A stretch of 64,000 nt of DNA from Candidatus Avelusimicrobium intestinipullorum (GTDB lineage: Bacteria; Elusimicrobiota; Elusimicrobia; Elusimicrobiales; Elusimicrobiaceae), in the NCBI GenBank assembly GCA_944324635.1, contig CALUXC010000008.1, forward strand, positions 1-64,000. Reading direction: 5' to 3'. The position numbers were made by a program, and so were the translations under genes. Below the pieces are notes generated by a model, which saw nothing but the letters and a program-made list of their open reading frames with translations, ran no database searches and had not been told where the DNA came from. Shown here piece by piece: positions 1-64,000 of this stretch. Position 1 is the first letter of the stretch. Every line of letters starts with the position of its first letter.

Positions 1-45
1 TCATTAACAAGTTAGATTCTTTTTTAGGCAAGAGTAGATAAAACA

Positions 46-1449
46 ATGGTAGCCAAAAAAAATCTGTGTGTTCTCATTCTGGCGGCCGGTAAAGGCACCC
101 GAATGAAATCCCCTCTCCCCAAACCGTTACACGTCGTTTGCGGGCTTCCCATTATCGCACATATTTTGAAAGCGGCCCAAGCCTTGGGTCCTGCCGCTAT
201 TGGCATTGTGGTTGGTCACGAAGCCGAAACGGTGGTGAAAGCAATTCAGGCGGGCCTTTCCCAATGGGGGGTAACGGCCCCGGTGGTGTTTGTGCACCAA
301 ACGGATCTTTCCGGGTCTGCTTCCGCGGTCAAAGCGGCGGCGCCTCTCTTGCAAAAATTTGAAACCATTATGGTGTTAAACGGTGATACGCCGCTGTTAA
401 AGACGGAGTCTTTGGCGCGTATGGCCGAAGTGTTTGAACAAAATGAAGCCGGTGCCCTGGTGCTGGGCGTAACGGTGCCGAACCCGACCGGTTACGGCCG
501 CATTATCCGCGAAAAAGACGGTTCCTTTGAAAACATTGTAGAAGAAACCGATGCCGATGAAGCCACCAAAAAAATTGCCGAAATTAACAGCGGCATGTAC
601 GTTTTCAATTCCCACTCCCTGCAAACGGCCCTCACGCAGCTTACGCCTCAGGGCCCCAAACGGGAATATTATTTAACCGACACGCTGGCCTTGATTAAAC
701 AAATGAATCAGCCGGTAGTGGTTTTTGCGGGGAAAGACTATCAGCAGGCGCTGGGCATTAACAGCAAAGCCCAACTGGCCGAAGCCGAACAAATCATGCG
801 CGACCGCGTAGCGGCGGACCTGATGGACCAAGGGGTCACGCTGGTGCGCCCGCATGAAGTGTATATAGACCCGGGTGTTCAAATCGGCGCGGATACGCGC
901 ATTTGCCCCGGCTGCTATATTTGCGGCAAAACGGTGATTGGCAAGAACTGCGAAATTGAAGGAAACGTCTATATCAAAGATTCCGTTATCGGCGATAACG
1001 TAACCATCAAAATGGGTACGTATATTGAAGAATCGGAAGTAGCGGAAACCTGCCAATTGGGGCCGTATGCGCATTTGCGCCCGAAATCCGTGCTTAAAAA
1101 AGGCGCCAAAGTGGGCAATTTTTCAGAAATTAAAAAATCCGTCATTGGGGAAGGCTCCAAAGTGAACCACTTAAGCTACATCGGCGATACGCAAATGGGC
1201 GCCGGCGTAAACGTGGGAGCGGGAGCCATTACCTGCAACTATGACGGTAAAAACAAACACCAAACGGTTATAGAAGACCATGTGTTTGTAGGGTCTAACG
1301 TGAATTTTGTGGCGCCGGTAACGGTGCACGAATATGCAAAAATCGGCGCGGGGTCTACCATCACCAAAGAGGTTCCGGCGGAAGCTCTGGGTATTGCCCG
1401 TTCGCGTCAGGTCGTTCTGGAAAAAAAAGGTGTAAAGAAAAATGACTAA
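46..1449 (+). CDS. glmU: Bifunctional GlmU: GlcNAc-1-P uridyltransferase / GlcN-1-P acetyltransferase
   Basis: The 467-residue product makes UDP-N-acetylglucosamine in the cytoplasm for peptidoglycan and lipid A: it acetylates glucosamine-1-phosphate, then joins the product to UTP. The N-terminal half has the nucleotide-binding motif LAAGKGTRMKSPLPK (about residues 12-26). From about residue 255 the chain becomes hexapeptide repeats of a left-handed beta helix, with the acetyltransferase loop NVGAGAITCNYDG near residue 390. Length and domain order are normal for the family. The ATG at 46 has no strong Shine-Dalgarno and only 45 bases of upstream sequence are visible, so the promoter cannot be judged. 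The last 8 bases overlap prs, so the two are translationally linked. Identity is secure. Confidence 0.97.
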   Translation: MVAKKNLCVLILAAGKGTRMKSPLPKPLHVVCGLPIIAHILKAAQALGPAAIGIVVGHEAETVVKAIQAGLSQWGVTAPVVFVHQTDLSGSASAVKAAAPLLQKFETIMVLNGDTPLLKTESLARMAEVFEQNEAGALVLGVTVPNPTGYGRIIREKDGSFENIVEETDADEATKKIAEINSGMYVFNSHSLQTALTQLTPQGPKREYYLTDTLALIKQMNQPVVVFAGKDYQQALGINSKAQLAEAEQIMRDRVAADLMDQGVTLVRPHEVYIDPGVQIGADTRICPGCYICGKTVIGKNCEIEGNVYIKDSVIGDNVTIKMGTYIEESEVAETCQLGPYAHLRPKSVLKKGAKVGNFSEIKKSVIGEGSKVNHLSYIGDTQMGAGVNVGAGAITCNYDGKNKHQTVIEDHVFVGSNVNFVAPVTVHEYAKIGAGSTITKEVPAEALGIARSRQVVLEKKGVKKND

Positions 1450-2386
1450 AAGCGTAAACGGCGATTTGAGAATTTTCTCCGGCAATGCCAACATTGCCCT
1501 GGCGCAGAAGATTTGCAGTCACCTGAATATGGAAATGGGCAAACTGCGCGTTGAACGGTTTGCAGACGGCGAAATTGACGTACAGATTTTGGAAAGCGTC
1601 CGCGCGCACGACTGCTATTTAATTCAGCCCACTTGCCCTCCCGTCAACGAAAACTTGATGGAACTCCTGATTATGATAGACGCGTTCAAACGCGCCAGCG
1701 CGGGCAAAATTACGGCTGTTATCCCGTATTTTGGCTATGCCCGTGCGGACCGCAAAGCGTCCCCCCGCGTGCCGATAACGGCCAAGCTGGCTTGTAACTT
1801 GATTACGGAAGCCGGTGCGGACCGTATCATGACGGTGGACTTGCACGCCGGCCAAATCCAGGGGTTCTTTGATATTCCCGTGGACCATTTGCGTGCGCGC
1901 AAAGTGTTTTTGGACTATTTTAAGGATTTTGACCGCAAAGATGTGGTGGTCATTTCGCCGGACGTGGGCGGCGTGGAACGCGCCCGCAAATTTGCCGCGC
2001 GCATGGACGCCGGCCTGGTGATTATTGATAAACGCCGCCCCAAAGCCAACGAGGCGGTGGTGTACAACGTCATTGGTGACGTGAAAGACAAAGTGGCTAT
2101 CATTTTTGACGATATTGTGGATACGGCCGGTACGCTTACCACCGTGGCGCAAAAAATCAAAGAACGCGGCGCGAGAGAAATTTATGCGGTGTGCACGCAT
2201 GGGCTCTTGTCCCGCAACGCGATAGATAAGATTAACAAGTCCGACATCAAAAAGCTGGTCATTTCCGACTCGCTGCCGATTCGCGACTTGGGCCCAAAAG
2301 TGGACGTTTTGTCCGTTTCGTATTTGCTGGCGGACGCCATTAAACGCAACCACGACGGCCGCTCTATCAGCGATATGTTTAATTAA
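1442..2386 (+). CDS. prs: Ribose-phosphate pyrophosphokinase (PRPP synthetase)
   Basis: This 314-residue enzyme transfers pyrophosphate from ATP to ribose-5-phosphate, giving PRPP for nucleotide, His and Trp synthesis. Family signatures are the metal-binding stretch DLHAGQIQGFFDIPVDHL (about residues 130-147) and the PRPP loop FDDIVDTAGTL (about 220-230). The N-terminus FSGNANIALAQKI also matches the family. Its ATG lies inside the glmU stop region (8-base overlap), an order (glmU-prs) seen in many bacteria, followed by rplY and pth. Nothing is truncated. Confidence 0.97.
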   Translation: MTKSVNGDLRIFSGNANIALAQKICSHLNMEMGKLRVERFADGEIDVQILESVRAHDCYLIQPTCPPVNENLMELLIMIDAFKRASAGKITAVIPYFGYARADRKASPRVPITAKLACNLITEAGADRIMTVDLHAGQIQGFFDIPVDHLRARKVFLDYFKDFDRKDVVVISPDVGGVERARKFAARMDAGLVIIDKRRPKANEAVVYNVIGDVKDKVAIIFDDIVDTAGTLTTVAQKIKERGAREIYAVCTHGLLSRNAIDKINKSDIKKLVISDSLPIRDLGPKVDVLSVSYLLADAIKRNHDGRSISDMFN

Positions 2387-2426
2387 TCAATTTCAAAAAT
2401 TTTCTAAGGAAAATTTGGAGGAAAAA

Positions 2427-3101
2427 ATGGAAAAAGTAACTATCTCTGCCGCTGCCCGCGAAGGGATTGGCGTCAAAGGGGCTCTTTCTAAAATCAGAGC
2501 CGAAAAGAAAGTTCCGGCCGTTATCTACGGCGGACACAAAGAACCCGTTAGCGTAACCGTAAGCGTAAAAGATTTGGAAAAAATCGTAAAAGCCGGTAAA
2601 AACACGCTGGTGGAAGTGGATTTGGCCGGTGCCAAAGAATTGGCCCTGATGAAAGAAATCCAATATCATGCTGTTACCGACAACCCGATTCACGCCGATT
2701 TTCAGCGCGTGAGCATGAAAGACAAAATGAACGTTATCGTTCCGCTCAAACTGGAAGGTACCCCGGCGGACGTGGCCAACTATGGCGCTATTATTGAACA
2801 CATCTTGCGCGAAATTGAAGTGCGCGCTTTGGTCAGCGCCATTCCGCACGAAATCGTGCTGGATATCACCCCGATGACCATCAACAAAGGTATCGTGGCG
2901 GGCGAAATCAAACTGCCCGAAGGCGTGGAACTCGTAACCGATGCCCAGGCCCCCGTGGTGCACTTGGCTATTCCGAAAGATGAAGCTCCCGCCGCTGCTG
3001 CGCCGGCCGCCGATGCTGCCGCCGCTCAGCCGGAAAGCTCTTCTACCAAAGGCAAGAAAGACGAAGAAGGCAACCTCACCAAGGACGCTGCCAAGAAATA
3101 A
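2427..3101 (+). CDS. rplY: 50S ribosomal protein L25, long (CTC) form
   Basis: The product (224 residues) binds 5S rRNA in the large ribosomal subunit. It has the N-terminal L25 domain (residues about 1-95, with VPAVIYGG) and the C-terminal TL5/CTC beta domain (about 100-185), then an Ala- and Lys-rich tail. I chose the ATG at 2427 because GGAG at 2417-2420 sits the right distance upstream; a TTG at 2415 in the same frame overlaps that site and is unlikely. The gene stands between prs and pth, a very common order (rplY-pth). Confidence 0.95.
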   Translation: MEKVTISAAAREGIGVKGALSKIRAEKKVPAVIYGGHKEPVSVTVSVKDLEKIVKAGKNTLVEVDLAGAKELALMKEIQYHAVTDNPIHADFQRVSMKDKMNVIVPLKLEGTPADVANYGAIIEHILREIEVRALVSAIPHEIVLDITPMTINKGIVAGEIKLPEGVELVTDAQAPVVHLAIPKDEAPAAAAPAADAAAAQPESSSTKGKKDEEGNLTKDAAKK

Positions 3102-3104
3102 CCT

Positions 3105-3665
3105 ATGCAATATCTCCTGGCAGGGCTTGGGAATCCCGGAACCCAATACGAGCATACGCGCCACAATGCCGGATTTATGGTGTTGGACGCCGCCGCCCGC
3201 AAATGGGGCGCCGAATGGAAAACCTGGCAGAACCTGGGAGTATATGCAAAAGTTACCGTGGCGGGGAACGATGTCTTTCTCATCAAACCCTCTACGTATA
3301 TGAACGAATCGGGCCGAGCTGTATCCAGCTTGGCCCGGTTCTATAAGATTGCGCCGCAAAACTGTTTGATTTGTTTTGATGACGTGTCTTTAGATTTGGG
3401 GAAACTGCGTATCCGCAAGACTGGTTCTGCCGGCGGCCAAAAAGGCATGAAAAGCGTGATAGAGCAGCTGGGCACGCAAGATATTCCCCGTTTGCGCCTG
3501 GGTATTGGGCCCAAACCCGAAAAATTTGATTTGGCCAATTTTGTGCTGTCCAATTTCCCCAAATCTGCCCAAGCCGCACTGGACGAGGCCCTCTGCCGTG
3601 CGGTGGACGCGCTGGAAATGTATTTTGCGCAAGGCATTGAAAAAGCGATGAATACGTTTAATTGA
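3105..3665 (+). CDS. pth: Peptidyl-tRNA hydrolase
   Basis: The 186-residue enzyme cleaves the ester bond of peptidyl-tRNAs released from stalled ribosomes and recycles the tRNA. The N-terminal motif GLGNPGTQYEHTRHNAGF contains the catalytic His, and GSAGGQKGMKS and RLRLGIG are further Pth signatures. It begins 3 bases after rplY and closes the glmU-prs-rplY-pth unit, with a hairpin terminator directly downstream. Length is typical. Confidence 0.97.
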   Translation: MQYLLAGLGNPGTQYEHTRHNAGFMVLDAAARKWGAEWKTWQNLGVYAKVTVAGNDVFLIKPSTYMNESGRAVSSLARFYKIAPQNCLICFDDVSLDLGKLRIRKTGSAGGQKGMKSVIEQLGTQDIPRLRLGIGPKPEKFDLANFVLSNFPKSAQAALDEALCRAVDALEMYFAQGIEKAMNTFN

Positions 3666-3680
3666 TTTTTTATTCATATT

Positions 3681-3712
3681 AAAAGACGGGATGACCTCCC
3701 GTCTTTTTTTTT
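3681..3712 (+). terminator. Intrinsic terminator after pth
   Basis: An 8-bp perfect stem (AGACGGGA / TCCCGTCT) is followed by a run of nine T. It ends the glmU-prs-rplY-pth unit. Confidence 0.9.
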
Positions 3713-3755
3713 GTAAAATAAAAGGAGTTCATTTTCTTTTTAAGGAGGAACCTTG

Positions 3756-4250
3756 ATGTCTAAAGGGTTTACTTTAATTGAATTGTTGGTCGTTGTATTA
3801 ATTATTGGGATCTTGTCGGCAGTGGCCCTTCCCCAATATGAAAAAACCGTACATAAAGCGCGGATGAGTGAAGTGATGACGCGTATTCCTGCGTTTGAAC
3901 GGGCCATAACCTTGCAGTATTTAACGGAAGGCTCCTTTAACAGCGATATGAAAGATTTTGATCCGGATGTTTTTGCGGGGCTAGTTGAACAGGATCCGTT
4001 TTTTTTATCTCCCATGGCCTATTATATGGTGGATTCTATCAATGCCGGAACCAGTTGTTGGCGTGCTAATTACACCGGCAAACGAGCCAGTGATGCAAAT
4101 CTTGCGCAGTCCTTAATTGCGGAATTGGGGGGTTGTTATAGCGGTTCCACCGGAGAGTGGACGCGTTACTGTTTCTACGAATCCGATTTAGGAAAAGCCC
4201 TTTGTAAGCCGTATGAAGCCCAAGGCTGGGATGTTGACGAAGGATTTTAA
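3756..4250 (+). CDS. Type IV pilin-like protein (isolated gene)
   Basis: The 164-residue product has the class III signal of type IV pilins and pseudopilins: a very short basic leader (MSK), the prepilin peptidase site G|F, the conserved Glu at +5 and the hydrophobic helix FTLIELLVVVLIIGIL followed by ALPQYEK. The C-terminal domain has several Cys residues (SCW, GGCY, RYCF, LCKP) that could form the pilin disulfide. It should be an inner-membrane precursor cut by PilD and built into a pilus or secretion pseudopilus. I chose ATG 3756 because AAGGAGG at 3742-3748 is well placed; the TTG at 3753 is an alternative. No pilus assembly gene is nearby. A second pilin of the same length lies at 37528. 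Confidence 0.88.
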   Translation: MSKGFTLIELLVVVLIIGILSAVALPQYEKTVHKARMSEVMTRIPAFERAITLQYLTEGSFNSDMKDFDPDVFAGLVEQDPFFLSPMAYYMVDSINAGTSCWRANYTGKRASDANLAQSLIAELGGCYSGSTGEWTRYCFYESDLGKALCKPYEAQGWDVDEGF

Positions 4251-4251
4251 T

Positions 4252-4282
4252 AAAAAACCCGCTTAACTAAGCGGGTTTTTTA
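4252..4282. terminator. Bidirectional terminator between pilin and tlyA
   Basis: The hairpin AAAAACCCGCTTA / TAAGCGGGTTTTT has A and T runs on both sides, so it can end the plus-strand pilin gene and the convergent minus-strand operon. Confidence 0.88.
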
Positions 4283-4299
4283 TTTGGCAGCCAGAAGTT

Positions 4300-5061
4300 T
4301 TAAGACGGTTTGTTTAGTTTTACGTGCCACAAGTATTCGGTATTTCCGTGCGTTCCCTTGATGGGGCTTTCTATCACTTCACCCGATACGCCGCCGTATT
4401 TTTCTTTCAGGTTTTCTTCAAAGAAGTCCTGCACGCGTTTGATGGCCAGCTGGCGGTTTTCTTCGGTTTTAACGATTCCGTGCGGCACCTGTTTGGGGGT
4501 CAGCTCAAATTGCGGTTTAATTAAAAATACAATTTCGGCTTCTTTTGCCATTACCTTAAACAAGGGTTCCATAATCATGGTTAAGGAAATAAACGATACA
4601 TCCACCGCGGCAAATTGCGGCGGTTCGGCAAATAAGTCGGCCGTCATGTAGCGGGCGTTGGTTTCGGGCTTAAAATGGAAATTTTTGTAGCGGCGCATTT
4701 CATCGGCCAGTTGCCCTTTGCCCACGTCCACGCCGTACACGTCTTTCGCCCCGGCCTGGATCATGCAGTCCGAAAATCCGCCCGTAGCCACGCCAATATC
4801 CACACACACTTTGCCTGTTACGTCAATGTTCCAGGTTTTCATGGCGCCTGCCAGTTTCAGCCCGCCGCGCGAAACATAAGGGCAAGACTTTTCTTTCAGC
4901 GCAATAACGTCTTCCGGCAGAATGGTGCGGTCGGCGCGGGTGTCCACCTCGCCGTTTACCAGTACTTCACCCGCCATAATGCTGGCTTGTGCGCGGTTGC
5001 GGCTTTGAAAAAATCCTTTTTCTACAAGCGCCATATCCAGGCGCAGTTTTTTATTTGCCAT
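4300..5061 (-). CDS. tlyA: TlyA-family rRNA 2'-O-methyltransferase (S4 + FtsJ-like)
   Basis: The product (253 residues) carries an N-terminal S4 RNA-binding domain (LRLDMALVEKGFFQSRNRAQ, about residues 5-24) and a Rossmann methyltransferase domain with the SAM motif CVDIGVATGGFSDCMIQAGA at about residues 85-104. Members once called hemolysin A methylate ribose positions of 16S/23S rRNA. The ATG at 5061 has GAGG 6 bases upstream and overlaps the end of xseB by 11 bases; a longer in-frame start at 5088 would add nine residues lying wholly inside xseB. It is the last gene of zapA-rarA-xseA-xseB-tlyA. The methylation site cannot be read from sequence. Confidence 0.92.
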   Translation of the reverse strand: MANKKLRLDMALVEKGFFQSRNRAQASIMAGEVLVNGEVDTRADRTILPEDVIALKEKSCPYVSRGGLKLAGAMKTWNIDVTGKVCVDIGVATGGFSDCMIQAGAKDVYGVDVGKGQLADEMRRYKNFHFKPETNARYMTADLFAEPPQFAAVDVSFISLTMIMEPLFKVMAKEAEIVFLIKPQFELTPKQVPHGIVKTEENRQLAIKRVQDFFEENLKEKYGGVSGEVIESPIKGTHGNTEYLWHVKLNKPS

Positions 5062-5299
5062 CGGAATCCTCGGCCAAGTCGGTATCAAAAGGCTGCGTTA
5101 AAAGCTCGGCCCCTTTTTTCTTGAGTTCTTCCACCTTAAATTTCACCGTTTCCAGCTTTTGCGAAAGCTCTTTGGACAGGGCCACCCCTTCTTCAAAAAG
5201 TTTTACGGATGCGTCCAAATCGGTTTGTTCTTCTTCCAGCTTGGAAACGATTTCTTCCAGTCGGGAAAGCTGTTTTTCAAAGTTTACTTTGCTTGCCAT
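5051..5299 (-). CDS. xseB: Exodeoxyribonuclease VII small subunit
   Basis: This 82-residue, highly charged protein has the XseB pattern: FEKQLSRLEEIVSKLEEEQ followed by LDASVKLFEEGVALSKELSQKLE, two helices that form the coiled-coil subunit packing along XseA. With XseA it makes exonuclease VII, which degrades single-stranded DNA from either end. It starts 6 bases after xseA ends and overlaps tlyA. Confidence 0.95.
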   Translation of the reverse strand: MASKVNFEKQLSRLEEIVSKLEEEQTDLDASVKLFEEGVALSKELSQKLETVKFKVEELKKKGAELLTQPFDTDLAEDSDGK

Positions 5300-5305
5300 A
5301 ATACC

Positions 5306-6511
5306 TCACTTTACTTCGGAACGAATCATGCCGTCCTGCACCTGTATATATACGGTTTCGCCCGGCGCGGTTTGCGCTACCCGGCTGATGACAGAACCGT
5401 CCTGCCTGCGGGTGATGCTGTAGCCGCGTTTGAGCACGGCCTGCGGCCCCAGTGCCTGCAGTTGGTTTTGCGCCAGTTCCAGGCGGCGTTCAAAAGCGTT
5501 TAAGCGCTCTTTCCAAGCGGCTTCCAGGCGCAGGGTTAAATCGTCCAGCTCCTGTTCTTTTTGCTGCGTGATTGTTTGCGGGTCTTTGAAGACGCGGCTG
5601 TTTACGGCCAGGTCAAAGCGGCGTTTGGCCCGTTCGTAAAAAAGGCTTACCGCCTGCATCAGGCGTTTTTGCAGTTGGGCAATATGCGCCTGTGTGTTTT
5701 GAGAATTTTGCACCACCAGTTCCGCCGCGGCGGAAGGAGTGGGGGCGCGTAAATCGGCCACGAAATCGGCGATGGTAAAATCCACTTCGTGCCCCACGCA
5801 GGAAATTACGGGAATTTTGCTTTTATAAATGGCGCGCGCCACGGCTTCTTCGTTAAAGGCCCACAAATCTTCCATACTTCCGCCCCCGCGGCCTACAAGC
5901 AGTACGTCCAAGGCGGGTTTGAAACGGTTTAAGTCCTCTATTGCTTGGGCAATTTGCCCGGCGGCTTCGTCCCCCTGCACCAGCACGGGCGCGATGACGA
6001 TTTCCAAATGCGGGCTGCGCCGTTTTAAGACGGATAAAATATCCCGCACCGCCGCCCCGGTGGGAGAAGTGACCACCCCAATACGTTGGGGATAAGCCGG
6101 AATGGGCTTTTTGTGCTCTGGGGCAAACAGGCCTTCCGCTTCCAGCTTCTTTTTTAGTTTTTCAAACTCTAAAAATAAATTTCCTTTAGCCAAGGCTTCA
6201 GCCGTTTTTACCACAATTTGGTAACGCCCTTGCTTGGCATAGCAGGACAGGCTCCCCCACACCCGCACTTGCACGCCTTCCTGGAGTTCAAAGCCGTATT
6301 TGCGCGCGTCCCACTTAAACATAACGGCCGACAGGAGCGACTCGCGGTCTTTAAGGTCAAAATACAAATGCCCGCTGGCGGCTTCGCGCAAACTGCTCAC
6401 CTCGCCTTCCACAAATACGTCGCGGAACACGCCTTCCATCATTTGCTTGAGGGCCAGCGTAATGGCGGTGACGGTGAACACTTGGCCGCGAAAAGGGGCT
6501 TCGGGTTCCAT
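5306..6511 (-). CDS. xseA: Exodeoxyribonuclease VII large subunit
   Basis: The 401-residue catalytic subunit has an N-terminal OB-fold (about residues 10-105, with VFVEGEVSSLREAASGHLYFDLKD, interrupted here for length as VFVEGEVSS and GHLYFDLKD) and the exonuclease domain with PQRIGVVTSPTGAAVRDIL, VGRGGGSMEDLWAFNEE and SCVGHEVDFTIADFVADLRA-type motifs. It digests single-stranded DNA together with XseB. Its ATG abuts the rarA stop codon with no gap, so the two are one message. Confidence 0.96.
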   Translation of the reverse strand: MEPEAPFRGQVFTVTAITLALKQMMEGVFRDVFVEGEVSSLREAASGHLYFDLKDRESLLSAVMFKWDARKYGFELQEGVQVRVWGSLSCYAKQGRYQIVVKTAEALAKGNLFLEFEKLKKKLEAEGLFAPEHKKPIPAYPQRIGVVTSPTGAAVRDILSVLKRRSPHLEIVIAPVLVQGDEAAGQIAQAIEDLNRFKPALDVLLVGRGGGSMEDLWAFNEEAVARAIYKSKIPVISCVGHEVDFTIADFVADLRAPTPSAAAELVVQNSQNTQAHIAQLQKRLMQAVSLFYERAKRRFDLAVNSRVFKDPQTITQQKEQELDDLTLRLEAAWKERLNAFERRLELAQNQLQALGPQAVLKRGYSITRRQDGSVISRVAQTAPGETVYIQVQDGMIRSEVK

Positions 6512-7762
6512 TTATTCTCCTTTGATTTTTTTAAGCCGTTCTATCAAAGCGGCTTCCTTGCCCAGTACGCCGGGTTTGAAAAATTGCATAGGCGAGGGCA
6601 TGTAGAGCTGTTTAACGAAATGATTGGGGAAATCGTGAGCGTATTTATAGCCGCGGTTTTTTCCGCCGGAGCGCAGGTGGTCCGGCACGGGGCGGTATTT
6701 CCCTTCGCGCACTTCGGCCAGGGCGGCGTCCACCGCCAGGTAAGCGGAATTGCTTTTGGGGCAGCAGGCCACGTAAATGGCCGCATGGGCCAGCGGAATG
6801 CGCACTTCCGGCATGCCCAGTTCTTCGGCCGCGGCAAAAGCGGCTTGGGCAATCATAATGGCGTAAGGCTCGGCCAGGCCCACATCTTCGCAGGCACAAA
6901 TCAAAATGCGCCGTGCGATAAAGCGCGGGTCTTCGCCGCTTTCCAACATGCGGGCCAGCCAATAGACGGCGGCGTCCGGGTCAGACCCGCGCATAGATTT
7001 AATAAAAGCGGAAATAATGTCGTAATGTTCGTCGCCTTTTTTATCGTAATTTAAGTGGCGGCGCTGAATACATTCTTTGGCGATTTCCAAGTCTATGTGT
7101 TTGAGCCCGTCTTCCTGCGCGGGCGTGGTGACAAATGCCAATTCCGCGGCGTTTAGCATTTTGCGTGAATCGCCGTTGGCTTGGGTGATGAAATAATCAG
7201 CGGCGTCCTCCGAGATTTGCGCTTTTTCTTTTTCGGCGGCGCGGGTTAAAATTTTAAGCAAATCTTTTTCGCCCAGCGCTTTGAATTCAAAAACGGAAAA
7301 TCGGGATAAGAGCGCCGTGTTGATATAGAAATACGGGTTTTCGGTAGTAATGCCGATTAAGATAATGTCGCCGCGTTCTACGGAGGGCAAAAGCACGTCC
7401 TGCTGGGTTTTGTTGAAGTGGTGGATTTCGTCCAAAATCACAAGCGTGCGTTTTTGGTCAAACGTAGGGGTGCGGGCGCGGTCGCGCGCTTCGGCAAGCA
7501 CTTTTTTGATGTCCGCCACGCCGGCGGCAGCGGCGTTTAGTTCTACGGTATAGGCCTGCGTGCGCGAGGCAATATAGCGCGCCGTGGCGGTTTTGCCGCA
7601 GCCGGGCGGACCAAAGAACACGGCCGATTTAATCATGTCCGCTTCCAGCAAACGGCGCAGCATTTTGCCCGGCCCCAGCAGGTGGGGCTGGCCGGCAAAA
7701 TCTTCCAATTTTTTAGGCGCCTGGCGTGCGGCCAGCGGCATGGTTTCTTGTTCGTTGGTCAT
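6512..7762 (-). CDS. rarA: Replication-associated recombination protein A (AAA+ ATPase)
   Basis: The 416-residue protein is RarA/MgsA, the bacterial relative of eukaryotic WRNIP1, which acts at stalled forks and single-strand gaps. It has the Walker A motif [14 protein letters not shown] (about residues 51-64), Walker [17 protein letters not shown] (about 110-125) and the RarA C-terminal region ([22 protein letters not shown]). It lies one base after zapA and directly before xseA, grouping it with another DNA-processing enzyme. Confidence 0.95.
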
Positions 7763-7763
7763 G

Positions 7764-8060
7764 TTATTTGTGCGCGGTATCCAGTGCGGATTTTAATTTC
7801 AAAATCAAATCGTCCACGCGGGATTCTTCTTCTTTTCGTTTGCCGCCTTCGTTTTGGTTCTGCAGGTAGGCCTGTGCGGCAAAATGCAGGGCGGCCATAA
7901 GGGCTTGCTTGAGGGTATCAATTTCGCCTTCTTCCTGCAGTTGGAGCATATATTTTTCCACAGAAGCGGCCAAATCGGTCAGCTCCACCATGCCCAGGCC
8001 GGACGCTTCAATATCCAGCGGGATACGTTTAATTTCCACTTGTACAATGTCTTTGGGCAT
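7764..8060 (-). CDS. zapA: ZapA-like cell division protein
   Basis: The 98-residue product resembles ZapA, which binds and bundles FtsZ at the Z ring: an N-terminal beta segment (IVQVEIKRIPLDIEA) followed by a long helix with LAASVEKYMLQLQEEGEIDTL and a second charged helix. I chose the ATG at 8060 (MPKDIVQVE) because the reading frame further upstream is low-complexity. No Shine-Dalgarno precedes it; a -10-like TACAAT ends 7 bases before the ATG, suggesting a leaderless transcript. It heads the operon and lies back to back with pheS; zapA next to pheST is a recurring arrangement in bacteria. Confidence 0.8.
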   Translation of the reverse strand: MPKDIVQVEIKRIPLDIEASGLGMVELTDLAASVEKYMLQLQEEGEIDTLKQALMAALHFAAQAYLQNQNEGGKRKEEESRVDDLILKLKSALDTAHK

Positions 8061-8067
8061 AATAGGT

Positions 8068-8073
8068 ATTGTA
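8068..8073 (-). promoter_or_regulatory. -10 box of zapA operon, leaderless geometry
   Basis: On the minus strand TACAAT is followed by 7 bases and the zapA ATG, so transcription would start at or next to the start codon. No -35 consensus is obvious. Confidence 0.55.
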
Positions 8074-8189
8074 ACTTTTTTGCGGTGCGTTTGTGTGTTT
8101 TTGGCGGGGTTTGCCCGCATCCACGGGGCCCAAAAGGCCAAAAACCCCTAAAAAATCGTAAAAACTCCCTATACAGGGGCCTAAAATAC

Positions 8190-8195
8190 TATAAT
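8190..8195 (+). promoter_or_regulatory. -10 box of pheS, leaderless geometry
   Basis: A perfect TATAAT ends 7 bases before the pheS ATG at 8203, and no Shine-Dalgarno is present. No good -35 is visible. It lies back to back with the zapA promoter in a 142-base gap. Confidence 0.6.
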
Positions 8196-8202
8196 AGAAT
8201 AT

Positions 8203-9243
8203 ATGACTATCAACGAATTCAAATCCGCCTGTTTAGCTATTGAACAGGAATATAAGACCAAAATCGGCCAAGCCGCCGATTTGGCCGCCGTGGAAGAATT
8301 GCGCGTGGCCGCCCTGGGGCGCAAAGGCGCGCTGACGGAACTTTTGAAAGGTCTGAAAGATTTTTCCATTGAAGAAAAGAAAGAAGCCGGCCCGCTGGGC
8401 AATGCGCTTAAAGCGACGCTGTCCGCCGCGCTGGACGAAAAAGCCGAGTTCTTCGCCGCGAAAGAAATTAACGACGAATTGAACAAAGTAAATTTGGATT
8501 TAACCCTCCCCGGTTATCCCGTGGCCAAAGGCCACCGCCACCCGCTTTCCGTGGCGCAGGACCGCATGACGGATATCCTTTCCCGCCTGGGTTTTGAATG
8601 GGCGGAAGGACCTTGGGTAGAAGACGAAAAGCACAATTTTGATTTGCTTAACATTCCGCTGCACCACCCGGCGCGCGACGCGCAGGATACGTTCTTTGTG
8701 GACAGCAAAATGCCGCTTGTGTTGCGCACACATACGTCCAATGTGCAAAGCCGCTATATGGAAAAACACAAACCGCCGCTGCGCATTATGGCGCCCGGCC
8801 GCGTGTTTAGAAACGACAGCTTGGACGCTACCCACAGCCCCGTGTTTCACCAAATTGAAGGGCTGTATGTGGACAAACACGTCAGCTTGGCGGACTTGAA
8901 GAGCGATTTGACCGCCTTTATGAAAGGCTTATTTGGCGACAAAGCGGAAATCCGCTTCCGCCCGTCTTTCTTCCCGTTTACGGAACCCAGCGTGGAAGTG
9001 GACGTAAAATGCGTTTTCTGCCAGGGCAAAGGCTGCAACGTCTGCAAAGGCAGCGGTTGGATTGAAATGCTGGGCGCGGGCGTAGTGCACCCCAACGTGC
9101 TTAGAAACTGCGGCATTGACCCCGAACAGTACAGCGGCTACGCCTTCGGTATGGGCGTGGAACGCTTGGCAATGATGATGCTTAACATCAAAGATATCCG
9201 CACGTTCTATGAAAACGACTTGCGCGTACTCAAACAGTTTTAA
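8203..9243 (+). CDS. pheS: Phenylalanyl-tRNA synthetase alpha subunit
   Basis: The 346-residue catalytic subunit charges tRNA-Phe as an alpha2-beta2 enzyme with PheT. It has the N-terminal coiled coil (about residues 1-90) and the class II motifs: motif 2 in the APGRVFRND region, and motif 3 at GYAFGMGVERLAMM near the C-terminus. A CVFC..GCNVC insertion before GWIEMLGAG is a Cys-rich loop seen in many PheS proteins. The ATG at 8203 has no Shine-Dalgarno and sits 7 bases from a TATAAT box. pheT follows after 12 bases. Confidence 0.97.
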   Translation: MTINEFKSACLAIEQEYKTKIGQAADLAAVEELRVAALGRKGALTELLKGLKDFSIEEKKEAGPLGNALKATLSAALDEKAEFFAAKEINDELNKVNLDLTLPGYPVAKGHRHPLSVAQDRMTDILSRLGFEWAEGPWVEDEKHNFDLLNIPLHHPARDAQDTFFVDSKMPLVLRTHTSNVQSRYMEKHKPPLRIMAPGRVFRNDSLDATHSPVFHQIEGLYVDKHVSLADLKSDLTAFMKGLFGDKAEIRFRPSFFPFTEPSVEVDVKCVFCQGKGCNVCKGSGWIEMLGAGVVHPNVLRNCGIDPEQYSGYAFGMGVERLAMMMLNIKDIRTFYENDLRVLKQF

Positions 9244-9255
9244 GGATTTACGACA

Positions 9256-11640
9256 ATGAAGATACTTTATTCTTGGCTGAAAGATTTTATAGACATTGAT
9301 TTGGCTCCCGAAGAACTGGTCAAAAAACTGACCGACCTCGGCATAGAAGTGGCCTCCGTGGAAACCACGGGTGCGGATTTTGAAGGCGTAAACGTGGCCC
9401 AAATTATCAAAATTGAGGATCACCCCAACTCCGACCACTTGCACTTGGTGACGCTGGACCTGGGCGGCGGCAAAACGCAGCGCGTCGTGTGCGGCGCGCC
9501 GAACGTGGCCGTCGGTCAGAAAGTGCCGCTTGCGCGTGTAGGTGCGCGCTTGGGCAAAAACGTACTCAAGCCGGCGGTAATCCGCGGGGTGGAATCGGAA
9601 GGAATGATTTGCTCGTCCGATGAGCTCGGCCTTACGCAAACCCGTGCCCGCGGTATTATGGTGCTGGACGAAAACCTTCCCCTGGGGACGGACGTTTCCA
9701 CCTTGTACGGCAAGCCGGATTCTTTGTTTGATTTGGAAATCACGTCCAACCGCCCGGATTTGCTCTCGCACCTGGGGGTAGCGCGCGAATTGGCGGCGCT
9801 TCTTAATAAACCGGTCAAATTGCCGGAAGTGAAAGCCGTAAAAGGCGAAGGCAAAGCCCTGGAAGTGGAAATTCAAAACGCCGAAGGCTGCCCGCGCTAT
9901 ACGGGACGCATTATCCGCGGCGTGAAAAACACCGAATCTCCCGAATGGATGAAACAGCGCCTGGCCGCTATGGGCCTCAACCCCAAAAACGCCTTGGTGG
10001 ACGTAACCAACTACGTCATGTTTGAACTGGGGCACCCGCTGCACGCGTTTGATTTGCGCGAAGTGGAAGGGGGCAAAATTATCGTACGCAACGCGCAGGA
10101 AGGCGAAAAATTTACGCTCTTGGGCGGACGGGAACTGACGCTGAACGAAAACTGCCTGATGATTGCCGACGCCAAAAAAGCCACTGCTCTAGCCGGCATT
10201 ATGGGCGGGCTCAACAGCGGAATTAAAGAAGATACGCAGGATATTTTTATTGAAGCGGCGTATTTTAACCCGCCGACGGTAAACAAAACGGTCAAAAAAT
10301 TTGCCGTTTCGTCCGATTCTTCCCAACGCTTTGAACGCGGTACGGATATTGAAGGCGTAACGCTTGCCATGCAGCGCGCGACGGATTTGTTCCTCCAGCT
10401 CTGCGGCGGCACAGCTTCGGAAGTGGTGGACGTGTACCCCACCCGCTACGAAAGTCCCACCGTTACGTTTACGCCGGAACAAATTAACTCCATTTTGGGG
10501 GCCCAAATTTCCGAAGAACGCCTGAAAGAAATTTTCGGTCGTTTGGCGGCCGAGTTCCAGGCCAACGGCGATCAATGGACGTTCAAAGCGCCCACCCACC
10601 GCCGCGACCTGAACCATAAATGGGACCTGTCCGAAGAAGCTGCTCGCTTTGCCGGATACGATATGATTCCCGTGTCCGAAACCAAAGCCAGCCTGGCGTT
10701 TGCCGATAATCCCAAAGGCATTGACTTGGGCAAAAAATATGCCCGCACCTTGATTGGGGCCGGTTTCTGCGAATGTAAAAACATTGACTTTTTGGGCGAA
10801 AAAGAACTCAAGGCGTTTGGGGCGGACCCCAAGTTTTGCATCAAGGTAAAAAATGCCTTGGCTCAAGGCTGGGACTATCTGCGCCCGACATTGCTGCCGT
10901 CCCTGGTGAAAAACGTGGAAAGTAACCTGCGTTTTGGAAACAGCAATTTGGCCTTGTTTGAAACCACCAAAACGTTCCAGTCCATTAAAGGCTTCCCGGT
11001 GGAAGGCTACAGCGTGGCCGGCGTATTAAGCGGCACCTTGGAACAGGAAAAATTCTTTGGCGGGGCCGAAAAACCGGTGGATTTCTACTGGTTAAAAGGG
11101 CTGATGCAGGCCCTGCTGGCGGACGTGGAAGGCATTTCGTTTGTGCCGTCTAAAACGGCGCCGGTGTATATGCACCCCAAAATTTGCATGGACATCTTGT
11201 TAAACGGCAAGAGCATCGGTCTGTTTGGCAAATTGCACCCGCTCACCCTGAAGGCTTTTGGCGTAAAAACGCAAGAGGTATGGGCGTTTGAATTTGCCAC
11301 GAAGATGATTGAAAAAGCGTTTTCCGCGCGGGATTTCAAACCGGCTAAAGATGTGGCGGTATTGCCGCCGTCTTTGCGCGATTTGTCCGTCGTGGTGGAC
11401 GAAACGGTGTCGTATGCCAGCATTACCAGCGCGTTAGACAAAACGCCCTTGGATGTGGATATGACCTATCACTTGATTGACTTGTATCAAGGCGAACACT
11501 TGCCTGCCGGTAAAAAGAGCGTCACGTTCTCGCTGGCGTTTTCCAACCCGCAGCGCACGCTGAAAGATAAAGAAACCGACGACGCTTTTAACCGCATCGT
11601 GCAGCAACTGCGCGAACAGGTGGGAGCGGAGCTGAGATAG
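9256..11640 (+). CDS. pheT: Phenylalanyl-tRNA synthetase beta subunit
   Basis: At 794 residues this is a full-length PheT. In order it has the N-terminal domain (MKILYSWLKDFIDIDL), the tRNA-binding OB domain (about residues 45-150, with HPNSDHLHLV and VVCGAPNVAVGQKVPLA), the B3/4 editing domain (about 210-375, with DVTNYVMFELGHPLHAFD), the B5 domain (about 400-470), the pseudo-catalytic core, and the C-terminal anticodon-binding FDX-ACB domain (about 700-794, RDLSVVVDE). It forms the heterotetramer with PheS. A short coiled-coil gene follows after one base. Confidence 0.97.
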   Translation: MKILYSWLKDFIDIDLAPEELVKKLTDLGIEVASVETTGADFEGVNVAQIIKIEDHPNSDHLHLVTLDLGGGKTQRVVCGAPNVAVGQKVPLARVGARLGKNVLKPAVIRGVESEGMICSSDELGLTQTRARGIMVLDENLPLGTDVSTLYGKPDSLFDLEITSNRPDLLSHLGVARELAALLNKPVKLPEVKAVKGEGKALEVEIQNAEGCPRYTGRIIRGVKNTESPEWMKQRLAAMGLNPKNALVDVTNYVMFELGHPLHAFDLREVEGGKIIVRNAQEGEKFTLLGGRELTLNENCLMIADAKKATALAGIMGGLNSGIKEDTQDIFIEAAYFNPPTVNKTVKKFAVSSDSSQRFERGTDIEGVTLAMQRATDLFLQLCGGTASEVVDVYPTRYESPTVTFTPEQINSILGAQISEERLKEIFGRLAAEFQANGDQWTFKAPTHRRDLNHKWDLSEEAARFAGYDMIPVSETKASLAFADNPKGIDLGKKYARTLIGAGFCECKNIDFLGEKELKAFGADPKFCIKVKNALAQGWDYLRPTLLPSLVKNVESNLRFGNSNLALFETTKTFQSIKGFPVEGYSVAGVLSGTLEQEKFFGGAEKPVDFYWLKGLMQALLADVEGISFVPSKTAPVYMHPKICMDILLNGKSIGLFGKLHPLTLKAFGVKTQEVWAFEFATKMIEKAFSARDFKPAKDVAVLPPSLRDLSVVVDETVSYASITSALDKTPLDVDMTYHLIDLYQGEHLPAGKKSVTFSLAFSNPQRTLKDKETDDAFNRIVQQLREQVGAELR

Positions 11641-11641
11641 T

Positions 11642-11902
11642 ATGCAGGAAAAACTCAAACAGTTGGAACTTTTGGTATCGCAAACGCTCGCCCGGCAGAA
11701 AGAACTGCAGGGCGAGAATACGGCGCTGAAAGCCAAACTGCGCAGCTTGGAAGACGGCGTGGAAAAACTGAAAGCCACGGAAAGCGAACTAAGGGACCTA
11801 AAAGAATGGAAACGCAATGTGCAAACCGTGCTGAAAAAACTGTCCGCCAAGCTGGATAAGGAAATCGCCAAAGCGCAGGAAGAAAAAGAAAAGATTGTTT
11901 GA
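11642..11902 (+). CDS. Small coiled-coil protein downstream of pheT
   Basis: The 86-residue product is almost all heptad-like helix (LKQLELLVSQTLARQ, ENTALKAKLRSLEDGVEKLK, ELRDLKEWKRNVQTVLKKL), charged and without Cys or a signal peptide, so it should be a cytoplasmic coiled coil. It begins one base after the pheT stop and must be co-transcribed with pheST. Position and size recall small ZapB-like division proteins, and zapA is divergently placed at the other end of pheST, but there is no diagnostic motif. Function is therefore not assigned. Confidence 0.7.
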   Translation: MQEKLKQLELLVSQTLARQKELQGENTALKAKLRSLEDGVEKLKATESELRDLKEWKRNVQTVLKKLSAKLDKEIAKAQEEKEKIV

Positions 11903-11918
11903 GAAAATTTGCAGCAAT

Positions 11919-11956
11919 AAAAAAACGGGACCTTTTTGAAAAGGCCCCGTTTTTTG
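11919..11956. terminator. Bidirectional terminator, pheST unit / ybgC
   Basis: A long hairpin with AAAAAACGGG / CCCGTTTTTT arms and an inner CCTTTT / AAAAGG stem has A and T runs on both flanks. It separates the convergent units. Confidence 0.88.
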
Positions 11957-11967
11957 TGTTAAAGCAA

Positions 11968-12357
11968 TTAAGCGGCCAGCGGCGCCATAGCGGCTTTTAC
12001 GTCCGCCCCCATGGAAACGGGCATGCCCGAGCTGTTAACGCACACCAAAGTGGTTTTGCCTTTGGTGCAGAGGCGTCCGTTTTGATTCGTGATGATGTTT
12101 TCAAATACGATTTTAATGTCGGACACTTCCAATACGCGGGTAGCCACGTCAATCACGTCGCCATAGCGCACGGAAAATTTATATTCCACTTCCTGCCGGG
12201 CTACCACAAAGTACAGCCCCCGCTGCATCAAGGCCGGAATGGAAAACCCCTTTTCCGCCATGTACAGGGTGCGGGCTTCTTCAAAGTATTTCAAATAGTT
12301 GGCGTAGTAAACCACGTTTCCGCAGTCGGTATCGTGGTAAAAAATAGTTTTCTTCAT
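11968..12357 (-). CDS. YbgC-like acyl-CoA thioesterase (4HBT hotdog fold)
   Basis: The 129-residue product has the YbgC/FadM signature FYHDTDCGNVVYYANYLKYF near the N-terminus, including the catalytic Asp, and the single hotdog-fold length. The family hydrolyses short- or medium-chain acyl-CoA or acyl-ACP thioesters in the cytoplasm. In many bacteria ybgC sits beside tol-pal, but here it follows a yjbQ-family gene after one base, with GGAG as Shine-Dalgarno. The substrate cannot be inferred. Confidence 0.88.
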   Translation of the reverse strand: MKKTIFYHDTDCGNVVYYANYLKYFEEARTLYMAEKGFSIPALMQRGLYFVVARQEVEYKFSVRYGDVIDVATRVLEVSDIKIVFENIITNQNGRLCTKGKTTLVCVNSSGMPVSMGADVKAAMAPLAA

Positions 12358-12358
12358 G

Positions 12359-12775
12359 TTATTCTCCGATAATTTTAATTAAAATCCGCTTGTTGCGCTG
12401 GCCGTCAAATTCCCCGTAAAAAATGGTTTCCCAGGGGCCAAAGTCCAGCTGTCCGTTCGTCACGGCCACCACCACTTCGCGCCCTAAAAGAGTGCGTTTT
12501 AAGTGGGCATCGCCGTTGTCTTCCCCGGTGAGGTTGTGTTGATATTTATCTACTCCGTAAGGGGCCAGTTTTTCGGTCCAGCGCAGGAAATCCTGGTGCA
12601 GGCCGCGTTCGTTGTCATTGATGAACACGCTGGAAGTGATGTGCATGGAGTTTACCAAACACAGCCCCTCGCGAATGCCGCTTTTTTGCAGGGCTTCTTC
12701 CACCTGGGGGGTGATGTTGACGATTTGGTAGCGTTTGTCGGTGCAAACGGTTAGATATTGGGTATAAGATTTCAT
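12359..12775 (-). CDS. yjbQ: YjbQ-family (UPF0047) protein
   Basis: The 138-residue protein matches the YjbQ/UPF0047 family: the stretches [35 protein letters not shown] and [19 protein letters not shown] are its conserved core, with the His residues that bind metal. E. coli YjbQ has weak thiamin phosphate synthase activity, but the true role of the family is not settled. The gene heads a two-gene unit with the thioesterase. There is no Shine-Dalgarno; TATAAT ends 8 bases before the ATG. Confidence 0.88.
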
Positions 12776-12783
12776 ATAATTAA

Positions 12784-12789
12784 ATTATA
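12784..12789 (-). promoter_or_regulatory. -10 box of yjbQ-ybgC, near-leaderless
   Basis: A perfect TATAAT on the minus strand is followed by 8 A/T-only bases and the yjbQ ATG at 12775. This leaves room for a leader of at most one or two bases. Confidence 0.55.
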
Positions 12790-12803
12790 CTTGATATAGA
12801 CGG

Positions 12804-12832
12804 CTGAAAGTACCGCCGGATTTTGTTACAAT
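12804..12832 (+). promoter_or_regulatory. Promoter of the 12839 gene, leaderless geometry
   Basis: CTGAAA (12804-12809), a 17-base spacer, and TACAAT (12827-12832) preceded by an extended -10 TG at 12824-12825. Six bases (AAACGT) separate the -10 from the ATG, so +1 would be the start codon itself. Confidence 0.65.
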
Positions 12833-12838
12833 AAACGT

Positions 12839-13768
12839 ATGAAAAAAGAAGATTTAATGAAGCTGCTGCGCAATCCCGCCAAATACCGCAAGGCCAATCG
12901 CCCGGCGGATGCAGCGGCCGTGCAGGCCGCGGCGGAGAAGAAAGCCTCCCACAAAATGCAAGATACCTTGATGCTGGGTGTAGGGGTGGGCGTGGTGGCG
13001 CTTATTTGCATTACGCTGCTTATCATTATGCATGCCAAAAATCGGGCGGAAAATTTAACCGCCGCGCTGGACCCGGAACAAATTGAGGGGCTGGCCGTGG
13101 CGGGTACGGCGTTTGACCCGTCCGTCGGCGCGGTGACGTATATTCAGGTACAGGAAGGGCAGGACCGCAACGTGGCCGTGAGCAACTTGGGTTCTACCTT
13201 GCCCATTATCAGCCGTTTTAATTATAAAGCTTTTACGCCTACCAACTACGAGATTATCGGTGCGGCTCCCTGGGCGCTGACGACTAACTTTTCTTCCAAT
13301 ATGTCCGACCCGGATTTAATGCGCTATCTTCTTTCCAACGACGACATGATCAAAGCGTTCTTGGAACGGCCTGATGTGGCCCCGTTGTTGGAGGACCCGC
13401 AGAAATTGCTGGCATATACGAAAAACAAAGAAGCGATGGCCGAATTCTTTGACAGTGACACCGTCAAAGGAGTGCTGGCCAACCAACAAATGCTCCGCTC
13501 GGTGGCGGGCAGCCGTTTTATGAGCTATTTGCTTATCAGCAAGTCCGTTAAATATTTCCGCGACCGCCCGCAGGAAGCGGCGGCCATTATTGCCGCAAAT
13601 CCGTACTTAAAGGAACTGCGCGATAATCCCAATGTGCAGGTGGCGGTAAAAGAAAACCCGTATCTTAAAAAGATAGCACCCGTGTTGCTGGGGCCGGCTT
13701 CTTCGTCGGCGCAGGGGCAGCATGCGGGCACGGCGAAAAAGCAGTCTGCCAAGCGTGCAAAAAAATAA
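12839..13768 (+). CDS. Membrane-anchored protein of unknown function, 309 aa
   Basis: I do not recognise the family. There is a basic N-terminus (about 43 residues), one hydrophobic segment (LMLGVGVGVVALICITLLII, about residues 44-63), and a large domain that should face the periplasm. The C-terminal part repeats short helical units with Asn-Pro turns (DPDLMRYLLSNDDMIKAFLE, RPDVAPLLEDPQKLLAY, NPYLKELRDNPNVQVAVKENP), like STI1/DP-type helical repeats. The tail is Lys/Ala-rich. It is transcribed divergently from yjbQ, with a leaderless-type promoter and no Shine-Dalgarno. tRNA-Gly follows with its own promoter. Confidence 0.75.
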   Translation: MKKEDLMKLLRNPAKYRKANRPADAAAVQAAAEKKASHKMQDTLMLGVGVGVVALICITLLIIMHAKNRAENLTAALDPEQIEGLAVAGTAFDPSVGAVTYIQVQEGQDRNVAVSNLGSTLPIISRFNYKAFTPTNYEIIGAAPWALTTNFSSNMSDPDLMRYLLSNDDMIKAFLERPDVAPLLEDPQKLLAYTKNKEAMAEFFDSDTVKGVLANQQMLRSVAGSRFMSYLLISKSVKYFRDRPQEAAAIIAANPYLKELRDNPNVQVAVKENPYLKKIAPVLLGPASSSAQGQHAGTAKKQSAKRAKK

Positions 13769-13770
13769 AC

Positions 13771-13800
13771 TTGTGCGCGGCGTATAAAATGTGTTATAAT
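13771..13800 (+). promoter_or_regulatory. Promoter of tRNA-Gly
   Basis: TTGTGC (13771-13776), an 18-base spacer and TATAAT (13795-13800) with the extended TG at 13792-13793. The tRNA 5' end is 28 bases downstream. Confidence 0.75.
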
Positions 13801-13827
13801 TTTAGTGTTGAAGGTAAACAGATTTAC

Positions 13828-13901
13828 GCGGGCGTGGTTCAATGGTAGAACGCGACCTTGCCAAGGTTGAGACGAGAGTTCGATTCTCTTCGCCCGCTCC
13901 A
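13828..13901 (+). tRNA. tRNA-Gly (anticodon GCC)
   Basis: The sequence folds as a cloverleaf: acceptor stem GCGGGCG / CGCCCGC, D arm GTTC...GAAC, anticodon stem CGACC / GGTTG around loop TTGCCAA (anticodon GCC), T arm GAGAG TTCGATT CTCTT, and an encoded CCA end at 13899-13901. The gene has its own promoter and terminator. Confidence 0.96.
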
Positions 13902-13906
13902 TTTAG

Positions 13907-13936
13907 AAACCCGGAACAAAATGTTCCGGGTTTTTT
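13907..13936 (+). terminator. Terminator after tRNA-Gly
   Basis: Stem AACCCGGAACA / TGTTCCGGGTT followed by a T run. Confidence 0.9.
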
Positions 13937-13967
13937 ATTTGGAAAAATTTCCTCAATGGGACATTTC

Positions 13968-14363
13968 TCACGGGAGTTCCTTAAATAGCTCTTTGGCTTC
14001 TTGAGACAAATTGTCCAAATTATATTTACAGGGTATATTCTCTTCTTTTAGGTACTGTACACCCCATAAATTAAGCGCGGTGATGATAGGGGTAAGAGTT
14101 TTACCTCGTTGAGATAGCGAATATTCCGTTTTGGGGGGAACCACCGGATAGAGTTTTCTCGTAATAATTCCATGTGCTTCTAATTCTTTCAATTGTTGAA
14201 TGAGCATTTTGGGCGTCGCTTGCGGAATCAGTTTTTGCAATTCGTTATAGCGAAGAGTCCTCCCTATCAAGTAACCCAAAATAATCCCTTTATATTTGCC
14301 TCCGATGATACCCATGGTAGCTTCTAACGGGCATTGATATTCTTTGGTTTGCGTTGTTTTCAT
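13968..14363 (-). CDS. HxlR-family winged-helix transcription regulator
   Basis: The 131-residue protein has the HxlR (MarR-like) pattern: a Cys near the start (EYQCPLEATMGIIGGKYKG), the recognition helix region LRYNELQKLIPQATPKMLIQQLKELEAHGII, and the wing VVPPKTEYSLSQRGKTL. HxlR regulators often sense thiol- or carbonyl-reactive compounds and control a neighbouring gene. I chose the ATG at 14363 because the longer frame is a hydrophobic, unrelated extension. It is divergent from the metallo-hydrolase gene, and tandem repeats lie between the two. This region is more A+T-rich than its neighbours, suggesting transfer. Confidence 0.9.
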   Translation of the reverse strand: MKTTQTKEYQCPLEATMGIIGGKYKGIILGYLIGRTLRYNELQKLIPQATPKMLIQQLKELEAHGIITRKLYPVVPPKTEYSLSQRGKTLTPIITALNLWGVQYLKEENIPCKYNLDNLSQEAKELFKELP

Positions 14364-14379
14364 ATGTTTGAAAGCCCTT

Positions 14380-14413
14380 ATTATACAAAAAGTAAGTATT
14401 ATACAAAAAAGTA
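14380..14413. repeat. Tandem direct repeat in the HxlR divergon, candidate operator
   Basis: Two near-identical copies of ATTATACAAAAAGTA lie at 14380-14394 and 14398-14413, the second with one extra A. Read on the minus strand, each contains TATAAT usable as the hxlR -10 box, and together they lie just upstream of the metallo-hydrolase -35. This is the expected place for an autoregulator to bind. Binding is inferred. Confidence 0.6.
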
Positions 14414-14418
14414 CATTC

Positions 14419-14447
14419 TTGCTAAAAATATACCAAAAAACTATGAT
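14419..14447 (+). promoter_or_regulatory. Promoter of the metallo-hydrolase gene
   Basis: TTGCTA (14419-14424), a 17-base spacer and TATGAT (14442-14447). A strong AAGGAGGG Shine-Dalgarno follows at 14454-14461. Confidence 0.7.
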
Positions 14448-14465
14448 GAAGGCAAGGAGGGTATT

Positions 14466-15245
14466 ATGAAAATTACTCAAATTCGCAATGCAACCTTATG
14501 GATTGAATATGGGGGAATTAAATTTTTAATAGACCCTTGGCTGGGGCCTAAAGAATATATGCCCGGGTTTGAAGGTGCAATTCATTCGGAAGTTCGTCAA
14601 CCACATACAAATTTGCCATTCCCTGTGGAAGAAGTCGTGCTCGCGGATGCTGTTATTTTAACTCATGTGCATCCGGACCACTGGGATAGCTATGCCCAAC
14701 AGGCTTTACGTAAGGATATTGAATTTTTAGTTCAGTCCGAGGCGGATAAACAATACATTGAAGCCCAGGGTTTTACCCGCGTACGGGTTCTTGGCACGGA
14801 AGGATTATCCATTGGCGAGGTAAGCTTGTACAAAACCCCTGGCCAACACGGAGAAAGAGCTAAAATTGAACCGGTATGCCGGCAGCAGGGCTTGCCGTAT
14901 GACGCAATGGGAGTCGTTTTGAAAGCGCCTGGCGAAAAAACGCTTTATGTCGCGGGGGACACTATTTTTTGCGATGAAGTAAAACAAACGCTACAATCCT
15001 ATCAGCCGGAGGTTATAATCGTGAATGCTTGCGCCGCACGAGTTGCTAGCGGGGACCGTTTAATTATGGATGCAAATGATGTGGAGCAAACCGCCCTGCA
15101 TGCGCCCGGTGCCGTTTTGATTGCGAGTCATATGGATGAAGTAAGCCACTTATCTCTAACCAGGCAGCAACTACGGGATTTTATCACACGTAAAAAAATG
15201 TCTCAAGTTAAAATTCCTGAGAATGGAGAATCCTTGGAATTTTAA
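14466..15245 (+). CDS. MBL-fold metallo-hydrolase (UlaG/L-type)
   Basis: The 259-residue product has the metallo-beta-lactamase metal site THVHPDHWD (about residues 64-72), YVAGDTIF near residue 162 and SHMDEVSH near residue 222. The opening MKITQIRNATLWIEYGG with FLIDPW resembles the UlaG-like branch, which hydrolyses lactones, phosphodiesters or similar small molecules. The ATG at 14466 follows a strong Shine-Dalgarno. It is probably under control of the adjacent divergent HxlR regulator, pointing to a chemical-stress or detoxification role, but the substrate is unknown. Base composition is A+T-rich compared with flanking genes. Confidence 0.88.
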   Translation: MKITQIRNATLWIEYGGIKFLIDPWLGPKEYMPGFEGAIHSEVRQPHTNLPFPVEEVVLADAVILTHVHPDHWDSYAQQALRKDIEFLVQSEADKQYIEAQGFTRVRVLGTEGLSIGEVSLYKTPGQHGERAKIEPVCRQQGLPYDAMGVVLKAPGEKTLYVAGDTIFCDEVKQTLQSYQPEVIIVNACAARVASGDRLIMDANDVEQTALHAPGAVLIASHMDEVSHLSLTRQQLRDFITRKKMSQVKIPENGESLEF

Positions 15246-15260
15246 TTTTTTGTCCGGGTT

Positions 15261-15292
15261 AAAACGGCCTCCTCAATAAGAGGCCGTTTTTT
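15261..15292 (+). terminator. Terminator after the metallo-hydrolase
   Basis: Stem AAACGGCCTC / GAGGCCGTTT with loop CTCAATAA and a T tail. Confidence 0.9.
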
Positions 15293-15349
15293 GCAGTATT
15301 TTATAAAGGGTCCTTCATGAGCGGATTGTATGAAGAAGGTTGTTATAAC

Positions 15350-15393
15350 GGGCCTACAAAAAAATAGGTCCAAATTCCCCTGGAAATAGGACC
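15350..15393 (+). promoter_or_regulatory. Leader with two mutually exclusive hairpins upstream of 15447 gene
   Basis: TAGGTCC at 15365-15371 can pair upstream with GGGCCTA (15350-15356), or its GGTCC part can pair downstream with GGACC (15389-15393) around an inner TTCC/GGAA stem. A TGTTATAAC extended -10-like element lies at 15341-15349; if it is the real promoter, the first arm may only partly be transcribed. This could be an RNA switch or simply a stable 5' end. Confidence 0.35.
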
Positions 15394-15446
15394 AAAGACC
15401 CTCGTAAAAAAAGCCTCAAAAAGAGATACTAAAGTAAGAGGTAATT

Positions 15447-16124
15447 ATGAAAAACATTCTTTTTATTTTAGTGGTCTGTTTGATGGTTTCCGTGGTCAAC
15501 GCCGCCCCGAATGCGGATGCGCGCCAAGAACGCCGCCAACAGTTGGTGCACGAATATTTAACGCGTGCCATTTCCTCTGCCGATTTGAATAAAGAAAATG
15601 AATTTGGCGATACGCCCGTATTCACCGCCGCGCAAAACGGGGACGTCAATTCCATCTTGAAATTTGGACAAAGAGCCGCCTCCGGTTCGTTCTTGCTTAG
15701 AACCGGCAAAAACGGGAACAATGTGTTCCACGTGGCCCGCAACGCGCAAACCTTTCAGGCGTTGGCCCGCGTACTGCGCAAGTTTTATCCCAGCGATTAC
15801 AAAATTAAAATTCGTCAGATGATGAACCAGCGCAACCAACAGGGCGAAACCCCGGTGCAGGCGCAAATCAATTACGGCCGTGCCGATACTTTTAGAATTG
15901 CTTTCCCGTACACGGAACTGTACGAAAAAATTATGACCGTCAAATCCAAAATGGACAAAGGCGGCCTGGTGGCCGAAGTAGCCAAAACCGAAGCGGCTGC
16001 CGTGTTGGAAATGAGCAAGGATTTCAGCGGGCGCACCATCGCCCAAGCCGCGCGGGACAATGCTTCCGCCCCCGGTATGGATAAAGTGGTTGCGTTCTTT
16101 AACGAAAACGCTTCTTATCTGTAA
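15447..16124 (+). CDS. Secreted ankyrin-like repeat protein
   Basis: The 225-residue product has a signal peptide (MKNILFILVVCLMVSVVNA, cut after about residue 19). Degenerate ankyrin-type repeats follow: GDTPVFTAAQNGDVNSILKF, GNNVFHVARNAQTFQALARV and GETPVQAQINYGRADTFRIA. The C-terminus is helical and ends with IAQAARDN. Ankyrin-like modules in the periplasm usually bind proteins, but no partner can be named. AAGAGG precedes the ATG. It stands alone, with an unusual leader upstream and a terminator downstream. Confidence 0.75.
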   Translation: MKNILFILVVCLMVSVVNAAPNADARQERRQQLVHEYLTRAISSADLNKENEFGDTPVFTAAQNGDVNSILKFGQRAASGSFLLRTGKNGNNVFHVARNAQTFQALARVLRKFYPSDYKIKIRQMMNQRNQQGETPVQAQINYGRADTFRIAFPYTELYEKIMTVKSKMDKGGLVAEVAKTEAAAVLEMSKDFSGRTIAQAARDNASAPGMDKVVAFFNENASYL

Positions 16125-16148
16125 CCGTCCGTTTTCATACCCCCCCAC

Positions 16149-16184
16149 ACACCTCCGGTCCCCCCCGGAGGTGTTCCTTTTTAT
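16149..16184 (+). terminator. Terminator after the ankyrin-like gene
   Basis: Stem ACACCTCCGG / CCGGAGGTGT followed by a T-rich stretch. Confidence 0.85.
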
Positions 16185-16190
16185 ATATAA

Positions 16191-16216
16191 AACCCCGGGC
16201 CGTAAACCCGGGGGAA
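16191..16216 (-). terminator. Terminator of the HD dNTPase gene
   Basis: On the minus strand, CCCCGGG / CCCGGGG is followed by TTTTATATA. Confidence 0.75.
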
Positions 16217-16235
16217 AAGGAAGGGAAGAATTCCG

Positions 16236-17357
16236 TTAGCTGAAGAATTTAATGGAGTTGGGCAAAATTACGTCTTCCATTACGCCCAGGGCGAAAGAGT
16301 CCGTCATGCCGGCAATATAATCGGCGATGATGGTATCTATTTCGGCCGGGTCTTCGCGGTAGACCTTTTTCATAGACTTCATGTAATTGGCAAAACTGCG
16401 GGCCGTTTGTTTGCCTTCCTTGGCGTAGGCTTCGTAATCAAAGCCGTAGCGGAGGAAGATATTGCGGAAATAATCAAACAAATCTTTGATACATTTGTCT
16501 ATGGTTTCCTTGCGTTGGCGCATTTGTTCGTTGTGATAGATACGTTCGTAGTTAAATGTGCGCAGCTGGGAAAGGAGGGCGAATTTATCGTCCGAAAAGC
16601 CGATATAGTCGCGGTCTTTGGAGTTGTTAATCAGGTCCAGCGTCAGCGTGTTGATGATTTCGCCGTTGGACGAGCCGATTTCTTCGCGCACTTTTTGCGG
16701 GATATCGGCGGTGGTGATTAAATCCGCTTTTACGGCGTCTTCAATATCGCGGCCCAGATAGGCAATTTTGTCGGACAGGCGCACAATACAGCCTTCATAC
16801 GTGGAGGGCATTTGCGTGCGGCCGGTGATTTTTTCCAAGTCATTTGGCTTGGCGGCGGGGCGGAGTTGGTTATTGGCAAAGTCTTCCCCGCAGTGACAGA
16901 TGATTCCGTCCTTTACGGCAAACGTCAAATTGAGTCCTTCCCCATAGTTGGCCAAATGTTCCACCACGCGGTAGCTGTTAAGCTCATGCAAGAAGCGTTT
17001 GGGGCGTACGCACGCGTCAATGGCGCGTTCCCCTTCGTGGCCGAAAGGCGCATGGCCGATATCGTGCCCCAGTCCAATCGCGTAGGCCATGTCTTCGCTC
17101 AGGGCCCAATTGCCGCTTTTATTTAAGCCGCGGCAAATGGTGGCCGCAATGGTGGCCACGTGAAGCACATGTTCTATACGGGTGCAGATATGGTCGTTAT
17201 TGGGCGCAAAGAACACCTGGGTTTTGTGTTTCAGGCGTCTAAACGGAAGGGAGTGAATGATTTTGGTTTGGTCGCGGAAGTATTCGTCACGCAAATCGGG
17301 CTTATGCGCGTGCGTGCGTGCGAGATAAATTTCTTCCCGGAACGGATTTTTTATCAT
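16236..17357 (-). CDS. HD-domain deoxynucleoside triphosphate triphosphohydrolase-like protein
   Basis: The 373-residue product matches dGTPase-like proteins (Dgt family), which split dNTPs into deoxynucleoside and triphosphate. The early motif RDQTKIIHSLPFRRLKHKTQ and the HD metal site GLGHDIGHAPFGHEGERAID (about residues 94-113) are diagnostic. A C-terminal helical region follows. There is no Shine-Dalgarno; an extended -10 (TG-G-TATCAT) ends 6 bases before the ATG, suggesting a leaderless message. It is divergent from coaD across a 62-base gap. Nucleotide preference cannot be read from the sequence. Confidence 0.9.
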   Translation of the reverse strand: MIKNPFREEIYLARTHAHKPDLRDEYFRDQTKIIHSLPFRRLKHKTQVFFAPNNDHICTRIEHVLHVATIAATICRGLNKSGNWALSEDMAYAIGLGHDIGHAPFGHEGERAIDACVRPKRFLHELNSYRVVEHLANYGEGLNLTFAVKDGIICHCGEDFANNQLRPAAKPNDLEKITGRTQMPSTYEGCIVRLSDKIAYLGRDIEDAVKADLITTADIPQKVREEIGSSNGEIINTLTLDLINNSKDRDYIGFSDDKFALLSQLRTFNYERIYHNEQMRQRKETIDKCIKDLFDYFRNIFLRYGFDYEAYAKEGKQTARSFANYMKSMKKVYREDPAEIDTIIADYIAGMTDSFALGVMEDVILPNSIKFFS

Positions 17358-17363
17358 AAAATT

Positions 17364-17372
17364 ATGATACCA
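17364..17372 (-). promoter_or_regulatory. Extended -10 of the dNTPase gene, leaderless geometry
   Basis: On the minus strand TGGTATCAT is followed by AATTTT and the ATG at 17357, putting +1 on the start codon. Confidence 0.5.
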
Positions 17373-17419
17373 TAATATAGAAGCACTATAGAAGCCGTAC
17401 GCGTAAGAGAGGGACCCTC

Positions 17420-17902
17420 ATGGCAAGTAATCCGGTTGTTTTTGCAGGAAGTTTTGACCCCGTCACCAATGGACATGTGGACATTGCGTTTCGTGCGCGG
17501 GCGGCGTTTGGCTCGGTGCTTGTACTGCTTACGGATAACGGCAACAAACGGCCGCTGTTATCTAAAGAAACCCGCCTGGCTTTGCTGCAGGAAACTTTTC
17601 GGCAGGAGCCGAATATCCGTGTGGACTATTGCGAGGAGCGCCTGCTGACCGACTACCTAAAAAAACATCACTTGCGCGTATTGGTGCGCGGCATACGCGG
17701 CGCGGCCGACGTGGAACACGAAATGTTAAACGCGCATTATAATAAGTTATTCTATCCCGAAGTGGAAACGGTTTTCCTTCCGTGCCGTGCGGAATATGCT
17801 TTCTTAAGCTCGTCGGCGGTGAGGGAGGCTTTTTCCTACGGGGCGGATCTGTCGCCGCTGGTTCCGCCTTGCGTGGCCAAAGAACTTAAACGGATTTCGT
17901 AA
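17420..17902 (+). CDS. coaD: Phosphopantetheine adenylyltransferase
   Basis: The 160-residue enzyme adenylylates 4'-phosphopantetheine, the fourth step of coenzyme A synthesis. It has the nucleotidyltransferase motif FAGSFDPVTNGHVDI (about residues 8-22; TNGH is the H-x-G-H-type site), VRGIRGAADVEHE near residue 90, and YAFLSSSAVRE near residue 122. A GAGGGA Shine-Dalgarno precedes the ATG. It is a single gene with its own terminator. Confidence 0.96.
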   Translation: MASNPVVFAGSFDPVTNGHVDIAFRARAAFGSVLVLLTDNGNKRPLLSKETRLALLQETFRQEPNIRVDYCEERLLTDYLKKHHLRVLVRGIRGAADVEHEMLNAHYNKLFYPEVETVFLPCRAEYAFLSSSAVREAFSYGADLSPLVPPCVAKELKRIS

Positions 17903-17910
17903 AAATGTTC

Positions 17911-17942
17911 AAAACACCCCGGTTTTAGCCGGGGTGTTTTTT
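17911..17942 (+). terminator. Terminator after coaD
   Basis: Stem AAAACACCCCGG / CCGGGGTGTTTT with loop TTTTAG and a T tail. Confidence 0.92.
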
Positions 17943-17953
17943 ATGCTCCGTCG

Positions 17954-17962
17954 TGGTATAAT
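17954..17962 (+). promoter_or_regulatory. Extended -10 promoter of the leader transcript
   Basis: TGGTATAAT is an exact extended -10 box. The expected +1 (about 17969) coincides with the first base of a GGCCTA / TAGGCC hairpin. Confidence 0.65.
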
Positions 17963-17968
17963 CTAAAA

Positions 17969-18288
17969 GGCCTACTTATAAAATAGGCCCTTTGTCCCCT
18001 TGTTGGGCAGGTGGCAAGTTTACTAAAATATGGGTGGAGAAGGATAAAAGGAGTTGTAATGTACTGCGCAACAAGCAAACAATCGGTGTGCCAGCGCTTG
18101 CCTTGGCGGCTAAAGCCCCAAACGGCAGCTAGCGTTGCCGCTTTCCCTTTTTTAGCTGTTCGCCCTTCTCAGATTTACAGAAATCAACAAGCCGTTTCCT
18201 ATACAATATTCCTGCAGTGTATGCAGGACCTATTTTTATATAGGGCCAAAAGCCTAAGTTATCTAGGTCTTTTGGCCCTATTTTTTTG
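17969..18288 (+). ncRNA. Candidate leader RNA or sRNA upstream of the MFS fusion gene
   Basis: This roughly 320-base stretch runs from an extended -10 promoter to a strong intrinsic terminator and has no recognisable protein. It starts with a GGCCTA / TAGGCC hairpin. A frame with a good Shine-Dalgarno (AAAAGGAG at 18045-18052) opens at ATG 18059 and runs 83 codons to 18310, through the terminator; its composition is not convincing (several Cys, Trp and Phe, no family). It could be an sRNA, or the attenuated 5' leader of the gene at 18330. It does not show tmRNA, RNase P or SRP RNA signatures. Confidence 0.4.
18240..18288 (+). terminator. Strong terminator 42 bases before the MFS fusion gene
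   Basis: A 13-bp stem (ATAGGGCCAAAAG / CTTTTGGCCCTAT) with an inner CTA/TAG extension is followed by seven T. It could end a separate small RNA or act as an attenuator for the next gene. Confidence 0.85.
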
Positions 18289-18329
18289 TAAATATTTAGC
18301 ACATAATTAAGAGAGAGAGGAGCCTACTT

Positions 18330-21300
18330 ATGAAAAAGATACTAGCAGCCGTGTTAAGCATCAGTCTTCTCGTCAGTAGCGTAACCCCGTCGCTGGCGCA
18401 GCTCGTTCCTGCCGGACGCCAAGTTGTAAAAGGTGTTGCCGTTTCTGGAGCCAAACAACTTCCCGCAAGCATTGGCAAACAAGTTGCGAGTGGCGTTGCT
18501 AAAGAAGGTGTGGCTGCGTCTTCTGCGGCAAGCCGGTTTTCTCGTGGGGTGCGCAATCTTCCTGCTACCGTTACGGTTCCCAATTCCTCTCTCCCGCAAG
18601 TTCTCCATGCTCCCATTAATACTGCCGTAGAACGCTCTATCCAAGAACAGTTGGCTGTGAGCGGCAAAGATATTCGCGCGTTTGTAAAAGCGGGGCAAAT
18701 TGAAGGCATTGCCACCCGCATTTTGAAATATCCCAACGCGGCTTACCGCGAAGGATTGCTTCGCAACGAATTTGTTACGGTGGCTTTGAAAGGCGGTGCC
18801 GAAAAAGCCCAGCTGGAAGAAGCCGTTAAATTTTATCGGGAAGATTTGCAAAAAGCTTCCGAAGCGTTTGCCAAATTGCCCAAAGGCAACTTGGCGGGTT
18901 TGATTCGCTCCGCTACGGATAAAACCAGCCCCTCTTACCAAACCCTGTTGCAGGCGCACAGCGCGTTGGCCTCGGCCGGTGCGTTGGGGTTGTTGGGCAC
19001 CCGCGCCGATGCCGAAGCTTTAATCACCTTTTATAACCAAGCCTCTCAGAGCGTATTCAAAGACACCGCCGCGGTAATCGCCGCGCGCGGTTTATTGCGT
19101 CAAGGGGCTTATGAACAACTCCAGCAACTGGCCCAGCTGACCAAAGCCGAAGGCCCTTTCTGGCAGGGCGTAGCGGAAATCGCGGCGGAAAAAGGCTTGC
19201 CGGTACAGATTACCGTCAACACGGCTTCCGCGGCGGCCGCCCCGGCTTCCACCGGGCTCAAGAGCTTTTTAAGATCCGGCTGTGAACCCAACGGCTTAAA
19301 CGCCGACATTTCCCGCCAGGCCACCGAAGCTTGGTTGGCCTTGGGTACCAAAGAAGCTGCCGCTGAAGCGGCTGTGGCGGCGAAACCTGTGGCCGCTGCA
19401 CCGGCGCTTGACGTAGAACTGCCGGAATTGACCCTGACGGGTGCCAATTTGAATGTTTCTCCCATTGCGCTGACCGGTGAAAATACGGCGGTCCAAACGG
19501 CCGAAGCCGCCGCTCCTGCGCAAACCCAACTGCAGCAAAAAACGGTCCAATTTTTAGCCAAGAGTTCTTCCGATAATTCCGGTGTGCTTTACAGCGGCTT
19601 GCCCGTTTTCTCCATGGGCAAGATGTTCCAAAAAGCTACCGCCTGGCTGCGGGGCAAATTCGGCAAGAAAGCCCCTGCCGTACCGGCCGCCTCTGAAAAT
19701 GCCGCCGTGGAAGAAGTGCCCGGCTTGCATGACGATTCCGAAATTCACGAAGTTTTCAGCAATTTGCGCTCTCCGGAATTCCCCGCCTCTGCCGATGAAG
19801 TAATCAGCGCCAACGAAACGGGCCTGGTTCCCGTGTCCGAAAAAGGTTTCAAACTGACGTTGATCGACGAAAAAGGCGTGGAACGCATCTTGCCCGTCAA
19901 CCTGGAAATCAGCAACCGCTTCCGCGTGAAAGGCTATAACCGCATTGCTTTTGCCGCTCATTCCGACTTTAAGCACGGTTACGTGGCGGAATTGCGCAAC
20001 CAGGAACAAGAACCCCTGCGCATGGCGCACTTCTATATGAGATTGCAGTCCAACCAAGTAGGTGCGCTGGCGGACTTGCTGGAATCGGCCGGGGTAGAAA
20101 AATTTAGCCTTAAATTGGAAAACAACCCGAACGTAGCGTATAAATCCATCAAAGTGGCCGCGTTTGATTTCGTAACCGGCAAAGAATTGCCGCTGGAAAT
20201 TGAACTGCCGAAGAAAAACTTCCCGCCCGAAGCCAAAGTGGTGGTGATGGAAGACGGTGCGCTGGGCATCTTGAAGAAAGGCGCCGAAAAACCGTACGCT
20301 TTGAGCGGCTTTTATGTCCGCCTGCCGAAAAACCAGATTTCTAACTTCGTGGAAGTGCTGCGCTACAGCCCCACTCCTTTCAACGTATCCGTCCACCCCA
20401 CGCAGAACCGCGCGGATTTGATTATGCGCGATGCCTCGCTGACCAACGTCAGCTTGGGTAAAACGATGGGCCCGGTGGTAAACGGCGCTTTGAATATGGA
20501 CGTGGGCACCGCCAACAGCATGATGTTCACCATCAACTACATTTTGCCGGGCTTGGCCTCGCTGCTGACGCCTATCTTAAAGAAATACGGCGAAAAGAAA
20601 ATGATGGTGCTGTCGCTGGCGATGTCTTCCGCGGCGGGTGTATTGGCCAGCGCGGGCGGCTTCTACGGGTTCGTGGAAGGGCTGACGCTGGGCCCCGTAT
20701 CCAAAGGGCTGTTCATTACGGCGCTGTTCTTGATGAGCGGTTCTAGCATCTTGAAGCAGTTGGTGTCCAACATGTTGATCCGCGCCAACCGCGGGGAAGT
20801 GATTTTGGACGATGCCAAAGAAGCCATCAAAAAATCTGAAACCGAATTTACCTCGCAGGAAAAACAAGGCTTTGCGCAAATGGGCCTGCGCTTGAAAGAA
20901 TTCTTTACCAAAAAATCCAACGTAAGCCTCAAGGACGTAGTGCTCTACAACTTGAGCTTCGTATATAAGAACGTAGGTACGCTGGCTTTCTTGGCCTCCC
21001 CGTACTTGATTAACCACGGTATCCTGTTGGCCACCGGTACGGACTTGGGTATTGATTACTCCATCAGCTTCCCGATTTACGCGGTGTACAGCGGTGTAGT
21101 GGCCTGGAAAGTGCATCGTGCCAAATTGCGCGACGCGTATTCCGCCAAGAATTTGGAACAGAGCCAAAAGAACCTGCAAAAGACCATTTCTTCCGGCGCT
21201 GAAGCCTTGGCCGAAGTGCAAGGGAAAGTGACTTCTACGCAAATTGACGATGCGGCCCGTGCGTTTAAGGACGCTTTGGACGCGATGGTGTTCGCGGATA

Positions 21301-22166
21301 TCAAACTGAACCCGAACCAGAAGAAATCGGACTTGTACGCACAGGAAAAAGCGCGCCTGCTGGAAAATTTGGAAAAACAAATGGTGGAAACCCACGGTAT
21401 GGACGCGGCCAAAGCCAAAGACATTACCGCTGACGTGAAATCTTCCTTGGCCATACAGGAAAACACTTTCGGCAATATGCTCAAAATGCTCAAAGCCCCC
21501 GGTGTTACCCCGTTGGCTACGGCCATGACGCTGGCCACCATTCACGAGTTCGTAATCTCCAGCTCGTTTTCCAGCACGATGAAAGGCTTGATTTCGCAGG
21601 GTGAATTTGCCAACTTCTTAATCGCCTGCTCGCTGTACGTGCCGCTGATTGCCGGCCGCTTGGGCGGCAACCTGATCAGCCGCCGCATTAGCGCCGACAG
21701 CATGTACATCTTGTGCTCCGCGTTATCCGCCATCGGTACGGGCGTGATGGCCACCGCGGGCGACAGCGTAGCCCAGATGGTTACCGGTGCGGCTGTGGCC
21801 AGCTTCGGGGTGGGTAACTTCTTCACCCAGATGTATGACTACATCATGAACCGCTATCCTAAACAGAACCGCGAATTGTCCTCTATCTTGGCTTTGACGA
21901 TGGCTCTGGGCGGTCTGGGTGCTATCCCGGCGGGCTTCTTGGCCTCCATGACCGGTTTTGACCCCGCCTCCCTGCTCTATGCGGGTGCGGCCTTGGGCGC
22001 CAGCTTGGTGTTGACCCCCGGCATGATGTCTCACTCCACCTTGGTTAAAGGCATGAAGTACGAAGCCAACCGCTTGTGGAAAGGCGTGAAGAACCTGTTC
22101 AAACGCAACAAAAACAATAACAATAACCCGGGCGCCAATCTGGACGATGCGACCCCGGCCCAGTAA
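18330..22166 (+). CDS. Large exported-type protein fused to an MFS transporter-like domain, 1278 aa
   Basis: This 1278-residue protein is a fusion I do not recognise as a named family. It begins with a signal peptide (LAAVLSISLLVSSVTPSLAQ). Residues about 40-300 are helical, with HEAT-like repeats around 205-270 (SALASAGALGLLGTRADAEA), followed by an Ala/Pro-rich linker to about 450. Residues about 502-605 and 606-705 are two copies of one alpha/beta domain, seen in HFYMRLQSNQVGALADLLES versus GFYVRLPKNQISNFVEVLRY. From about 710 to 1245 there are about ten hydrophobic helices like a major facilitator core (GRLGGNLISRRIS loop), split by a charged helical insert near 930-1040. The tail is Asn-rich. 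A GAGAGGAG Shine-Dalgarno precedes the ATG, and a strong terminator lies in the leader. Transported substrate, if any, is unknown. Confidence 0.8.
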   Translation: MKKILAAVLSISLLVSSVTPSLAQLVPAGRQVVKGVAVSGAKQLPASIGKQVASGVAKEGVAASSAASRFSRGVRNLPATVTVPNSSLPQVLHAPINTAVERSIQEQLAVSGKDIRAFVKAGQIEGIATRILKYPNAAYREGLLRNEFVTVALKGGAEKAQLEEAVKFYREDLQKASEAFAKLPKGNLAGLIRSATDKTSPSYQTLLQAHSALASAGALGLLGTRADAEALITFYNQASQSVFKDTAAVIAARGLLRQGAYEQLQQLAQLTKAEGPFWQGVAEIAAEKGLPVQITVNTASAAAAPASTGLKSFLRSGCEPNGLNADISRQATEAWLALGTKEAAAEAAVAAKPVAAAPALDVELPELTLTGANLNVSPIALTGENTAVQTAEAAAPAQTQLQQKTVQFLAKSSSDNSGVLYSGLPVFSMGKMFQKATAWLRGKFGKKAPAVPAASENAAVEEVPGLHDDSEIHEVFSNLRSPEFPASADEVISANETGLVPVSEKGFKLTLIDEKGVERILPVNLEISNRFRVKGYNRIAFAAHSDFKHGYVAELRNQEQEPLRMAHFYMRLQSNQVGALADLLESAGVEKFSLKLENNPNVAYKSIKVAAFDFVTGKELPLEIELPKKNFPPEAKVVVMEDGALGILKKGAEKPYALSGFYVRLPKNQISNFVEVLRYSPTPFNVSVHPTQNRADLIMRDASLTNVSLGKTMGPVVNGALNMDVGTANSMMFTINYILPGLASLLTPILKKYGEKKMMVLSLAMSSAAGVLASAGGFYGFVEGLTLGPVSKGLFITALFLMSGSSILKQLVSNMLIRANRGEVILDDAKEAIKKSETEFTSQEKQGFAQMGLRLKEFFTKKSNVSLKDVVLYNLSFVYKNVGTLAFLASPYLINHGILLATGTDLGIDYSISFPIYAVYSGVVAWKVHRAKLRDAYSAKNLEQSQKNLQKTISSGAEALAEVQGKVTSTQIDDAARAFKDALDAMVFADIKLNPNQKKSDLYAQEKARLLENLEKQMVETHGMDAAKAKDITADVKSSLAIQENTFGNMLKMLKAPGVTPLATAMTLATIHEFVISSSFSSTMKGLISQGEFANFLIACSLYVPLIAGRLGGNLISRRISADSMYILCSALSAIGTGVMATAGDSVAQMVTGAAVASFGVGNFFTQMYDYIMNRYPKQNRELSSILALTMALGGLGAIPAGFLASMTGFDPASLLYAGAALGASLVLTPGMMSHSTLVKGMKYEANRLWKGVKNLFKRNKNNNNNPGANLDDATPAQ

Positions 22167-22183
22167 GAAATAATAATTTGACT

Positions 22184-22212
22184 AAGCCCCGGCAAATGCC
22201 GGGGCTTTTTTG
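22184..22212 (+). terminator. Terminator after the MFS fusion gene
   Basis: Stem AAGCCCCGGCA / TGCCGGGGCTT followed by TTTT. Confidence 0.92.
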
Positions 22213-22303
22213 TGGGCAAAAATCCGTTTTGGCAGGGTTGTCAGATGAGAGGGCCTTGGATAGAGGGGAAAACAAAACGCGGTTTGTGGAAGAGAATTAG
22301 GCC

Positions 22304-22330
22304 ATAAAAAAGGGGGCCTTTCGGCCCCCG
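22304..22330 (-). terminator. Terminator of the nifU-like/PHP/SulP unit
   Basis: On the minus strand GGGGGCC-GAAA-GGCCCCC is followed by six T. Confidence 0.92.
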
Positions 22331-22347
22331 TATGAGGAACAAGAGGT

Positions 22348-24027
22348 TTATTCCAAAAAGTGCTTGCGCCCGCTGACAATAGACTCGGCCCGCATGAGCG
22401 AAACGTCTATGTTTTTGCAGATGTGGTCTTCCCCTATTTTGCGGACGAAATCGTATTTTTCCAGTGTCTTAAGCACATGTTTCTGCACGTGGGACAAAAT
22501 CAGCTGTACGCCGTCTTTTTGGCAGCGGTCGTAAATGCGTTCCAGCGCGTGGAAGCCGGTTGCGTCAATGGCGGGCACGCTGCGCATGCGTAAAATCAAC
22601 ACTTTGCAGTCTTTGTGATTTTCCAAGCTGTCCAAAAATTTATTGGCCGCTCCAAAGAAGAAGGGCCCGTTGATTTCATAAACGGTAACGTGGCGGGCAA
22701 TGACTTTGGTGTCTATATCGTCTTTGCTGCGTACTTCGTCAAATAAGTCGTCGTCCGCGTTTTTGATTTGATATACGTCGGACATGCGCTTCATAAACAA
22801 CACGGCCGCCAGCACCATGCCAAACTCAATGGCTACCACCAAATCTTCCACCACGGTCAGCGTAAAAGTAGTCAGCAAAACGGCAATATCGCTTGCGGGC
22901 GCCTTAAAAAGCGCCGTAAACGAACGCCACCCGCTCATGCGGTAGGCCACTAAAAACAAAATGGCCGCCAGCGACGTCATGGGAATAAGCCCAATATATT
23001 TCATCAGGCACACCATCATAATAAACAAAAACACCGCATGCGCCATACCGGCAATAGGCGTGCGTCCGCCGTTTTCAATGTTGGCCGCCGTACGGGCAAT
23101 GGCGCCGGTGGCCGGAAGGCCTCCAAACAGGGCCGAAGCCACGTTGGCCGCGCCGGTGGCTACCAGCTCCATATTGGAGCGGTGCTTTTTGCCGATCATG
23201 CCGTCCGCCACTACTGCGGAAAGCAGGCTTTCAATACCGGCCAAAAAAGCGATGGTAAACGCCGGGGGCAAGAGCTTGCGGATTACTTCCCAAGAGATTT
23301 CGCCCGGCATATGCGGCATCACCAGCGAGCCGTCCACCTGCCCAAAGGTGGAAGTAATGGTGGCTACGTCCAACTTGGTGATTTTTACCAACAGCGTGGT
23401 AATAATCAAAGCCGCCAAAGAACCCGGGAAAGCGCGCCATTTTTTAGGCCAAAACAAAATAATCCCCAGCGTCAGCAGTCCTACGGCCAGCGTTTGGGGG
23501 TTGATGAGGTCCAGATGATGAAGATATACGCTCCATTTGGCGAAAAAATCGCTGGGAATATCCGTCAGCCCCAGGCCCAAGAAGTCATTTATTTGAGTAG
23601 AAAAAAGCACCACGGCAATACCGCTGGTAAAGCCGGTGGTGACGGGGTAGGGAATAAACTTGATAAACGTGCCGAATTTGAGCAACCCCATCAGCATCAG
23701 GAAAATCCCCGCCAGCAGCGTAGCCGTCAACAGGCCCGCCATACCAAACTGCTGGATAATGCCGTACACAATCACCACAAACGCGCCTGTCGGCCCGCCA
23801 ATTTGCACGCGGCTTCCGCCCAGGAGCGAAATGATAAACCCCGCCACAATGGCGGTGATGAGGCCTTTTTCGGGCGTTACGCCCGAAGCAATGGCCAGCG
23901 CGATGGAAAGCGGCAGTGCCACACAAGCTACTACCAGCCCGGCGCTGAGGTCCTTCAAAATCCGTCTGGAAGAAAATTCTTCGGGGCGGTTTTGCAAAAG
24001 CGTCAGTAATTTAGGTCTTAAAAGCAT
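22348..24027 (-). CDS. SulP-family anion transporter with STAS domain
   Basis: The 559-residue inner-membrane protein has a SulP core (about residues 25-410) with the family opening DLSAGLVVACVALPLSIALA and the motifs GGSRVQIGGPTGAFVVIVYG and LLSAVVADGMIGKKHRSN. A C-terminal cytoplasmic STAS domain (about 440-550) follows, with LILRMRSVPAIDATGFHALE. SulP proteins move sulfate, bicarbonate or dicarboxylates with Na+ or H+. The substrate cannot be decided. It starts 2 bases after the PHP gene, so it is part of the NifU-like/PHP/SulP unit. Confidence 0.93.
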   Translation of the reverse strand: MLLRPKLLTLLQNRPEEFSSRRILKDLSAGLVVACVALPLSIALAIASGVTPEKGLITAIVAGFIISLLGGSRVQIGGPTGAFVVIVYGIIQQFGMAGLLTATLLAGIFLMLMGLLKFGTFIKFIPYPVTTGFTSGIAVVLFSTQINDFLGLGLTDIPSDFFAKWSVYLHHLDLINPQTLAVGLLTLGIILFWPKKWRAFPGSLAALIITTLLVKITKLDVATITSTFGQVDGSLVMPHMPGEISWEVIRKLLPPAFTIAFLAGIESLLSAVVADGMIGKKHRSNMELVATGAANVASALFGGLPATGAIARTAANIENGGRTPIAGMAHAVFLFIMMVCLMKYIGLIPMTSLAAILFLVAYRMSGWRSFTALFKAPASDIAVLLTTFTLTVVEDLVVAIEFGMVLAAVLFMKRMSDVYQIKNADDDLFDEVRSKDDIDTKVIARHVTVYEINGPFFFGAANKFLDSLENHKDCKVLILRMRSVPAIDATGFHALERIYDRCQKDGVQLILSHVQKHVLKTLEKYDFVRKIGEDHICKNIDVSLMRAESIVSGRKHFLE

Positions 24028-24029
24028 GG

Positions 24030-24845
24030 TTAACGGTTAAATAATTTACGTAGGAGTTTGTCGTAATGCGACTGAGGAATTTGCATTCCGGGGGTACTGT
24101 TGCGCCCGCCGTGAGGCCCGTGATAGTCGGACCCGCCGGTGGCAATAAGCCCGTATTTGCGGGTAATGGCCAGCAAGTCTTGGCGCATGGTGAAGGTGTG
24201 GGCGGGATAGAAAACTTCCACACCGTCCAAGCCCGCTTCCGTCCAGGCGGGGAAGTTCCAGTGTTCGGCCACGATTCCGGGGTGAGCGATAACGGCAATG
24301 CCGCCCGCCCGCTTGATGTGGGCAATGGCTTCCAGCGCCGTTACGCCCGCGGAAGGGACGTATCCCGGCTGGCCGGGCACCAGGTACTTGCGGAAGCCTT
24401 CCTGGCGGGTGGCCACGATCTTTTTGGCTTTCAGCGCGTCGGCCACGTGGGCGCGCGAAACGGTGTTGGGCGCGCGGGAGAAGACATCTTCTTCCGTCAA
24501 ATCCACACCGGCCGCCTGCAGCTGATGGATAATTTTGCGGATACGTTCTTTGCGGTTTTGGCGGTTTTGGGCCAAAAAAGCCTGGAATTCGGGGTTATCC
24601 AAATCCAGGTTATAGCCGGTAAAATGCAGGTGGTCGTGGTCCCGGGTGCTGATTTCCACCCCGGGGGTGAACAGAATGCGGTGTTCTTTGCACACGGCTT
24701 CGGCACGCCGCACGCCGTCGGTAGTGTCGTGGTCTGTCAGCGCGTAGACGGTGATTCCCGTTTTGATAGCGCTTAAAACCACTTCCTCGGGCGTGCAGGT
24801 TCCGTCCGAAAAATCGGAATGGGTGTGCAAATCCACCTTGGGCAT
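24030..24845 (-). CDS. PHP-domain metal-dependent phosphoesterase (TrpH/YciV-like)
   Basis: The 271-residue cytoplasmic protein has the PHP metal-site motifs DLHTHSDFSDGTCTPEE (about residues 4-20), YALTDHDTTDGV (about 35-46), GVEISTRDHDHLHFTGYN (about 61-78) and AVIAHPG and TGGSDYHGPH further on. E. coli YciV/TrpH homologues are nucleoside 3',5'-bisphosphatases and RNA 5' exonucleases. The gene begins one base after the NifU-like gene. Confidence 0.9.
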   Translation of the reverse strand: MPKVDLHTHSDFSDGTCTPEEVVLSAIKTGITVYALTDHDTTDGVRRAEAVCKEHRILFTPGVEISTRDHDHLHFTGYNLDLDNPEFQAFLAQNRQNRKERIRKIIHQLQAAGVDLTEEDVFSRAPNTVSRAHVADALKAKKIVATRQEGFRKYLVPGQPGYVPSAGVTALEAIAHIKRAGGIAVIAHPGIVAEHWNFPAWTEAGLDGVEVFYPAHTFTMRQDLLAITRKYGLIATGGSDYHGPHGGRNSTPGMQIPQSHYDKLLRKLFNR

Positions 24846-24846
24846 A

Positions 24847-25071
24847 TTATACGCGTTCTACCGCCGTTACGCCGGGCACGAGTTCTTTAATTTTCTTTTC
24901 CACTACGGCTTGCAGCGTCATTTGCGCATGCGGGCAGCCGCCGCAGCGGCCGCGCAGGCCTACGGTCACGATGCCGGTCTTTTCGTCCACGCCGATCAGC
25001 TCAATATCGCCGCCGTCGGCCTGGAGGATAGGGCGGATTTGGTTGATTACGTCTTGTACTTGTTCTTTCAT
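24847..25071 (-). CDS. NifU C-terminal domain protein (iron-sulfur scaffold)
   Basis: The 74-residue product is a stand-alone Nfu domain: VINQIRPILQADGGDIELIGVD-type start and the cluster-binding motif GRCGGCPHAQMTLQ with CxxC at about residues 42-45. Such proteins carry assembled [4Fe-4S] clusters to target enzymes. It has a GGAG Shine-Dalgarno and a TATAAT box about 30 bases upstream on the minus strand, and heads the unit with the PHP and SulP genes. Confidence 0.93.
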   Translation of the reverse strand: MKEQVQDVINQIRPILQADGGDIELIGVDEKTGIVTVGLRGRCGGCPHAQMTLQAVVEKKIKELVPGVTAVERV

Positions 25072-25153
25072 AAATTCTCCAAAAAGGGATAAACTTCTTT
25101 ATTATTATAGCTTTTTTAGCGGCGGGCCGTTTGGCTGGCGCTTGTAAAAAAAC

Positions 25154-25183
25154 TTGCAAAGTTTGGGCCAGTATTGCTATACT
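25154..25183 (+). promoter_or_regulatory. Promoter of the SH3b protein gene
   Basis: TTGCAA (25154-25159), an 18-base spacer and TATACT (25178-25183) with an extended TG at 25175-25176. Confidence 0.75.
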
Positions 25184-25227
25184 TTTGGGGTAGAGTTTTA
25201 GGACCATTACAGAGGAGACGAAGGTAT

Positions 25228-25695
25228 ATGAAGAAAATTATCGCTTTATGCACGCTTATGTTGCTCGTCAGCGCGCCCGTTTTTGCCCAGAAATATGCCA
25301 GCGTAAACGCCAAAAAAGCCAATATCCGCGCTTGCGCCGGAACGAAATGTGCCATCAAATGGTACGCCTGGAAATACACCCCGGTCATCATGGTGAAAAC
25401 CAATGAAGACAAAAGCTGGGTGCTCGTGAAAGATTTTGAAGGCTACAGCGGTTGGATTTCCGCCAGCTTGCTCAGCCCCAATGGCGGTATGTCTGCCAAA
25501 GTGGATTTGAACGTGCGCAAAAGCCCGTCTTCTAATGCCGACATTGTCTGCACCGTGGAAAAAGGCTATCCGTTCAAATATATTTCCAAAAAAGGCAGCT
25601 GGATCCAGGTAGTAGACGATCCGGAAGACTCCAAAGAAGGCAAATGCGAAGGTTGGGTGTACAACGCCAACCTGTGGGGCTTCTTCAAACAATAA
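25228..25695 (+). CDS. Exported protein with two bacterial SH3 domains
   Basis: The 155-residue product has a signal peptide (MKKIIALCTLMLLVSAPVFA) and two SH3b modules: one at about residues 24-85 (VNAKKANIRACAGTKC...WVLVKDFEGYSGWI) and one at about 90-150 (KVDLNVRKSPSSNADIVC...GWVYNANLWGFF). SH3b domains often bind the cell wall, so it may act at periplasmic peptidoglycan. The ATG at 25228 with a GAGGAG-type site was chosen because a signal peptide starts there; an upstream start at 25174 would mask it. It is a single gene with a good promoter and terminator. Confidence 0.85.
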   Translation: MKKIIALCTLMLLVSAPVFAQKYASVNAKKANIRACAGTKCAIKWYAWKYTPVIMVKTNEDKSWVLVKDFEGYSGWISASLLSPNGGMSAKVDLNVRKSPSSNADIVCTVEKGYPFKYISKKGSWIQVVDDPEDSKEGKCEGWVYNANLWGFFKQ

Positions 25696-25710
25696 GTTCT
25701 CTTTGTATAT

Positions 25711-25747
25711 AAAAAGGGAACCCGGGTGGTAAGGGTTCCCTTTTTTT
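25711..25747 (+). terminator. Terminator after the SH3b gene
   Basis: Stem AAAAAGGGAACCC / GGGTTCCCTTTTT with a T tail. Confidence 0.92.
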
Positions 25748-25759
25748 GCCCTGAGGGGC

Positions 25760-25787
25760 TTGAAAAACAAAAAGCGAAGGATATACT
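25760..25787 (+). promoter_or_regulatory. Promoter of the 25849 gene
   Basis: TTGAAA (25760-25765), a 16-base spacer and TATACT (25782-25787). A second TATAAT at 25842-25847 is too close to the ATG to serve it. Confidence 0.65.
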
Positions 25788-25848
25788 GTAAGTAGTAGGG
25801 GATTCGGCCCGCTTGCCAACCCTGGGCCGAAAAGGGTAGAATATAATT

Positions 25849-26319
25849 ATGAAAAAGATTTTAACCGCTGTTGCGGTTGCCAGCGTCGCCGCGTGTGTGT
25901 TCTGCTTGGCCCGCACTGTTAGCGAAGGACGTTTCAACATCTCGGGCACGGTAACCGTGCCGGAGCGCTTGGCGCGCATGGCCGAAGCCGACAATAATTC
26001 CTGTGCCATCATCGTTAAAAACGAGGCCGATGTGCCGGTGGCCATCAAACGCGTGGTCAATCCTAAGTTCCCGTTGGAATTCTCCATGGGCGAAGAGGAT
26101 TTGCTCACCGCCAGCTTGGACGGCTCGCTGAAACTGGAAGTTCAAATCAATAACCACGGCCAGCTGGGCGTGGTGAAACAGGGCGACATCTTCGGTTCTG
26201 CCGACGGCATGATTAAACCGAATGATAAGCACATCATCGTCGCGGCGGACAAAACGCTCGGCCGTGTGCAGTTGGCCCGCAACGTGAAAGGGAACTTCTT
26301 CCGCACGGCGGCTCGCTAA
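25849..26319 (+). CDS. Small exported or anchored protein resembling the CcmI/CcmH C-terminal domain
   Basis: The 156-residue product has an N-terminal hydrophobic segment (ILTAVAVASVAACVFCLA) that could be a signal peptide or anchor. The rest looks like the C-terminal periplasmic domain of cytochrome c maturation proteins CcmI/CcmH: a strand FNISGTVTVPERLARM, then CAIIVKNEADVPVAIKRVV, FPLEFSMGEEDLL, LKLEVQINNHGQLGVVKQGDIFG. In those proteins the domain binds apocytochrome or related partners. No other ccm gene is near, so the match is by pattern only and the role is open. A terminator follows. Confidence 0.6.
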   Translation: MKKILTAVAVASVAACVFCLARTVSEGRFNISGTVTVPERLARMAEADNNSCAIIVKNEADVPVAIKRVVNPKFPLEFSMGEEDLLTASLDGSLKLEVQINNHGQLGVVKQGDIFGSADGMIKPNDKHIIVAADKTLGRVQLARNVKGNFFRTAAR

Positions 26320-26333
26320 TTATCGCTTTTATT

Positions 26334-26367
26334 ACCCGGGACGGACAAGACCGTTCCGGGTTTTTTT
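26334..26367 (+). terminator. Terminator after the CcmI-like gene
   Basis: Stem ACCCGGGACGG / CCGTTCCGGGT with seven T. Confidence 0.92.
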
Positions 26368-26403
26368 ATGCCTTTTTAATAGGGAACTTTGCTTAAGCAG
26401 GGC

Positions 26404-26432
26404 TTGACTATCGCCCGAAGAAATAGCACAAT
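26404..26432 (+). promoter_or_regulatory. Promoter of the 26459 gene
   Basis: TTGACT (26404-26409), a 17-base spacer and CACAAT (26427-26432). Confidence 0.65.
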
Positions 26433-26458
26433 AAGGAAAAGGATATAAGGAATACGTC

Positions 26459-27184
26459 ATGAAGAAAAGCCTATTTATTTTAGCGGTATTGGCCATGTCC
26501 CCGGCGCTGTATGCCCAGGCGGACAGCCCTGTCTATACGCCTGAAACGGTGTGGGAAATTTTTGCCAAGTATAACCCCGCCGTGTTGGAAAAAGCCCAAC
26601 AAAATGTGGACTACAATTCCATTTTGGAAAGCTTTGTTTCTTCTTACCAGGAACCCCGTACCGACGAAAACCGCTACGAACTGATTGCTGCCGTACGCAA
26701 TTTTGACGATTCTATCCGCTTAAAAGCGCTTACTTTATCTTACGAACAAGCTTTTGTGTATTCGCAGATGGGCGGCGGAAATCTTGCCGCCGTTCAAACG
26801 CACTTTCGCCAAGAGCTTCTGCCCATTTTTCAGCGCATTTGGGCCGTTACCGTGCACCTGCGCGGCTACGAAATAGAAGAATGCGAAGCCAAACTGAAAC
26901 AACTTCGCAAAGACAAAACCCTTTCCAAAGAAGAACGCTCCGCCCGCGAGGCTGAGCTTAAACGCAAAATCGCCGAGCTGAAAAAGCAATATAAGGCCTT
27001 GCAGCAGAACCCCGGGGATCAAATCCTGGCCGCAACGGACGCGTATATTGCCCAAACCAATCAGCAGCTTGCCGCCCAGTTGCAGGCCGCCATAGAATCC
27101 CGTGCGCAAAGCGTTTTTGAAGAAGCCGCCCAGGCGGACAATTTGCAAATCAAAACTAAAAACAAAAAGCCGGTCGCCAAATAA
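26459..27184 (+). CDS. Exported helical protein of unknown function, 241 aa
   Basis: I do not recognise the family. A signal peptide (MKKSLFILAVLAMSPALYA) is followed by an all-helical, charged protein. Residues about 135-190 form a coiled coil (ECEAKLKQLRKDKTLSKEER, AELKRKIAELKKQYKALQ), and another Gln/Ala-rich helix comes near the C-terminus. It should be periplasmic. AAGGA precedes the ATG, with a sigma70-type promoter 50 bases upstream. secA follows after 74 bases. Confidence 0.7.
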   Translation: MKKSLFILAVLAMSPALYAQADSPVYTPETVWEIFAKYNPAVLEKAQQNVDYNSILESFVSSYQEPRTDENRYELIAAVRNFDDSIRLKALTLSYEQAFVYSQMGGGNLAAVQTHFRQELLPIFQRIWAVTVHLRGYEIEECEAKLKQLRKDKTLSKEERSAREAELKRKIAELKKQYKALQQNPGDQILAATDAYIAQTNQQLAAQLQAAIESRAQSVFEEAAQADNLQIKTKNKKPVAK

Positions 27185-27258
27185 CCATATGTTCCCGCTC
27201 CGCCCCGGAGCATGTATTGCTTGTATTGCCAAACTTACCTAAAGAGGAACATATTGAT

Positions 27259-29853
27259 ATGATTAAAACTGTAATTGACAAAATTTTTGGAACCAAAAGC
27301 GAACGCGACCTGAAAAAAATCCAACACTACGTAGACGACGCCAACAAATTTACCGCCGAGTTTGAAAAACTCACCGACGACCAATTAAAAGCCAAAACGC
27401 AGGAGTTCAAAGAACGCTTATCCAAAGGCGAAACGCTGGATCAGCTGTTGCCGGAAGCTTTTGCCGTGGTGCGTTTGGCGGCCCAGCGCGTAATCGGGCT
27501 GCGCCCGTATGACGTGCAGATGCTGGGCGGTATTGTGCTGCATCAAGGCAAAATTGCCGAAATGGGCACCGGTGAAGGTAAAACGTTGGTGGCGGTGCTG
27601 CCTTCGTACTTAAATGCACTTACGGGCAAAGGCGTGCACGTGGTTACCGTAAACGACTACCTGGCCCGCCGCGACCGCCAATGGATGGGCCCCATTCACG
27701 AATTTTTAGGCCTTAGCGTGGGATACATCAACCACGATATGGACAATGCCGAACGCCGCGAAATGTACGCCAAAGACATCACCTACGTAACCAATAACGA
27801 ACTGGGCTTTGACTACTTGCGCGACAACATGGTAATTAACCGCCAGGACCGCGTACTCCGCCCGCTGAACTATTGTATTGTGGACGAAGTAGACTCCATT
27901 TTAATTGACGAGGCCCGCACCCCGCTTATTATTTCCGGTCCGTCCGAACAAAGCACCGATAAATACTATATCGTCAACCGCCTTATTCCTTCGCTTAAAG
28001 TGCGTTTGATTACGGAAAAAGACGAAGTAAAAGCCAAATACGAAGGTTTGAATTTGGACGAAGGCGTAGACGCTATTATTGACGAAAAAGCCCACACCGC
28101 TACGCTGACCGATACGGGTATAGCCAAGGCCGAAAAATTCCTGAACGTGCCGAACCTGTATAATGATGTGGAATCCGAATGGGTGCACCACATCAACCAA
28201 GCCCTGCGCGCGCACCATTTGTACGAACGGGACGTGGATTATGTGGTTAAAGACGGCGAAGTAATTATTGTGGACGAATTTACCGGCCGCTTAATGCCCG
28301 GCCGCCGCTGGAGCGACGGCTTGCACCAAGCGGTGGAGGCCAAAGAAGGCTTGCAAATTAAAGAAGAAAACCAGACCTTGGCCACCATTACTTTCCAGAA
28401 CTTCTTTAAGCTCTACAAAAAACTGTCCGGTATGACGGGTACCGCCATGACCGAAGCCAACGAATTCTGGCAAATTTACAAGTTGGACGTCGTGGAAATT
28501 CGCCCCAACCGGCCTTCCAAACGGGTGGACTATCCGGATTTGGTGTACTTGTCCGAACGGGAAAAATTCGCCGCGATTGTAGACGAAGTGGAAACCTTGT
28601 GGAAGCAAGGCGCCCCCGTACTGGTGGGTACGCGCTCTATTGAAAAATCCGAAAAGCTCAGCCATATGCTGCGTGCCAAAGGCATTCCGCACAAAGTGCT
28701 CAACGCCAAATATCACGAAATGGAAGCGCAAATCATCAGCCAGGCGGGCCGCAAAGGCGCGGTAACTATCGCTACCAACATGGCCGGCCGCGGTACCGAC
28801 ATTGTGCTGGGCGGAAACCCGGCGGACCCCGAAGAACAAAAACAGGTCGTGGCTTTGGGCGGCTTGCACGTTATCGGCAGTGAACGCCATGAGTCGCGCC
28901 GTATTGATAACCAGCTGCGCGGCCGCTGTGCCCGCCAAGGGGATCCGGGCTGTTCCCGTTTCTATATTTCGTTGGACGACGAATTAATGCGTCTGTTTGC
29001 CAACACGACCAAGATTGCTTCTATCTTAAGCACCATGGGCATGAAAGAAGGCGAAGCCATAGAATCGCGCTTGATGACGCGCCAAATTGAAGGCGCTCAG
29101 CGCATGGTGGAAGGGCGGAACTTTGATATCCGCAAACAGCTGTTGGACTACGACAAAGTGATGAACCAACAGCGCACCGCCATCTACGGGTTGCGCAACG
29201 CCATTTTGGACGGCGAAAACATGACCGAAAAATCCATGCAGATGATGGAAGAAATCGTGGACGAATTGGTGGAACAGTATTATCATCCTTCGCACCCGCA
29301 GCGCAGTGATTTTGAGGCCTTAAACGTCAGCCTGCGCAACTTTTTCCCGGTGGATTTCCATTTTACGGCCGAAAATGTGGGCCGCAAATCGCATGACCAA
29401 CTGGTGGACGAAATCATGGCCCAGGTGAAAGATTTGTACCATGCGCGCGTGCTGTATTTCACCGAACAGGGGATTAACTTCTCGGAAATTGAACGCATGC
29501 TTTTGTTGCAGATTATTGATAATGCGTGGAAGCAAAATCTTTACGAGCTGGACCAACTGCAAAACAGCGTCAGCCTGCGCGGATACGCGCAAAAGGACCC
29601 GCTGATTGAGTATCAGAAAGAATCGTACAAGCTCTATTCTTCCATGCTCAACCGCGTCAGAGATTTAATGGTTAGCTACATCTTCCGCCTGCAGCTGCCG
29701 CCCCGCCGCACCGCGGCCGAGCGTGCTCAGGCGGCCGCCGCCAAAAACCCGGACCAGCAGTCCGCCCCGATTTCCAAACACATCGGGCGCAACGACCCGT
29801 GCCCGTGCGGAAGCGGCAAAAAATATAAAAAATGCTGCGGAGCCAACTTATGA
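27259..29853 (+). CDS. secA: Preprotein translocase ATPase SecA
   Basis: The 864-residue motor protein drives exported proteins through SecYEG. It has Walker [13 protein letters not shown] (about residues 97-108), Walker B with [17 protein letters not shown] (about 203-219), the preprotein cross-linking region, the second helicase domain ([16 protein letters not shown]), and a C-terminal zinc-binding tail ([18 protein letters not shown]). I chose the ATG at 27259 ([11 protein letters not shown]) because AGAGGA lies upstream and the family starts there; an upstream frame from 27217 adds 14 unrelated residues. The stop codon overlaps the next gene as ATGA. Confidence 0.97.
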
Positions 29854-30281
29854 AATTTAGAATAAGAGAAATCCTCCTTTTATGCTGTGCGTTGGGGGCG
29901 CTGGGGCTGATTCCGGTATTCTTAAGCAAGGATAACCCGATTGAAGTGACCATGCCCTATTTGGATAAAGCCCAAATGGCGGCTAAAGAAGTCCAGCAGA
30001 AAAAAGCGGCCGAAGAGTCTGCCGCGCAGGCCAAAATGCGCCGCCTGATTAGCTGTACGGTAAATGAAGACTGCATTATCGTGGATAAAGACCCGTGCGG
30101 CTGTTTGGTTGGGCCGCAGGGCGTAACGGCTATTAACGCGGCGTATACGTTGGATTTCAATAAGATGCAGTCCAACCTGGTGGCTAAAGCGTGCCCGGAA
30201 GGGCTTCCTTCCACGGAACGCGAATGCAGCCCGTCTGCCCAGGCGGTCTGTATGGAAAACGTTTGTAAAATTGCCTATTAA
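29850..30281 (+). CDS. Cys-rich, membrane-anchored periplasmic protein
   Basis: The 143-residue product has an N-terminal hydrophobic segment ([19 protein letters not shown], about residues 7-25), a charged helical linker, and a C-terminal domain with eight Cys: [26 protein letters not shown]. The layout suggests disulfide-rich export; similar C-x5-C...CGC...AIN modules occur in uncharacterised secreted proteins of other Gram-negative bacteria. I chose ATG 29850 since GGAG lies 7 bases upstream and ATGA links it to secA. lnt follows after 2 bases, so it is co-transcribed with envelope genes. Confidence 0.75.
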
Positions 30282-30283
30282 AA

Positions 30284-31924
30284 ATGATGCGCCCGTTCCG
30301 AGAAACCATCACCGAGCAAGATGCCCGGAAAGAGAAAAAAAACTTTACCCTTTGGCTTAAGGCCCGCGCGGCCGACCTGGGGCGGTGGTTCTTTTTGCTG
30401 GTTTGTGCGCTAGCGTCGGGGTGGCTGATGTATCAAAGCTATCCGGGGGTGTCCCGTCACGAATTGGCCTGGTTTGCGTTGGCGCCGTTTATTTGGGGAG
30501 TGACCAAAACCAAGGGGTTTTGGTCCTCTTTTTTCTACGGGTGGCTGACGGCCTTCTTGGGACTGGCGGGTATTTTTTATTGGATTTATTATACGTGCCT
30601 GCACGGCGGGGGGCTTTCGCAGGGGCTGTCGCTGGCGGCTTGGTTGGGGCTTAGCGGGTTGTTAGCGGTACAGTTTGCGTTGTTTGGCGGAAGCTGTTAT
30701 TTTTTGCGCAAGACGGGGGGCTTTTTCCCGCTGCTGGCGGCCAGCGGCTGGGTAGCCTTGGAATGGCTGCACCAAACGTTGGCTTTTTATGGATTGGGGT
30801 TCCCGTGGGTAATGTTGGGATATACTCAATGGAACGCGCCGGAAATGCTGCAGATAGCCGCTTATACGGGGGTGTACGGCGTTAGTTTTGCGGTGGCTTT
30901 TACGGGGGCCGCATTGGGCTGGGCGTTTGCCACGCATGGCGTAAAAGACGGCGTAAAACATATGTGTTGGGCGGCGGCGGTATTTTTGGGGTTGTACATT
31001 TTTGGGCATTATTCTTTGCCTCAGCGGCCGGAAGACGCGGCCGGGCGCCATCAGCCCTTGCTTCGCTTGTCTGCGGCGCTTATTCAGCCCAATATAGACC
31101 AGTACAAAAAATGGAGCCCCGAATACGAAGAAGAAATCGTTTCTACCCTGTCCGAAATGGGCAACTCGCTGGAAGGGCAGAACGTGATGTTAAGCGTATG
31201 GCCGGAAAGCGCCGTGCCGGGCAGCTTGACGGAAGAAAAATATTTGAATTTGTTTGAAGATATAGCCACCCGCACGGGGGCGTATCAATTTATCGGGTCC
31301 AACGTGGAAGAAGACGGCAAACAATACGTGGGCGCCTACTTGATGACGCCCAACCGCGACGAATTGCAAAGCTACCGCAAAATGAAATTGGTTCCGTTTG
31401 GCGAATATATCCCGTTGGAAAGCCTGGTGCGCTCCGCGTTCAAAGATGTGTCCGTACTTGGCGAACTGGGGACGTTTACCCCCGGTCCGCGCGGGCAGAA
31501 GCCGCTTGATATGGGGGGCGTGTTGGTGGGGGAAACTATTTGCTACGAATCCATTTATCCGCAGCTGTGGCTGGGGCAAAATCGGCTGGGGGCCAAATTG
31601 TTTGTAAACGTTACAAACGACGCTTGGTTTTTTAATACGGCCGCCCCGCATCAGCATTTGGCGGTAAACGTCTTGCGCGCGGTGGAAACGGGCCGCCCCG
31701 TGCTGCGCGCGGCCAATACCGGCATTTCGGCGGTGATAGATCCTTTTGGGCGCATAGAACGGCAAAGCGCTCTTTTCACGCGCGAAGTGCTGCGCGCTTC
31801 GGTGCCGCTTCCCATGGGGGACCACCGCAATTTCTATACGCAATGGGGCGATTGGTTCGCTTGGCTTTGCGCGGCGTTTTATTTTACGCTGCTGATTTCC
31901 ACGATGGTTTTTACTTATGAATAA
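30284..31924 (+). CDS. lnt: Apolipoprotein N-acyltransferase
   Basis: The 546-residue inner-membrane enzyme adds the third acyl chain to the N-terminal Cys of lipoproteins. An N-terminal membrane part (several helices, about residues 28-250) is followed by a nitrilase-like periplasmic domain. The catalytic Glu-Lys-Cys set is visible in WPESAVPG (about 306), [12 protein letters not shown] (about 367) and [11 protein letters not shown] (about 412), with a final helix at the C-terminus. Its presence implies an outer membrane and lipoproteins. ATG 30287 is an equally possible start. It overlaps prfB by 8 bases. Confidence 0.95.
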
Positions 31925-33038
31925 CAACATTGAATTTAAGGACGTAGAACAAAAAATAGAAGAATTATCCGCCCGTGTGGCGAAAATAGAGTCCATAGAC
32001 GATATTGCCGGCAAGCAAAAAGAATTGGCCGCTTTGCAGGAAGAATCGGCCGATCCTTCATTTTGGAACGATACTAAAAAAGCCAAAGACGTTAGCCGCC
32101 AAATTGATTTTTTGAAAAACTCCATTGAAACGTTTCAGTCGTTGCTTAAAAAAATGGAGGACGACCGCGCTTTATTTGAACTGTGCAAAGAAATGCAGGA
32201 TCAAAATGAACTTTCTGCTCTTAACGAATCGCTGCAGGAAACCGAAAAACAAATCTCCAAAAAAGAAGGCGAAATCCGTCTTTCGGATCCGAACGACAAA
32301 TTAAACGCCATTTTAACCATTCACGCGGGAGCCGGCGGCACGGAATCGTGCGATTGGGCCCAAATGTTGGTGCGCATGTACACGCGTTGGGCGGAACAGC
32401 ATGGGTTTAAGTTCTCGGTGCTGGACGCTCAGCCCGGGGACGAAGCCGGCATTAAAACCCTTAGCGCCATGGTGGAAGGCCCGTATGCATATGGCTACTT
32501 AAAAGGCGAAAACGGGGTGCATCGTTTGGTGCGCGTATCTCCTTTTGACGCTAACGCCCGCCGCCATACTTCTTTTGCTTCGTGTGATGTGTTGCCTGAT
32601 ATTGACGAAGATATTAATATTGAAATCCCTGAAAAAGATATCCAGCTGGAAACTTCCCGCGCGGGCGGCCACGGCGGCCAAAACGTCAACAAAGTGGAAT
32701 CAGCCGTGCGCCTGTTGCACATTCCCACGGGCATTGTGGTTTCCTGCCGCATAGAGCGCAGCCAATTGCAGAACCGCCAAACGGCCATGAAAATGCTTAA
32801 AGCCCGCTTGTACGAAATGGAAATGGACAAAAAACGCAGCGAAGCCGAAAAGCGTTACGGGCAAAAAGGCGAAATTGCCTGGGGGCACCAAATCCGCTCC
32901 TATGTGTTTATGCCGTACCAGCTGGTGAAAGATTTACGGAGCGGGTATGAAACGTCTCAAATCAATGCCGTCATGGACGGCGATTTGGACCCGTTCATTT
33001 TCGCTTTTTTGAACTACGAAGCCGAGCATAAAAAGTAA
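31917..33038 (+). CDS. prfB: Peptide chain release factor 2 (no programmed frameshift)
   Basis: The 373-residue factor reads UGA and UAA stops. RF2 identity comes from the tripeptide SPF ([15 protein letters not shown], about residues 205-219), and the catalytic GGQ is in [16 protein letters not shown] (about 249-264). Most RF2 genes carry an in-frame UGA near codon 25 that needs a +1 shift; here the frame is uninterrupted from the ATG, so the autoregulatory frameshift is absent. The start overlaps lnt by 8 bases and the stop overlaps hemW as TAATG. Confidence 0.95.
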
Positions 33039-34141
33039 TGAAAACCTGTTTGTACATACATCTCCCGTTCTGCAAACAAAAGTGTAATTATTGCGATTTT
33101 GCTTCGTTTGCGGGGCGGAAGAAATTTATTCCCGCGTACCTGGCCGCTTTGGAAAAAGAGGCCTCCCTTTCGCCGGTTAAAACCTTTGACACTCTGTATG
33201 TGGGCGGAGGGACACCCAGCCTGCTGGGGGCGGACGAACTGCGCCGCCTGTGCCAACTAATTAAAACGCATTTTGGCCCGATTTCCGCCTTTGCGGAAAG
33301 TACACTGGAGGCCAATCCGGAAAGTTTAACGCCCGAAAAAATAGCCGTGCTGCGCCAGGCGGGTTTTAACCGCTTGAGCCTGGGCCTGCAGAGCTTTCAT
33401 GATGACGAACTGCGCACGCTGGGGCGCGTGCACAATGTGGACGCTTTTCTAAACGCCTATCAGGCCGCGCGGGAAGGCGGGTTTGAAAACATAAACGTGG
33501 ATTTAATTGCCGGCTTGCCCGGACAGCGGCTGGAAAGTTTTTTGGACGGTTTACTCCGCTTGGCGGAGCTTCGCCCGGAACATATTTCCGTGTATGGTTT
33601 GCAGATAGAAGAAGGCACTCCTTTTTTTGAACGGGGTATCGTGTGCGACCAACTGCTCATGCGCCGCATGCTGGAAGAAACGCATAAGCGGTTGCTGGCC
33701 CGGGGATATCATCATTACGAAATTTCCAACTTTGCGCTTCCCGGGCGGGAAGCCTTGCATAACACGCATTATTGGGATAATGGCGATTATGTGGGCCTGG
33801 GCAGTGCGGCGGCTTCCTACTTGTGCGGCGTGCGCAAACAAAACACCCCGGACCTGCAGGAATATATCCGCCGTATGCAGGAGGGGAAAGACCCGTCCGT
33901 CTTTTCCGAATCGCTCACGGGCAAAGCCCACGAGGGGGAAACCCTCATGCTGGGCCTGCGCAAATTAGACGGCCTGGAACTGACCCCCAAACAGGAGGCG
34001 TTCTTTGGGCGGGAAATTCAAAAACATATTTCTAATGGTCTGTTGGAAAAGGACGGCAAAAAAGTAAAATTATCTTTTGAAGGCATGTTTTTGGCGAACG
34101 AAGTTTTTTGCAGTTTTGTGGAGCCTTTTGACGATTTATGA
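33038..34141 (+). CDS. hemW: HemW-like radical SAM protein (heme chaperone family)
   Basis: The 367-residue protein has the radical SAM cluster motif FCKQKCNYCDF (Cx3Cx2C, about residues 12-22), the SAM-binding VGGGTPSLL, and NRLSLGLQSFHDDELRTLGR. HemW homologues were long annotated as oxygen-independent coproporphyrinogen oxidase but bind and hand over heme. The C-terminal HemN domain is shortened. It is translationally linked to prfB and to the CofE-like gene. Whether the cell makes or imports heme is not shown here. Confidence 0.9.
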   Translation: MKTCLYIHLPFCKQKCNYCDFASFAGRKKFIPAYLAALEKEASLSPVKTFDTLYVGGGTPSLLGADELRRLCQLIKTHFGPISAFAESTLEANPESLTPEKIAVLRQAGFNRLSLGLQSFHDDELRTLGRVHNVDAFLNAYQAAREGGFENINVDLIAGLPGQRLESFLDGLLRLAELRPEHISVYGLQIEEGTPFFERGIVCDQLLMRRMLEETHKRLLARGYHHYEISNFALPGREALHNTHYWDNGDYVGLGSAAASYLCGVRKQNTPDLQEYIRRMQEGKDPSVFSESLTGKAHEGETLMLGLRKLDGLELTPKQEAFFGREIQKHISNGLLEKDGKKVKLSFEGMFLANEVFCSFVEPFDDL

Positions 34142-34845
34142 ACATTACCCCTATTCATACGAGTATTTTTGAAGAGCGGCAAAATTTGCCTGCTTTTGTG
34201 GTGCGGCATATTCCGTCCGTTTCGGAAAAGACGGTGCTGACCATTTCTTCCAAACTGGTTTGTTTGTGGAAAGGGTTGAGCGTGCCGTACGAAAGCCGCG
34301 AACAAAAAGAAAACCTTATCCGCCAAGAAAGCGAAGCCGCCCTGCAGACGCCGCTTGCCTGGCTGACGATTAAAAGCGGCATGATTATGACCAATGCCGG
34401 GATAGACGAATCCAACGCGCAGGGGAAGCTGTTGCTTTTGCCGCAGGATTGCTATGCCTGCGCCGAAGAACTGCGCAAGGCGTTGAAAAAAAGCTGGGGC
34501 GTAAAAGATTTGGGAATTATTATTACCGATAGTATGATTTTGCCTCTTCGCGCGGGCATTATCGGTGCCGCAGTGGCCTATAGCGGCTTTTGCGGGGTGA
34601 AGGATTTGCGCGGCAGACCGGATATTTTTGGCAAAAAATTAAGCGTTACGCTGGTAAACATGGCCGATTCGCTGGCGGCCGCCTGCGCCCTTACCATGGG
34701 GGAAGCGGACGAGCAGTGCCCGCTGTGCCTGGTGCAAAACGCCCCGGTGGAATTTGTGGACCGGACCAATCCGTCCGAAATCAAATATCCGCCCCAAGAC
34801 GACTTATATACCCCGCTGTTAAAAGCGGTAAAATTGGTGAAATAA
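34138..34845 (+). CDS. CofE-like protein (F420-0:L-glutamate ligase family)
   Basis: The 235-residue protein resembles the CofE fold: [13 protein letters not shown] near residue 40, [22 protein letters not shown] (about 140-161; quoted region includes [14 protein letters not shown]), [21 protein letters not shown], and the C-terminal PVEFVDRT. CofE adds glutamates to coenzyme F420 in archaea and actinobacteria. No F420 gene is visible here, and bacterial CofE-like proteins outside those groups have no settled role. It overlaps hemW by 4 bases (ATGA), tying it to that unit. Confidence 0.75.
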
Positions 34846-34858
34846 CGGGAGAAAGCCC

Positions 34859-35317
34859 ATGTTCAAACATATTTTTAACGAGTTCAAACAGTTTGTTATG
34901 CGCGGGAACGTGCTGGATATGGCGGTGGGTATTATTATTGGCGGTGCGTTTACCAAAATCGTCAACTCCATGGTGGCCGATGTTATGATGCCGCCGGTGG
35001 GGCTTTTAATGGGGAAGGTAGATTTTTCCAACTGGTTTATTGTCTTAAAACGCGGCACGCAGGATGTGGGGCCGTATGCCTCTCTCTCGGCGGCGCAGGC
35101 GGCCGGCGCCACCACCATTAACATTGGCAACTTTCTCAATGCGGTCATTAGTTTTTTGATTGTGGCGGCGTGTATTTTTGTACTGATACAGTTTATTAAC
35201 AAATTAAACCGCCGCAAAAAGGCCGAAGCCCCTGCCGTTAAAAAATGCCCCTTTTGCTGTACGGATATACCGCTTGCGGCCGTGCGCTGCCCGCATTGCA
35301 CTTCCGAGCTGAAATAA
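34859..35317 (+). CDS. mscL: Large-conductance mechanosensitive channel with C-terminal zinc ribbon
   Basis: The 152-residue inner-membrane channel releases solutes on osmotic down-shock. The N-terminus [19 protein letters not shown], the first helix [19 protein letters not shown] and the second helix [20 protein letters not shown] are typical of MscL. The tail carries [18 protein letters not shown], a four-Cys zinc-ribbon-like knuckle found in many MscL proteins. A GGGAGA Shine-Dalgarno precedes the ATG. Confidence 0.94.
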
Positions 35318-35335
35318 AATGAAATACATTTTTAC

Positions 35336-35371
35336 CGCCGCGTCCGCTTGCCAGACGCGGCGTTATTTTTT
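35336..35371 (+). terminator. mscL terminator that contains the next gene's -35
   Basis: A 9-bp stem (CGCCGCGTC / GACGCGGCG) with loop CGCTTGCCA is followed by TTATTTTTT. The loop holds TTGCCA, the -35 of the downstream promoter. Confidence 0.8.
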
Positions 35372-35376
35372 ACACT
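35348..35376 (+). promoter_or_regulatory. GDPD promoter, leaderless geometry
   Basis: TTGCCA (35348-35353), a 17-base spacer and TACACT (35371-35376). GAAAGT then separates it from the ATG at 35383, so +1 falls on the start codon. Confidence 0.7.
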
Positions 35377-35382
35377 GAAAGT

Positions 35383-36087
35383 ATGATTTACTTTGCACAC
35401 CGCGGGGCTTCCGGCCAGCGGGTTCAGAACACGCTGCCGGCTTTTGCACGCGCCCGCCAACTGGGGGCGCGGTGCTACGAATTGGACGTGCACCTCACGC
35501 AAGACGGTTTTTTAACCGTCCACCACGATTACGATCTTTCGTCCACCGCCGGTGCGGCCGTGGAAATCAAAAACGTATCCTTGGCTCAGCTTAAAAATTA
35601 TCCGCTGGCCAACCCGTTTGACGGGAGCCCCGTTTTTGTGCCTCAGCTGCAGGACGTGCTTCCCTTGGTGGAAAAAGATTTACAGATTCTCAATGTAGAA
35701 ATAAAAAATGACGGCAACCGCTACCCCGGCATAGAGCAGAAACTATTGGCGGAGTTGGCGGCGTATAACCCGGCTATTTTAGCCAAAACGCTGTTTTCCA
35801 GCTTTGATTATGATACCCTTGTTCGGGTTCGTGAACTGTCCAAAAACGCGCGTATTGGGCAATTAACGCGCGTGTTTGACGTTTCTGAAGCCCTTGCGCT
35901 AAAAGCAGAAAGCGTACACCTTAATCACACGCGTTTTACGCCCGAAATCGCCCGCATATGCCATGACAACGGCCTAAAAGTATATTTGTATACGGTTAAC
36001 GAAAAACCCCTTGCCCAGCAGCTCCAGCGGCAGGGTGCTGACGGAATTTTTACGGACCATATAGATTTATTTGTTTCCCAGGCATAA
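35383..36087 (+). CDS. Glycerophosphodiester phosphodiesterase
   Basis: The 234-residue product has the GDPD motifs AHRGASGQRVQNTLPAFARA (about residues 5-24), CYELDVHLTQDG (about 32-43) with the metal-binding Glu and Asp, VHHDYDL with the second catalytic His, and LNVEIKN and GIFTDHID at the C-terminus. It splits glycerophosphodiesters from phospholipid turnover into glycerol-3-phosphate and alcohol. There is no signal peptide, so it is cytoplasmic. No Shine-Dalgarno; the promoter places +1 at the ATG. Confidence 0.93.
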   Translation: MIYFAHRGASGQRVQNTLPAFARARQLGARCYELDVHLTQDGFLTVHHDYDLSSTAGAAVEIKNVSLAQLKNYPLANPFDGSPVFVPQLQDVLPLVEKDLQILNVEIKNDGNRYPGIEQKLLAELAAYNPAILAKTLFSSFDYDTLVRVRELSKNARIGQLTRVFDVSEALALKAESVHLNHTRFTPEIARICHDNGLKVYLYTVNEKPLAQQLQRQGADGIFTDHIDLFVSQA

Positions 36088-36116
36088 AAAACCCCGCCTT
36101 TCGGCGGGGTTTTTTG
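36086..36116. terminator. Terminator between GDPD and the lipoprotein gene
   Basis: Stem AAAAAACCCCGCC / GGCGGGGTTTTTT with TTTC loop; A and T runs on both sides make it usable from both strands. Confidence 0.92.
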
Positions 36117-36127
36117 CAGCAGGCAAA

Positions 36128-36556
36128 TTAATAATCGTAACCGGAGTAAACCTCTTCGGAAGAACCCGAAGCGTCCGCTCCCGCGTCGGCTTCGCCGCCG
36201 CCCTGCATACCGTAGTATTCCTCAGGCGTATAGCGTTTGGGCTTTTTCCAGAGGCGTTTTTCTTTCTTATAATCGGCTTCGCTGGGCTGGCCCGGCACTT
36301 TGGGCTGCTGGCGTTCGTCAAAGAAATAAATGGTCTTTTCTTCTTCGGGGCCAACATTAAAAATATATTCCGATTCCACGTTCGGCGGCGTTTCGCGCCG
36401 TTCGCGCACGGCTTCCCGGGAAAGGTCTTCCATATAGTCTTCCTCGGTCAGATAGATTTTGCGGTTATATTTTTCTTTTCTTTTTTCGTTGGTGTTGCAA
36501 GCGGTCAACAGGCCCGCGCACAAAACACCGGCCAAGAGAGCGGGAAATATTTTCAT
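36128..36556 (-). CDS. Small lipoprotein of unknown function
   Basis: The 142-residue product begins with a lipoprotein signal (MKIFPALLAGVLCAGLLTAC), with lipobox LTAC and the lipidated Cys at residue 20. The mature part is hydrophilic, rich in Glu, Lys and Tyr, without a recognisable domain (YTPEEYYGMQGGGEADAG). It is expected to be membrane-anchored and processed by Lnt. The start overlaps the folD stop as ATGA, with AAGGAG upstream. Confidence 0.82.
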   Translation of the reverse strand: MKIFPALLAGVLCAGLLTACNTNEKRKEKYNRKIYLTEEDYMEDLSREAVRERRETPPNVESEYIFNVGPEEEKTIYFFDERQQPKVPGQPSEADYKKEKRLWKKPKRYTPEEYYGMQGGGEADAGADASGSSEEVYSGYDY

Positions 36557-37425
36557 TTGTTCTCCTTAAGTTTCCTTTCACCAGATAGTATAATGTTTTC
36601 CAGCAATACTGCAAGCGTTACCGGCCCCACTCCGCCCGGAACGGGCGAATAGGAAATGCCGCATTTTTCCAACTCGGCGGGATTGGCGTCCCCGCACAGG
36701 CGGTTTTCCCGCCAGTTGGTGGAAATATCCACCAGCGTTGCACCGCGGCGCAGCCATTGGGCATCAATGAGGCCCGGCGCCCCGGCGGCAGAGCAAATTA
36801 CGTCGGCCTCTTTTAAGGCGCGGGGCAAATCGGTTTTGGTGTGGCAGATTTTTACGGTGGCGTTTTTGCACGTAAGCAAGTGCGCCAGCGGGCGGCCTAC
36901 ATTGCAGGACCGGCCGATTACTGCCGCTTCGGCTCCTTCCAGGGGAACTTGATGAAATTCCAGCAGCCGTATTACCGCCATGGCCGTACAGGAGGCAAAG
37001 CCCTTTAAGGCCTGCACTTCCGGCCAGGTTTTGCATAAAAATAAATTGCCCATGTTGATGTTGGACATGCCGTCTATGTCTTTTTGCGGGGCCAGGCGGT
37101 CGGCAAAGTCGGTGGCGGCCAAATGCTGTGGGAGCGGACGCGGAATTAAAATGGCGTCCGTGTTCGGGTCGGAAGACAGCTTTTGCACCAAGTTCAAAAA
37201 TTGCTCGGCGGGGGTTTGCGCGTCCACTTCAAAAATTTGGGTTTCCACTCCCAGCTTTTGTGCGGCTTCCACTTCTTTTTTAAGATATACGTAAGCCCCG
37301 TAATCTTCGGTGGAGCCGATGGCGCACAGCTTGATGGGGCGGCCTAATTTTTGGCAAACGGCCTCGGCCCTGGCAGGCAGGGACTGGCGAATTTGTGCGG
37401 CAAGCGTGCGTCCTTCTAGAATCAT
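36553..37425 (-). CDS. folD: Methylene-THF dehydrogenase / methenyl-THF cyclohydrolase
   Basis: The 290-residue product has FolD motifs: Tyr/Lys catalytic region YGAYVYLKKEVEAAQKLG (about residues 39-56), QLP-like region LIPRPLPQHL, VIGRSCNVGRPLAHLLTCKN (about 155-174) for NADP binding, and VPGGVGPVTLAVLLEN at the C-terminus. It interconverts one-carbon tetrahydrofolate forms. I chose the ATG at 37425 (MILEGRTLAAQI), where the family starts; 39 upstream residues in frame are unrelated. No Shine-Dalgarno; an extended -10 lies 7 bases upstream. Confidence 0.94.
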   Translation of the reverse strand: MILEGRTLAAQIRQSLPARAEAVCQKLGRPIKLCAIGSTEDYGAYVYLKKEVEAAQKLGVETQIFEVDAQTPAEQFLNLVQKLSSDPNTDAILIPRPLPQHLAATDFADRLAPQKDIDGMSNINMGNLFLCKTWPEVQALKGFASCTAMAVIRLLEFHQVPLEGAEAAVIGRSCNVGRPLAHLLTCKNATVKICHTKTDLPRALKEADVICSAAGAPGLIDAQWLRRGATLVDISTNWRENRLCGDANPAELEKCGISYSPVPGGVGPVTLAVLLENIILSGERKLKENK

Positions 37426-37432
37426 ATGTATT

Positions 37433-37441
37433 ATTTTAGCA
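37433..37441 (-). promoter_or_regulatory. Extended -10 of folD, leaderless geometry
   Basis: On the minus strand TGCTAAAAT is followed by AATACAT and the ATG at 37425. Confidence 0.55.
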
Positions 37442-37468
37442 AATAAAGTTATCCCATGCGGGCGGCAG

Positions 37469-37498
37469 TTGAGTGAATTTGAAGTGTTTTGATATATT
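37469..37498 (+). promoter_or_regulatory. Promoter of the second pilin gene
   Basis: TTGAGT (37469-37474), an 18-base spacer and TATATT (37493-37498) with extended TG at 37490-37491. Confidence 0.65.
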
Positions 37499-37527
37499 GT
37501 AAATATCTTGGAAAACAAGAGGAAATT

Positions 37528-38022
37528 ATGCATAAAAAACAAAAAGGTTTCACATTAATTGAATTATTGGTAGTTGTATTAATTATCGGCATTTTGGCGG
37601 CGGTAGCGTTGCCGCAGTATGAAAGAGCTGTGATGAAAAGCCGCATGAGCAGCATGTGGCCGCTCATTAAAGGAATTAAGGACGCCCAGGAGTCATACTA
37701 TATGGCCAACGGTACCTATTCGGACGATTTGAGCCGGCTAGATATTACCGTTCCTAAGGGGAACTTGCGTTCTAATTCATCGGTCGGGCAGGAAGATTAT
37801 ACCAACGGAACCTGTCTGGATAATCTGTTTGGTGCTACCTCGTCCGGCTGGTTGGTGGCGGGCGGAATCGGCAAAAATTGTTCCAGCGGGGCCACCAATG
37901 GCTGCTTAATCCGCGTATGGCTGGATCATTCCGTTAAGCCGGGCGTTATAGAATGTTCCGGCACGCATGAAAAATGTGCTTCGGTATGCAAGACGTTTGA
38001 TTTTGTGACCAAAACCAAATAA
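37528..38022 (+). CDS. Type IV pilin-like protein (second isolated gene)
   Basis: The 164-residue product has a basic leader MHKKQKG, cleavage before Phe, Glu at +5 and the helix FTLIELLVVVLIIGILAAV followed by ALPQYERAV. The C-terminal domain has Cys pairs (GTCLDN, KNCSS, NGCLI, IECSG, KCASVCK) and Gly/Ser-rich loops like a major pilin. It is the same length as the pilin at 3756 but differs in the C-terminal half. AGAGGA precedes the ATG. It is alone between folD and lepA; assembly genes must be elsewhere. Confidence 0.9.
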   Translation: MHKKQKGFTLIELLVVVLIIGILAAVALPQYERAVMKSRMSSMWPLIKGIKDAQESYYMANGTYSDDLSRLDITVPKGNLRSNSSVGQEDYTNGTCLDNLFGATSSGWLVAGGIGKNCSSGATNGCLIRVWLDHSVKPGVIECSGTHEKCASVCKTFDFVTKTK

Positions 38023-38040
38023 CGAGCTGCCCATTTAGTA

Positions 38041-38067
38041 AAGCCCGCCTTGCCTGGTGGGCTTTTT
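38041..38067 (+). terminator. Terminator after the second pilin
   Basis: Stem AAGCCCGCC / GGTGGGCTT (one G-T pair) with a T tail. Confidence 0.8.
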
Positions 38068-38074
38068 GTTGGAT

Positions 38075-38105
38075 AAAAAAGCCCCCGGCATAAAACCGGG
38101 GGCTT
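38075..38105 (-). terminator. Terminator of the hpf-PTS-lepA operon
   Basis: On the minus strand AAGCCCCCGG / CCGGGGGCTT is followed by TTTT. Confidence 0.9.
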
Positions 38106-38120
38106 TGAAAGGCAGAAGTG

Positions 38121-39950
38121 TTACTCTTCGTCAATTTTCAGCATCGCCACAAACGCTTCCTGCGGAATGTTGAGGCTGCCGATAGATTTCATTCTCTTTT
38201 TACCTTCTTTCTGTTTTTCCAAGAGTTTGCGCTTACGGGTGATATCGCCCCCGTAACACTTGGCAATAACGTCTTTGCGGAAGGCGGGAATGGTTTCGCG
38301 GGCAATTACTTTGCCGTTGACGGCCGCTTGTACGGCCACTTCAAACTGCTGGCGTCCGATTAATTCTTTTAGTTTGGCGCACAGGGCGCGGCCCATGGTT
38401 TGGGCTTTGTCTTTATGCACCACGACGGAAAGAGCGTCCACCGGGGAACCGTGCAGCAGGATTTCCATCAACACCACGTCCGAACTTCTAAATCCGGCCA
38501 CTTCATAGTCAAAAGAAGCATAGCCTTTGGAAACGGATTTTAATTTGTTGTAGAAATCAATTACCATTTCGCCCATCGGCATTTCGTACTTAATGATGAC
38601 ACGCTGGTTGGACAAATGGTCCATATTCATAAAAGTGCCGCGTTTTTCTTTCAAAAGCGTCATGACTCCGTCCATAAATTCCACGGGGGTGACGATGGTG
38701 ATATGAATGACGGGCTCTTTGATGTCTATAATATCGCCATGGGGCGGGAAATTGGCCGGGTTATCAATAATTTTGTAACCGGGATCGTCCGGCGCGTCCG
38801 GCAAGGCGGCCAGTTCCTGCGGGTGGGATTTGCGCGGGGTGAATTTTACGTGATACACCACGTTGGGGCTGGTGGCAATAAGGGATAGGTTGAACTCGCG
38901 CTCCAGCCTTTCTTTCACAATTTCAATATGCAAAATCCCCATAAATCCCAAGCGGAACCCAAAGCCCAGCGCCTTGGAAGTTTCGCTCTGGTAGTGGAAG
39001 GACGAGTCCGACAGGTTCAGCTTTTCCAACGCTTTTCTAAGAAGCGGGAAATCGGTCGTTTCCACCGGGAAAATACTGGCAAATACTACGGGTTTGGCAT
39101 CGGCGTAGCCGGGCAGCGCCTCTTGGGCGGGGCGTTCGGCCAGGGTGACGGTGTCGCCCACTTTTACCTGGTGAATATCCTTAATGCCGGCCACCAAATA
39201 GCCCACTTCGCCGGCCGAAAGGGACGGTGCCTTGTGCAGCTGTTTGGGAGTCATAAAGCCGATTTCTTCCGTTTTGTAAGTGGCGCCGGAAGACATGAAC
39301 TGAATCACCTGCCCCGGTTTAATACTGCCGTCTACAATACGGATATACATGATAACCCCGCGGAAGGGGTCGTAATACGAATCAAAAATCAACGCGCGAA
39401 GCGGCGCATTGGGGTCGCCTTGCGGGGCGGGGATATCGGAGATGATACGGTCCAGCAAGTGCTCAATGCCCATGCCCGTTTTGGCGCTGACGCGTTCGGC
39501 TTCTACGGGCTCTTTCAAAATATCCCACAATTGTTCTTCCGAAGCGTCCGCGTCCGACTGGGACAAATCCACCTTGTTCATTACGGGAATGATTTTCAGC
39601 CCCAGGCTCTGGGCCAAATGCGCATGCGCCACCGTTTGGGCTTCCACGCCCTGGGAGGCGTCCACCAGCAAAAGCACCCCTTCGCAGGCACGCAGCGAGC
39701 GGGCCACTTCGTAGGAAAAGTCCACGTGACCGGGGGTGTCAATCAGGTTCAAGATATAGTCTTTGTACGCAATGCGCACGGCTTTGGCTTTGATGGTGAT
39801 GCCGCGTTCGCGTTCCAGGTCCATTCCGTCTAACAGCTGGGCCTGCATTTTGCGCTTGGGTACGGTGCCGGTGTCTTCCAGAATACGGTCGGAAAGGGTG
39901 GTCTTGCCGTGGTCAATATGGGCCACGATGGAAAAATTACGAATCTTCAT
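38121..39950 (-). CDS. lepA: Elongation factor 4 (LepA)
   Basis: The 609-residue GTPase acts on ribosomes during initiation or stress-slowed elongation. G1 is AHIDHGKTTLSDRIL (about residues 9-23), G3 DTPGHVDFSYEV (about 75-86), and G4 VMNKVDLSQSDADA. The LepA-only C-terminal domain ends with GKVIARETIPAFRKDVIAK and GGDITRKRKLLEKQKEGKKR. I chose the ATG at 39950 (MKIRNFSIVAHID), matching the family; it overlaps ptsI by 14 bases. It is an unusual last gene for a PTS operon. Confidence 0.95.
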   Translation of the reverse strand: MKIRNFSIVAHIDHGKTTLSDRILEDTGTVPKRKMQAQLLDGMDLERERGITIKAKAVRIAYKDYILNLIDTPGHVDFSYEVARSLRACEGVLLLVDASQGVEAQTVAHAHLAQSLGLKIIPVMNKVDLSQSDADASEEQLWDILKEPVEAERVSAKTGMGIEHLLDRIISDIPAPQGDPNAPLRALIFDSYYDPFRGVIMYIRIVDGSIKPGQVIQFMSSGATYKTEEIGFMTPKQLHKAPSLSAGEVGYLVAGIKDIHQVKVGDTVTLAERPAQEALPGYADAKPVVFASIFPVETTDFPLLRKALEKLNLSDSSFHYQSETSKALGFGFRLGFMGILHIEIVKERLEREFNLSLIATSPNVVYHVKFTPRKSHPQELAALPDAPDDPGYKIIDNPANFPPHGDIIDIKEPVIHITIVTPVEFMDGVMTLLKEKRGTFMNMDHLSNQRVIIKYEMPMGEMVIDFYNKLKSVSKGYASFDYEVAGFRSSDVVLMEILLHGSPVDALSVVVHKDKAQTMGRALCAKLKELIGRQQFEVAVQAAVNGKVIARETIPAFRKDVIAKCYGGDITRKRKLLEKQKEGKKRMKSIGSLNIPQEAFVAMLKIDEE

Positions 39951-41679
39951 TTTTGTCGTTCTGCTCAATTAAGTTCCGGATTTCTTCCGAGCTGCCCATT
40001 AATAGGGCCGCTTGGGCCAAATCGGAACAAGTTTCAAAATTCAAATTGCGGATATTGTTCTTCACGCGCAAATACATGCGCGGCGTGACGGACAGCGCGT
40101 CCACGTCCAACCCCAGCAAAAGCGGCAACAGCTTGCCATCGGAAGCGATTTCGCCGCAGATGCTTACTTTCTTGCCGCGCTTGTGTGCGGTTTGGATAAT
40201 TTGGTTAATGGTGCGCCCCACCGCCGGGTGGCAGGGGTCGTACATATGGGCAACTTCTTGGTTGACGCGGTCCACCGCTATTAAATATTGTATCAAGTCA
40301 TTAGTGCCAATGGAAATGAAATCCAATAAATGAATCATTCCGTCCAGGGCAATAGCGGCCGCCGGCACTTCTATCATGGCGCCCAGTCCCACACGGTTGA
40401 CGGGCTTTTTGCCTTCGGCTTCAAATTCTTTAAGCACTTGGTCAAATGCGGCCCGTACGTGGCGTACTTCTTCTACGGAAGACACCATCGGAATCATGAT
40501 TTTCACCTGTGCGGGCACTTCGCAGGCCATGCGGATAAGAGCCCTCAGCTGGGTGTGCATTAAATCGGGGTTTTTGAGGAACAACCGAATCCCGCGGCAG
40601 CCCATGAAAGGGTTTTCGTCTTGGTCAAATTCATCCAGCGGAAAATCGGGCAGTTTGTCGGCCCCCAAGTCCGCCAGGCGAATGGTGACGGGGCGCATAT
40701 CAAAGCGTTTGGCTACGGCCAGATATACCTGATATTGTTCCTCTTCCGTAGGCGGCTGGGGGGTGTTCATAAACAAAAATTCGGTGCGCAATAAGCCCAA
40801 ACCGTCGGTAATTAAACGTTTGTTTTCTTTGTTGTCCGGGCGCGGGTCATAGTTTACAAACAGTTTGACGGCGTGCCCGTCCTCGGTAATGACCGGCAGG
40901 TGGTTAATGGTTTTTAAGAGCGCTTCGGTCTTTTTAATTTCGCGCTGGATTTTGCGGTAATTGGCCAGGGTGTATTTGTCCGGATTAATGACTAACAGGC
41001 CGTTTTCGCCGTCAATAATCAGCGTATCGCCGGATTGAATGTCTTTGGACGCGGTGGAAAGGCCCACCACGGCCGGGATATTGAGGCTTTGGGCCAGCAG
41101 GGCCGTGTGGCTGGTTTTGCCGCCCACGTCCGTACAGAAGCCGATTACTTGGTTTTCCTGCAGGTTTATCGTGTCGGACGGATACAAATTGTGCGCCACC
41201 AGCAAAGAAGGTTTGGTGATAGAGGCCAAAAATTCCCGTTTATCCCCTTCCAAATTGTTGACCAAACGCTTGCCGACGTCAAAAATATCGTTGCGGCGTT
41301 CTTTGAAAAACGGGTCTTCTATTTTGTCAAAACTGGCGGCGAGTTCTTGCAAGGTGATAAAAATAGCCGCTTGTGCGGAAAGATGTTCCGTGCGGATTTT
41401 TTTGGATACGGAATCTTTGAGCGAAGGATCCTGCAAAATCAGCTTGTGGGTGGACATCAAGTTGGCGTATTCGGCCCCCAGCGTGGAAAGCGCTTTTTGT
41501 TCGCACGCGTCCAACTCGGCCAAAGTTTTTTGCATGGCGTTGCGGATTTTTTGGAGTTCGGCTTTTACTTCTCCGGGTTCCACATACTGCCGCGTTACGG
41601 CAAAACTTTCGCCCGGCAGCAACACGGCCGGCCCGATAGCCACGCCCGGGCTGGCGGCTACGCCTTTTAACACCAACAT
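39937..41679 (-). CDS. ptsI: PTS enzyme I (phosphoenolpyruvate-protein phosphotransferase)
   Basis: The 580-residue enzyme takes phosphate from PEP and passes it to HPr. The phosphorylated His is in GGKTSHTALLAQSLNIPAVV (about residues 187-206), and the PEP-binding barrel has GCRGIRLFL, IMIPMVSSVEEV and SIGTNDLIQYLIAVDR. I chose the ATG at 41679 because GGAG lies upstream and the domain starts there (MLVLKGVAASPGVAIG). It begins 13 bases after ptsH. Confidence 0.96.
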   Translation of the reverse strand: MLVLKGVAASPGVAIGPAVLLPGESFAVTRQYVEPGEVKAELQKIRNAMQKTLAELDACEQKALSTLGAEYANLMSTHKLILQDPSLKDSVSKKIRTEHLSAQAAIFITLQELAASFDKIEDPFFKERRNDIFDVGKRLVNNLEGDKREFLASITKPSLLVAHNLYPSDTINLQENQVIGFCTDVGGKTSHTALLAQSLNIPAVVGLSTASKDIQSGDTLIIDGENGLLVINPDKYTLANYRKIQREIKKTEALLKTINHLPVITEDGHAVKLFVNYDPRPDNKENKRLITDGLGLLRTEFLFMNTPQPPTEEEQYQVYLAVAKRFDMRPVTIRLADLGADKLPDFPLDEFDQDENPFMGCRGIRLFLKNPDLMHTQLRALIRMACEVPAQVKIMIPMVSSVEEVRHVRAAFDQVLKEFEAEGKKPVNRVGLGAMIEVPAAAIALDGMIHLLDFISIGTNDLIQYLIAVDRVNQEVAHMYDPCHPAVGRTINQIIQTAHKRGKKVSICGEIASDGKLLPLLLGLDVDALSVTPRMYLRVKNNIRNLNFETCSDLAQAALLMGSSEEIRNLIEQNDKNEDS

Positions 41680-41692
41680 GCTTCGCTCCTTA

Positions 41693-41962
41693 TCAGAATT
41701 CTTCATTAAATTTATCGTCAAACAGTTTTTTGATAGCGTCAAACGCTTCCTTTTCATCGGAACCGTTCGTGGTCAACCGTATGTGCGAACCAAATTCCGC
41801 CGCCAGCATCATTACCCCCATGATGCTTTTGGCATTGATGTTTACGCCGTCTTTGGTCAGCTGGATATCGCACGCAAAGCCGGCCGCCGTCTGCGCGATA
41901 AGCGCGGCGGGGCGGGCGTGTATGCCCAAACGGTTGGTAATTTTTATGTCTTCTTGTATCAC
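41693..41962 (-). CDS. ptsH: PTS phosphocarrier protein HPr
   Basis: The 89-residue carrier moves phosphate from EI to EIIA. The active His lies in GIHARPAALIAQ (about residues 14-25) and the regulatory Ser in NINAKSIMGVMML (about 42-54), the site used by HPr kinase. Because hprK is in the same operon, HPr here should have both catalytic and regulatory phosphorylation. It follows the EIID gene by 9 bases. Confidence 0.95.
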   Translation of the reverse strand: MIQEDIKITNRLGIHARPAALIAQTAAGFACDIQLTKDGVNINAKSIMGVMMLAAEFGSHIRLTTNGSDEKEAFDAIKKLFDDKFNEEF

Positions 41963-41971
41963 AAATCCCCC

Positions 41972-42793
41972 TTATAGATAGCAGACGATGTTAAATACTG
42001 CTACCGCCGCCAAGTATAAGTACATGTTCGGTATGCGGAGTTTGCGGGTGACGAAACTAATCATCACGCAAAACAGCACCACAATGGCTCTCGCCACGAA
42101 GTGCACGTCTATATCCTGTAAATCTTTCAGATAATGGTAAATACCGAACAAAATCATTCCCACCGCCAACACAATACCAAAACGTTTGGCGTTGTAAATG
42201 GTTTTGTTCCAGTCAAAACGCGTCAGCCCAAAGCAGGATTTTTCGTCCGCGTCGTAACTGATTCTGATGCCTTGCCATTTCACAAACAGCGAAACGGCAT
42301 TAAAAGCAAAAAAGGCCAGCGCCCCCGCACTTATGGCATAAGCCAGCGGAATATGTTGCGGCAGCTCCAATTCAAAAAAGTTCACGCCCAGCATTAGCCA
42401 CGCCAGCAACGCAAGCAGCAGCGTCAGCGGTTTAAGCGTTCCCCAAAACAGGCGGTCCCCAATGGAAGCGGTGGTGATGGAAAGGCCTTTTTTAATGCTG
42501 GACCATTCCGTCACTTTTTCTTTGAATTTCGTCAGCGATTCGGCTTTAGCCACGGCTTCTTCCTGTTTGGCCAGCGCGCCAAAACAGAAGGACGCCATCA
42601 CGGGCTGCGTGTTAAAAATTTCTAAATACCGCTGCAATACGGAGGGGAGGGCGTCTTTGTCGTCTCTATACACTTCTTTCAAAAACGGCATCATCACAAA
42701 CGTCAGCCCCAGGTTTTGGAATTTCATATAGTTCCAACCCGTCTGCAGGAAGAACGAACGCAAAAAAATGTTCAGCCGCGTGGAAAAGTTCAT
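41972..42793 (-). CDS. PTS mannose-family EIID component
   Basis: The 273-residue protein is the IID membrane subunit of a mannose/fructose/sorbose-type PTS: an N-terminal amphipathic part with FFLQTGWNYMKFQNLGLTF and MMPFLKEVY, then FCFGALAKQEEAVAK, and hydrophobic helices in the C-terminal half. With EIIC it forms the sugar channel. It starts 3 bases after the EIIC gene. The sugar transported cannot be decided. Confidence 0.88.
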   Translation of the reverse strand: MNFSTRLNIFLRSFFLQTGWNYMKFQNLGLTFVMMPFLKEVYRDDKDALPSVLQRYLEIFNTQPVMASFCFGALAKQEEAVAKAESLTKFKEKVTEWSSIKKGLSITTASIGDRLFWGTLKPLTLLLALLAWLMLGVNFFELELPQHIPLAYAISAGALAFFAFNAVSLFVKWQGIRISYDADEKSCFGLTRFDWNKTIYNAKRFGIVLAVGMILFGIYHYLKDLQDIDVHFVARAIVVLFCVMISFVTRKLRIPNMYLYLAAVAVFNIVCYL

Positions 42794-42796
42794 ATA

Positions 42797-43402
42797 TTAC
42801 CTTGCCTTAAGGCGAAAAGCGGGCACCAAAGTGGCCAATCCAATCCACGGAACGATCAGATAGGCAAACCGGCACGCCAAATACGCCTTTGCGGGGATAA
42901 AAGGCAGCAGCCACAGCATAAACTGGCCGCATACCCAGGCAAAAACAAAAATTAAAATAAAATTCATTAAAAACGACGTTCCCAACGCCAACAGTACCGC
43001 ACGGTTTACGGCGGAGGGTTTTTTAATAATTTTTTGTTCCCAAAAAATCAGCCACTTAAAGCGGTTCTTGCGCACCAGCTTTTCCGCCAGCGAAAATAAA
43101 ATTGCGCCCACAACGCCAAAAAAGAACGCAAAACAAAGCTCTATCCCCATCGCATGCATCGCAAGCGACACGGCCGAACAGACCACCGCGCTCGGCGGCA
43201 AAATTCCGCCCAAGGGGTTTACGTCTGCAAACAGCAGTTCCGTAAATACGCCAACTTGTATCCCGGCCATTACGTCGCCGGTGATAAGCGCCATCAGCGG
43301 CGCGGCAATAATGCCGCGGGAAAAAGTAAGCTGGAACGCGTAAGTGGTATCCAGCTCCAGCAATGCCGCAAAGACGCATAGGGCAAAAATCTCGGGTGTC
43401 AT
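42797..43402 (-). CDS. PTS mannose-family EIIC component
   Basis: The 201-residue polytopic protein matches IIC of the mannose family: LELDTTYAFQLTFSRGIIAA, LMALITGDVMAGIQVGVFTE and NPLGGILPPSAVVCSAVS are typical conserved stretches of the sugar-conducting subunit. It is shorter than common EIIC proteins (around 250 residues), so the C-terminal helices may be reduced. It overlaps EIIB by 4 bases and precedes EIID. Confidence 0.85.
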   Translation of the reverse strand: MTPEIFALCVFAALLELDTTYAFQLTFSRGIIAAPLMALITGDVMAGIQVGVFTELLFADVNPLGGILPPSAVVCSAVSLAMHAMGIELCFAFFFGVVGAILFSLAEKLVRKNRFKWLIFWEQKIIKKPSAVNRAVLLALGTSFLMNFILIFVFAWVCGQFMLWLLPFIPAKAYLACRFAYLIVPWIGLATLVPAFRLKAR

Positions 43403-43866
43403 TGTATCGCCTCGTTTACGGATATGGATTGAGAATTGGGCACGGCGCGGGTTTCAATGGTTATCCCCAAATCCCGGATTAATTTTAGAAAGCGCTTATC
43501 GTCCGCGTCCAAAAACACGTTTTCGTCCAGCTTTTGCGCGCCTTCCTTAAAGTGCATGCCGCCAATGTTGATGGATTTGATTTGCAGGCCGTCCTTAATC
43601 AGGTCGGTAAAATCCTTCAATCCTCCCATCAGCAAGAAAATGCGCCGTTTGGACTGTGCCGCATACCGCACACATTCGTGCGGATCCAGAATCGTCAGCG
43701 TATATTCGTAGGGCAGGCTAAGCCGCAAAAGGCCGCGGTTGAGGCAGGATTCTCTCTCTTTGCTGGAAGGAATCAAAATCTCATCCACGTTCAGTTCCGG
43801 CAGCCAAGCCTGTACGATTTGGCCGTGAATCAGGCGGTCGTCCACCCGTGCAAAAATAATCGGCAT
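43399..43866 (-). CDS. PTS mannose-family EIIB component
   Basis: The 155-residue cytoplasmic protein carries phosphate on the His of RVDDRLIHGQIVQAWLPEL (about residues 7-25), the IIB-Man active site. Further signatures are ILIPSSKERES and SINIGGMHFKEGAQKL. It receives phosphate from EIIA and gives it to the sugar. It overlaps EIIA by one base and EIIC by four. Confidence 0.93.
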   Translation of the reverse strand: MPIIFARVDDRLIHGQIVQAWLPELNVDEILIPSSKERESCLNRGLLRLSLPYEYTLTILDPHECVRYAAQSKRRIFLLMGGLKDFTDLIKDGLQIKSINIGGMHFKEGAQKLDENVFLDADDKRFLKLIRDLGITIETRAVPNSQSISVNEAIQ

Positions 43867-44273
43867 TAAAGCCCCTTAATTAACAGTTCCGTCGCGTTGA
43901 TGACGGCGCGTTTGCCGTCCGCTTCAATTTTTTCCGCCAATTCTTTGGCCGAAAGTTTCTTGCGGCTGTTGATGGCGGTAAGCAACATGCTTAAATTCAG
44001 CCCCGTGATGACGTGGCATTTAGCCAAATCTTTGCTGGCCGTGAGCGAAATGTTGGTGGCACTGCCGCCGAAAATATCGGTCAGGATAACGGCCCCTTCT
44101 TCGCAGGTTTTAAGCAAGTCGTGCAGTTTGGCCGCTTCTTTTTCCACCGAAGAGGCCGCCGTTACGGAAAACGCGGCAAAGCCGTCGTCGGCCGGTTTGC
44201 CGATGATCTGCGCTGCGGTTTCCAGCATTTCCTGGGCCAAGTGCCCATGCGTTACTAAAATGATTTTTACCAT
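43866..44273 (-). CDS. PTS mannose-family EIIA component
   Basis: The 135-residue protein is a free-standing IIA-Man domain: KIILVTHGHLAQEMLETAAQ with the phosphorylated His near residue 9, and VILTDIFGGSATNISL (about 61-76). It takes phosphate from HPr. In some bacteria such a domain also has regulatory targets. It starts 2 bases after rapZ. Confidence 0.93.
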   Translation of the reverse strand: MVKIILVTHGHLAQEMLETAAQIIGKPADDGFAAFSVTAASSVEKEAAKLHDLLKTCEEGAVILTDIFGGSATNISLTASKDLAKCHVITGLNLSMLLTAINSRKKLSAKELAEKIEADGKRAVINATELLIKGL

Positions 44274-44275
44274 AA

Positions 44276-45133
44276 TTAAAGTCCTATATCCCTGTGAAAT
44301 TCAGTTGCGTTAAGCCCTGCTTTCACCAGCCGTTGGGCAAGTTCGTGCGCCATAAAAACGCTGCGGTGTTTACCGCCGGTGCAGCCCATGGCAATGGTGA
44401 GGTAGCTTTTCCCTTCCTTTATATATTTTGGTATCAAATATTTAATCAAATCCGCAAATTTTTCGGCAAACTCCTTCGTTTCCTTAAAGGACATGATATA
44501 GTCCTGCACGTCTTTATCCAGCCCGGTCTTTTCGCGCAGTTCGGCAATGTAGTACGGGTTGGGCAGGAAGCGCACGTCCATTACAATGTCGCAGTCTTTC
44601 AAAATTCCGTTTTTGAAGCCGAACGAAACGACGGAAATTTGCATATCGCCTTCACGCGTAAGGCCCATAAGAGCGGAAAGTTTCTCTTTCAATTCGCCCA
44701 GTTTTAAGTCGGACGTATCAATCACTTTGTCGGCCATGGTGCGAATGGGGCTCATCACTTCTCTTTCGTGTGCGATGGCCGCGGCCAGCTTTTTGTGAAT
44801 GGGGTGGCGGTGTTTTGTTTCCGAAAAGCGCCGAATTAAACATTCTTCCGACGCGTCCAAAAAAATCACCTTTACCACAAAATCGTCCTGCACCATGGAG
44901 TTCAGAATTTTGGGCATATCGCGCAAGCGGCCGCCTTCGCGCACGTCAATTCCCAAGGCAATGTCCTTGCGTTCGCCGTTTTGTTTTACGTAATCGGTAA
45001 AGTTTTTGAACAGCGCCAAGGGCAAGTTGTCCACGCAATAAAACCCAAAGTCGCCAAAAATTTTCAGCGCCTGGGATTTGCCGGCTCCGCTTAGGCCGGT
45101 AACGATAAAAATGCGGCGTTTATTGTCTGCCAT
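44276..45133 (-). CDS. rapZ: RapZ-family nucleotide-binding protein (YvcJ/YhbJ)
   Basis: The 285-residue protein has Walker [19 protein letters not shown] (about residues 11-28), [12 protein letters not shown], and the C-terminal domain with [20 protein letters not shown] (about 246-265). E. coli RapZ targets the GlmZ sRNA to RNase E to control GlmS; in other phyla its target is less clear. It overlaps hprK by 14 bases and precedes EIIA, an order known from other PTS regulatory clusters. Confidence 0.94.
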
Positions 45134-46070
45134 TGGTCCCCTTTTTCATCTTATCCAAAATTTTTTGGCTAAATTCCTTGGCGGAAAAAATCCCTTGGCT
45201 TTTGAGTTGTTGGTTCAAAGAAGCCACTTCAATCAGCACCGCCAGGTTGCGCCCCGGTGTAACGGGCAAACCCAACGAAGGAATTTCTATCCCCAGGATA
45301 TTAGTCGTTTTCTGCTCCACTCCCAGCCTGTCCAGCGGCTGTTTGTTGGGGGAAGTGAGCACCACTTCCATATCAATGTTGGTTTCGTCTAGCGTAGAGC
45401 CTACCCCAAACAAGAGCGGCACGTCCAAAATACCCAGGCCGCGCACTTCCATATAATGTTTGAGCATGGTGGGGCAGGAGCCGACCAGAAAACGGCCAAA
45501 CCTTTTTTGTACTTCCACCACATCGTCGGCCACTAAAATATGGCCGCGTTTGATGAGTTCCAGCGCGCATTCGCTTTTGCCGATGCCCGCGTCCCCGCGG
45601 ATCAACACCCCCGTTCCGCTTACGTCCACCAGCACGCCGTGCATGTGGGTGACGGGGGATAATTTTTCGTCCAAAAACCGCGTAAATTCCGCCACAAAAG
45701 CGGAAGATTCCATATCGGTTTTCAAGACGGGCACATCCGAGCTTAGGCACGCCTTGCGAATAGCGGGCAGCGGGTCCAGCCCGGCCGCCATAATCACGCA
45801 CGGCACCTTGCCTTCGCAAAGCATTTTTTCTACATTGGCGCGCAGACGCGTTTTGTTTTCCTTGACGCAAAACGCGTGTTCCCCGCGGCCGAAAACCTGC
45901 ACGGAATTGGCGCGGAAACTGTCCAAATGACCGCACAACGCCAGGCCGGGGCGGTTGACGCTGCCCAGCGTAATTTCGCGGTGAATGTATCTTTTCCCGC
46001 AGACCAGCTCCAGGTTAAGACGTTTAACCTGGAGCAGTTCTGCTACGGTAATGGATTTATTGAATTCCAA
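45120..46070 (-). CDS. hprK: HPr kinase/phosphorylase
   Basis: The 316-residue enzyme phosphorylates and dephosphorylates the regulatory Ser of HPr in response to energy state. Walker A is [20 protein letters not shown] (about residues 158-177), followed by LVADDVVEV and the family signature [17 protein letters not shown] (about 208-224). It lies between hpf and rapZ and shares an operon with its substrate ptsH. Confidence 0.96.
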
Positions 46071-46087
46071 GTCCGCCCCCGTACGGC

Positions 46088-46639
46088 TTATTTCTTTTTA
46101 ATAGGCTTAATCAAGCCGTAGGTGCCGTCCAAGCGTTTGAAAATCAAGTTGATTTGCTTGGAGTCTTCGTCCAGGAACATCCAGAAGGAATATCCCAGGC
46201 GTTCCATTTCGTAAGCGGCGTCTTCCGGGTTCATGGGAGAGACTTCCACTTGTTTGATGACGGAAAATTTCACGTCGTTCTGCGGCAAGAGCACGTGTTC
46301 GGCAAACGGGTTGATGTCGGCTTCTTTGACGGATTTCTTGCTTACTTTGCGCGCTTTGGCTTTGTTTTTGATTTTTTTGGCCTGTGCTTCGGCTTTCACG
46401 GCCGCGGCGTCGATGGCTTTGTACAAGTTGCTTTCCACGGCGCTGGCGCTGATGGTGGTTTTGGCACCGGTGTGCAAAATAATTTCGGCGCGCTGGTTGA
46501 TTTTCTTTTCTACCGAGATGAGCACCTGGGCGGAAACGATATTGTCAAAAAAGTTTTCCACTTTTCCCACGCGCGTGTTGATAAATTCTTTAATGGCCGG
46601 AGTCAGTTTTATATTTTTGGCCGTAATTTTAATATCCAT
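46088..46639 (-). CDS. hpf: Ribosome hibernation-promoting factor, long form
   Basis: The 183-residue protein has the N-terminal HPF/RaiA domain (MDIKITAKNIKLTPAIKEFI to about residue 100) and a C-terminal dimerisation domain (about 125-183, with NPEDAAYEMERLGYSFWMFL). Long HPF pairs 70S ribosomes into 100S dimers in stationary phase. The ATG at 46639 is preceded by GGAGG; five upstream in-frame codons are unlikely. It is the first gene of the PTS operon. Confidence 0.94.
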   Translation of the reverse strand: MDIKITAKNIKLTPAIKEFINTRVGKVENFFDNIVSAQVLISVEKKINQRAEIILHTGAKTTISASAVESNLYKAIDAAAVKAEAQAKKIKNKAKARKVSKKSVKEADINPFAEHVLLPQNDVKFSVIKQVEVSPMNPEDAAYEMERLGYSFWMFLDEDSKQINLIFKRLDGTYGLIKPIKKK

Positions 46640-46684
46640 AATTCCTCCGTACAAGTCTTTTACGAGAGAATCCCCCGTAGAGTT

Positions 46685-46713
46685 ATTAAACCATTAATCG
46701 GTTCCCCTGTCAA
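46685..46713 (-). promoter_or_regulatory. Promoter of the hpf-PTS operon
   Basis: On the minus strand, TTGACA (46713-46708), a 17-base spacer and TTTAAT (46690-46685) give a consensus sigma70-type promoter with a leader of about 40 bases. Confidence 0.78.
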
Positions 46714-47130
46714 TGAAACCCGCGCGCCCGCGCGTACGGGGAATGGTTTATAAAAAGTATTCCGTTTCTTTTTAGAGGCGGAACAAACGTTTGCTCTGTT
46801 GGGGCTGGTCCCGCCGGCCGGCGGACCGCAGGCTGCGGTCATAAGGGGCGGGGCGTTTGGCTGGGCGCATGATGAGGGCTTCATTACACGCTGCCTTTAA
46901 TAAGGGCGATAAGCCGTTTGAAAAATGAGGGATTATTTGATGACGCCTCCGGGTACGTCGGATATTATTAGTGTAGGCGCGTTTGAACAAAAATCAAGCC
47001 CGCCAAAAGCGGGCCCCAAAAAGGGGCGCAAACCGCAGCAGCGTGGCGTGATGTCGTACAATGCGGAGTTGCGCCCAGGCGCCGGGCGGTTAGCCACAGC
47101 GCCAAAAAAGAAAACGGCGTTTTGTTTTGA

Positions 47131-47163
47131 GGGAACAAAACACCCCGCGCTCCCGCGGGGTGT
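47131..47163 (-). terminator. Terminator of the mini-protein gene
   Basis: On the minus strand ACACCCCGCG / CGCGGGGTGT is followed by TTTTGTT. Confidence 0.75.
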
Positions 47164-47178
47164 TCTAAATCCTTTTGT

Positions 47179-47403
47179 TTATTTAGCGTTTACCATTTTG
47201 GCTCTGGAAATATCGCCCTTCTTATCCAAGAAGTAGAGATATCCTTTTTCTTTCTTGATACCGCATTTTTCTACTTTTTTCGGTTTGCCGCCTTTTTTGC
47301 CGCCTCTGGCCATTTGCACGCGGGCGATGTCGCCGTCTTTGTCAATGTAATAGAGGAAGCCGTCTTCGCGGTCCATACCAACTTTGAGTACTTTTTCTGC
47401 CAT
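47179..47403 (-). CDS. Small basic protein made of two copies of one motif
   Basis: The 74-residue product consists of two similar units: KVGMDREDGFLYYIDKDGDI followed by ARVQMA, and KCGIKKEKGYLYFLDKKGDI followed by SRAKMV. They are joined by a Gly/Lys linker (RGGKKGGKPKKVE). It has no signal peptide and is very basic, so it may bind nucleic acid or another acidic partner, but that is inference. It has the strongest Shine-Dalgarno in the region (AAAGGAGG), a sigma70-type promoter and its own terminator, so it is likely well expressed. It is divergent from smc. No family name is assigned. Confidence 0.8.
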   Translation of the reverse strand: MAEKVLKVGMDREDGFLYYIDKDGDIARVQMARGGKKGGKPKKVEKCGIKKEKGYLYFLDKKGDISRAKMVNAK

Positions 47404-47444
47404 GTAGATAATCCTCCTTTTAAGGAAAACAGTCTTACCGAAAA

Positions 47445-47473
47445 AGTCTAATAAAATTTTCCGCGCTTTGCAA
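47445..47473 (-). promoter_or_regulatory. Promoter of the mini-protein gene
   Basis: On the minus strand TTGCAA (47473-47468), a 17-base spacer and TAGACT (47450-47445). Confidence 0.65.
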
Positions 47474-47580
47474 GGGGTTTTTTTCGTCGGGGCTTCCTCG
47501 GGAGGGTGCCGTTCCCGTACGCGTATGGCAAAAAGCGCGGCGGAAATTTGAGGCCTTTTCTCCTATATTGTATAGGGAAA

Positions 47581-47589
47581 TGGTATAAT
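47581..47589 (+). promoter_or_regulatory. Extended -10 promoter of smc
   Basis: TGGTATAAT with predicted +1 near 47596, giving a leader of about 20 bases with an AAGGGGA Shine-Dalgarno. Confidence 0.7.
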
Positions 47590-47616
47590 CAAAATATATC
47601 TGCCTAAGGGGACCTT

Positions 47617-50600
47617 ATGTACTTAAAAGCTATAGAAATTCTCGGTTTCAAATCTTTTGCCGACAAATCCCGCCTGGATTTTGAACCCGGCATTACGTGT
47701 GTAGTCGGGCCGAACGGCTGCGGTAAATCCAACGTGATAGACTCCGTGCGCTGGGCCATCGGCGAGATGAGCTGGAAGTCCCTGCGTTCCGCTTCCATGG
47801 TAGATATTATTTTTAACGGAACGGCCAAACGCGCCCCCTTAAATATGGCACAGGTGAGCATGGTGTTTGACAATGCTTCCCGCCAGCTGCCGCTTGATTT
47901 TGACGAAATCACCGTCACGCGCAAAATTTTCCGCTCCGGCGAAAGCGAATACTATTTGAATAAGGTACAGTGCCGCCTGCGCGATATACGCGATTTGTTT
48001 TTGGACACGGGTATCGGCGGCGAAGGATACGCCATTATTGACCAGGGCGGTGTGGAAAGCGTGCTTTCCGCCTCTCCCGAACAGCGCCGCGAAATGTTTG
48101 AAGAAGTGGCCGGCGTTTCCAAATATAAGGCTAAACGCGAAGAATGTATTAAACGGTTGGAACGCGTAGATTTGGACTTGGCCCGCCTGGCCGATACGGT
48201 GGCATTAATAGAAGAGCAAATTAAAAAGTTGGACAGCGAAGCCAAAAAAGCCCGTTTGTACCAGCGCTACCGCGAAGAATTGAAAGAAAGCGAAATTGCC
48301 ATTTCCGTGTGCTCCATTAAAGAGTCGGACGCGTTAATCGCCAAACACACCGGCGAACTGGAACCTATCGTGCGCAAACTGGAAGATTTGGAAGCTCGCA
48401 TTTCCGCCCAGGAAGGCGCCACCGCCGCGTTGGATTTGAATTTAACCCACAAACAAAAAGAAGCGGCCGAATTTAACGAAAAAATTTCCGCCAGCAAATA
48501 CCAAGTCGGTTTGCTGGAAGGCGCTATTAAAAACTGTGACAATTTAACCGCCGAATTAACGGCGCAGATTGCTGCCTCCGGCGCGGAAGCCCAGCGCGGG
48601 CAGAGTCGCCTGCAGGAATTGGCGCCCGCCATTGCCAAATTGAAAGAACAGTTGGCGGCGGTGTCGGCGGAATTGGACCCGCTGCAAACCGGTTATAATA
48701 CGCAGGTGGCGGCGTCGCAGCAGTTGGAAAAAGATTTGCGCGAAGCGGAATCTCAAATGCAGCGCATTTCGGGCGAACTGATGGGGTTGGTGCGCAAGCA
48801 GATGGAAGTGTCCAACCGAATTTCTTTAGAAGAATCTTCCGCACAGCGCGAAAATGAAGATTTAATCACGGCTGAAAAAACCAGCCAAGAACAAACGGCC
48901 GGGCTGACGCAAATCCGCCAGGCGCTGGAAGAAATTTCCGCCCGGGTGACCGCTCAGCAAACCGCGGCCGACCAAGCCCGCGGCGCTATCGCCGCCGGGG
49001 AAGAGGACCTGCGCAAACTGCAGGCCCAGCGCAGTGTGTTAAACGAAAAATTGTCCGCCGTTAAATCGGCCCGTGCGGCTCTTGCCGCCAAGTTGGAAAT
49101 GATCCAAACCCAGGGCAAAAACGACCCGTACTGGGTGGGGGCCAAAACCGTGCTCGAAAGCGGTATTGCGGGGGTAAAAGGAACGCTTAGAAAAGCGCTT
49201 AAATATCCCGCGTCGCTGGGTGTAGCGGTGGAAGAAGCGTTTGGTAAATACTTAGACGCCGTGTTGTGCTCGGACGATGCCGCGGTGGAACAAGCCTTGG
49301 CGGCCTTAAAGCAGCATGGCAAAGCGCGTGCCAAATTTATTATTTTGTCCCGCGTGCCGCAAACGCCCGCGCAAGACGCGGCTGACGCGCTGAAGAAACA
49401 GCTTTCGTATAAGCCGGAATTGGAGAATTTGATTAATTTTATTATTGGCGGGTATTCCTATCAGGACGGCACCGTGAAAGGCACCTTCTTTGTGGGCGGC
49501 GGTGCGCCCGATGTGCGCGCCCCCGAAGCTTATTGGGGCGAAGAAGAAACCGTGCGCGGGGAAATGGACGCCAAAGCCGCCGAAGAAGACGCCGTTTCCA
49601 AAGAAATTATCGCCAATTATGACGCGCTGACCAAGGCGGACGAAACGCTTAAAAACTTACGCGCCAAATCGCAGGAAGCGGTGCTGGCGCTGAACTCGGT
49701 GCAGAACGAACGTGCCAATAAAGAACGCGAACTGCACACCGCCGAGGAAACGCTTCACCGTGCGGCGGCCCGCAAACAGGAAATCACCCTGCGGGTAGAA
49801 AGCCGCAAAAAGACGGTGGAAACGTTAAAGCAAAATTTGGAAGAGTTGAAAAACAACCACGCCCGGCTGACGGCCCAAGGGGAAGAAGTGAAAAAATCCC
49901 AGGCCGAGCTGCGCGAAAAATCCGAAAAAATCAAAAGTGAAATTAACACGTTAAGCGCCCGCCTCTACGAAGTAAAAATCAAAAAGAACAACGTAGAGCT
50001 GGATTTGAAATCCACCGAATACGAATTTAACAGCTTAACCGACAGCGAAGGCAAACGCAACGAAAAGATTGCCTCCTCCAACTTGCGCTTAAAAAGCCTG
50101 GCGGAAGAAAAACTCTCCACCCAGGCCAAGCTCTCCACCGAGCGCGACACCTTGGCCAAGCTGGAATTGGACGAGCACAAAATGCGTGCGGATTTAGAAG
50201 CCTTGAAAAAAGAATTCAGCGACAAAACCGCCGCCTTAAACGCCTGCAAAAAAGAATCGTCCGAACTGGCTATCAAGAAAAACGATTTGGAAAATGCTCT
50301 TTCCAACGCTCGCCGCCAGCGCACCACGGTGGTGAACAATATGTTTGAAAGCTGGAATATCACGCCCGAAGAAGCCCAAATGAATTACGGGGACAAAACC
50401 GTGGACTATGAACGCGTGAAAATGATGCGCAAACGTATTGAAAACATGGGTGCCGTCAATATGACCGCTCCGGAAGAATACGACGCCTTGACCGAGCGCA
50501 ACACATTCCTGCGCACGCAAATTGCCGATTTGGAAGGCGCTAAAAAAGATTTGAAATCCGCCATTAACAAAATCAACCAAACCACGCGCGAAAACTTCAA

Positions 50601-51099
50601 ATATACGTTTGAACAGGTGCGCATGCACTTTAAGAACATTTATCAAACGCTTTTCCGTGGCGGCGAGTGCGATTTGGTGCTCACCCAGCCGGAAAACCTG
50701 CTGGAAACCGGTATTGAAATTTATGCGCAGCCTCCGGGCAAGAAACTGCTTAATATCACGTCTATGTCCGGCGGTGAAAAAACGCTTACGGCCATGTCGC
50801 TTCTGTTTGCGTTCTTTACGCATAATCCTTCTCCGTTCTGCATTATGGACGAGGCGGACGCCGCCTTGGACGAAGCTAACGTGGAACGCTACGTCAACTT
50901 GATTAAAGAGTTTTCCAAGACTACGCAATTTATCGTTGTTACGCACAACAAACGCACCATGGAAGCCGCCCGCATGCTCTACGGTATTACGATGGAAGAA
51001 AGCGGCGTGTCTAAGGTGATGTCCGTCAACTTGGCGGATCGTTCCAATCCTGAGGACGTAAAAAAGAAAGAAGCCATTGAAGCCTTGGCGGAGGGCTAA
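47617..51099 (+). CDS. smc: Chromosome partition protein SMC
   Basis: The 1160-residue ATPase organises and separates chromosomes. The N-terminal head has Walker A VVGPNGCGKSNVIDSVRWAI (about residues 28-47). Two long coiled coils flank a hinge at about residues 505-640 (GVKGTLRKALKYPASLGVAV). The C-terminal head has the ABC signature MSGGEKTLTAMSLLFAFF (about 1048-1065) and Walker B FCIMDEADAALDEANVERY. Size and layout are normal. Its stop overlaps the phosphoesterase start as TAATG. Confidence 0.97.
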   Translation: MYLKAIEILGFKSFADKSRLDFEPGITCVVGPNGCGKSNVIDSVRWAIGEMSWKSLRSASMVDIIFNGTAKRAPLNMAQVSMVFDNASRQLPLDFDEITVTRKIFRSGESEYYLNKVQCRLRDIRDLFLDTGIGGEGYAIIDQGGVESVLSASPEQRREMFEEVAGVSKYKAKREECIKRLERVDLDLARLADTVALIEEQIKKLDSEAKKARLYQRYREELKESEIAISVCSIKESDALIAKHTGELEPIVRKLEDLEARISAQEGATAALDLNLTHKQKEAAEFNEKISASKYQVGLLEGAIKNCDNLTAELTAQIAASGAEAQRGQSRLQELAPAIAKLKEQLAAVSAELDPLQTGYNTQVAASQQLEKDLREAESQMQRISGELMGLVRKQMEVSNRISLEESSAQRENEDLITAEKTSQEQTAGLTQIRQALEEISARVTAQQTAADQARGAIAAGEEDLRKLQAQRSVLNEKLSAVKSARAALAAKLEMIQTQGKNDPYWVGAKTVLESGIAGVKGTLRKALKYPASLGVAVEEAFGKYLDAVLCSDDAAVEQALAALKQHGKARAKFIILSRVPQTPAQDAADALKKQLSYKPELENLINFIIGGYSYQDGTVKGTFFVGGGAPDVRAPEAYWGEEETVRGEMDAKAAEEDAVSKEIIANYDALTKADETLKNLRAKSQEAVLALNSVQNERANKERELHTAEETLHRAAARKQEITLRVESRKKTVETLKQNLEELKNNHARLTAQGEEVKKSQAELREKSEKIKSEINTLSARLYEVKIKKNNVELDLKSTEYEFNSLTDSEGKRNEKIASSNLRLKSLAEEKLSTQAKLSTERDTLAKLELDEHKMRADLEALKKEFSDKTAALNACKKESSELAIKKNDLENALSNARRQRTTVVNNMFESWNITPEEAQMNYGDKTVDYERVKMMRKRIENMGAVNMTAPEEYDALTERNTFLRTQIADLEGAKKDLKSAINKINQTTRENFKYTFEQVRMHFKNIYQTLFRGGECDLVLTQPENLLETGIEIYAQPPGKKLLNITSMSGGEKTLTAMSLLFAFFTHNPSPFCIMDEADAALDEANVERYVNLIKEFSKTTQFIVVTHNKRTMEAARMLYGITMEESGVSKVMSVNLADRSNPEDVKKKEAIEALAEG

Positions 51100-51836
51100 T
51101 GCGAATAGGCGTTTTTTCGGACGTACACGGAAACCTGGAAGCGTTGGAAGCGTGCTTGGCGCGCTTTGAACGGGAAGGGGTGGAAAAATATATTTTCTGT
51201 GGGGACCTGATTGGCTACGGGCCGGATCCGGAAAAGTGCGTGCGCAAAGTTTCTCAGCTGGATTTGTTGGCTTGCGTGCTGGGCAATCACGATGCGGTGT
51301 TTGTGCAGCCGGAACTGGAATCCCTTTTTAACTACGATGCCAAAATAGCGCTGGACGAAAGCAAAAAAATGATGAGCGAAAAGTCCGTGCGGTATTTGTC
51401 TTCGCTTCCGGCGGTGGCGCACGGGGCGGATTTTAGCGTCGTGCACGGCACTCCTTCCGACCCGATAAAAGAATATTTCTCCAGCTGCTCTCAGTTCCGC
51501 TCCAATTATGATTTATGGACCGGGCGCGTGTGTTTTGTGGGGCATACTCACTTGCCTTTCTATATCAAAGGCACGCTTCGCAGCTGCGCCATTTACCTAA
51601 ATAAGCAAGAAGATGCGTCCATTCGCATTACCGACAAAGCCCGCTACGTCATTAATCCAGGTTCTGTCGGCAAACCGCGTGACAATAATCCTTTGGCGTC
51701 TTTTGGCATTTGGGATACGGAAGAAAAAACTTTTCGTTTTATTCGCGAGCCGTACGACTTGCGCCCTACGCAGGAGAAAATGGCCGCACAAAAATTCCCG
51801 TCCTTTTTGATAGACAGCCTTGCCCTCGGTTTATAA
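51099..51836 (+). CDS. Calcineurin-like metallophosphoesterase (YfcE/MJ0936-like)
   Basis: The 245-residue product has all metal-site motifs of the family: FSDVHGNLEAL (about residues 5-15), GDLIGYGPDPEK (about 36-47), GNHDAV (about 64-69), SVVHGTPSD and GHTHLPF. Relatives hydrolyse phosphodiesters or phosphomonoesters; the substrate is unknown. It is translationally linked to smc by a one-base overlap. Confidence 0.9.
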   Translation: MRIGVFSDVHGNLEALEACLARFEREGVEKYIFCGDLIGYGPDPEKCVRKVSQLDLLACVLGNHDAVFVQPELESLFNYDAKIALDESKKMMSEKSVRYLSSLPAVAHGADFSVVHGTPSDPIKEYFSSCSQFRSNYDLWTGRVCFVGHTHLPFYIKGTLRSCAIYLNKQEDASIRITDKARYVINPGSVGKPRDNNPLASFGIWDTEEKTFRFIREPYDLRPTQEKMAAQKFPSFLIDSLALGL

Positions 51837-51863
51837 AAAACCCCGCTTAAAAGCGGGGCTTTT
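51835..51863. terminator. Bidirectional terminator, smc unit / GT-C gene
   Basis: Stem AAAAACCCCGCTT / AAGCGGGGCTTTTT with A and T runs on both sides. Confidence 0.9.
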
Positions 51864-51865
51864 TG

Positions 51866-53233
51866 TTAAAGAGTTTGTTTCTTCCTTTTTCCTTTTTGGT
51901 TCCGCCGCCAGGCCTTTAGCCGCACCACAGCAATCGCCGCCGTGATACACAACACAAATTCAAACGGAGCCCGAAAACGCGCATAAGCGCCAAAAAAGGT
52001 GGAGCCAATTCCCCAAAAATACAAACAATAAACCGCCAGAAAAAAGGTTTCCTTTTTCCTTCTCTTCCATAAACAGAAAAAGCCGCATATTCCCAGCCAT
52101 ACCGTGATAAATACTTCACCGGCGCTTCCCGCAAAGAGCGCCTTGTCCAGTCCTTTTTGCAGCCATTTTTCGTGCATGGCAGAGGTGTGGTTTGACATTT
52201 CTCCCTCCAGCAGGGCTTCGTCGGTTCGGCCGCCGGTAACCAGGCGCGAAATATGCACAAAGTTGGCCCCGAACAAGGTTTTTACGGCCCACAGCGGAGC
52301 GCGGGAAAGTTTATAGAAAAAACTTTCTTTGATTAACGGCAATGCCATGGCTTTGTAAAACTGGACTTGGCGGGCGGGCGGCAAGGAGGAAAATCCGGGC
52401 GGGAGCGCCCTTTCCAGTGCGTCATGCGCCTGCGGCACGGACACGTTAAACTTTTTTGCCAAATAATCTTCGTTCCATATATACAGGTTGTACGCACCAA
52501 CGGACGTAAACCCCTTAAACCCGGTTTGAAGGGCATTTCGGACGTGCCAGCCTCCCACCATAAGCCCTAACGGAAGGGCAAAAAAAGCCAGTATTTTCCA
52601 AATGGGATACGTAAACAATTTCCCCGCCCGAAAGCAAACCAGTAGTATCACGGCGGCAAACGCGAAATAGTAGGCTGCCGGTCTTACGTAAATGGCCGCT
52701 GCCAATAAGGCCGACGCCCATAGCAGAGAACCCGTCTGAAATTTTTTCAAAAACCGCACCAAGAAATAAACAAACCACGCCAGTAAAAACGTGCACAAGG
52801 TTTCGGTCAGTACGGCAAAAGAAAGCGAAAAATACAGTACGCTTGCCGCGCAAAAGCCGGCCGCCCAGCGCGCGGCGGTTTTGCCGGCCAATTCTTTTGC
52901 CGTCAGATAAACGGACACCAGCATGAATAACGAGAGTAAATTTTGTACCGCTACTACCGCCCAAGTGGCATTACCTAGGGCCCATTGAATACCCGCCAGA
53001 AATACAGGATATCCGGGGGTGCGCAACAGCATAGGCGTAGAGGATACCGCTTCCCAAAATGCGCCATATTGCAACCATGTTTGCGCGGGGTACACATAGG
53101 TGAGTGAATCGGGAAAGATAAGCACCGCTTCGCCGAGCGGGTGGCAAAAATAAAGATACGCCAAGGCGCCTGCTTTTAGCAGGGCCAGAATGGCAAAAAT
53201 CCATTGGAAGATGCGGTCTTTGTAAAAAGGCAT
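51866..53233 (-). CDS. GT-C family membrane glycosyltransferase (PMT/ArnT-like)
   Basis: The 455-residue protein has about ten hydrophobic helices. The first external loop holds an acidic residue in IFPDSLTYVYPAQTW (Asp about residue 42) and the motif RTPGYPVFLAG, the pattern of PMT_2/RgtA-like transferases that use polyprenyl-phosphate sugars to modify lipids or proteins on the outer face of the inner membrane. The C-terminus is basic. No Shine-Dalgarno; TACAAT ends 6 bases before the ATG. Confidence 0.85.
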   Translation of the reverse strand: MPFYKDRIFQWIFAILALLKAGALAYLYFCHPLGEAVLIFPDSLTYVYPAQTWLQYGAFWEAVSSTPMLLRTPGYPVFLAGIQWALGNATWAVVAVQNLLSLFMLVSVYLTAKELAGKTAARWAAGFCAASVLYFSLSFAVLTETLCTFLLAWFVYFLVRFLKKFQTGSLLWASALLAAAIYVRPAAYYFAFAAVILLVCFRAGKLFTYPIWKILAFFALPLGLMVGGWHVRNALQTGFKGFTSVGAYNLYIWNEDYLAKKFNVSVPQAHDALERALPPGFSSLPPARQVQFYKAMALPLIKESFFYKLSRAPLWAVKTLFGANFVHISRLVTGGRTDEALLEGEMSNHTSAMHEKWLQKGLDKALFAGSAGEVFITVWLGICGFFCLWKRRKKETFFLAVYCLYFWGIGSTFFGAYARFRAPFEFVLCITAAIAVVRLKAWRRNQKGKRKKQTL

Positions 53234-53239
53234 ATGTTT

Positions 53240-53245
53240 ATTGTA
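53240..53245 (-). promoter_or_regulatory. -10 box of the GT-C gene, leaderless geometry
   Basis: On the minus strand TACAAT is followed by AAACAT and the ATG at 53233; the same box and almost the same spacer occur before the gene at 12839. Confidence 0.55.
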
Positions 53246-53278
53246 TGAAATTGCGCCGCGCGCGGGAAAGAATTAGAG

Positions 53279-53307
53279 AACCATAAAAAAACCCCGCCGT
53301 AAGGCGG
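53279..53307. repeat. 29-base direct repeat, copy 1 (terminator-like)
   Basis: These 29 bases are identical to 55041-55069. They contain a CCCCGCC-GTAA-GGCGG hairpin and an A run, which on the minus strand is a terminator. No minus-strand gene ends here. The two copies bound the A+T-rich GT2 segment. Confidence 0.75.
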
Positions 53308-53455
53308 AGCAAAGAATAACTACAAAATAAGCTGGATAGTTGTATCAAGATATGCGGTGATAAAGCTGTAGTTCATCTTTGGGGTATAAACAAGCGGAAT
53401 CTCAAGGTATTATATTGAAGTAATGGAAGTGAAAAGAAAGCATGAGTATATTTAG

Positions 53456-53461
53456 TATAAT
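53456..53461 (+). promoter_or_regulatory. -10 box of the GT2 gene
   Basis: A perfect TATAAT lies 38 bases before the chosen start codon; no clear -35 is visible. Confidence 0.55.
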
Positions 53462-53493
53462 AAGCAAAAGATAATGAGAAAAGGAGGATGAAT

Positions 53494-54474
53494 GTGCCAG
53501 TAGTTAGTGTATTAGTTCCCATTTATAATTCTTCTCGCTATTTAACCGCCTGTTTGGATAGTTTAATCCGACAGACATTTACTGATATTGAGATCATTTG
53601 TATGGATGATGGTTCCACGGACAATAGTCTTATCCTTGCGCAAGCGTATGCCAAGAAAGATTCCCGAGTCCATGTTTTTAGCCCTGCCACTCATCAAGGA
53701 ATTGCTAATATACGGAATTTGTTGTTGGAGAAAGCTTCAGGGGAATATATTGCATTTGTCGATTCGGATGATATTGTTGCACCGGACTATTTGGAAGTGT
53801 TATATAGAGAAGCCGTGCAGAGCAATGCAGATATAGTAAGAGGGTTGTATTATCTCTTGGATACCCAAACCAATAAAAGACAACCTTGTACAGAGGTCTA
53901 TAAAGAATTTCTCAGAAAAGAGCCAGATGCCAGGCCTATTAGCCGGTTACAGGCGGCGTTAGATGATACCCAAGTGTGGCTTAAATTAATTCGGACGGAA
54001 GTGATTCGGGCTAATCAAATTAGATTTTTACCGAACAGTTTGGCTGAAGACCTTTCTTTTGAAATTTTGTTGTATCAGTATGCAGATAAAATCCGTTTTG
54101 TGCCGCAGTATTTGTATACGTATAGAGTGGGGAATCCTTTGTCTATATCGGCCCGGAAGTTTTTATGTGCCTGCGGTACCTTGGAAAATTTAATTTTTGC
54201 TTCACAAGAGCTTGTAAGACGCCAAAAAGCAGAATCTACCCTATATACACGCATGGTAGTGTTGATTTTTCACGCTATGCGGCGTTTGCGGAAATTTACA
54301 TCACTTGATGAAAAAAAGCAGGCGGGTAAATTATGCAGGGAAGGCTTTTTGATGATAACACAACGACTTTCTTATATCTCCCCTATAAAACGCATACAAG
54401 TTTATTCGATATGCTGCTTGGCCCGGCTTTTGCCGGACCAGTATTTGCCCTACCTTGCTTCTTGTATAAGATAG
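53494..54474 (+). CDS. GT2-family glycosyltransferase
   Basis: The 326-residue product has a GT-A fold at the N-terminus: VSVLVPIYNSSRYLTACLDS, the nucleotide-sugar motif CMDDGSTDNSL (about residues 38-48) and the DxD-like FVDSDDIV (about 89-96). Such enzymes add sugars to surface polysaccharide or lipid. The C-terminal 120 residues are helical and Arg/Lys-rich. AAGGAGG ends at 53487, directly against an ATG at 53488, so I prefer the in-frame GTG at 53494, 6 bases from the site. The gene is clearly A+T-richer than its neighbours, lies between two 29-base repeats next to tRNA-Ala, and is probably acquired. Confidence 0.85.
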   Translation: MPVVSVLVPIYNSSRYLTACLDSLIRQTFTDIEIICMDDGSTDNSLILAQAYAKKDSRVHVFSPATHQGIANIRNLLLEKASGEYIAFVDSDDIVAPDYLEVLYREAVQSNADIVRGLYYLLDTQTNKRQPCTEVYKEFLRKEPDARPISRLQAALDDTQVWLKLIRTEVIRANQIRFLPNSLAEDLSFEILLYQYADKIRFVPQYLYTYRVGNPLSISARKFLCACGTLENLIFASQELVRRQKAESTLYTRMVVLIFHAMRRLRKFTSLDEKKQAGKLCREGFLMITQRLSYISPIKRIQVYSICCLARLLPDQYLPYLASCIR

Positions 54475-54807
54475 CTGATTATGGACGAGGTTGCTTCCTA
54501 AGGATATATTGGATACGCCCTGCCGGAAAATTTACCAGCATGAAAAGGCGTCGCTTGCTATTGGTTTTATTTATGATGTTGCCGGCATTGTAGATGATTT
54601 TATCCCTTATTCCTTACAACGGATGCACCTGTTCTGTGCGGAAATTTGCGCGGTGGGTTTCGTGTTACCATTAATTTGGGTTGGATATTCCCTATTTATG
54701 GCATATTCCTCGTTGATTAGAATTTCTCTTATGCATCCCTGGGTTGTTCTAAAGTTAAATGCGAATTCTGGGCAGTGTGATTTCGCAGAAAGTATGCTAG
54801 CGGGGTA

Positions 54808-55008
54808 TTAAAACTGTTTTTTCAATAAGCTTTTATCATCTATAAATTTCTGTTGACCCGATACTTTGCCGCGCTTTAGAGCCGCAACTAACGAATATGA
54901 GTGCTTTTCCAAAATATAAAATGATGACCGCAGCAAAGATTCCAGTGTTTTCTTATAATCCTCACTGTTCACGCTCTTTGCTTGGCTGAAAAGGGAAGTG
55001 GCTTGTGT
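54808..55008 (-). pseudogene. Remnant of the 3' end of a coding gene
   Basis: On the minus strand this frame reads like real protein (SLFSQAKSVNSEDYKKTLES, HSYSLVAALKRGKVSGQQKF) and ends with a proper TAA at 54810-54808. The open frame goes back only to a stop at 55011-55009 and has no ATG; the sole start is GTG 54972, with a poor Shine-Dalgarno. I read it as the tail of a gene lost when the segment was rearranged. It might instead be a 54-residue gene. The remaining sequence 54475-54807 has only weak frames. Confidence 0.5.
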
Positions 55009-55040
55009 TTAAGATAATAGTATCAGGCAGAGGGGAAAGG

Positions 55041-55069
55041 AACCATAAAAAAACCCCGCCGTAAGGCGG
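55041..55069. repeat. 29-base direct repeat, copy 2 (tRNA-Ala terminator)
   Basis: Identical to 53279-53307. On the minus strand its GGCGG / CCGCC hairpin is followed by TTTTTTT, 14 bases after the tRNA-Ala 3' end, so this copy is the natural tRNA terminator. Confidence 0.8.
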
Positions 55070-55083
55070 GGTAACATTTCAAA

Positions 55084-55159
55084 TGGTGGACCTGACAAGG
55101 ATCGAACTTGCGACCTCCTGCATGCCATGCAGGCGCTCTCCCAGCTGAGCTACAGGCCC
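55084..55159 (-). tRNA. tRNA-Ala (anticodon GGC)
   Basis: On the minus strand the sequence folds into a cloverleaf: acceptor stem GGGCCTG / CAGGTCC, D arm GCTC / GAGC, anticodon stem CCTGC / GCAGG around ATGGCAT (anticodon GGC), T arm GCAAG TTCGATC CTTGT, discriminator A and encoded CCA (55086-55084). Confidence 0.96.
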
Positions 55160-55176
55160 TTAATGACTACATATTT

Positions 55177-55205
55177 ATTATAACAGTTTTTTTACAAAAG
55201 TGCAA
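55177..55205 (-). promoter_or_regulatory. Promoter of tRNA-Ala
   Basis: On the minus strand TTGCAC, a 17-base spacer and TATAAT with an extended TG just upstream: a strong promoter ending 18 bases from the tRNA. Confidence 0.8.
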
Positions 55206-55220
55206 CTTTAGTTTTTCAAA

Positions 55221-55247
55221 AGAAAAGGCCCTTTCGGGCCTTTTCTT
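55221..55247 (-). terminator. Terminator of the first autotransporter gene
   Basis: On the minus strand AAAAGGCCC-GAAA-GGGCCTTTT is followed by CTTTTG. Confidence 0.85.
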
Positions 55248-55258
55248 AAAACAGATGC

Positions 55259-58200
55259 TTAGAACTGGAACGAGACGTTCACTTCTCCGCCGAAGCCTTC
55301 GCGCTTGCCCACCTGGCCGTATACGGTCAGTACCGTGTGCAAGGGCAGGAAGGTATCCGTGTTGTGATAGGCCAAAGATACCTGGCCGCGTCCGCTCAAG
55401 CCTTTAAGCGAAGCATCGCTGTTGGTCATGTCTTCTACGGTAACGGAGGATTCGCCGTCCATTTCGTAGATACCGCTCAAGCCAAAGGCCGGGGTCAAAC
55501 CGCCCAAGTCCAGCGAGGAGAGCGTATAGTCCGCGCCGAAGCGTACGGCCAAGCTCTGCATAGCGTCAAACTGGATTTTCTGGGCCAGGTTGTCGGTGAT
55601 ATCGTCTTTTTCTTTGCGCAGCCATTGAATGTTGGCAAAGAGGTTCAAGTCCTGCAGCGGGGTTTCCACAAAGCCCGCATTGGCGCCGTAGTACAGCCCG
55701 GTGCTGCTAAATTCGGAAAGCAGTTCGCCGGAGTTGAATTCCATATCCAGGTAACCCGCTTCCGCGCTGATTTCCAAGCGGCCGGTTTCGCTGTAGCGCA
55801 AGGAGGACATAAGCCCGCCGCCAAAGCCGTTGGCGCTGCCGTTTACTTTAATCGGGAAGGTTTCGTAGGAGCCGCCCGCGTATTTGGCAAAGAAGCCCAA
55901 TACCCAGTCGTCCGTGAATTTTTTCCACGCACCGGCGTGCACAATACCGGAGTCCAAATCAAAGCCGCTACCCGTTTCGTAGCGGGTGTGGTGATAACCG
56001 CCGTTTACGAAGGTGTTTTGTTCCGTATCGCTCTTCCAGATATCGTTCATGGTTTGGTTGAGCATTTCGGGCCCTTCGCTTACTAAGGCCAATCCAACCA
56101 GCGGCAGCTGGCCGTACATTTCCACATTGGCTTTGTCTTTGTGGCTGGCCAGCGTCCATTCCAACACATCGCCGTTTAATTCCGGCGTAAGGGTGAAGGA
56201 ATAGGCGCCCATTTTGTTGCTGGAGAGCGTTACGTCGGACGTGTATTTAATGCAGTTCGGATCGCCGTTGCATTCCACGGGGCCGTAGCCGTCCAGGATT
56301 TCGCCGGGCGTGCGGATAATTTCCGTAGCGGCGTGTTCTTTCATGGCCGAGGAGTCCAGCGTCAGCAAGGCGTGTACGTCGCTGCCGGTGAATTCCAGGC
56401 GGGTATCAAAGTTACCAATGATATTGGTCTGTTGATTAAAGTTTTTGAAGTTGGCCAAATCGTAGGAAACGAAATCGTTCCCGTTGGCGATGTTCTTAAA
56501 GACCAGTTTGTTCGTATCGGCGTAATAAGAGTTAGAACCGCCGTATACCGTGCCGTTTACCTGCGTATTGCCGGACAATACAACCGTGTTGTTTTTGGCC
56601 AGCATATTTTCTTGTTTCAATTCGGCACCGTCTACATATCCGCCGTATATATTTCCGTTCAAGGTCACGTTATCCAGGATAATCGTGTTGTTGGACGCGC
56701 TCAGCTGGTCGTCCACAAATTCGGCTTCTTCCGTGGTGGTTTCCACGGTGGAAGTGCCTTGGCCGGTGCTTTCGTCATAGGAGGTGGTAGTGGTGGTCGT
56801 GGTGGTGACGAGTCCGTCTTTTACCACTTCCACTTTTTCCGTTACGCGGCCTTGTTCGTCTTTCGTTTCCGTGCAGTAATTAACTTCGCGCACATAAGAC
56901 GCAAAACCGCCAATGACGTTAGCGTTAAACGTGCCGCCCTGCAAGGAAACAATGTTGTTGTTGGCGGAAGTACCAAACCCGTTGATTACTTCTTCCGGGG
57001 CCGTTTCCGACGGGGTGGTGTTCACCGTGCTGGTGTAGTCCGAAGTGACGCCGCCAAAAATGTACCCGTGGGTGGTATCCAACGCGGGGGCAATGGGGTT
57101 ACCCAATTTGGTTTCGGTTCCCAACAACTTGTGAGAAATCAAGTTTTGCGGATCCATAATTCCGCCGAATGTATAGTCGCTGTCGTAGTTCAGGGTAATG
57201 TCGGAATTTTTAATGGACACCATGTTATTGCTGGGGTTTTCCGTAAAGTTGATCGTAGCACCGATTTCATATCCGGTCATGGGCGTATCGGCGATGGACA
57301 GCGTGTTGTAGTTGGTCGTACCGGAAATGGTGTTGGAATTGTCTTCTAACCCGTGAATCATTCTCACCGTATAGAGCGTACCGTTGGCAACGGTAGAGTT
57401 TTGAATGTTCATCGTGTTGTGGCTGGCGTTGTTGTTATTGGCGTCCACGGCGGCGGCAGACTGCACGCTGGAACCGTTTAACAAGTCCAGGCGGTTGTAG
57501 TCAAACGTGCCGGTAGCCACGGAATCGTCGTGCAAGGTAAATCCGCTTTTCGCCGCAATCACTTTTCCGTTAACGGTAGCGCCATCAAGTACAACCTTGT
57601 TGTTGTTGCCTACCACGCCGCCGTAGGAACCGTACACGTCGCCGGCAACGGTGGAATCGGTGATATAGACGCTGTTTTTATTGTTGTTGCGGTTAGCGGT
57701 GATATCGGGGTGGTTGTCTACTTCTTCCTGAGTGGTTTGCACATAGGAAAGACCGCCCACCACGGCACCATTAATTTGAGAACCGGTAATATTGACCGTG
57801 TTTCCGGCGGCATCGCCAAGATAGTATTGGGAAGCGCCGCCCGCTACGGCTACCGGGTTGTTGCCAATGGCAAAAACAGAGTTGGAGGTTTGGGGCGCTA
57901 CGGTGATGGTGGAGTTGGTAATGTTGACCGTGTTGTTGGTAGCGTTACCGGTTCCCCACTTTTCGGCGTCCACCGCGTCGGCGCGGTTCGTGCGGGACAA
58001 CCCGCCCGCCACAGCGCGGCCTTCAATGGTGGCGCCCGTGATGTTAACGGTGTTTCCGTCCGCCGTATTGGCGTAAACGGCACCGCCGGCAATATAGTGG
58101 TTCCACTGTCCTTCGGGCACGGTGGTATCCGATTCCGAGATGTCGGTGGAGATATTCACTGTATTGTTGGAAGCGGAGCTGTTATACGAGGCACCGCCCG

Positions 58201-58357
58201 CAATCATTTTATTTGTGGCGTCCTGACTCAAGGGGGCGTTGATTGTTAAGGTTTTTCCGTCTACCGGGCCCGCCGTTTCAATGGGGTCGTACGTCTGGGC
58301 ACCAGCTACGGAAGCCAAACAAAACGCAAGAATCAGTCCTGCAGTCAAATTCTTCAT
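55259..58357 (-). CDS. Autotransporter-type outer-membrane protein
   Basis: The 1032-residue product has a signal peptide (MKNLTAGLILAFCLASVAGA), a long passenger and a C-terminal beta barrel. The passenger (about residues 22-740) repeats NNTVNIT-like strands (GNTVNITGATIEG, NNTVNITNSTI, GNTVNITGSQING), a beta-helix pattern. An eight-Thr stretch occurs near residue 520. The barrel (about 760-1032) alternates polar and aromatic residues and ends in FQF, the outer-membrane sorting signal. CGGAGG precedes the ATG. It is a paralogue of the incomplete gene at the right edge. The role is surface exposure, probably adhesion, by inference. Confidence 0.88.
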   Translation of the reverse strand: MKNLTAGLILAFCLASVAGAQTYDPIETAGPVDGKTLTINAPLSQDATNKMIAGGASYNSSASNNTVNISTDISESDTTVPEGQWNHYIAGGAVYANTADGNTVNITGATIEGRAVAGGLSRTNRADAVDAEKWGTGNATNNTVNITNSTITVAPQTSNSVFAIGNNPVAVAGGASQYYLGDAAGNTVNITGSQINGAVVGGLSYVQTTQEEVDNHPDITANRNNNKNSVYITDSTVAGDVYGSYGGVVGNNNKVVLDGATVNGKVIAAKSGFTLHDDSVATGTFDYNRLDLLNGSSVQSAAAVDANNNNASHNTMNIQNSTVANGTLYTVRMIHGLEDNSNTISGTTNYNTLSIADTPMTGYEIGATINFTENPSNNMVSIKNSDITLNYDSDYTFGGIMDPQNLISHKLLGTETKLGNPIAPALDTTHGYIFGGVTSDYTSTVNTTPSETAPEEVINGFGTSANNNIVSLQGGTFNANVIGGFASYVREVNYCTETKDEQGRVTEKVEVVKDGLVTTTTTTTTSYDESTGQGTSTVETTTEEAEFVDDQLSASNNTIILDNVTLNGNIYGGYVDGAELKQENMLAKNNTVVLSGNTQVNGTVYGGSNSYYADTNKLVFKNIANGNDFVSYDLANFKNFNQQTNIIGNFDTRLEFTGSDVHALLTLDSSAMKEHAATEIIRTPGEILDGYGPVECNGDPNCIKYTSDVTLSSNKMGAYSFTLTPELNGDVLEWTLASHKDKANVEMYGQLPLVGLALVSEGPEMLNQTMNDIWKSDTEQNTFVNGGYHHTRYETGSGFDLDSGIVHAGAWKKFTDDWVLGFFAKYAGGSYETFPIKVNGSANGFGGGLMSSLRYSETGRLEISAEAGYLDMEFNSGELLSEFSSTGLYYGANAGFVETPLQDLNLFANIQWLRKEKDDITDNLAQKIQFDAMQSLAVRFGADYTLSSLDLGGLTPAFGLSGIYEMDGESSVTVEDMTNSDASLKGLSGRGQVSLAYHNTDTFLPLHTVLTVYGQVGKREGFGGEVNVSFQF

Positions 58358-58393
58358 TTGTCCTCCGGTTGAGATAAAAAAGCAATATACCCT

Positions 58394-58399
58394 ATTATA
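58394..58399 (-). promoter_or_regulatory. -10 box of the autotransporter gene
   Basis: On the minus strand TATAAT lies 36 bases before the ATG; no good -35 is seen. Confidence 0.5.
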
Positions 58400-58507
58400 C
58401 AGAATTTACGGCAAAAAGAAAGGCTTTTTTAGAGGGAAAAGCCCCATGAAAACCGTTTGCCAAAAACGGCCTTTTAAGTGCCGGGGCGGGCAGGCCGCTA
58501 TTTTAGG

Positions 58508-58513
58508 TATAAT
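58508..58513 (+). promoter_or_regulatory. -10 box of the methyltransferase gene, leaderless geometry
   Basis: A perfect TATAAT is followed by AAGCCT and the ATG at 58520, with no Shine-Dalgarno. Confidence 0.6.
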
Positions 58514-58519
58514 AAGCCT

Positions 58520-59230
58520 ATGGAAAACCGATATACCGACGGAACATATTGGCGCGAAAACCCCGGCTGGCACGGGGAGGACGCCCCTTGGAAGCTGGCG
58601 CATGTATTGCGGGCCCTCAGCCAAGCCGGCGTGCTGGAGCGGGTTCGCCGCGTGTGTGATGTAGGCTGCGGTTCCGGCGATTTGTTAAAAACCTGGGCCC
58701 GCCAGCGGCCGGATATGCATTTTACGGGATGTGATATTTCGCCCCAGGCGCATGCGCTTTGCGTGAAGAACGCTCCCTCTAATGTTCGCTTTGTGCACGG
58801 CTCGCAAACGGAAGGCGGCCCTTTTGACCTGGTTATGGCGGTAGATGTATTGGAACATGTGCCGGACATGGACCCGTTTTTGGAGTTTTTGCGCACGCAG
58901 GCGGATTTGCTTTTGCTGCATGTGCCGCTGGATTTGTCTTTTAGAAGTGTCCTTAAACCCGAGATTTTGGAGCAGGAACGCCGCACCGTTGGGCATATTC
59001 ATTTTTTTACGGGTCCCTATTTGCGCCGCTTTTTGGCCCAGAGACATTATGAAGTGCTCAGCTGGCATTACACCAACAAATATGTGGAACGCCCCCCGGT
59101 ACTAATGAGTGTACGCAGCAAAATAGGCATGTGGATCCGCCGTTTGGCGCACTATGGCCTGCCGCGCGCGTGGGCTGCGTGGCTGGTGGGCGGGTATAGC
59201 GTGATGTTGGTGGCGCGCTTGAAAAAATAA
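58520..59230 (+). CDS. Class I SAM-dependent methyltransferase
   Basis: The 236-residue product has motif I VCDVGCGSGDLL (about residues 39-50), the acidic CDISPQAHAL (motif II), and FDLVMAVDVLEHVPDMDPFL (about 93-112), the pattern of Methyltransf_11/25-type enzymes such as UbiE- or glycan-linked methyltransferases. A C-terminal helix near LMSVRSKIGMWI is basic. The substrate is unknown. I chose ATG 58520 since the TATAAT at 58508-58513 rules out the longer frame from 58478. It is convergent with nfo, with no gap. Confidence 0.85.
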   Translation: MENRYTDGTYWRENPGWHGEDAPWKLAHVLRALSQAGVLERVRRVCDVGCGSGDLLKTWARQRPDMHFTGCDISPQAHALCVKNAPSNVRFVHGSQTEGGPFDLVMAVDVLEHVPDMDPFLEFLRTQADLLLLHVPLDLSFRSVLKPEILEQERRTVGHIHFFTGPYLRRFLAQRHYEVLSWHYTNKYVERPPVLMSVRSKIGMWIRRLAHYGLPRAWAAWLVGGYSVMLVARLKK

Positions 59231-60061
59231 TTATTGGCGATGCAGGCTGCGCAAAAGGGCTATTTCCCGTGCGTAGCCGGCCAAGTCGTTAGGGGTTTCC
59301 AGACAGAAGGGAATGTTTTGCAAAGCCGGGTGGTTGATGACGCGAGAGAGCGTGTCGGTGCCGATTTCGCCCTGGCCGATGGCGGCGTGGCGGTCTTTGC
59401 GGGCGCCGCGCGGGTTTAAGCTGTCGTTTAGATGTATGGCTTTTAGGTTTTTAAGCCCAATTTGCTTATCAAATTCTTCCAACAGTCCGTCCAACACGGC
59501 CAGCGAATAGCCTGCGTCGTGCACGTGGCAGGTATCCAGGCAGACGCCCATTTTACCGTTTAATTTTACTCCGTCTAAAATCTGTTTTAATTCATCAAAA
59601 CTTCTTCCAATTTCCGTGCCTTTGCCGGCCATGGTTTCCAGAAGCACGGTGGTGTGCTGTTCGGGCGTTAAAATTTCGTTTAGCGCTTCAATAATCAGCC
59701 GCAAGCCTTCCGGGGCGCCTTGTCCTACATGGCTGCCAGGGTGAAAGTTGTACAAATTGCCGGGCAGATATTCCATGCGGGCCAGGTCGTCGGCCATGGT
59801 TTGCAGGGCAAAAGAGCGGGTTTTGGCATCGGCCGACGCCGGGTTTAGCGTGTAGGGCGCATGGGCAATAATGGGCCCAAAGTGATGGGTTTTGAGCAGC
59901 AGTTGCAAGGCTTGTGCGTCTTGCGGGTTAATGTCTTTGGCTTGGCTGCCGCGCGGGTTGCGCGTGAAAAACTGAAACGTATTGGCGTTTATTTCCAGGG
60001 CGGTTTTGCCCATGGCTTCAAACCCCTTGGAAGAAGATAAGTGGCAGCCAATGAAAAACAT
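59231..60061 (-). CDS. nfo: Endonuclease IV (AP endonuclease)
   Basis: The 276-residue enzyme cleaves DNA at abasic sites. Metal-site motifs are [20 protein letters not shown] near the start, NFHPGSHVG (about 105-113), [13 protein letters not shown] (about 138-150), [13 protein letters not shown] (about 172-184) and IHLNDS. I chose the ATG at 60061 since it lies 2 bases after the aldolase stop and the domain starts there; an upstream frame from 60139 lies within the aldolase gene. Confidence 0.94.
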
Positions 60062-60063
60062 AA

Positions 60064-61107
60064 CTATTGCCCTGCGTATTTGCGGATATCGTTGGCCAGC
60101 TGTTGGGCGTCCTGTTCGCGGGTGGCCCAGCTGGTGCAAATGCGAATAGCCGTCATGCCGCGTTCCAGGCGTTTAATGTGCGCGAAAGAATAGAATTCTT
60201 CCAAGCGCTTGACGGTTTTTTCGGGCATGATAGGGAACTGCTGGTTCGTGGGGGAATCGTACAAAAAGTCATACCCCGCGTCCAGGCAGGCGCGGCGGAT
60301 AATCTGGGCCATATCGTTGGCATGTTTGGAAATTTTGAAATACAAATCATTTTCAAACAAAGCCAAAAACTGAATTCCCAGCACGCGGCCTTTAGCCAGC
60401 ATGGCGCCTTTTTGTTTCATAAAGTAACGGAAATCTTTCTGCAGTTTAGGGTTGCAAATGACCACCGCTTCGCCCAATAGCGCACCGATTTTGGTGCCTC
60501 CGATGTAAAATACGTCACAGCAGGCGGCAATGTCGGCCAGGGTTAAGTCGTTCCCCGGGGCCTGTAAGCCGTAGCCCAGGCGGGCGCCGTCCATAAACAG
60601 GTAGAGGTTGTTTTCGTCACAGGCGCGGCGAATGGCGGAGAGTTCTTCTTTGGAATACAGCGTGCCGTATTCGGTCGGGAACGAAAGGTACACCAGCTTG
60701 GGCTGGGGGGCAAATTCGGGATTGTCGTCCTGCCAGTGTTCCTGGCAGCAGCGAGAAATTTGCTCCGGCGTGATTTTCCCGTTTTGTTCGCCCACGGCAA
60801 TTACGCGGTGGCCGGTAGCTTCTATGGCGCCGGTTTCATGCACGTTAATATGGCCGGACGAGGCGGAAATAACTCCCTGATAGGGGCGCAGGCAAGCGGC
60901 AATAACGGTGAGGTTGGTTTGCGTGCCGCCCGTAAGGAAATGCACTTCGGCCTGAGGGGCCTGGCAGCGGTCTTTAATTAAATCGGCCGCACGGCGGCAA
61001 TAAATATCCTGTCCGTATCCGGGCGTTTGTTCCAAATTGGTCAACGCGAGTTTTTCCAAAACGGCGGGGTGGGCCCCTTCACTGTAATCGCAGTTAAATC
61101 GGATCAT
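60064..61107 (-). CDS. Threonine aldolase-family PLP enzyme
   Basis: The 347-residue product matches low-specificity L-threonine aldolases (beta-eliminating lyase family), which split threonine or allo-threonine into glycine and acetaldehyde. Visible features are [17 protein letters not shown] at the start, [13 protein letters not shown] (about residues 57-69), [10 protein letters not shown], and the PLP lysine in [17 protein letters not shown] (about 198-214). CGAGGATG precedes the ATG, with a TATAAT box at 61142-61147 on the minus strand. Confidence 0.9.
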
Positions 61108-61141
61108 ACATCCTCGTTAAAACGGTAAAAATCAATGCCTT

Positions 61142-61147
61142 ATTATA
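61142..61147 (-). promoter_or_regulatory. -10 box of the aldolase-nfo unit
   Basis: On the minus strand TATAAT lies 34 bases upstream of the ATG, with a normal Shine-Dalgarno leader. Confidence 0.5.
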
Positions 61148-61172
61148 CCTTTTTCTAGCGTGTCGGCACGCA

Positions 61173-61484
61173 TTAGGAATGGGCGGCTTTTCTTCTTTCG
61201 GCGCGCAAGCGTGCATGGCGCTGGCGGAAAACGTCCAGCTTGGTATAGCGGATCATTAACATCAAATCAATCAGCACCATTACAAAGTTCAGCACGTAAA
61301 GCCAGAATACCAGGTCAAAATTGTACAGAATTTTGTGAATCATGCCGCAGATATAGGCAAATTCAATGGTAATCATAAACAGGAAACTTTTTCCTGCCGC
61401 GGTTTTGGTGCGCAGCGAACGGCTGATGTTAAACGGCCACGCCAAGCCAAAACCCAACATCATCAATGCTTCAAAAATACTCAT
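61173..61484 (-). CDS. Small PQ-loop-like (SemiSWEET-type) membrane protein
   Basis: The 103-residue product has three hydrophobic helices: LMMLGFGLAWPFNISRSL, FLFMITIEFAYICGMIHKIL and FWLYVLNFVMVLIDLMLMI. The first carries a Pro and is followed by a basic loop (SLRTKTAAGKS), which recalls PQ-loop/SemiSWEET proteins, where the bundle dimerises to move small sugars or amino acids. The C-terminus is very basic. AAGGAG precedes the ATG. The family call is tentative. Confidence 0.6.
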   Translation of the reverse strand: MSIFEALMMLGFGLAWPFNISRSLRTKTAAGKSFLFMITIEFAYICGMIHKILYNFDLVFWLYVLNFVMVLIDLMLMIRYTKLDVFRQRHARLRAERRKAAHS

Positions 61485-61551
61485 AAGGCTCCTTGTGCGA
61501 AACGGCGTCAGCGTCGCCCGTACCTATATATTTTACTTCTTTTGGAGGGCA

Positions 61552-61578
61552 CAAAAAACCCCGGGGCTTGCCCGGGGT
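61552..61578 (-). terminator. Terminator of the surface-repeat gene
   Basis: On the minus strand ACCCCGGG / CCCGGGGT is followed by six T. Confidence 0.88.
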
Positions 61579-61592
61579 GAGTGAAAGGGAAC

Positions 61593-62513
61593 TTAGAACC
61601 GCCCGTTTACCAGCACCATGACGGGGAACCAGCCGTTTTTGGCCATATTCACCAGCCCCACCTGCAGGCCGTAAATACTTTCGGCATAGTTAAACAACCC
61701 TAGCTGGAACCCTTCTATGCGCTGGGCTTCGTTGAAAAAGCCCACCTGGGCGCCCTTTATATAGGAAGTGGACACGTTGGCCGCCCCAAACTGAAGCCCC
61801 AATCCGCCGGCGTTTAATTCGGAGTAAAGCCCCAGCTGTGCGCCTGCGAAATCGCTTTCTACGGTGTTGAGCCAACCCAGCTGCAGCCCCGTAAAATAAC
61901 CCTGCGAAACCGTCACCCCGGCAAATTGCACGCCCGTAAAGTTCCCGGTCGTTTCGGCCGATAAAGCCCACTGCAGCCCCAGGAAGTTTCCATTTGTGGT
62001 GCTAAGGCCGCCAAATTGCACCCCGGTAAAATTATTTAAGCGGCTGGAAAAAGAAAGCTGGGCTCCAAAAAAGTCGCCTTCCACCTCGGATAATCCGCCC
62101 AACTGAAGGCCCATGTAATTTCCTTCCACTTGGGTGACCAGCCCCGTCTGCACGCCCATGGTGTCGCTGTGAGCCACGGAATGGAGGCCCAGCTGCAGGC
62201 CGCGCATTTTGTCCGTTTCGGAAATCATGCCCACCTGCACCCCGCTCATATCGCCCATTTTGGTGCGAATGCCGGCCAGGCTAAGGCCGATAAATTCGTC
62301 GCGCACTTCGCTTTGAATAAACGCCCATTGAAATCCGCGGAAAGTGTTCGCGCGGGAGCCAAAGGCCAGCTCAAAACCCGTCACGTGGTTGGGGTTATCG
62401 GGCGCGGAAACGGACATGTTGTCCCACAAAGATAATTTTACGGCCGCATCCTGATTGGCAAAAGCGGGCGTAACCGCCAGCAAAGCGGCAAAAGCTAAAA
62501 CTAATTTTTTCAT
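61593..62513 (-). CDS. Exported repeat protein (LA_2272-like surface repeats)
   Basis: The 306-residue product has a signal peptide (MKKLVLAFAALLAVTPAFA) and then about a dozen units of roughly 20 residues of the form GxFxGxQxGxxxxx, for example GNFTGVQFAGVTVSQGYFTG, SDFAGAQLGLYSE, IEGFQLGLFNYAESIYGLQV. This resembles the LA_2272-type surface repeat first noted in Leptospira and common in gut Bacteroidota. It probably forms a beta structure in the outer membrane and ends in a Phe (NGRF). I chose the ATG at 62513, where the signal peptide starts and GGGAG is upstream. The role is unknown. Confidence 0.78.
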   Translation of the reverse strand: MKKLVLAFAALLAVTPAFANQDAAVKLSLWDNMSVSAPDNPNHVTGFELAFGSRANTFRGFQWAFIQSEVRDEFIGLSLAGIRTKMGDMSGVQVGMISETDKMRGLQLGLHSVAHSDTMGVQTGLVTQVEGNYMGLQLGGLSEVEGDFFGAQLSFSSRLNNFTGVQFGGLSTTNGNFLGLQWALSAETTGNFTGVQFAGVTVSQGYFTGLQLGWLNTVESDFAGAQLGLYSELNAGGLGLQFGAANVSTSYIKGAQVGFFNEAQRIEGFQLGLFNYAESIYGLQVGLVNMAKNGWFPVMVLVNGRF

Positions 62514-62584
62514 AAAGTCTCCCAGGTAAAAATATGCAATTTTTCTATTGTATAAAATATGGGGACTTTTTCCCCGAGGATATG

Positions 62585-62610
62585 CAAAAAAAGGCCCGCC
62601 GAAGCGGGCC
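62585..62610 (-). terminator. Terminator of the right-edge autotransporter
   Basis: On the minus strand GGCCCGC / GCGGGCC is followed by eight T. Confidence 0.9.
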
Positions 62611-62632
62611 GTTAAAATCAAACACCGCTTTG

Positions 62633-64000
62633 CTAAAAGCGCAGCCGGCCGTCCAGACGAACGCCCCAGCCTTCCGTTTGGCCGCCTTCGGCAAAAGCGG
62701 AAAGGGCCGCGTAAAGCGTGTGGGGGGCATTCTCGTACGTGAGTCCGGCCGTAAAGCGCCCCGTGGTGCCGCGCAGCGAAAGGCCGTCTAAGCGGTGGCT
62801 TTCTATGACGGCTTTCCCTTGGCCGTTAAATTCATGCAGCAGTTCGGCCCCCACCTGCGGGGTGAATTGCCCAAACGCCAAGGCGCGGGCCGTCCACGTC
62901 AGGCCCAATGTGCCAAGCAAGCTGTCGCTTCCGGCCAAATAAATTTGTTCGCCCAAATTGTCCGTCAGACTGTCACCCGTAAGGTGCGTCCAGCGCAGGC
63001 GCGCTTGGGCGGCCAAATCCGGGTGAAGGGTATAACGGGCGGCCGTTTGCAAAGAGGTAAACACCCCTTCGTAATCAAAGTCGGCTCCCGTTTCATACGA
63101 GCCGCCATATCCCGTTTTTTGCCAGCCTACGCGCATATCGGCCGAGAGCTGCAGCCGCTCCGCCGCCTGCCAGGCTCCAAACAGACCGCCCGCCCAAGAA
63201 GTGGCGTCGCTTTGGGAGTGAACGGGGAAAGTGGTGTAATCCCCATAGCTGTAGCGGGCATAAAAGCCGCCCAAGAGGGCGTCTTTCTTGGCGTACAATC
63301 CGCCCAACACCGTGGTGGCATGCAGGCGCAGGCCGCTGCCCGTTTGATGTTCGGCATTTTCGTAGCCGCTTTGCAAGAATGTGCCGGTTTCTTGGGTGGA
63401 AGAAGCCGCTTGCGCTACGGCGTCGGTTAACAGCGAATCACCCGCATTGGCCAGGGCCAGGGCGGCCATGGCGGTTTGCGCATAGGATTCACCGCGCGGG
63501 GCAGAAAACCCGCCCGACAAAACCCAATTCGTCCAGCCGTCCGTCTGGTTTTCGGGAGAGAGGGCATAGGTGTACACGCCCGAGTCCACCGAGTGAAGCG
63601 TAAAGAGGGAGGTGTCGTCCGGCGTGCGAATCATCACGTGCCTGTTCACGTCTTCTATTCCCTGCACATACACTTCCGCCCGGTCAACGGTTTGGGCAAA
63701 AGTAACGGACGTGTTAGCACCGGAAATAAGATAGGGTCTGTCAAAGCCGTTTAATTGAAGGGGATTAGTGCTTTGGAAATTGAGCAAGGTCAGCTGGTTG
63801 TTTCCGCCGTTGCCCCCGTAAATGGTGCCGCCGACGTATGTTTTTCCAGCCAGCGTGACGGTGTTGTTGCCGCTTTGGGCGGCGGAAGAAGCGTAAATAT
63901 CACCGGAGACGGACGTGTCTTGCAAAATAACCTCGTTTCGCAAAGACGAGCTCTGCGCCCCAATGGCTTGCCCGCCATACACGTCGCCGGCCACTTGCGC
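62633..64000 (-). CDS. Autotransporter-type outer-membrane protein, 5' part outside the window
   Basis: The frame is open across the right edge; 455 residues of the C-terminal part are visible. The passenger end has the GDVYGGQ / GTIYGGNGGNNQLTL pattern of beta-helix autotransporters. The barrel (last 270 residues or so) contains GSGLRLHATTVLGGLYAKKD, ARYSYGDYTTFPVHSQSD and ends in RLRF. It is clearly a paralogue of the 55259 gene, which has AKYAGGSYETFPIKVNGSA at the matching place. No start can be given; a GTG at 63994 is internal. Confidence 0.85.
   Translation of the reverse strand, partial: AQVAGDVYGGQAIGAQSSSLRNEVILQDTSVSGDIYASSAAQSGNNTVTLAGKTYVGGTIYGGNGGNNQLTLLNFQSTNPLQLNGFDRPYLISGANTSVTFAQTVDRAEVYVQGIEDVNRHVMIRTPDDTSLFTLHSVDSGVYTYALSPENQTDGWTNWVLSGGFSAPRGESYAQTAMAALALANAGDSLLTDAVAQAASSTQETGTFLQSGYENAEHQTGSGLRLHATTVLGGLYAKKDALLGGFYARYSYGDYTTFPVHSQSDATSWAGGLFGAWQAAERLQLSADMRVGWQKTGYGGSYETGADFDYEGVFTSLQTAARYTLHPDLAAQARLRWTHLTGDSLTDNLGEQIYLAGSDSLLGTLGLTWTARALAFGQFTPQVGAELLHEFNGQGKAVIESHRLDGLSLRGTTGRFTAGLTYENAPHTLYAALSAFAEGGQTEGWGVRLDGRLRF

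What the first reader, a model, noticed from the sequence alone, without database searches (positions are those of the whole stretch)
18330..22166. 1278-residue fusion of signal peptide, helical region, duplicated beta domain and MFS-like core
MFS transporters normally have about 400-500 residues and no cleavable signal peptide. This protein puts some 700 residues of apparently exported sequence before the membrane core, plus a charged helical insert inside it. The order suggests a periplasmic sensing or binding module hard-wired to a transporter, or a scaffold that only keeps the MFS fold. I know no named family with this layout.
Basis: partly seen in the sequence, partly recalled or inferred. 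Interest (0 to 1): 0.72.

Follow-up and report, generated by a model that had tools for sequence, protein, structure and literature searches.

The report
Exported-domain MFS fusion in gut Elusimicrobia
A gut bacterium of the little-studied phylum Elusimicrobiota makes a large membrane protein in which a transporter-like core, apparently missing its first membrane helix, is permanently joined to about 700 residues of secreted protein; it belongs to a fast-changing, mix-and-match protein family found only in this bacterial family and not described anywhere I could search.

Summary
Window 18330-22166 (+) encodes 1278 aa: Sec signal peptide, helical domain (about 92-350), Ala/Pro linker, a truly duplicated beta domain (500-694), and an MFS-fold core (about 705-1232) with a charged helical insert in its central loop. 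PF07690 just passes its cut-off. AlphaFold2 is confident in the core, and Foldseek matches solved MFS transporters. The beta domain has no match in the PDB.

Orthologues with the same domain order sit at the same locus across Candidatus Avelusimicrobium. The family was found only in Elusimicrobiaceae. It diverges far faster than its neighbours, and the exported N-terminal part is exchanged between orthologues and paralogues. Near-identical N-terminal stretches in several genomes coincide with contig ends. Relatives carry tandem MFS cores, a 5'-nucleotidase or trypsin-like repeats.

Topology is the surprise. Loop charges give the normal MFS orientation, C-terminus inside, but the TM1 region is more hydrophilic than soluble-protein background and is predicted broken. 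This fits an exported N-terminus feeding an 11-helix core. Paralogues that keep TM1 are a caveat.

Best reading: an inner-membrane MFS-type transporter with a fixed periplasmic binding or gating module. Transport and substrate are inferred, not shown.

The parts
17985..18329 (+). Conserved leader between coaD and the gene: promoter-like TTTACTaaAATAT, GGAGAAGGATAAAAGGAG box, hairpins, possible small ORF
   Evidence: 77% mean column identity over 10 orthologous loci; codon-position variability nearly flat, so weakly coding at best; no Rfam family reaches its cut-off
18240..18288 (+). Terminator-like hairpin plus T run, 42 bases before the start codon (possible attenuator)
   Evidence: 15 pairs kept in nearly all 10 sequences; sequence read
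18316..18322 (+). Ribosome-binding site AGAGGAG
   Evidence: sequence
18330..22166 (+). Coding sequence of the 1278-aa fusion protein
18330..18398 (+). Sec-type signal peptide, residues 1-23
   Evidence: hydrophobicity score 1.57 (family median 1.58), SLA|Q cleavage motif, conserved in complete orthologues
18603..19379 (+). Helical exported domain, residues about 92-350
   Evidence: AlphaFold2 pLDDT mostly above 90, all helix; shared with three other proteins of the genome
19380..19577 (+). Ala/Pro-rich disordered linker, residues 351-416
   Evidence: pLDDT mostly below 50
19578..19670 (+). SGVLYSGLP motif and basic amphipathic helix, residues 417-447
   Evidence: shared with paralogues; not hydrophobic enough to be a clear membrane helix, score 8.3
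19827..20129 (+). Beta repeat 1, residues 500-600
   Evidence: AlphaFold2; homologous to repeat 2
20130..20411 (+). Beta repeat 2, residues 601-694
   Evidence: AlphaFold2; no PDB fold match for the pair
20409..20492 (+). Degenerate TM1 of the MFS fold, residues 694-721, conserved SLGKT core
   Evidence: two short helices broken by a loop; family median score 9.26 against 1.8-5.6 for TM2-12
20502..21119 (+). TM2-TM6 of the MFS core, residues 725-930
   Evidence: AlphaFold2 and Foldseek; positive-inside alternation
21132..21494 (+). Charged helical insert in the central TM6-TM7 loop, residues 935-1055
   Evidence: four to five confident helices; K/R-rich, cytoplasmic by positive-inside
21504..22010 (+). 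TM7-TM12 of the MFS core, residues 1059-1227, with nearly invariant E1073
   Evidence: PF07690 best stretch 1064-1228
22038..22163 (+). Basic C-terminal tail ending LDDATPAQ
   Evidence: tail charge and conserved LDDAxPAQ ending in many orthologues
22184..22211 (+). Intrinsic terminator after the gene
   Evidence: sequence AAGCCCCGGCAAATGCCGGGGCTTTTTT

Best explanation
This is an inner-membrane protein of a gut Elusimicrobiaceae bacterium (Candidatus Avelusimicrobium) whose C-terminal half keeps the MFS fold. The signal peptide sends the N-terminus through Sec (inferred). The helical domain and the duplicated beta domain then sit in the periplasm (inferred from the signal peptide, the lack of a clear membrane segment before TM2, and the dead TM1). 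The chain enters the membrane at TM2, giving 11 real helices in the normal MFS orientation with the C-terminus inside (supported by loop charges). The beta domain joins the core at the periplasmic end of TM2 in place of TM1. There it most likely acts as a fixed substrate-binding or gating module for import or exchange of a solute, driven by a proton or counter-ion through buried conserved charges (K880, E1073). The helical domain probably docks partners or envelope material. The fold and domain order are well supported; the topology is a reasoned inference; transport and substrate are guesses.
For: MFS fold: PF07690 over cut-off, AlphaFold2 core mostly pLDDT above 80-90, Foldseek hits to FLVCR1, MdfA and SV2A at E about 1e-6. 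Orientation: K+R per 10 residues is 1.4-2.2 in loops 2/3, 4/5, 6/7, 8/9, 10/11 and the tail, against 0.03-0.42 in 1/2, 3/4, 5/6, 7/8, 9/10, 11/12. TM1: family median score 9.26, worse than the best windows of soluble proteins (5.7-7.3), while TM2-12 are 1.8-5.6 and the signal peptide 1.58; the best segment between signal peptide and beta domain is about at soluble background (median 6.2) in 28 complete orthologues. In tandem-MFS relatives the second core, which follows a cytoplasmic end, keeps TM1 (3.3-3.7) while the first has lost it (7.5-9.9). Function: K880 and N881 invariant and E1073 conserved in at least 90% of 55 sequences; dN/dS mostly 0.07-0.16 for beta and core against 0.22-0.33 for the N-terminus.
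Against: TM1-bearing paralogues (L002 family, L056) have the same type of N-terminal module, signal-peptide-led where complete, and a canonical 12-helix core with no obvious extra crossing; either their topology is frustrated or the N-terminal module does not always end outside. The core helices are less hydrophobic than those of ordinary MFS transporters of the same genome (mean 3.9 against about 1.3-2.1). Motif A is poorly kept. No transport substrate is hinted at by neighbours, which are housekeeping genes. The hydrophobicity score is my own simplified scale, not a trained topology predictor.
Confidence: 0.5

Rival explanations
1. Scaffold: the MFS fold is kept only as a membrane anchor or assembly platform for exchangeable exported modules and no longer transports.
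For: Weak membrane helices and lost TM1. Exported modules are swapped, near-identical stretches are shared between paralogues, and relatives carry a 5'-nucleotidase or trypsin-like repeats. Divergence is fast: median 39% identity for the gene against 71% for the downstream PHP gene.
Against: The core is the slowest-evolving part, with dN/dS mostly 0.07-0.16, and keeps invariant polar or charged residues inside helices; a pure anchor would not need a whole MFS fold.
Confidence: 0.28
2. Twelve helices with a cytoplasmic beta domain: the chain re-enters at the SGVLYSGLP segment (or the N-terminus is not exported) and the weak TM1 still spans, as in the TM1-bearing paralogues.
For: Basic clusters follow the SGVLYSGLP motif in several family members. 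Paralogues keep TM1. Marginal helices can insert with help from neighbours (general knowledge).
Against: The motif segment scores 6.4-9.1, at or worse than soluble background, and is missing in orthologues L011, L078, L079, L085 and L086 that keep the rest. TM1 is more hydrophilic than background and predicted broken.
Confidence: 0.22
3. An ordinary MFS exporter with a decorative N-terminal extension of no functional consequence.
For: Best structural neighbours include multidrug transporters such as MdfA.
Against: The duplicated beta domain is about as conserved as the core (81% against 84% identity to L004, a close relative) and is present in all orthologues aligned across it.
Confidence: 0.06

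Closest known systems
Major Facilitator Superfamily (Pfam MFS_1, PF07690); solved neighbours FLVCR1/FLVCR2 and MdfA
   Same: Fold of TM2-TM12, loop-charge pattern, large central loop; Foldseek TM-score over target about 0.7
   Different: TM1 degenerate, motif A poor, about 700 exported residues in front, only 9-13% identity
SV2A/SV2 and PepT2-type transporters (MFS with a soluble domain on the non-cytoplasmic side)
   Same: MFS core carrying a soluble domain on the outer side; both appear among the Foldseek hits
   Different: Their domains are inserted in loops between late helices (from memory); here the domain is N-terminal, signal-peptide-led and replaces TM1; its fold has no PDB match
Other Elusimicrobiaceae giant signal-peptide proteins (939-4512 aa, found here)
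   Same: Related signal peptide and/or N-terminal module or beta-MFS core; same family
   Different: Some keep TM1, some have two MFS cores, some add a 5'-nucleotidase or trypsin-like domains, some lack a recognisable MFS core

Membership tests
Major Facilitator Superfamily | Score over the PF07690 gathering cut-off | tested here: met
   34.7 against 33.4 bits, E 1.2e-8
Major Facilitator Superfamily | MFS fold (two six-helix bundles) by structure comparison | tested here: met
   AlphaFold2 model matches many solved MFS proteins, E about 1e-6
Major Facilitator Superfamily | Twelve membrane-spanning helices | tested here: not met
   TM1 region broken and hydrophilic in the family; eleven helices remain
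Major Facilitator Superfamily | Both termini cytoplasmic, no cleavable signal peptide | tested here: inconclusive
   C-terminus inside by loop charges; N-terminus carries a Sec signal peptide but export was not measured
Major Facilitator Superfamily | Motif A (GxLaDrfGrr) in loop 2/3 | tested here: inconclusive
   Loop 2/3 reads LTPILKKYGEKK, lacking the Asp; loop 8/9 has GRLGGNLISRR
Major Facilitator Superfamily | Solute transport | not testable with these tools
   needs an assay
A named transporter family (NCBIfam/Pfam equivalog) | Score over a family-specific cut-off | tested here: not met
   only generic MFS_1; NCBIfam hits far below cut-off
HEAT/ARM-type repeat proteins (considered for residues 92-350) | Match to a HEAT/ARM profile | tested here: not met
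   all-helical model, but no Pfam HEAT/ARM match at E up to 1

The most novel reading that the evidence does not exclude
A lineage-specific envelope protein family in which MFS cores were rebuilt as 11-helix, signal-peptide-led proteins. Loss of TM1 let an exported domain of unseen fold plug directly into the transporter mouth. The exported modules are reshuffled by recombination between paralogues, so that one transporter core can be paired with different periplasmic binding or enzyme modules.
Probability: 0.35. Interest if true: 0.78.

Novelty: new variant of a known kind. Interest (0 to 1): 0.62.

Why it matters
MFS is among the largest transporter superfamilies, and its N-inside, 12-helix topology is close to a rule. 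A family that leads the fold with a Sec signal peptide, drops TM1 and fuses the core to an exported duplicated domain of no known structure would be a clean natural case of how membrane topology evolves, and would suggest how secondary transporters could gain a built-in periplasmic binding module. The tandem cores with and without TM1 in one chain make the topology rule directly testable. For biology, it is a fast-evolving, recombining membrane-protein family of a poorly studied gut phylum and may decide what these bacteria take up. It also explains part of the fragmentation of their assembled genomes.

Tried and rejected
PDB sequence search with the whole protein returned only antibody constant domains at E 0.05 or worse over the first ~120 residues: low-complexity chance hits. 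Weak Pfam and NCBIfam hits (RHH_4, AA_kinase, VapB) are far below cut-off and rejected. No plasmid records and no PHROG family match, so no sign of a mobile or phage origin. Tandem repeats as the cause of the contig breaks: none found in two intact relatives; near-identical paralogous N-terminal stretches were found at the breaks instead. HEAT repeats for the helical domain: suggestive helices only, no profile match. Re-entry at the SGVLYSGLP motif: kept only as a rival, because the segment is too polar and is missing in some orthologues. Reading the upstream leader as a small protein: not supported by codon-position variation. The Elusimicrobium minutum genome paper I tried is not held, and literature searches found no description of the family; most subscription journals are outside that library.

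Full report
WHAT IS THERE. The ORF at 18330-22166 (+) gives 1278 residues, with a clean ribosome-binding site and its own terminator. It lies between coaD/dGTPase-like genes and SulP, PHP, SH3 and secA genes (gene names are my reading of the translations). The host genome is 1.57 Mb. The closest named relatives are gut and rumen Elusimicrobiaceae, including a record named Candidatus Avelusimicrobium.

DOMAINS. Residues 1-23 form a Sec signal peptide. AlphaFold2 on 79-1278 with 55 family sequences gave mean pLDDT 81 and pTM 0.65: an all-alpha domain at about 92-350, a disordered linker, a short basic amphipathic helix (426-444), a beta domain (500-690), and an MFS-like core with four to five extra helices in the central loop. 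The two halves of the beta domain are homologous (probability 95.9, E 5.4e-9, 84 columns). A separate model of the beta domain (pLDDT 81) has no PDB neighbour (best E 0.5, probability at most 0.1), so its fold may be unseen. The core matches solved MFS proteins such as FLVCR1 and MdfA and just passes PF07690.

TOPOLOGY. Family-wide loop charges alternate exactly as in a normal MFS protein with cytoplasmic C-terminus: K+R per 10 residues 2.17, 1.77, 1.43, 1.41, 2.08 and 1.91 for loops 2/3, 4/5, 6/7, 8/9, 10/11 and the tail, against 0.42, 0.12, 0.38, 0.41, 0.03 and 0.19 for 1/2, 3/4, 5/6, 7/8, 9/10 and 11/12. A 12-helix core in that orientation needs its N-terminus inside, which conflicts with a signal peptide. 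The conflict goes away because TM1 is degenerate: the region scores a median 9.26 (lower is more membrane-like), worse than the best windows of soluble proteins in the window (5.7-7.3), while TM2-12 score 1.8-5.6. No clear crossing lies between signal peptide and beta domain in 28 complete orthologues. AlphaFold2 breaks TM1 into two short helices. In relatives with two MFS cores, the second, which follows a cytoplasmic end, keeps TM1 (3.3-3.7) while the first has lost it (7.5-9.9). I therefore infer an exported N-terminal half and 11 helices. Caveat: paralogues without the beta domain (L002 family) and L056 keep TM1 behind the same type of N-terminal module; their topology is unresolved.

FAMILY. 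P0001 finds relatives in 32 of 37 same-genus genomes (some through paralogues or fragments) and in none of 24 genomes of a sister family. A profile search of 199 genomes of the phylum found matches in 47 genomes of the same family (three genera) and only short signal-peptide matches in two others. One scan of 84,980 species genomes returned 54 loci; every record title that names a taxon names Elusimicrobia, the rest being uncultured bacteria. Of the 54, 42 keep the downstream PHP gene, and median identity to the window is 39% for this gene against 71% for PHP; SecA stays at 82-96%. The protein therefore evolves unusually fast for its locus, although beta domain and core are under purifying selection (dN/dS mostly 0.07-0.16, N-terminus 0.22-0.33; synonymous sites are near saturation, so these are rough). 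Some members have other N-termini and reach 1817-2029 aa or open frames of 3968 and 4512 aa.

MODULES AND RECOMBINATION. The window's genome has three further members: 939 aa (module plus MFS, no beta domain), 1525 aa and 922 aa. Relatives elsewhere carry a calcineurin-like/5'-nucleotidase domain after an MFS core and an extra membrane helix, or two MFS-like cores followed by trypsin-like repeats. In several genomes the orthologue lies at a contig end. In the three genomes tested this way with a hit, the terminal DNA has a near-identical copy in another member, also at a contig end or within a few hundred bases of one: 204 bp at 91%, 282 bp at 96%, and three copies of 127 bp at 99-100%. Past the shared stretch the proteins diverge. 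This looks like recent exchange or gene conversion of exported modules, and it explains assembly breaks; short-read assembly artefacts cannot be excluded without long reads.

FUNCTION. K880 and N881 (TM5) are invariant in 55 sequences, and K711, E1073 (TM7), N1163 and Q1167 (TM10) at least 90% conserved. A lysine in TM5 and a glutamate in TM7 inside the membrane are what one expects of a coupled transporter (established knowledge of MFS; not tested). Together with the beta domain at the periplasmic mouth and enzyme fusions in relatives, I favour a transporter with a fixed periplasmic module. A non-transporting scaffold remains a serious rival.

KNOWN OR NEW. It is MFS by fold and profile, but fails the 12-helix feature and belongs to no named transporter family. 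SV2A and PepT2 show that an MFS protein can carry an outer domain, but in loops, not as a signal-peptide-led N-terminus replacing TM1 (from memory). No description was found in the open-access library. Verdict: a new variant of a known kind, with a possibly new domain fold and an unusual family biology.

Noticed in passing
window 17985-18329: Highly conserved leader (77% column identity across 10 species) with a terminator-like hairpin 42 bases before the start codon; possibly an attenuator or unknown cis-regulatory RNA, found once in the genome.
   Followed up: partly
L081, L082, L083, L084 (about residues 60-1390 of each open frame): Relatives with two MFS cores in one chain: the first without TM1, the second with TM1.
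   Followed up: partly
L056:903-6176 (-): A family member joins an MFS core, one further membrane helix and a calcineurin-like/5'-nucleotidase domain.
   Followed up: partly
L180:1757-13660 (+): A 3968-aa protein with two MFS-like cores and a C-terminal run of trypsin-like domains; the single 1,643,562-bp contig matches the size I recall for Elusimicrobium minutum Pei191.
   Followed up: partly
G016:C1 and C8 ends, G030:C6/C7 ends, G034:C27/C29/C38: Near-identical N-terminal coding stretches of different family members coincide with contig ends, suggesting recent exchange between paralogues.
   Followed up: partly
L169:1622-9371 and 9576-10931: The 1525-aa paralogue of the window's genome is flanked by ordinary MFS transporter genes.
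   Followed up: no
window 37483-38019: Encodes a protein with relatives near many of the homologous loci, apparently a multi-copy family.
   Followed up: no
L170:2995-5760 (-): A 922-aa paralogue keeps the signal peptide and helical module but has a C-terminal part without any Pfam match.
   Followed up: no

Follow-up and report, generated by a model that had tools for sequence, protein, structure and literature searches.

How an A+T-rich glycosyltransferase segment came to lie beside a tRNA-Ala gene, with the terminator of that gene on both of its sides, is the question raised by the locus described here. The locus was analyzed within a stretch of 64,000 nucleotides (the window), which is located on contig C8 of a 1.57-Mb genome assembled in nine contigs.

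Terminator Repeat

The tRNA-Ala (GGC) gene occupies positions 55084-55159 on the minus strand and its transcript is terminated at 55040-55069 on the same strand. The same 30 bases were found at 53278-53307 without a mismatch, and a minus-strand terminator fold was predicted for both copies (-14.3 and -18.0 kcal/mol). The initial annotation had reported an exact duplicate of 29 bases; the duplication is indeed exact, but its length is 30 bases. The left copy is terminator-shaped and, as also noted initially, no minus-strand gene ends there. Extension of the homology beyond the 30 bases was evaluated using an anchored alignment against 2000 shuffled sequences, and the observed score was reached by 584 of the 2000 shuffles on the left side and by all 2000 on the right side. 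A longer gapped repeat through the GGGAAAG motif, seven bases ahead of the 30-mer, was rejected, as shuffled sequences scored equally well.

The motif AAAAAACCCCGC was seen five times in the window with 0.12 expected, as might be the case if stereotyped terminators were common in this genome and two of them had become alike by chance. This explanation is highly improbable. The 27-base core of the repeat has two exact copies in its own genome, and the next best places (three) deviate at 2-3 of the 27 bases, whereas the pair is exact over 30. The 66 genomes of the genus contained no further exact copy of the core and eight places with two mismatches, so a chance repeat was rejected and numerous copies at unrelated terminators were not found.

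Composition and Content of the Segment

The insert between the two copies (53308-55039) has a GC content of 0.395, compared with 0.512 for the window, and the stretch with the lowest GC begins at 53301 when 1732-base stretches are taken every 100 bases along the window. It starts on the plus strand with an A+T-rich leader (53308-53487; GC 0.32) containing an AGGAGG-type ribosome-binding site ahead of the next gene, an intact family 2 glycosyltransferase gene (GT2; 53488-54474, plus strand; 328 aa; PF00535). The deviating base composition proposed at the outset extends to codon usage: of the 47 ORFs in the window that are 150 aa or longer, GT2 ranks last in both GC3 (0.38) and codon score. The remaining 565 bases (54475-55039) have no recognizable content. 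A broken gene had been proposed for this stretch, and short open frames do occur there on both strands (the longest named one at 54491-54811 on the plus strand, and a 66-aa frame at 54811-55008 on the minus strand), but no convincing relative was found for any of them. Thus, the stretch is probably decayed DNA rather than a broken gene that can be named.

A second A+T-rich cassette was observed in the window at 13968-15245, adjoining a tRNA-Gly gene (13828-13901). It contains divergent genes for an HxlR-type regulator and an MBL-fold hydrolase, the latter with the second lowest GC3 among the 47 ORFs (0.39). No flanking repeats longer than 16 nt were found around this cassette.

The Site in Related Genomes

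The conserved left neighbor of the segment is a gene of a PMT_2-family glycosyltransferase (51866-53233, minus strand). This gene and tRNA-Ala were located in 66 genomes of the genus, and the counts were made by hand from the resulting tables. A PMT_2 match was present in 31 genomes; after exclusion of G078 (short weak match), G005, G019, G044 and G061 (neighbors on two contigs) and G004 (no tRNA match), both neighbors were on one contig in 25. Three genomes with the tRNA pointing the opposite way (G011, G015 and G022) were set apart, which left 22 with the orientation of the window, i.e., 21 relatives. In G011, a pilin-like insert of 837 bp was seen beside the oppositely oriented tRNA.

The PMT_2 start and the tRNA were 49-311 bp apart in 18 of the 21 relatives, compared with 1850 bp in the window. 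Subtraction of the insert and one repeat from the window gap gives 88 bp, which is inside the range of the relatives. Most of the gap sequences that were read contained a single terminator, while G041 contained two, and in G018 a pair of terminators was accompanied by an incomplete copy of the tRNA. The three remaining relatives were G014 and G024, where the site is occupied, and G062, which has repeated terminators. DNA of the segment was absent from the other 89 genomes of the family, except that 13 gave short matches to GT2; within the genus, the segment is present in one genome of 66, both by DNA and by position. An empty site with one terminator therefore exists in related species, as the initial annotation had anticipated, and relatives carrying the same segment between drifted repeats were not encountered among the 89 genomes; the comparison is one between species, not strains.

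The terminators at the tRNA-Ala site of the relatives differ in sequence from that of the window. Since the two copies in the window are still exact over 30 bases, the doubling is recent and specific to this lineage. The same observations bear on the opposite order of events, in which the segment would be ancestral and would have been deleted between the repeats in the sister species. Direct repeats do permit a clean deletion, and the predicted product of 88 bp resembles the sister species. Nevertheless, with the segment found in one of 66 genus genomes and the repeat still exact while the terminators of sister species have diverged, an ancestral segment is very unlikely.

The two occupied sites contain other surface-sugar genes. 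In G014, a lone rfbA gene, the only close rfbA of that genome, lies at the tRNA-Ala site (L028:4087-4956). It was observed to be 78% identical to an rfbA found at another place in the relative G012. In G024 (L155, L156), an exopolysaccharide-type cluster of 21.6 kb lies between the same two neighbors; a phosphatase and a beta-barrel protein were identified in it using Pfam, and ligase-, export- and glycosyltransferase-like genes were recognized by eye. The surface-sugar genes thus differ between the window (GT2), G014 (rfbA) and G024 (the cluster), which makes the interval from the PMT_2 start to the tRNA-Ala terminator a variable site of this Elusimicrobium-like genus. At the far end of the G014 and G024 genes the terminator is not repeated, which indicates that terminator doubling is no general mark of insertion at this site.

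Family and Source of the Glycosyltransferase

The GT2 protein matched the PF00535 profile with 118.8 bits (curated cut-off 23.3; E 3e-34), and no NCBIfam equivalog was found above its cut-off. Matches were present in 86 of the 90 family genomes (E <= 0.001), the best of them being full length with 45-53% identity, and no second match was found in its own genome. In eight of the ten loci that were read, the next gene after the GT2-type gene resembled rfbA, with genes resembling rfbC, rfbD and rfbB behind it; these names are based on reading the first residues, the rfbA of G014 being the only one tested. The GT2 genes ahead of the rfbACDB-like genes (L205-L211, L213) belong to the same clade as the window GT2 and share 44-53% identity with it over the full length. 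In contrast to them, the window GT2 stands alone beside tRNA-Ala, in a genome without a close rfbA (best match 33%). None of the 14 best GT2 homologues had a tRNA within 1.5 kb.

Phylogenetic analysis placed the window GT2 together with 16 other sequences of the genus (support 100/97), although the inner placement was not resolved and the outgroup branches were long. Among named genomes, the closest matches were from uncultured Elusimicrobiales and Elusimicrobium. A recent import from a distant phylum is unlikely according to the tree, and the full-length matches of 44-45% identity were from Elusimicrobiales; matches from other phyla had at most 50% identity and covered roughly one third of the protein length. 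A phage origin was also rejected, as viral contigs yielded matches of 24-35% identity or pieces of 42-62 residues, and so was a plasmid origin, for which no DNA match was found.

Across the ten loci, the GC content of the GT2-type gene ranged from 0.36 to 0.57 and was below that of its locus in seven, so that a low GC content is in part typical of genes of this class. Membership in an Elusimicrobium-specific clade, usually ahead of rfbACDB-like genes, makes a distant source unlikely, and the low G+C content is thus not a sign of a distant donor. The sequence comparisons point to the genus itself as the most likely source of GT2. Its product may add or change a sugar of a surface polysaccharide.

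Two false joins at the 30-base repeat during metagenome assembly could produce the observed arrangement, given that a short exact repeat lies at both joins. Such a fault would, however, require two joins at the same repeat in a genome of only nine contigs, with an insert whose gene comes from the same genus, and we consider it a very improbable explanation.

Neighboring Genes and Mobility Functions

No integrase was found inside the segment, where GT2 is the only intact gene, and none lies beside it, in agreement with the proposal that none had been left behind. The location next to a tRNA gene, the direct repeats at both ends and the differing composition could indicate the remnant of an integrase-borne tRNA island, with the repeats as attachment sites and the integrase lost, and a tyrosine recombinase gene is present on the same contig approximately 13 kb beyond the tRNA. 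The tRNA-gene islands of Islander (PMC4383910) likewise lie beside a tRNA gene with a direct repeat at both ends. A displaced tRNA fragment is the expected mark of the islands of tyrosine integrases (PMC4383910). There is no such fragment here: the tRNA 3' end is not duplicated near the left repeat, and the repeat, being external to the tRNA gene, includes none of its bases. The segment also differs from the Islander islands in that its repeat is a terminator rather than part of a tRNA, in having no integrase and in carrying one gene only. In addition, the recombinase gene adjoins a Fic-like gene and no tRNA, and the core of the repeat is missing there. Such an island remnant is therefore improbable.

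The tyrosine recombinase and the Fic-like gene, the latter recognized by eye, were located on contig C8 outside the window (L247:6996-9179), near the contig end. Two long proteins with NNT/NNxV repeats and a barrel-like end, autotransporter-like by eye, were also observed, one encoded in the window (55259-58357) and the other at L247:2634-5618. The former had no Pfam match at E <= 0.001.

Terminator Arrays Downstream of tRNA-Ala Genes

A survey of terminators covered 65 loci: 60 from the genus (59 genomes, including that of the window), four from another family and one other tRNA of G009. The second contig of G003, as well as G017 and G075, had no full tRNA or flank and were left out. Among the 59 genus genomes, a second terminator copy of at least 20 bases located beyond 500 bp was found in the window only. 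A second copy of at least 20 bases within 500 bp downstream of tRNA-Ala, with no gene between, was found in 9 of the 58 relatives (G006, G041, G044, G047, G049, G060, G061, G062 and G065).

Some tRNA-Ala genes are followed by one to three units of approximately 94-139 bp per locus, each containing a copy of the last 30-40 tRNA bases and a terminator. Such units were revealed in 13 of the 66 genus genomes and in four loci of another family that were examined. They were found at L179 (G060), L171 (G047), L184 (G061), L174/L175 (G003), L034 (G011), L033 (G015), L176 (G046), L177 (G044), L194 (G057), L032 (G018) and L045 (G019), and these genomes partly overlap those with a near second terminator. 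A model built from 12 units of 11 genomes gave hits in those 11 and in G043 and G075; in the genome of the window it matched nothing but the tRNA itself. In several units the T-loop part reads TTGGGTC instead of TTCGATC, with the acceptor strand unaltered. RNAalifold predicted seven pairs for the units, none of them changed on both sides, and an Rfam search of 13 sources found tRNA only. Without covariation support, the units are not claimed to be structured RNAs.

The rtT RNA repeats of enterobacteria are linked to a tRNA-Tyr gene. rtT is listed as a variable repeat of 175 bp (PMC2658671). The short units downstream of the tRNA in relatives of the window genome resemble repeats of this type, whereas the window itself has the doubled terminator and no such unit.

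These arrays suggest another order of events, in which a tandem doubling of the terminator came first and was followed by entry of the GT2 segment, either between the two copies or in place of the central part of an array. The gene-free second terminators in nine of 58 relatives, including G041 and G062 with the same PMT_2 neighbor, allow tandem duplication to predate the insertion, and the tRNA 3'-end units in 13 of 66 genomes are consistent with it. On the other hand, in most of these arrays the homology reaches past the terminator and includes the 3' part of the tRNA or the sequence preceding it, while in the window it stops at 30 bases and the tRNA 3' end is not duplicated. As the homology here ends at the terminator, a duplication preceding the insertion is ranked second, as a possible but rather unlikely course.

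Discussion

On balance, the locus is probably the product of an insertion at a variable spot, in which a GT2 segment of about 1.7 kb entered and the tRNA-Ala terminator ended up on both sides. The earlier proposal of an insertion or duplication-driven acquisition thus stands as regards insertion, given the empty site in relatives, but duplication as its driver is not shown, and the doubling, which nine of 58 relatives have without a gene, may be older than the insertion. In the proposed course, a segment with one self-contained GT2 gene and decayed DNA would have been drawn from the rhamnose-cluster glycosyltransferases present within the genus and would have entered the gap between PMT_2 and tRNA-Ala. 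Entry may have proceeded via recombination at the terminator without an integrase, for example of a fragment or circle with a matching terminator end, and a doubling through such recombination in the course of insertion is favored. A donor copy of the segment was not found among the family genomes.

Hotspots without mobility genes (PMC5635113) are similar in having conserved neighbors, accessory genes that vary between genomes and no integrase in the interval. Such chromosomal hotspots are explained there through homologous recombination at the flanking genes (PMC5635113). In contrast to those hotspots, the present case is at the species level and includes few occupied sites, one of them with a doubled terminator. 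The doubled terminator is the sole unusual point, and no paper on the tRNA-Ala/PMT_2 site was found in the open-licence literature.

A broader, speculative possibility, which we regard as doubtful, is that the 3' side of tRNA-Ala, comprising the terminator hairpin and the tRNA 3'-end copies, serves as a recurrent recombination anchor, in which tandem copies of the terminator would enable integrase-free capture and exchange of single surface-sugar genes. The role of terminators as exchange anchors could be tested with the short repeats that follow tRNA-Ala in relatives.

Overall, the locus has the appearance of a rather ordinary insertion of a gene at a variable site, with no visible mobile element. 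The empty-site comparison indicates that, in an uncultured lineage, one surface-sugar gene can be gained next to a tRNA with no mobility gene present, and it reveals a site of polysaccharide-gene turnover in Elusimicrobium-like genomes.
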